Positions 1 to 7,939 of a DNA stretch of 7,939 nt are shown here, one piece after another. How positions within the stretch are numbered: position 1 is the first letter of the stretch; every line of letters begins with the position of its first letter. The translations under genes and the position numbers were made by a program. Origin of the DNA: Candidatus Woesearchaeota archaeon (GTDB lineage: Archaea; Nanobdellota; Nanobdellia; CSSed11-243R1); the NCBI GenBank assembly GCA_007133845.1, contig SLLY01000038.1, forward strand, positions 1 to 7,939, read 5' to 3'. The notes below the pieces were generated by a model, which was given only the letters and a program-made list of their open reading frames with translations, was not told where the DNA came from and did not search any database.

Positions 1-2
1 AT

Positions 3-344
3 TATAATTATTTAAAAAAACCTTTTGAAGTTTTAGAAAAAAGATTTGCAAAGACAAGAAAAAATAAAACAATTTTATTAACACATGAAACACCTTATAA
101 AATAAAGTTAGACAAAGTTAATTATCCTGGCTCTCCAGCTCATGGAAAAAATATTGGAAAAAAGGAATACAATCAAATTATAAAAAAATATAATCCTATT
201 ATGCACATTTGTGGACATATGCATGAAAATCAAGGAACAACTAAAATAAAAAGAACAAAAATAATAAATCCTGGTTATGGTGGTATTGGAGAGTTTGCGA
301 TTATAGACATAGATAAAAACATAAATGTTGAGTTTTTTAAATAG
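3..344 (+). CDS. Calcineurin-like metallophosphoesterase, C-terminal part (5' end outside window)
   Basis: The reading frame is open from the left edge to a TAG at 342-344, giving 113 residues with no start codon in view. Two signatures of the calcineurin-like metallophosphoesterase superfamily are visible in the right order. LLTHETPY carries the histidine of the conserved (T/G)H motif. ICGHMHEN is the GHxH motif that supplies the last two metal-binding histidines. It is followed by a typical NPGYGGIGEFAIIDID strand-turn-strand end. Family members hydrolyse phosphomono- or phosphodiesters using two metal ions; the substrate cannot be told from this part. The N-terminal DxH and GNHD motifs must lie upstream of the window. 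The gene is probably cotranscribed with the methyltransferase 11 bases downstream. Confidence 0.88.
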   Translation, partial: YNYLKKPFEVLEKRFAKTRKNKTILLTHETPYKIKLDKVNYPGSPAHGKNIGKKEYNQIIKKYNPIMHICGHMHENQGTTKIKRTKIINPGYGGIGEFAIIDIDKNINVEFFK

Positions 345-347
345 GTG
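343..347 (+). promoter_or_regulatory. Shine-Dalgarno AGGTG deciding the methyltransferase start
   Basis: AGGTG sits 8 bases before the ATG at 356, inside the end of the preceding gene. It supports ATG 356 rather than the in-frame GTG at 347, which overlaps the motif itself and has no purine-rich stretch before it. The same GGTG core precedes other internal genes in this window (1531, 6918). Confidence 0.6.
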
Positions 348-355
348 TGATAAAA

Positions 356-994
356 ATGACAATATCTAATATAACTTCAAAAAAAGATTTGGCAATGATA
401 CTGTCTGCAATAGAAGATTTTAAAGAACCAATTGCAGAACTTGAACAATATATAACACCTTCAGAAATAGCTTCAGAACTTTTATGGACTGCATTGATGG
501 ATGGTAATATACGAAATAAAAAAGTTGCAGATATGGGATGTGGAACGGGAATTTTTTCTTTTGGTGCCGCTTTATTAGAAGCAGAATCTGTCATAGGTTA
601 TGATATAGACAATAAAGCACTCGAAATTGCCAAAAAAAATATGGAAATTGTAAAAGGTACTAAAATACCAATAAAAGACATTTCCTTTGTAAAAAAAGAT
701 ATTAGAGACATAAATGAAAGATTTGACACAGTTTTAATGAATCCTCCATTCGGTGTACAGAAAAAGGGAGCAGACAAGGAATTTTTAGAAAAAGCATTTA
801 AAATATCTAAAAACGTATACTCTATTCATAAATTTGGTAATGAGGAGTTTTTAGAGAAATTTGCAAAAGATAACAGATTCAGACCTTTTAGGATAACAGA
901 AAAAACAATAAATCTTAAGCCTATGATGCATTTTCATAAAGAATTTAAACATCCTGTAAAAGTCATGCTTTGGAAATTTTCCAAGCAAGCCTAA
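356..994 (+). CDS. METTL5-like rRNA adenine-N6 methyltransferase (COG2263-type)
   Basis: The product of 212 residues is a Rossmann-fold S-adenosylmethionine methyltransferase. Numbered from ATG 356, LEQY (29-32) and TPSEIASELL form the family's N-terminal substrate/cofactor lid. DMGCGTG (59-65) is SAM motif I, and D83-I-D85 binds the ribose. NPPFG (129-133) is the catalytic motif of N6-adenine methylases. YSIHK follows as in human METTL5, whose layout this matches almost motif for motif. Eukaryotic METTL5 makes one m6A in small-subunit rRNA with the zinc protein TRMT112. An equivalent role in archaeal 16S rRNA is inferred from family membership. No Trm112 gene is next to it. The spacing of 11 bases and the Shine-Dalgarno within the upstream gene suggest an operon. 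GTG 347 is an alternative start adding three residues. Confidence 0.9.
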   Translation: MTISNITSKKDLAMILSAIEDFKEPIAELEQYITPSEIASELLWTALMDGNIRNKKVADMGCGTGIFSFGAALLEAESVIGYDIDNKALEIAKKNMEIVKGTKIPIKDISFVKKDIRDINERFDTVLMNPPFGVQKKGADKEFLEKAFKISKNVYSIHKFGNEEFLEKFAKDNRFRPFRITEKTINLKPMMHFHKEFKHPVKVMLWKFSKQA

Positions 995-997
995 CAA

Positions 998-1005
998 TTA
1001 TAAAT
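998..1005 (+). promoter_or_regulatory. TATA box, leaderless promoter for 1027 gene
   Basis: TTATAAAT lies in the 32-base gap after the methyltransferase. Its second T is 28 bases before the ATG at 1027, so transcription should start at or next to the start codon. No Shine-Dalgarno precedes that ATG, as expected for a leaderless mRNA. Confidence 0.6.
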
Positions 1006-1026
1006 CTTTAGGTATTTCTTATTCTT

Positions 1027-1542
1027 ATGAGATTTAAGACTTTAGAAAGAAAACATCCTGAATCTGCGAAAGAATTTTTAGAAATATTGAACATGCTTCC
1101 AATATTCTTAAATTATTATCCAGAAGTCAGGGATAAATGGATGAAAGAAATAGGACTCAAAAAAAGAAATATATCTAGAGTGAATAAGGTTGTTTCGAAA
1201 TATGCAGAAGAAAAAATTAAGCTGGAAAATAAGAAAAAACCAAAAAATAGGAAAGATGTCATCTCAATAGAAGATGAAGTATTAAAAAATATGTTTGAAG
1301 CAAAACTCATAAAAATTCATCATTCACAAAGTTTGCTTAGAACTTCGAAAGAAATAATAAAACAGGAATATCAAAATTGTGCTATAATTGAACCAGAACA
1401 AATGGACGAATTAGAATCAATGCTTTTAATGGAAGGACATAAAAAAAGATTTCCTATGGATTTTTTGGTTTTTGATCCAAAAAATATGAAAATAATTGGT
1501 ATAGAAGTTATTTCTGAAGATTTGGATAAAGAGGTGAAATGA
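1027..1542 (+). CDS. Hypothetical protein with degenerate PD-(D/E)XK-like C-terminus
   Basis: I do not recognise this 171-residue protein. The first two thirds look helical and very basic, with a lysine/asparagine-rich stretch around residues 66-77. The last 30 residues read like the core of a PD-(D/E)XK nuclease: P143-M-D145, the beta-strand FLVFD, then KIIGIEV with E160. The spacing from D145 to E160 is 15 residues. The position two after the glutamate, normally the catalytic lysine, is I162. If the resemblance is real, the domain may bind nucleic acid without cutting. It may also be truncated, because a full fold continues past this strand. The ATG is supported by the TATA box 28 bases upstream. 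The stop overlaps the next gene's first possible ATG, so the two are translationally linked. Confidence 0.7.
   Translation: MRFKTLERKHPESAKEFLEILNMLPIFLNYYPEVRDKWMKEIGLKKRNISRVNKVVSKYAEEKIKLENKKKPKNRKDVISIEDEVLKNMFEAKLIKIHHSQSLLRTSKEIIKQEYQNCAIIEPEQMDELESMLLMEGHKKRFPMDFLVFDPKNMKIIGIEVISEDLDKEVK
1531..1536 (+). promoter_or_regulatory. Shine-Dalgarno GAGGTG inside the end of the upstream gene
   Basis: GAGGTG is followed by tandem ATGs at 1539 and 1542. The spacing is 2 bases to the first and 5 to the second, which favours ATG 1542 as the start of the coiled-coil protein. Confidence 0.55.
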
Positions 1543-1757
1543 TGGTAAAAAAAGAAAATTTGAATATGAGTAAGGATGAACAGATAGGTTTTCATAAAGG
1601 TTCTTTAAATTCACTTATAAAAGAACGACAAGAACTTTATAGATTGATTTCTATAGTAGATGAATTAATAAAAGCACACTCACAAGCACTTCAAAAACTA
1701 GGCGTAAAATTTTCACAACAAAAATCTAGTGAAGAACCTCTCGAAAAAAAATTATAA
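1542..1757 (+). CDS. Small helical (coiled-coil) protein of unknown function
   Basis: This encodes a 71-residue protein (72 if ATG 1539 is used). It is hydrophilic and almost entirely helical. Leucine and isoleucine recur with heptad-like spacing through the middle (from HKGSLNSLIKERQEL to ALQKLGVKF), followed by a polar tail rich in Ser, Gln, Glu and Lys. There are no cysteines, signal peptide or membrane segment. A helical hairpin or a dimeric coiled coil is the likely form. I cannot assign a function. It overlaps the stop codon of the preceding gene and has a good Shine-Dalgarno within it, so the two are very probably cotranscribed and may act together. It ends 9 bases before the stop of the convergent minus-strand gene. 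Confidence 0.72.
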   Translation: MVKKENLNMSKDEQIGFHKGSLNSLIKERQELYRLISIVDELIKAHSQALQKLGVKFSQQKSSEEPLEKKL

Positions 1758-1766
1758 TTCATTTAT

Positions 1767-2108
1767 TCAGTGATGATATCCTGTTTCATTTGGATTTATT
1801 TTTCTTTTAACAATGTTTATTTTTTTTCTATATTCAGGATCTACTTCTATTCTTATTTCATGCAATTCGTCGTCATCAACCAATATTCTTTTTAAGTTCA
1901 TGTATTTATAAGTTATATCCGTATCCTCTTCTGTTGTTGAATCATATATTTTAAATTTTGAATCTAAACAAGAAATAGCCATAACTAAATCAGAAATTTT
2001 TTTATCTTTTTCATTCCCTTCAACTTTAGTTTTTAAATTATACAAATCTTCTACTTCTTCAATAGTTTTTAAAAAATCTCTTTCAATATATTTTTTCAAT
2101 TTTTCCAT
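1767..2108 (-). CDS. Hypothetical charged cytosolic protein
   Basis: This is an unrecognised 113-residue protein with no signal peptide or membrane helix. Residues 1-58 look helical and highly charged. Residues 62-103 look like beta strands separated by an acidic turn (DDDELHE), and the C-terminus ends in YHH. It has one cysteine (C48) and no obvious catalytic motif. The start at 2108 is supported by a TATA-like TTTATAAAAT stretch centred 28 bases upstream, giving a leaderless transcript. The gene is divergent from the PD-(D/E)XK protein and convergent with the coiled-coil gene. It is the longest open frame in the interval, and its composition fits its neighbours. Confidence 0.65.
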   Translation of the reverse strand: MEKLKKYIERDFLKTIEEVEDLYNLKTKVEGNEKDKKISDLVMAISCLDSKFKIYDSTTEEDTDITYKYMNLKRILVDDDELHEIRIEVDPEYRKKINIVKRKINPNETGYHH

Positions 2109-2130
2109 ATAGATTACTATTCAAAAGTGG

Positions 2131-2140
2131 TTTATAAAAT
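2131..2140 (-). promoter_or_regulatory. TATA box for the minus-strand 1767-2108 gene
   Basis: On the minus strand this reads ATTTTATAAA, centred 28 bases before the ATG at 2108. Together with the + strand TATA at 2165-2172 it makes an 86-base divergent promoter region. Confidence 0.5.
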
Positions 2141-2164
2141 TAACTAAAAATAAAATTAGTAATG

Positions 2165-2172
2165 TTTATATA
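2165..2172 (+). promoter_or_regulatory. TATA box setting the 2195 start
   Basis: TTTATATA lies 29 bases before the ATG at 2195 (second T to A). It places transcription start next to that codon. The upstream in-frame ATG at 2162 would lie before the promoter, so it is not used if this box is real. Confidence 0.55.
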
Positions 2173-2194
2173 CTATTATGTAATAGTTACATAT

Positions 2195-2593
2195 ATGGTA
2201 GTTAGATTGATATATGATTTTGAAGATGATCCTAGAGAGTGCAAAGCTCATAAAAAAATGGTAAAAAACTTAGAAAATATGTTATTAAAAAATCCAGACC
2301 AAATTAAGGAATATATTCCAGCATTCATAGGAGAAGCCGAACTTATGAGAGTTATGGCTGAAGATGATGTGACTAATAAAACATCTGATGGAGACATAGT
2401 TTTTAGAGATACAGCAACAGGAAAATTATTTGTTATAGAATGTAAAACATATGACGCAGATCCTACTTTTGTTGAATGGCAAACAAGACCTTTAACGGGA
2501 GCACTAAAAAGAAAATATGGTGTTGGAGTTAACGCATATTACGCAAAAATACGTGACGAAGAATTAGATATTAGATTTATGTATGATAGGTAA
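2195..2593 (+). CDS. Small PD-(D/E)XK nuclease-fold protein
   Basis: The product of 132 residues carries a readable PD-(D/E)XK core. A helix GEAEL (46-50) offers the first acidic residue. DGDIVF (65-70) supplies the metal-binding aspartate. LFVIECKTYD contains E82-C-K84, the ExK pair. The D67 to E82 spacing of 15 fits the fold. The superfamily includes Holliday-junction resolvases and restriction and repair nucleases; all expected catalytic residues are present, so it is probably active on DNA or RNA. It lacks the N-terminal signature I would expect of archaeal Hjc, and the target is unknown. Start: ATG 2195 is preferred over ATG 2162 because of the TATA position. The 11 extra residues encoded from 2162 are hydrophobic and tyrosine-rich, unlike the rest. 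The gene stands alone between two promoters. Confidence 0.75.
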   Translation: MVVRLIYDFEDDPRECKAHKKMVKNLENMLLKNPDQIKEYIPAFIGEAELMRVMAEDDVTNKTSDGDIVFRDTATGKLFVIECKTYDADPTFVEWQTRPLTGALKRKYGVGVNAYYAKIRDEELDIRFMYDR

Positions 2594-2619
2594 TTCAATC
2601 TTCTCATTTCCGTAAAACA

Positions 2620-2627
2620 TTTTAAAT
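2620..2627 (+). promoter_or_regulatory. TATA box for asnS (leaderless)
   Basis: TTTTAAAT begins 28 bases before the asnS ATG at 2648, with no Shine-Dalgarno between. It matches the leaderless pattern of the other promoters here. Confidence 0.5.
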
Positions 2628-2647
2628 GGAAAAAATTATAGAATGTT

Positions 2648-3916
2648 ATGAAATTTGTAAAAATAGAAGAAATACTTGACGGAAAGCACACAGATAAAAA
2701 AGTAGCCATACGTGGATGGGTTTACAGAGAAAGAAAGCAAAAAAAAGTTTCATTCTTTTTGATAAGAGATGATTCTGGCATAATTCAAACAACGATCAAA
2801 TTAGATTCTAAAGACTGGGAAAATTCTCAAGAACTTTCAATTGAAGCGTCAGTACAAATTGAGGGTGTTGTGAAAAAAGATGATAGAGCGCCCGGCGGAT
2901 ATGAAATAAAAACCGAAAAACTTGAAATTGTGGGACTTGCAGAAAGATTTCCAATCACCAAAGACAAAAGCGAAGAATTTCTAAGAGATGTAAGACATTT
3001 ATGGATACGAAGCAGAAAAATGACAAACATTTTGAAAGTAAGAAGTGCAGTATTCGAAGCCATACATCAATTTTACAAGAAGAAAGGATATTCAGAAATT
3101 CAATCACCTTCATTTACTAAGTCTGCATGTGAAGGAGGTTCAACTCTTTTTGAAGTAGATTATTTTGGTGAGAAAGCATATTTATCTCAATCTTGGCAAC
3201 TATATGCAGAAGCAATGATATTTTCAATACCTAAAATTTATTGCATAGCTCCAAGTTTCAGAGCTGAAAAAAGCAGAACAATTAGACACCTTGCAGAATA
3301 TTGGCATCATGAAATGGAAACAGCATGGATGAACTTTGACGAACTCTTGAAATTTCAAGAAGAATTTATTGTTTTTATAGCAAATTATGTCGCAGACAAA
3401 TGTAAAAAGGAATTAGAAGAACTTGAAAGAAATGTGGATGAATTGAAAAATTTAAAAGTCCCTTTTAAGAGAATGACTTACGAAGAAGCAATTAAAAAAT
3501 TAGGTAAAAAATGGGGACACGACTTGACAGATGCAGAAGAAAGAAAACTCGTCAAACAAATTGGAGAACCTGTTTTTATAACACATTTCCCCAGAGAAAT
3601 GAAAGCATTCTATATGCAGCCAGATTCGGAAAATCCAAAGACTGTCTTAGCTGCTGATTTATTAATTCCAGGTGTGGGAGAAACAACAGGCGGAAGTGAA
3701 AGAATAGACAATGCAAAAACACTTGAAGAATCATTAAAAATTTTCAAACTTAATAAAAAGGATTACAAATGGTATATGGATTTAAGAAAATTTGGAAGTA
3801 TACCTCATTCAGGATTCGGATTGGGAGTTGAAAGATTAGTTATGTGGTTTGCAGGCGCAGAACATATAATGGACACGATTCCTTTCCCAAGAACAATGAA
3901 CAGACTGGAACCTTGA
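2648..3916 (+). CDS. asnS: Asparaginyl-tRNA synthetase
   Basis: This cytosolic class IIb synthetase charges tRNA-Asn with asparagine using ATP. At 422 residues it is about the usual length for archaeal AsnRS. An OB-fold anticodon-binding domain (about 18-95, starting VAIRGWVYRER) precedes the catalytic domain. Motif 1 lies around 138-156. ACEGGSTLF (160-168) and YLSQSWQLY (178-186) line the amino acid pocket. Motif 2 is FRAEKSRTIRH (204-214), followed by the AsnRS-type YWHHEMETAW rather than the AspRS form. GETTGGSERI (344-353) and motif 3 GFGLGVER (389-396) complete the site. The OB domain rules out the anticodon-domain-less AsnRS paralogues related to asparagine synthetase. W183 stands where close relatives carry a small residue (see findings). 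A small membrane gene follows after 12 bases. Confidence 0.96.
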   Translation: MKFVKIEEILDGKHTDKKVAIRGWVYRERKQKKVSFFLIRDDSGIIQTTIKLDSKDWENSQELSIEASVQIEGVVKKDDRAPGGYEIKTEKLEIVGLAERFPITKDKSEEFLRDVRHLWIRSRKMTNILKVRSAVFEAIHQFYKKKGYSEIQSPSFTKSACEGGSTLFEVDYFGEKAYLSQSWQLYAEAMIFSIPKIYCIAPSFRAEKSRTIRHLAEYWHHEMETAWMNFDELLKFQEEFIVFIANYVADKCKKELEELERNVDELKNLKVPFKRMTYEEAIKKLGKKWGHDLTDAEERKLVKQIGEPVFITHFPREMKAFYMQPDSENPKTVLAADLLIPGVGETTGGSERIDNAKTLEESLKIFKLNKKDYKWYMDLRKFGSIPHSGFGLGVERLVMWFAGAEHIMDTIPFPRTMNRLEP

Positions 3917-3928
3917 TTTGGTGAATTT

Positions 3929-4150
3929 ATGAACAAAAAATTAATATCTGTGCTTGGAAAAACAACTTTTTTGTTTGGATTGCTTGTGTGGTTATATGTA
4001 ATAACAATGCAAATAGTAAGACCTGAAAGTGTAGCATGGACTTTCACACATTGGTTTAGAATGAGAATGAGTTTTGTCGGAATAATTTGTTTCGTTGCAT
4101 CTGTATTTGGTTTTATGGTTTGGCAATATTTAAAATTTGAATCTAAGTAG
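3929..4150 (+). CDS. Small membrane protein, two transmembrane helices
   Basis: The product is a 73-residue protein with two clear hydrophobic helices, at about 10-29 and 49-67. They are joined by a loop containing RPESVAWTFTHWFRMRM. The basic HWFRMRM before helix 2 and the lysines at the N-terminus suggest that helix 2 begins on the cytoplasmic side, but topology is uncertain. Tryptophan is frequent (W21, W37, W42, W65), typical of membrane interfaces. No family is recognised. It lies 12 bases after asnS with a GGTGA ribosome-binding site (3920-3924) 4 bases before the ATG, so it is probably cotranscribed with asnS. Its last 21 bases overlap the end of pelA on the other strand. Confidence 0.75.
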   Translation: MNKKLISVLGKTTFLFGLLVWLYVITMQIVRPESVAWTFTHWFRMRMSFVGIICFVASVFGFMVWQYLKFESK

Positions 4151-5191
4151 AGCCCCAATTTTCATATCTGCAAATCTTTCACCAGATTCGTGTTCATCAG
4201 ATATAATCATTATTTCTCCACCTTGCTTTTCAACATTTTCCATTAATTTGTCCAATTCTTCAAACATTTCCTTTTCTTTCAGTTCTTCGATATATTTATC
4301 TGAAATGAGAAGAATTTCAACAGCACTATAATCTACAGCTTTTTTTACTTCTTTTATTCCATAAGTGGCTAGATTTTCTTTGGAAACCTGTTCGAAGAAT
4401 TTTTCAACCATTTTTGTTTCTTTAGCAATTCTACTTCCTTTAACAACCTTTTCAACAGCGCCTCTTTTGATGAGTTCGTTTACTCCATTTTTTCCATGCG
4501 CCGAAATTTTAAAAAGTTGTATTTTATTTTTTAGTTTTGGAAATTTTTCTAAAGTTTTTCTAAAATTTTCAGTTAAGAAACCAACACCTCCAAATGCTAT
4601 TTTATTTATATTCTTAGATTGTGATATTTCATTCAACATTTTTGCAAGTTCATTTAGATATTCTTCTCTACTCTTTTCATAAAGCTTTTTAGCATCCTCT
4701 CTTTTTCCCGGAAGACTTTTAGATAAATCCGATAAATATTCTATACCAAATTCTTTTAATAGAGCTATTGTAGCATTGCCATAATCTGCTGCACACAAAA
4801 TCAATTTTGGCTTTTTTGTAGATTCGACAGCATCCTTTATTCTTTCAATCTGCCATTTTTTCCAATTTTCTTTTTTTATTGTTAAAGTATCCCCTATGTC
4901 AATTGTTATTGGTTGATAGACTCCTTGAGGTATGGTTGGATTTGAAGATTCTTTTATGGTTCCCAATAATCGCAATCTATTTTTTTCAAACTCTAACTTT
5001 TCAACATCTATAAGAACGGTTATTTTGATGCGTTTTTCAGATTGAGATTCTCTTTGTTTTATAGCTCTTGTTGAAGTTCCCTTTACCAAATCGCCATTTT
5101 CTATTATTTTGAAAAGTATCCATAAATCATCTAAATTATTTATTTTTACTTTTATTATTCCTTCTTTAAAATATTGTTTTAAAACCTGCAT
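4130..5191 (-). CDS. pelA: Pelota (Dom34-type) ribosome rescue factor
   Basis: Pelota, an eRF1 relative, enters the A site of stalled ribosomes with an aEF1A/ABCE1-type partner and promotes subunit splitting. At 353 residues it matches archaeal pelota. The N-terminal Sm-like domain (1-125) contains the typical DDLWILFKIIENGDLV and TTR-like segment. The central domain (about 128-260) has PGKR (161-164) and no GGQ, so it is not a peptide-release factor. The C-terminal eL30-like domain (262-353) has ETKMVEKFF, LATYGIKEVKKAVDYSAVE and HESGE (334-338), then GALLRFKF. All three domains are complete. The ATG at 5191 is supported by a TATA box about 25 bases upstream and no leader. The gene is divergent from the zinc-ribbon gene. 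Confidence 0.96.
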   Translation of the reverse strand: MQVLKQYFKEGIIKVKINNLDDLWILFKIIENGDLVKGTSTRAIKQRESQSEKRIKITVLIDVEKLEFEKNRLRLLGTIKESSNPTIPQGVYQPITIDIGDTLTIKKENWKKWQIERIKDAVESTKKPKLILCAADYGNATIALLKEFGIEYLSDLSKSLPGKREDAKKLYEKSREEYLNELAKMLNEISQSKNINKIAFGGVGFLTENFRKTLEKFPKLKNKIQLFKISAHGKNGVNELIKRGAVEKVVKGSRIAKETKMVEKFFEQVSKENLATYGIKEVKKAVDYSAVEILLISDKYIEELKEKEMFEELDKLMENVEKQGGEIMIISDEHESGERFADMKIGALLRFKF

Positions 5192-5212
5192 GTATTATCA
5201 ATATTTTAGTGG

Positions 5213-5220
5213 TTTAAAAT
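5213..5220 (-). promoter_or_regulatory. TATA-like box for pelA
   Basis: On the minus strand this reads ATTTTAAA, about 25 bases before the pelA ATG at 5191. It implies a leaderless or nearly leaderless mRNA. Confidence 0.45.
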
Positions 5221-5256
5221 TGTTTTCTCTTTATCTATTTTACAGTATAGTTAATG

Positions 5257-5264
5257 TTATAAAT
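5257..5264 (+). promoter_or_regulatory. TATA box for the zinc-ribbon gene
   Basis: TTATAAAT is identical to the box at 998-1005. Adding the same 28-base offset gives transcription start near 5286, an 11-base leader carrying GGTGG (5287-5291), and then ATG 5297. This argues against the in-frame TTG at 5282, which would lie before the transcript. Confidence 0.55.
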
Positions 5265-5296
5265 GAGGTGATATTTATCTATTGTCGGTGGTAAAT

Positions 5297-5434
5297 ATGA
5301 GCGAACTAAAACAACCACCTTTTAACAGGTGCTCTCAATGTGGTTCTAAAGAAATAGATTTTAAACCACATACAGAAGAAAATTTTTGCAAGAAATGTGG
5401 CACCGTAATAGAGGAAGAGCTTGTTAAAGGTTGA
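5297..5434 (+). CDS. Stand-alone TFIIB-like zinc-ribbon protein (45 aa)
   Basis: This short open frame encodes 45 residues with two CxxC knuckles, C12-S-Q-C15-G and C31-K-K-C34-G. They are separated by 15 residues and followed by TVIEEE. This is the layout of the N-terminal zinc ribbon of transcription factor B, where the second knuckle is followed by a similar VIEE segment. The TFB B-finger and cyclin repeats are missing, and nothing in any frame downstream restores them, so it is a complete mini-protein rather than a frameshifted TFB. It should bind one zinc ion. It could contact RNA polymerase or the ribosome, but the partner is not visible. A TATA box at 5257 and GGTGG five bases before the ATG support expression. 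It is divergent from pelA with a 105-base spacer. Confidence 0.8.
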   Translation: MSELKQPPFNRCSQCGSKEIDFKPHTEENFCKKCGTVIEEELVKG

Positions 5435-5535
5435 AAAAATTTTATTTGATTCTGAAGATTTACTTAAATTCATTTATTTAATTTAGATAATATCAATTAT
5501 TTCTTTAATGCTTATGAAATAAAACTTAAAAAATT

Positions 5536-6645
5536 CTAGAATAACCCGAAAATTAAAAGCGTTTGATAAATTATTCCAATTGAAAAGATGAGTATGGAAA
5601 AATAAATAGGTATTTTTCCACCAGGAACTTTAAATTCACACTTTTTCATTTTTTCTCTTTCTTTAAGAGTCAATAACATTACAAGTATACCTAACATTCC
5701 ACCTGCATATGTTCCTGAAAGTTGAAGCATTTTAACAAAACCTAGGTTAGCATAGACATATATCATGAAAGGAATAAACGCTGACAAAAACCAAGAAGTT
5801 CTTTTATCTACACCTATGTCTTCTATGTAAATGTGTTTAATTGCATCAGCTAGTGCTATAAAAGGAATAGTCATCGCTAGCACAACAAATACATTTCCAA
5901 GCATTTCATATTTGGGAAGTCCAATTAATGCAACTTCTTCTACATTAGTTCCAAGACTTCCTACAAAGACATAAGAAAATAATATGTATATTGAAAAAAC
6001 TAAAATCATTGCAATCAATATTGCCGAAAAAAGTTTCTTGCTATTACCAACTGTTTTTTTCATTTCAGGAATTACATTATATCCTAAACAGGCGAATAAA
6101 ACAATTCCGAAAGGTGCAAATATTTTATTTAATTGAAAATCAGCCACATTTGCAGTTTCAACATTCATAAAGAAAATAATTATAAAAAATATTAAAATAG
6201 CAATTTTTACAATAGCAACACTGAAATCTAACTTAGAAAATCTTTTGAAACCAAGAAATATTAACATAGCCGCAAAAACAAAAAAGGCACTACCCATAAG
6301 CAAAGGTTCTGCACCAGTTATGTTAGCAAGTGCTAATCCAACAGCAGTGATGTATGCAATTATTGCGGTGTATATTCCAAATGTTTCAACTATAAGTGTG
6401 AAATATTTTCCCCGTTTTCCAAAATATTCTTTTGCAAAACCTGAGATTAAATGAACCTTTTTGTTATTAAGACTCATTTCTGCAACATATAAAGTCATAA
6501 AGGTTGTTGCAATTCCAATTAAAATAAGAGTTACAACACCAGTTAAAAATCCTGTTTGTGCGAAAACGTAAGGGAAACCTAATATGGATGCGCCTGCTAT
6601 TGCGCTCACCATTAATGCTATTGCGGTTAAAAACGACAAATCCAT
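5536..6645 (-). CDS. Amino acid permease, AAAP/HAAAP-like (APC superfamily)
   Basis: This 369-residue integral membrane transporter has about 11 hydrophobic helices (roughly 6-28, 33-55, 80-105, 115-132, 140-162, 174-196, 205-230, 250-272, 285-303, 312-329, 347-367). The first helix carries GASILGFPY (18-26), the unwound glycine-rich segment of the amino acid/auxin permease and aromatic amino acid permease families. Helix 6 has the matching LFACLGYNVIPEM. Such proteins move amino acids with a proton or sodium ion; the substrate cannot be read from sequence. A scavenging role would suit an organism with limited biosynthesis, but this is inference. The start is right at helix 1, with an AT palindrome 28 bases upstream as promoter and no leader. 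It is divergent from the tRNA-Glu gene. Confidence 0.85.
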   Translation of the reverse strand: MDLSFLTAIALMVSAIAGASILGFPYVFAQTGFLTGVVTLILIGIATTFMTLYVAEMSLNNKKVHLISGFAKEYFGKRGKYFTLIVETFGIYTAIIAYITAVGLALANITGAEPLLMGSAFFVFAAMLIFLGFKRFSKLDFSVAIVKIAILIFFIIIFFMNVETANVADFQLNKIFAPFGIVLFACLGYNVIPEMKKTVGNSKKLFSAILIAMILVFSIYILFSYVFVGSLGTNVEEVALIGLPKYEMLGNVFVVLAMTIPFIALADAIKHIYIEDIGVDKRTSWFLSAFIPFMIYVYANLGFVKMLQLSGTYAGGMLGILVMLLTLKEREKMKKCEFKVPGGKIPIYFSILIFSIGIIYQTLLIFGLF

Positions 6646-6666
6646 GTTATAGTAATATTTTTAACT

Positions 6667-6678
6667 ATATTTAAATAT
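6667..6678 (-). promoter_or_regulatory. Palindromic TATA element between permease and tRNA-Glu
   Basis: ATATTTAAATAT is a perfect 12-base palindrome centred 27.5 bases before the permease ATG, the usual distance here. On the + strand its centre is only about 16 bases before the tRNA. It could serve the tRNA only if transcription starts within the mature tRNA, so the tRNA more likely uses the A/T stretch near 6654-6663. Confidence 0.5.
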
Positions 6679-6703
6679 TACATTTTATGCTCCCATAGTC
6701 TAG

Positions 6704-6760
6704 GAATCTTTTCTTATGAAGAAAAACTTCATAAAAATAAGTAAAGAAAAGATTGGACAA
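6704..6760 (+). other. tRNA intron 1, D-loop (after nucleotide 15), 57 nt
   Basis: The 5' junction has GTCT (6698-6701) pairing with GGAC (6755-6758), four base pairs including one G-U. They are flanked by three-base bulges AGG (6702-6704) and AAT (6759-6761), the bulge-helix-bulge layout cut by archaeal tRNA endonuclease. Cutting after the second bulge base on each side gives 6704-6760 and a normal D-loop. Inside, an 11-bp perfect stem (6705-6715 with 6744-6754) starts directly at the bulge. It encloses a second hairpin, ATGAAG/CTTCAT with an A5 loop (6716-6732). The outer helix beyond the 3' bulge is weak, so the motif is of the relaxed type. Confidence 0.85.
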
Positions 6761-6806
6761 TTCGGTCAAGGATGTCGGCCTCTCGAGCCGAAGACTCGGG
6801 TTCAAA

Positions 6807-6855
6807 AGAGCTTTTCTTTGCGAAAGAAAACTTCGGAAAAGAAAGCTATTGGAAG
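6807..6855 (+). other. tRNA intron 2, T-loop (59/60), 49 nt
   Basis: TTCA of the T-loop (6801-6804) pairs with TGGA (6850-6853). The 5' bulge is AAA (6805-6807) and the 3' bulge AGT (6854-6856), and the T-stem serves directly as the outer helix. Cutting after the second bulge base on each side restores the seven-base loop TTCAAAT. The inner stem is AGCTTT/AAAGCT (6809-6814 with 6842-6847), extended by CTTT/AAAG after a bulged T. It is topped by a hairpin CGAAAG/CTTCG with an A4 loop. One extra A (6848) near the inner stem makes the motif slightly irregular. Confidence 0.85.
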
Positions 6856-6880
6856 TCCCGGTGGGAGCGTATAATAATAC

Positions 6881-6924
6881 TTTTATAACAATAATTACTT
6901 AAAATAATAGTATTTTTGGAGGTG
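6881..6924 (+). promoter_or_regulatory. TATA box (6881-6888) and Shine-Dalgarno (6918-6924) for the DUF4013 gene
   Basis: TTTTATAA predicts transcription start near 6912, leaving an 18-base leader. That leader holds GGAGGTG at 6918-6924, 5 bases before ATG 6930. It is the strongest ribosome-binding site in the window and the clearest case of a promoter-proximal gene with a leader, in contrast to the leaderless genes. Confidence 0.6.
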
Positions 6925-6929
6925 TGTAA

Positions 6930-7574
6930 ATGGTAGATTATGCAGAAGCATTAAAAAGACCTTTTAGTGATTTGAAAAAACTTGTAATATATATGATACT
7001 AAGTATTATTCCTGTTATTAATTTTATCTCAGTTGGATACCTATTGGATGTGGCAGATAATTCTTTAAAGAAAAATAAAGATTTACCTGAATGGGATGAC
7101 TTTGCAAGGCTTTTTGTTGAAGGCGTTAAACTTTTTTTTATAACAATGATATATTCTATACCCCTAATAATACTTTTAGTTTTGTTTGTGGTTTGGATAA
7201 TAGGTGAAGTTGGAACTGAAATATTATCATATAACATTGAACAAGTTGTATCAACTTTGATAAATTTAGGTTTTGCCGCATCAATATTTTTGGCGGCGAT
7301 TTTTTTAATAGGAATATTAATACTTTATTTCCAAATTGGGGCAGTAATTAGATATGTTAAATTAAGAAAAATAAAAGAAGCATTCAATTTCAGAGAAATA
7401 TCGAAAAAAGTTTTTACAACTACTTTTTTTGTGCCATGGTTAATAGGATCTGCAATAGTTGCAATAATTACAGGATCTCTTTCATTAATTCCATATTTTG
7501 GATCTGCTATTGGTGGAGCAATTGGAAGTATATTTTATTATACTGTTTTAGCGGAAGCTTACGCGAAAGCGTAA
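6930..7574 (+). CDS. DUF4013 family membrane protein
   Basis: The 214-residue protein matches the DUF4013 pattern common in archaea. An amphipathic N-terminus (EALKRPFSDLKKL) is followed by a first hydrophobic helix (about 18-38) ending in GYLLD. A short polar segment carries the family hallmark LPEWDDF (52-58), then come long hydrophobic regions at about 67-92, 108-138 and 166-206. The function of the family is not known; it is an integral membrane protein with four or more helices. The C-terminus is glycine- and serine-rich (FGSAIGGAIGS), suggesting close helix packing. The start is fixed by GGAGGTG 5 bases upstream. The stop codon lies inside a terminator hairpin, so the gene is probably a single-gene transcript. 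Confidence 0.88.
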   Translation: MVDYAEALKRPFSDLKKLVIYMILSIIPVINFISVGYLLDVADNSLKKNKDLPEWDDFARLFVEGVKLFFITMIYSIPLIILLVLFVVWIIGEVGTEILSYNIEQVVSTLINLGFAASIFLAAIFLIGILILYFQIGAVIRYVKLRKIKEAFNFREISKKVFTTTFFVPWLIGSAIVAIITGSLSLIPYFGSAIGGAIGSIFYYTVLAEAYAKA

Positions 7575-7589
7575 TTTTTTTATTTTTTT
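7559..7589 (+). terminator. Hairpin plus U-tract terminator overlapping the DUF4013 stop
   Basis: TTACGC (7559-7564), loop GAAA and GCGTAA (7569-7574) form a perfect 6-bp stem with a GNRA tetraloop. The TAA stop is the last three bases of the stem. T6-T-A-T7 follows directly (7575-7589). The U-tract alone would be expected to stop archaeal RNA polymerase; the hairpin resembles a bacterial intrinsic terminator. Confidence 0.75.
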
Positions 7590-7598
7590 CAAAAGATA

Positions 7599-7604
7599 TA
7601 TAAA
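7599..7604 (+). promoter_or_regulatory. TATA box for the 7636 gene
   Basis: TATAAA within GATATATAAAG predicts transcription start near 7627, about 9 bases before ATG 7636. No Shine-Dalgarno is seen. Confidence 0.55.
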
Positions 7605-7635
7605 GAATAGAGTCACTACTTTAAAAGAAGTTAAA

Positions 7636-7939
7636 ATGAATAAGTTGTCTTGGAACGATATATATTCTATGGATTTAGACGAACTAATTCTAAACGAAGA
7701 AGATTTACCAGATGAATTAGATATTAAAAGTTTAGATGAAACAAATTTTGAAGATTTTAAGAATTACATTGAAGCATTTGCAGCAGAAGAAGAACAAAAA
7801 GAAGAATACGTAGAAAACGAAATTGACATATTAGAGGAACAATTTAATAAAAGTCTTTTTTTTGGTTATGCTAGTATACCAGGAATTTTTTTAACACACG
7901 AATTATTTCATATACTTGGTGCAAAAAGTACAGGTGGCA
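7636..7939 (+). CDS. Membrane HExxH metalloprotease, N-terminal part (3' end outside window)
   Basis: 101 codons are visible before the window ends. Residues 1-72 are strongly acidic and soluble, with many Glu/Asp and no basic cluster. A hydrophobic segment then starts at 73 (SLFFGYASIPGIFLT) and runs into HELFH (88-92), the HExxH zinc site of metallopeptidases, followed by ILGAKSTGG. An HExxH at the end of a hydrophobic stretch is typical of membrane-embedded zinc proteases such as site-2 protease (M50) and related DUF3267-type zincins. The third zinc ligand would lie beyond the window, so the subfamily is open. The promoter at 7599 gives a very short leader, and no earlier in-frame ATG exists back to the TATA box. 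Confidence 0.72.
   Translation, partial: MNKLSWNDIYSMDLDELILNEEDLPDELDIKSLDETNFEDFKNYIEAFAAEEEQKEEYVENEIDILEEQFNKSLFFGYASIPGIFLTHELFHILGAKSTGG

What the first reader, a model, noticed from the sequence alone, without database searches (positions are those of the whole stretch)
6704..6855. The two introns of one tRNA look like copies of each other
Seen: both contain the same blocks in the same order. CTTTTCTT occurs at 6708-6715 and 6811-6818. A GAAG/GAAAG arm, an A-run loop and CTTC follow at 6718-6730 and 6822-6834. An AAAGAAA(A)G block comes next, then ATTGGA just before the 3' cut (6752-6757 and 6848-6853). Both fold as a long stem with an A-loop hairpin inside. Inference: one arose by duplication or transposition of the other within the same gene, with ATTGGA providing part of the central helix at both sites. 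Low sequence complexity could produce some of the likeness, but block order plus the shared 3' end is hard to explain by chance.
Basis: partly seen in the sequence, partly recalled or inferred. Interest (0 to 1): 0.74.

Follow-up and report, generated by a model that had tools for sequence, protein, structure and literature searches.

The report
Mobile hairpin introns invading tRNA genes
The two look-alike introns in this archaeal tRNA-Glu gene are two of many related short hairpin sequences scattered through tRNA genes and other places in the genomes of several archaeal groups; they are likely copies of a small mobile element that is predicted to be spliced out of the tRNA, rather than one intron having been copied from the other inside this gene.

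Summary
tRNA-Glu(CTC), 6689-6868, carries a D-loop intron (6704-6760) and a T-loop intron (6807-6855), each with a predicted bulge-helix-bulge; removing both leaves a standard cloverleaf. Their likeness exceeds shuffled controls (5 of 2000 global, 14 of 2000 local).

The proposed cause, one copied from the other within the gene, is not supported. Against 39 other introns they rank tenth and thirteenth for each other. Closer relatives sit in other tRNA genes; the T-loop intron is 48/49 identical to one in tRNA-Ala of a sister species. The shared ATTGGA is out of register between the two helices.

Both belong to a dispersed hairpin family. Of 154 copies read in 14 genomes, 99 are tRNA introns (D-loop, anticodon loop, T-arm). 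The other 55 include copies beside or inside tRNA, rRNA, SRP and RNase P RNA genes and at gene ends. 13 of 50 non-tRNA copies lie between long direct repeats of their target, against 0.35% of control positions, which suggests insertion into DNA. A core search of 84,980 prokaryote genomes gave 32 loci, all archaeal.

tRNA intron transposition was reported before in Thermoproteales, mechanism unknown. How this family moves is not shown.

The parts
6689..6868 (+). tRNA-Glu(CTC) gene with two non-canonical introns; exons 6689-6703, 6761-6806, 6856-6868; anticodon CTC 6782-6784
   Evidence: spliced cloverleaf GCTCCCA TA GTCT AGTTCGGTCAA GGAT G TCGGC CTCTCGA GCCGA AGAC TCGGG TTCAAAT CCCGG TGGGAGC; one search checks coordinates. 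ARAGORN and Rfam at gathering threshold report no tRNA here, presumably because of the introns.
6704..6760 (+). D-loop intron (57 nt), family member
   Evidence: RNA fold of its core -12.5 kcal/mol, z -4.4; only a weak hit of the family model itself at 6706-6737, E 0.087, but its two best matches are strong model hits that were not in the model (C18:2358 E 8e-6, C53:6243 E 2e-6)
6807..6855 (+). T-loop intron at 59/60 (49 nt), family member
   Evidence: fold z -1.8; family model hit 6811-6844, E 6e-5 (this sequence is in the model); 41-nt core identical in tRNA-Ala of G001
6698..6704 (+). 5' half of first bulge-helix-bulge: helix GTCT 6698-6701, bulge 6702-6704, cut predicted 6703/6704
   Evidence: by sequence
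6755..6761 (+). 3' half of first bulge-helix-bulge: helix GGAC 6755-6758, bulge 6759-6761, cut predicted 6760/6761
   Evidence: by sequence
6801..6807 (+). 5' half of second bulge-helix-bulge: helix TTCA 6801-6804, bulge 6805-6807, cut predicted 6806/6807
   Evidence: by sequence
6850..6856 (+). 3' half of second bulge-helix-bulge: helix TGGA 6850-6853, bulge 6854-6856, cut predicted 6855/6856
   Evidence: by sequence

Best explanation
The two introns of this tRNA-Glu gene are two separate members of a dispersed family of short hairpin elements, likely a small mobile element that inserts into DNA and whose copies inside tRNA genes are predicted to be removed by the archaeal splicing endonuclease. 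Shown by sequence: the family core (a CTTTTCTTT...AAAGAAAAG hairpin, a linker close to CTTGACC or CTGCACC, then AAAAGAAA) recurs in the D-loop, anticodon loop and T-arm of many different tRNA genes, next to or inside other stable RNA genes, and at the starts and ends of protein genes. Part of the non-tRNA copies lie between direct repeats of the target, about 19 to 41 bp long. Inferred: a copy that lands in a tRNA loop survives when its ends form a bulge-helix-bulge with the local exon, so that it is cut out (EndA) and the exons are joined (RtcB, recalled). The core is likely the mobile unit, and the helix half at its 3' end is fitted to each site. What does the copying is unknown.
For: In this genome 24 copies were read: 19 in 15 tRNA genes and 5 outside (15 of the 16 model sequences are from this genome). 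tRNA-Ser(GCT) alone holds three introns of the family type. A 16-base core with up to 2 mismatches: 22 sites against 0 for the reversed pattern; 7 of the 22 read as chance hits in coding sequence. Model hits at E<=0.01 are many in family f1 (G004 63, G003 35, G000 24, G005 22, G001 15, G002 6) and in some other families (G006 14, G019 14, G030 13, G031 10). A 24-base core pattern in 84,980 genomes: 32 loci, all archaeal by title; by my reading, 19 of 32 are tRNA introns. Nearest relatives lie in other genes, and a 48/49 identical T-loop intron sits in tRNA-Ala of G001. Presence/absence between sister species: the D-loop intron of tRNA-Val(GAC) in G000 is missing in G001. Direct repeats of the target flank 13 of 50 non-tRNA copies (11 loci), against 112 of 31,620 control positions (binomial p 4e-21, taking positions as independent). 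S27e-eIF2alpha junction: elements between two copies of the S27e gene end in G004; no second copy of the gene end, and no element that I recognise, in G001 and G005.
Against: No RNA data, so splicing is predicted only; the solver scored the central helix and inner stem, and the second intron's inner stem has 2 of 4 pairs next to the bulge. No EndA was found in the incomplete G000. The core is A/T-rich and low in information; no reversed control of the model itself was run, and the window's D-loop intron alone scores only E 0.087. Direct repeats are not enriched around the tRNA introns (4 of 103; of these 2 are copies of the element or a variant of it and 2 were later moved out as duplicated tRNA ends), so insertion into tRNA loops may go another way, for instance by gene conversion. 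No transposase was looked for, and repeat length is not fixed. 36 of the tRNA-intron calls were made by eye, 4 automatic ones proved wrong, and the three-intron solutions had no control. The strict 18-mer core misses G000 itself.
Confidence: 0.74

Rival explanations
1. Within-gene copying: one of the two introns was duplicated or transposed from the other inside tRNA-Glu.
For: Significant likeness of the two.
Against: Nine and twelve other introns score better by global z; a 48/49 identical T-loop intron in tRNA-Ala of G001; family D-loop introns in tRNA-Glu genes of G004, G005 and G031 without a T-loop intron there.
Confidence: 0.06
2. Gene conversion only: introns spread between tRNA genes by recombination through shared tRNA arms, with no mobile element.
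For: The T-loop sequence is much the same in the tRNAs read, and the best full-length matches of the window introns lie at the same site of other tRNAs.
Against: Family cores mix between sites: nearest neighbour at the same site in 18 of 40, 13.9 expected, 704 of 5000 shuffles as high. 55 of 154 copies are not tRNA introns, and part of them sit between target repeats.
Confidence: 0.13
3. RNA route: an excised intron is joined to other RNAs and the chimera is copied back into DNA by reverse transcriptase.
For: The intron copies accepted here all read in the sense of their tRNA, the opposite-strand run giving 1 of 154 at the threshold against 56; in the cases I read, the outer edge of the target repeat falls at or near a transcript or gene end (not tested statistically).
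Against: No RVT_1 protein found in G003, G004, G006 or G019, which hold 35, 63, 14 and 14 model hits, G006 at 99% completeness. 4 of 36 genomes have one; two of these, G001 and G030, do hold many copies.
Confidence: 0.12
4. Convergence: A/T-rich hairpins under pairing constraint look alike by chance.
For: Low sequence complexity; the fold of intron 2 is only moderately better than shuffles (z -1.8, 14 of 200 shuffles as good).
Against: Segment-preserving shuffles; 22 vs 0 reversed-pattern hits; exact cores in 7 of 371 genomes of the phylum vs 0 of 371 reversed; all 32 loci archaeal.
Confidence: 0.04

Closest known systems
[quoted passage not shown] 2010, not read; as described in PMC4090602 and PMC4033280, passages)
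   Same: [quoted passage not shown] mechanism called still unknown in PMC4090602 (2014)
   Different: Here in DPANN relatives and a few other archaea; the family shares one hairpin core across phyla; copies also outside tRNA genes, some between target repeats
tRNA intron gain by an integrating mobile element in Caldiarchaeum (PMC3293823, passages)
   Same: A tRNA fragment repeated next to an intact tRNA gene; intron gain tied to mobile DNA
   Different: There a 1,868-bp insertion with a putative recombinase; here elements of tens of bases with no gene
Intron-rich tRNA genes of Asgard archaea (PMC11291895, passages)
   Same: Most tRNA genes with introns, often at non-canonical positions
   Different: No dispersed intron family is described in the passages seen
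MITE or REP type repeats (recalled)
   Same: Short non-coding hairpins in many copies; target duplication as in MITEs
   Different: Repeats of variable length, about 19-41 bp, no known partner transposase, and copies in tRNA genes that are predicted introns

Membership tests
Archaeal bulge-helix-bulge (BHB) tRNA introns | BHB at the exon-intron junctions (4-bp central helix, two 3-nt bulges) | tested here: met
   Both introns by sequence and solver: GTCT/GGAC and TTCA/TGGA, each with a G-T pair; outer helix not scored
Archaeal bulge-helix-bulge (BHB) tRNA introns | Removal leaves a complete cloverleaf | tested here: met
Archaeal bulge-helix-bulge (BHB) tRNA introns | Splicing endonuclease in the genome | tested here: inconclusive
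   None in G000 (78% complete); found in 17 of 19 genomes; G004 protein aligns over nearly its whole length with 1a79, M. jannaschii EndA (organism recalled)
Archaeal bulge-helix-bulge (BHB) tRNA introns | Spliced RNA observed | not testable with these tools
   No transcript data
Transposing tRNA introns (Thermoproteales type) | Near-identical introns in different tRNA genes | tested here: met
   48/49 between tRNA-Glu (G000) and tRNA-Ala (G001)
Transposing tRNA introns (Thermoproteales type) | Found in order Thermoproteales | tested here: not met
   Relatives deposited as Nanoarchaeota, Parvarchaeota and 'archaeon'
MITE-like non-autonomous element | Dispersed non-coding copies with inverted repeats | tested here: met
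MITE-like non-autonomous element | Target duplication of fixed short length | tested here: not met
   Duplications present but of varying length, about 19-41 bp
MITE-like non-autonomous element | Partner transposase with matching ends | not tested
   No transposase family was searched
Group I or group II intron | Rfam match | tested here: not met
   No Rfam family reaches its cut-off in the window

The most novel reading that the evidence does not exclude
A previously undescribed mobile hairpin element of archaea lives a double life. In stable-RNA and gene-end neighbourhoods it inserts with long target duplications whose outer edge falls at the end of the transcript, so that an intact gene is left behind. 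Inside tRNA genes the same element persists as a bulge-helix-bulge intron that the host's own splicing enzyme removes. It has crossed archaeal phyla and is the engine of the tRNA intron gain whose mechanism has been called unknown.
Probability: 0.42. Interest if true: 0.9.

Novelty: new variant of a known kind. Interest (0 to 1): 0.78.

Why it matters
How archaea gain tRNA introns has been described as an unsolved question (PMC4090602). This family offers insertions at several stages: copies outside tRNA genes with target repeats, a tRNA site filled in one species and empty in a sister species, and one core present at three tRNA sites. The mechanism of intron gain could therefore be read from sequence and tested. 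It would also be a selfish element that hides from its host by using the host's tRNA splicing enzyme.

Tried and rejected
ARAGORN and Rfam on the window found no tRNA. A pelota-based scan of genome contigs for relatives found nothing. RNAalifold on the core alignment gave no consensus pairs, as the MAFFT alignment follows sequence and not the stems, so I used a sequence-only model; its weak hits are unsafe and it had no reversed control. Hits on C65 read as a lysine-rich coding repeat, and both viral-contig hits look coding: dropped. A clean empty site for the G004 C13 repeat was not found: G003 shares a target-element-target structure there. I thought about whether the target duplication itself could create the bulge-helix-bulge and found no way. 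Same-site clustering of cores is not significant. Reverse transcriptase as the engine is disfavoured. No tRNA-Glu was found in G001, G002 or G003 with the pattern used. The solver did not resolve the third (T-loop) intron of G001 tRNA-Gly(TCC); it is seen by eye only. Several automatic solutions place the intron in a tRNA but give a wrong anticodon loop, so they were used for location only. Rows left out before counts: one search found 243 hits at E<=0.01 and listed 150; I added 5 further G000 hits and the window's D-loop intron (E 0.087), left out one G000 hit (C53:6318, minus) that is the antisense reading of a tRNA-Ser intron, and could read 154 of these 156. 1 of 51 non-tRNA copies had too short a flank; 2 of 15 flanking repeats were element on element. 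The model search scored at most 150 candidates per genome, so its counts are lower bounds.

Full report
What was checked. The window is a whole 7,939-base contig (C42) of G000, a 517 kb, 78% complete genome in 76 contigs. An aminoacyl-tRNA synthetase of the D/K/N class, an eRF1/pelota-like protein and a DUF4013 protein fit an archaeon.

The two introns. A solver that removes candidate BHB introns and scores the cloverleaf returns tRNA-Glu(CTC) at 6689-6868 with introns 6704-6760 and 6807-6855. The first BHB is GTCT/GGAC with bulges AGG and AAT. The second is TTCA/TGGA with bulges AAA and AGT; its inner stem has 2 of the 4 pairs next to the bulge. The second best solution makes the first intron one base shorter at each end. 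The joined exons give 74 nt. The first intron's core folds much better than shuffles (z -4.4), the second only moderately (z -1.8).

Likeness of the pair. It is above dinucleotide shuffles (14 of 2000 local, 5 of 2000 global) and above shuffles confined to thirds (5 and 12 of 4000). But one search compared each with 39 other introns (the list of 40 holds 38 from this genome and 2 from relatives): by global z (200 shuffles each) the T-loop intron ranks tenth for the D-loop intron, and the D-loop intron thirteenth for the T-loop intron. The D-loop intron is closest to the D-loop introns of tRNA-Gly(TCC) (z 7.6) and tRNA-Ser(GCT) (7.0); the T-loop intron to T-loop introns of two tRNA-Ile genes (5.5, 4.7); the pair itself has z 3.1. 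The shared ATTGGA is not in the same place of the two BHB helices.

A family in the genome. A sequence-only model from 16 cores, 15 of them from G000, finds 24 hits at E<=0.01 in G000. I left out one of them, the antisense reading of a tRNA-Ser intron, and added the window's D-loop intron (E 0.087). Of these 24, 19 fall in 15 tRNA genes and 5 elsewhere: three 3' of tRNA-Phe, one just 3' of the SRP RNA (Rfam RF01857), and one after a gene end. The two best matches of the D-loop intron were not in the model and are strong hits (E 8e-6 and 2e-6). An independent 16-mer search gives 22 sites against 0 for its reversed control; 7 of the 22 read as coding sequence. tRNA-Ser(GCT) has three introns of the family type.

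Relatives. Of 36 genomes, 24 have a model hit at E<=0.01. Counts are high in family f1 (6 to 63) and in G006, G019, G030 and G031 (10 to 14); G018 has 6 and the other 25 genomes 0 to 3, where single hits may be chance. An exact 18-mer core occurs in 7 of 371 genomes of the phylum, with 0 of 371 for the reversed pattern; G000 itself lacks that exact string. A 24-base core pattern (three two-fold positions) in 84,980 genomes gives 32 loci, all archaeal by title: Woesearchaeota, Nanoarchaeota, Parvarchaeota, Micrarchaeota, Diapherotrites, Altiarchaeota, Thermoplasmata and the unassigned archaeon Dive96_bin10.467. By my reading, 19 of the 32 are tRNA introns, 7 abut tRNA genes, and 6 I did not place with confidence in or beside a tRNA gene. 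Two viral-contig hits look coding.

Other tRNA-Glu genes. tRNA-Glu(CTC): 37/38 plus T-stem introns in G004; D-loop plus 37/38 in G031; a T-loop intron with the family core in a Woesearchaeota genome (L130); none in G017 and G028. tRNA-Glu(TTC): D-loop in G004, D-loop plus 37/38 in G005, a D-loop intron of different, GC-richer sequence in G031, a T-loop intron in a Woesearchaeota genome (L121). No match was found in G001, G002 or G003. So a D-loop intron is shared with several relatives, while among the four f1 tRNA-Glu genes seen (G000, two in G004, one in G005) only G000 has a T-loop intron. Its 41-nt core occurs, of 8 genomes searched, once in G000 and once without mismatch in G001, there in the T-loop of tRNA-Ala (48 of 49 over the intron).

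Gain or loss between sister species. tRNA-Val(GAC) has D-loop and 37/38 introns in G000 and only the 37/38 intron in G001. By eye, tRNA-Gly(TCC) has a T-loop intron in G001 but not in G000.

Copies outside tRNA genes. One search found 243 hits and listed 150; with 6 more of G000 I had 156, of which 154 could be read, in 14 genomes. Automatic splicing resolved 56 as tRNA introns at a threshold where the opposite strand gave 1, and 67 with three introns allowed, a step without a control. Reading by eye added 36, giving 103 and 51 others. Later reading moved 4 of the 67, in G019 and G029, to duplicated tRNA ends, giving 99 and 55. Rfam confirms hits inside 23S rRNA (L241), at the 23S 3' end and inside RNase P RNA (L180), and 3' of 16S rRNA (L161, L184, L249).

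Target repeats. Among 50 non-tRNA copies with enough flank, 15 have flanking direct repeats of score 14 or more, against 112 of 31,620 control positions in the same loci. Two of the 15 are copies of the element itself, leaving 13 at 11 loci (p 4e-21, taking positions as independent). Around the 103 sequences then called introns, 4 reach that score: two are copies of the element or a variant of it and two are the tRNA-end duplications. Among the 32 named loci, 4 have such repeats: 41 bp of the start of a GAPDH gene (name recalled from sequence) in a Micrarchaeota genome, 26 bp of the 5' part of a tRNA-Thr, a tRNA 3' end, and one in Thermoplasmata (L125, L126, L136, L122). At the S27e-eIF2alpha junction G004 has elements between two copies of the S27e gene end; G001 and G005 have no second copy and no element that I recognise; G003 has other element-like sequence (gene names from sequence, recalled). 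In the cases I read the outer edge of the repeat often lies at or within a few bases of a transcript or gene end, for instance the start codon (L125) or two bases before a tRNA (G029:C15). I did not test this statistically, and not every case could be judged.

How it most likely works. The core moves at the DNA level by an unknown enzyme or by template switching (inferred). A copy in a tRNA loop survives if its ends form a BHB with the exon (inferred). The G004 EndA (176 aa) aligns with 1a79, the M. jannaschii enzyme (organism recalled). A reverse transcriptase route lacks an enzyme in G003, G004, G006 and G019, though G001 and G030 have one. Gene conversion between tRNA genes may account for part of the spread at one site; cores are not significantly clustered by site (18 of 40, 13.9 expected).

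Literature. In the seven searches of the held library no listed title or abstract start described such a family in DPANN archaea. Passages of PMC4090602, PMC3293823, PMC11291895, PMC4033280 and PMC4731332 were seen. Fujishima et al. 2010, the closest work, was not read and is known only from those passages.

Noticed in passing
L126 around 3900-4080; L125 around 6750-6870 of its reverse complement; L136 around 800-1050: Target-element-target structures in Micrarchaeota: the 5' part of a tRNA-Thr three times with the element twice between, the first 41 bp of a GAPDH-like gene doubled around one element, and a doubled tRNA 3' end.
   Followed up: partly
L028 and L282 (G001 contigs C95 and C21): Two EndA-like genes in G001, where most relatives searched have one; could be a paralogue or contamination.
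   Followed up: partly
L060 4300-5900: Stretch between an element copy and the SRP RNA gene that reads to me like further structured RNA; no other Rfam family reached its cut-off.
   Followed up: no
L016 and L017 (tRNA-Gln TTG and CTG): T-loop introns of the two tRNA-Gln genes are the same at 29 of 30 bases but are not of the hairpin family; L017 also has an intron between the D and anticodon arms with an internal GCATAAG repeat.
   Followed up: no
L241 (G003:C22) 544-576: A family copy inside the 23S rRNA gene in antisense direction; whether it is spliced or tolerated was not examined.
   Followed up: partly
window 2162-2593: Small ORF with a weak, below cut-off match to a PDDEXK nuclease family.
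   Followed up: no
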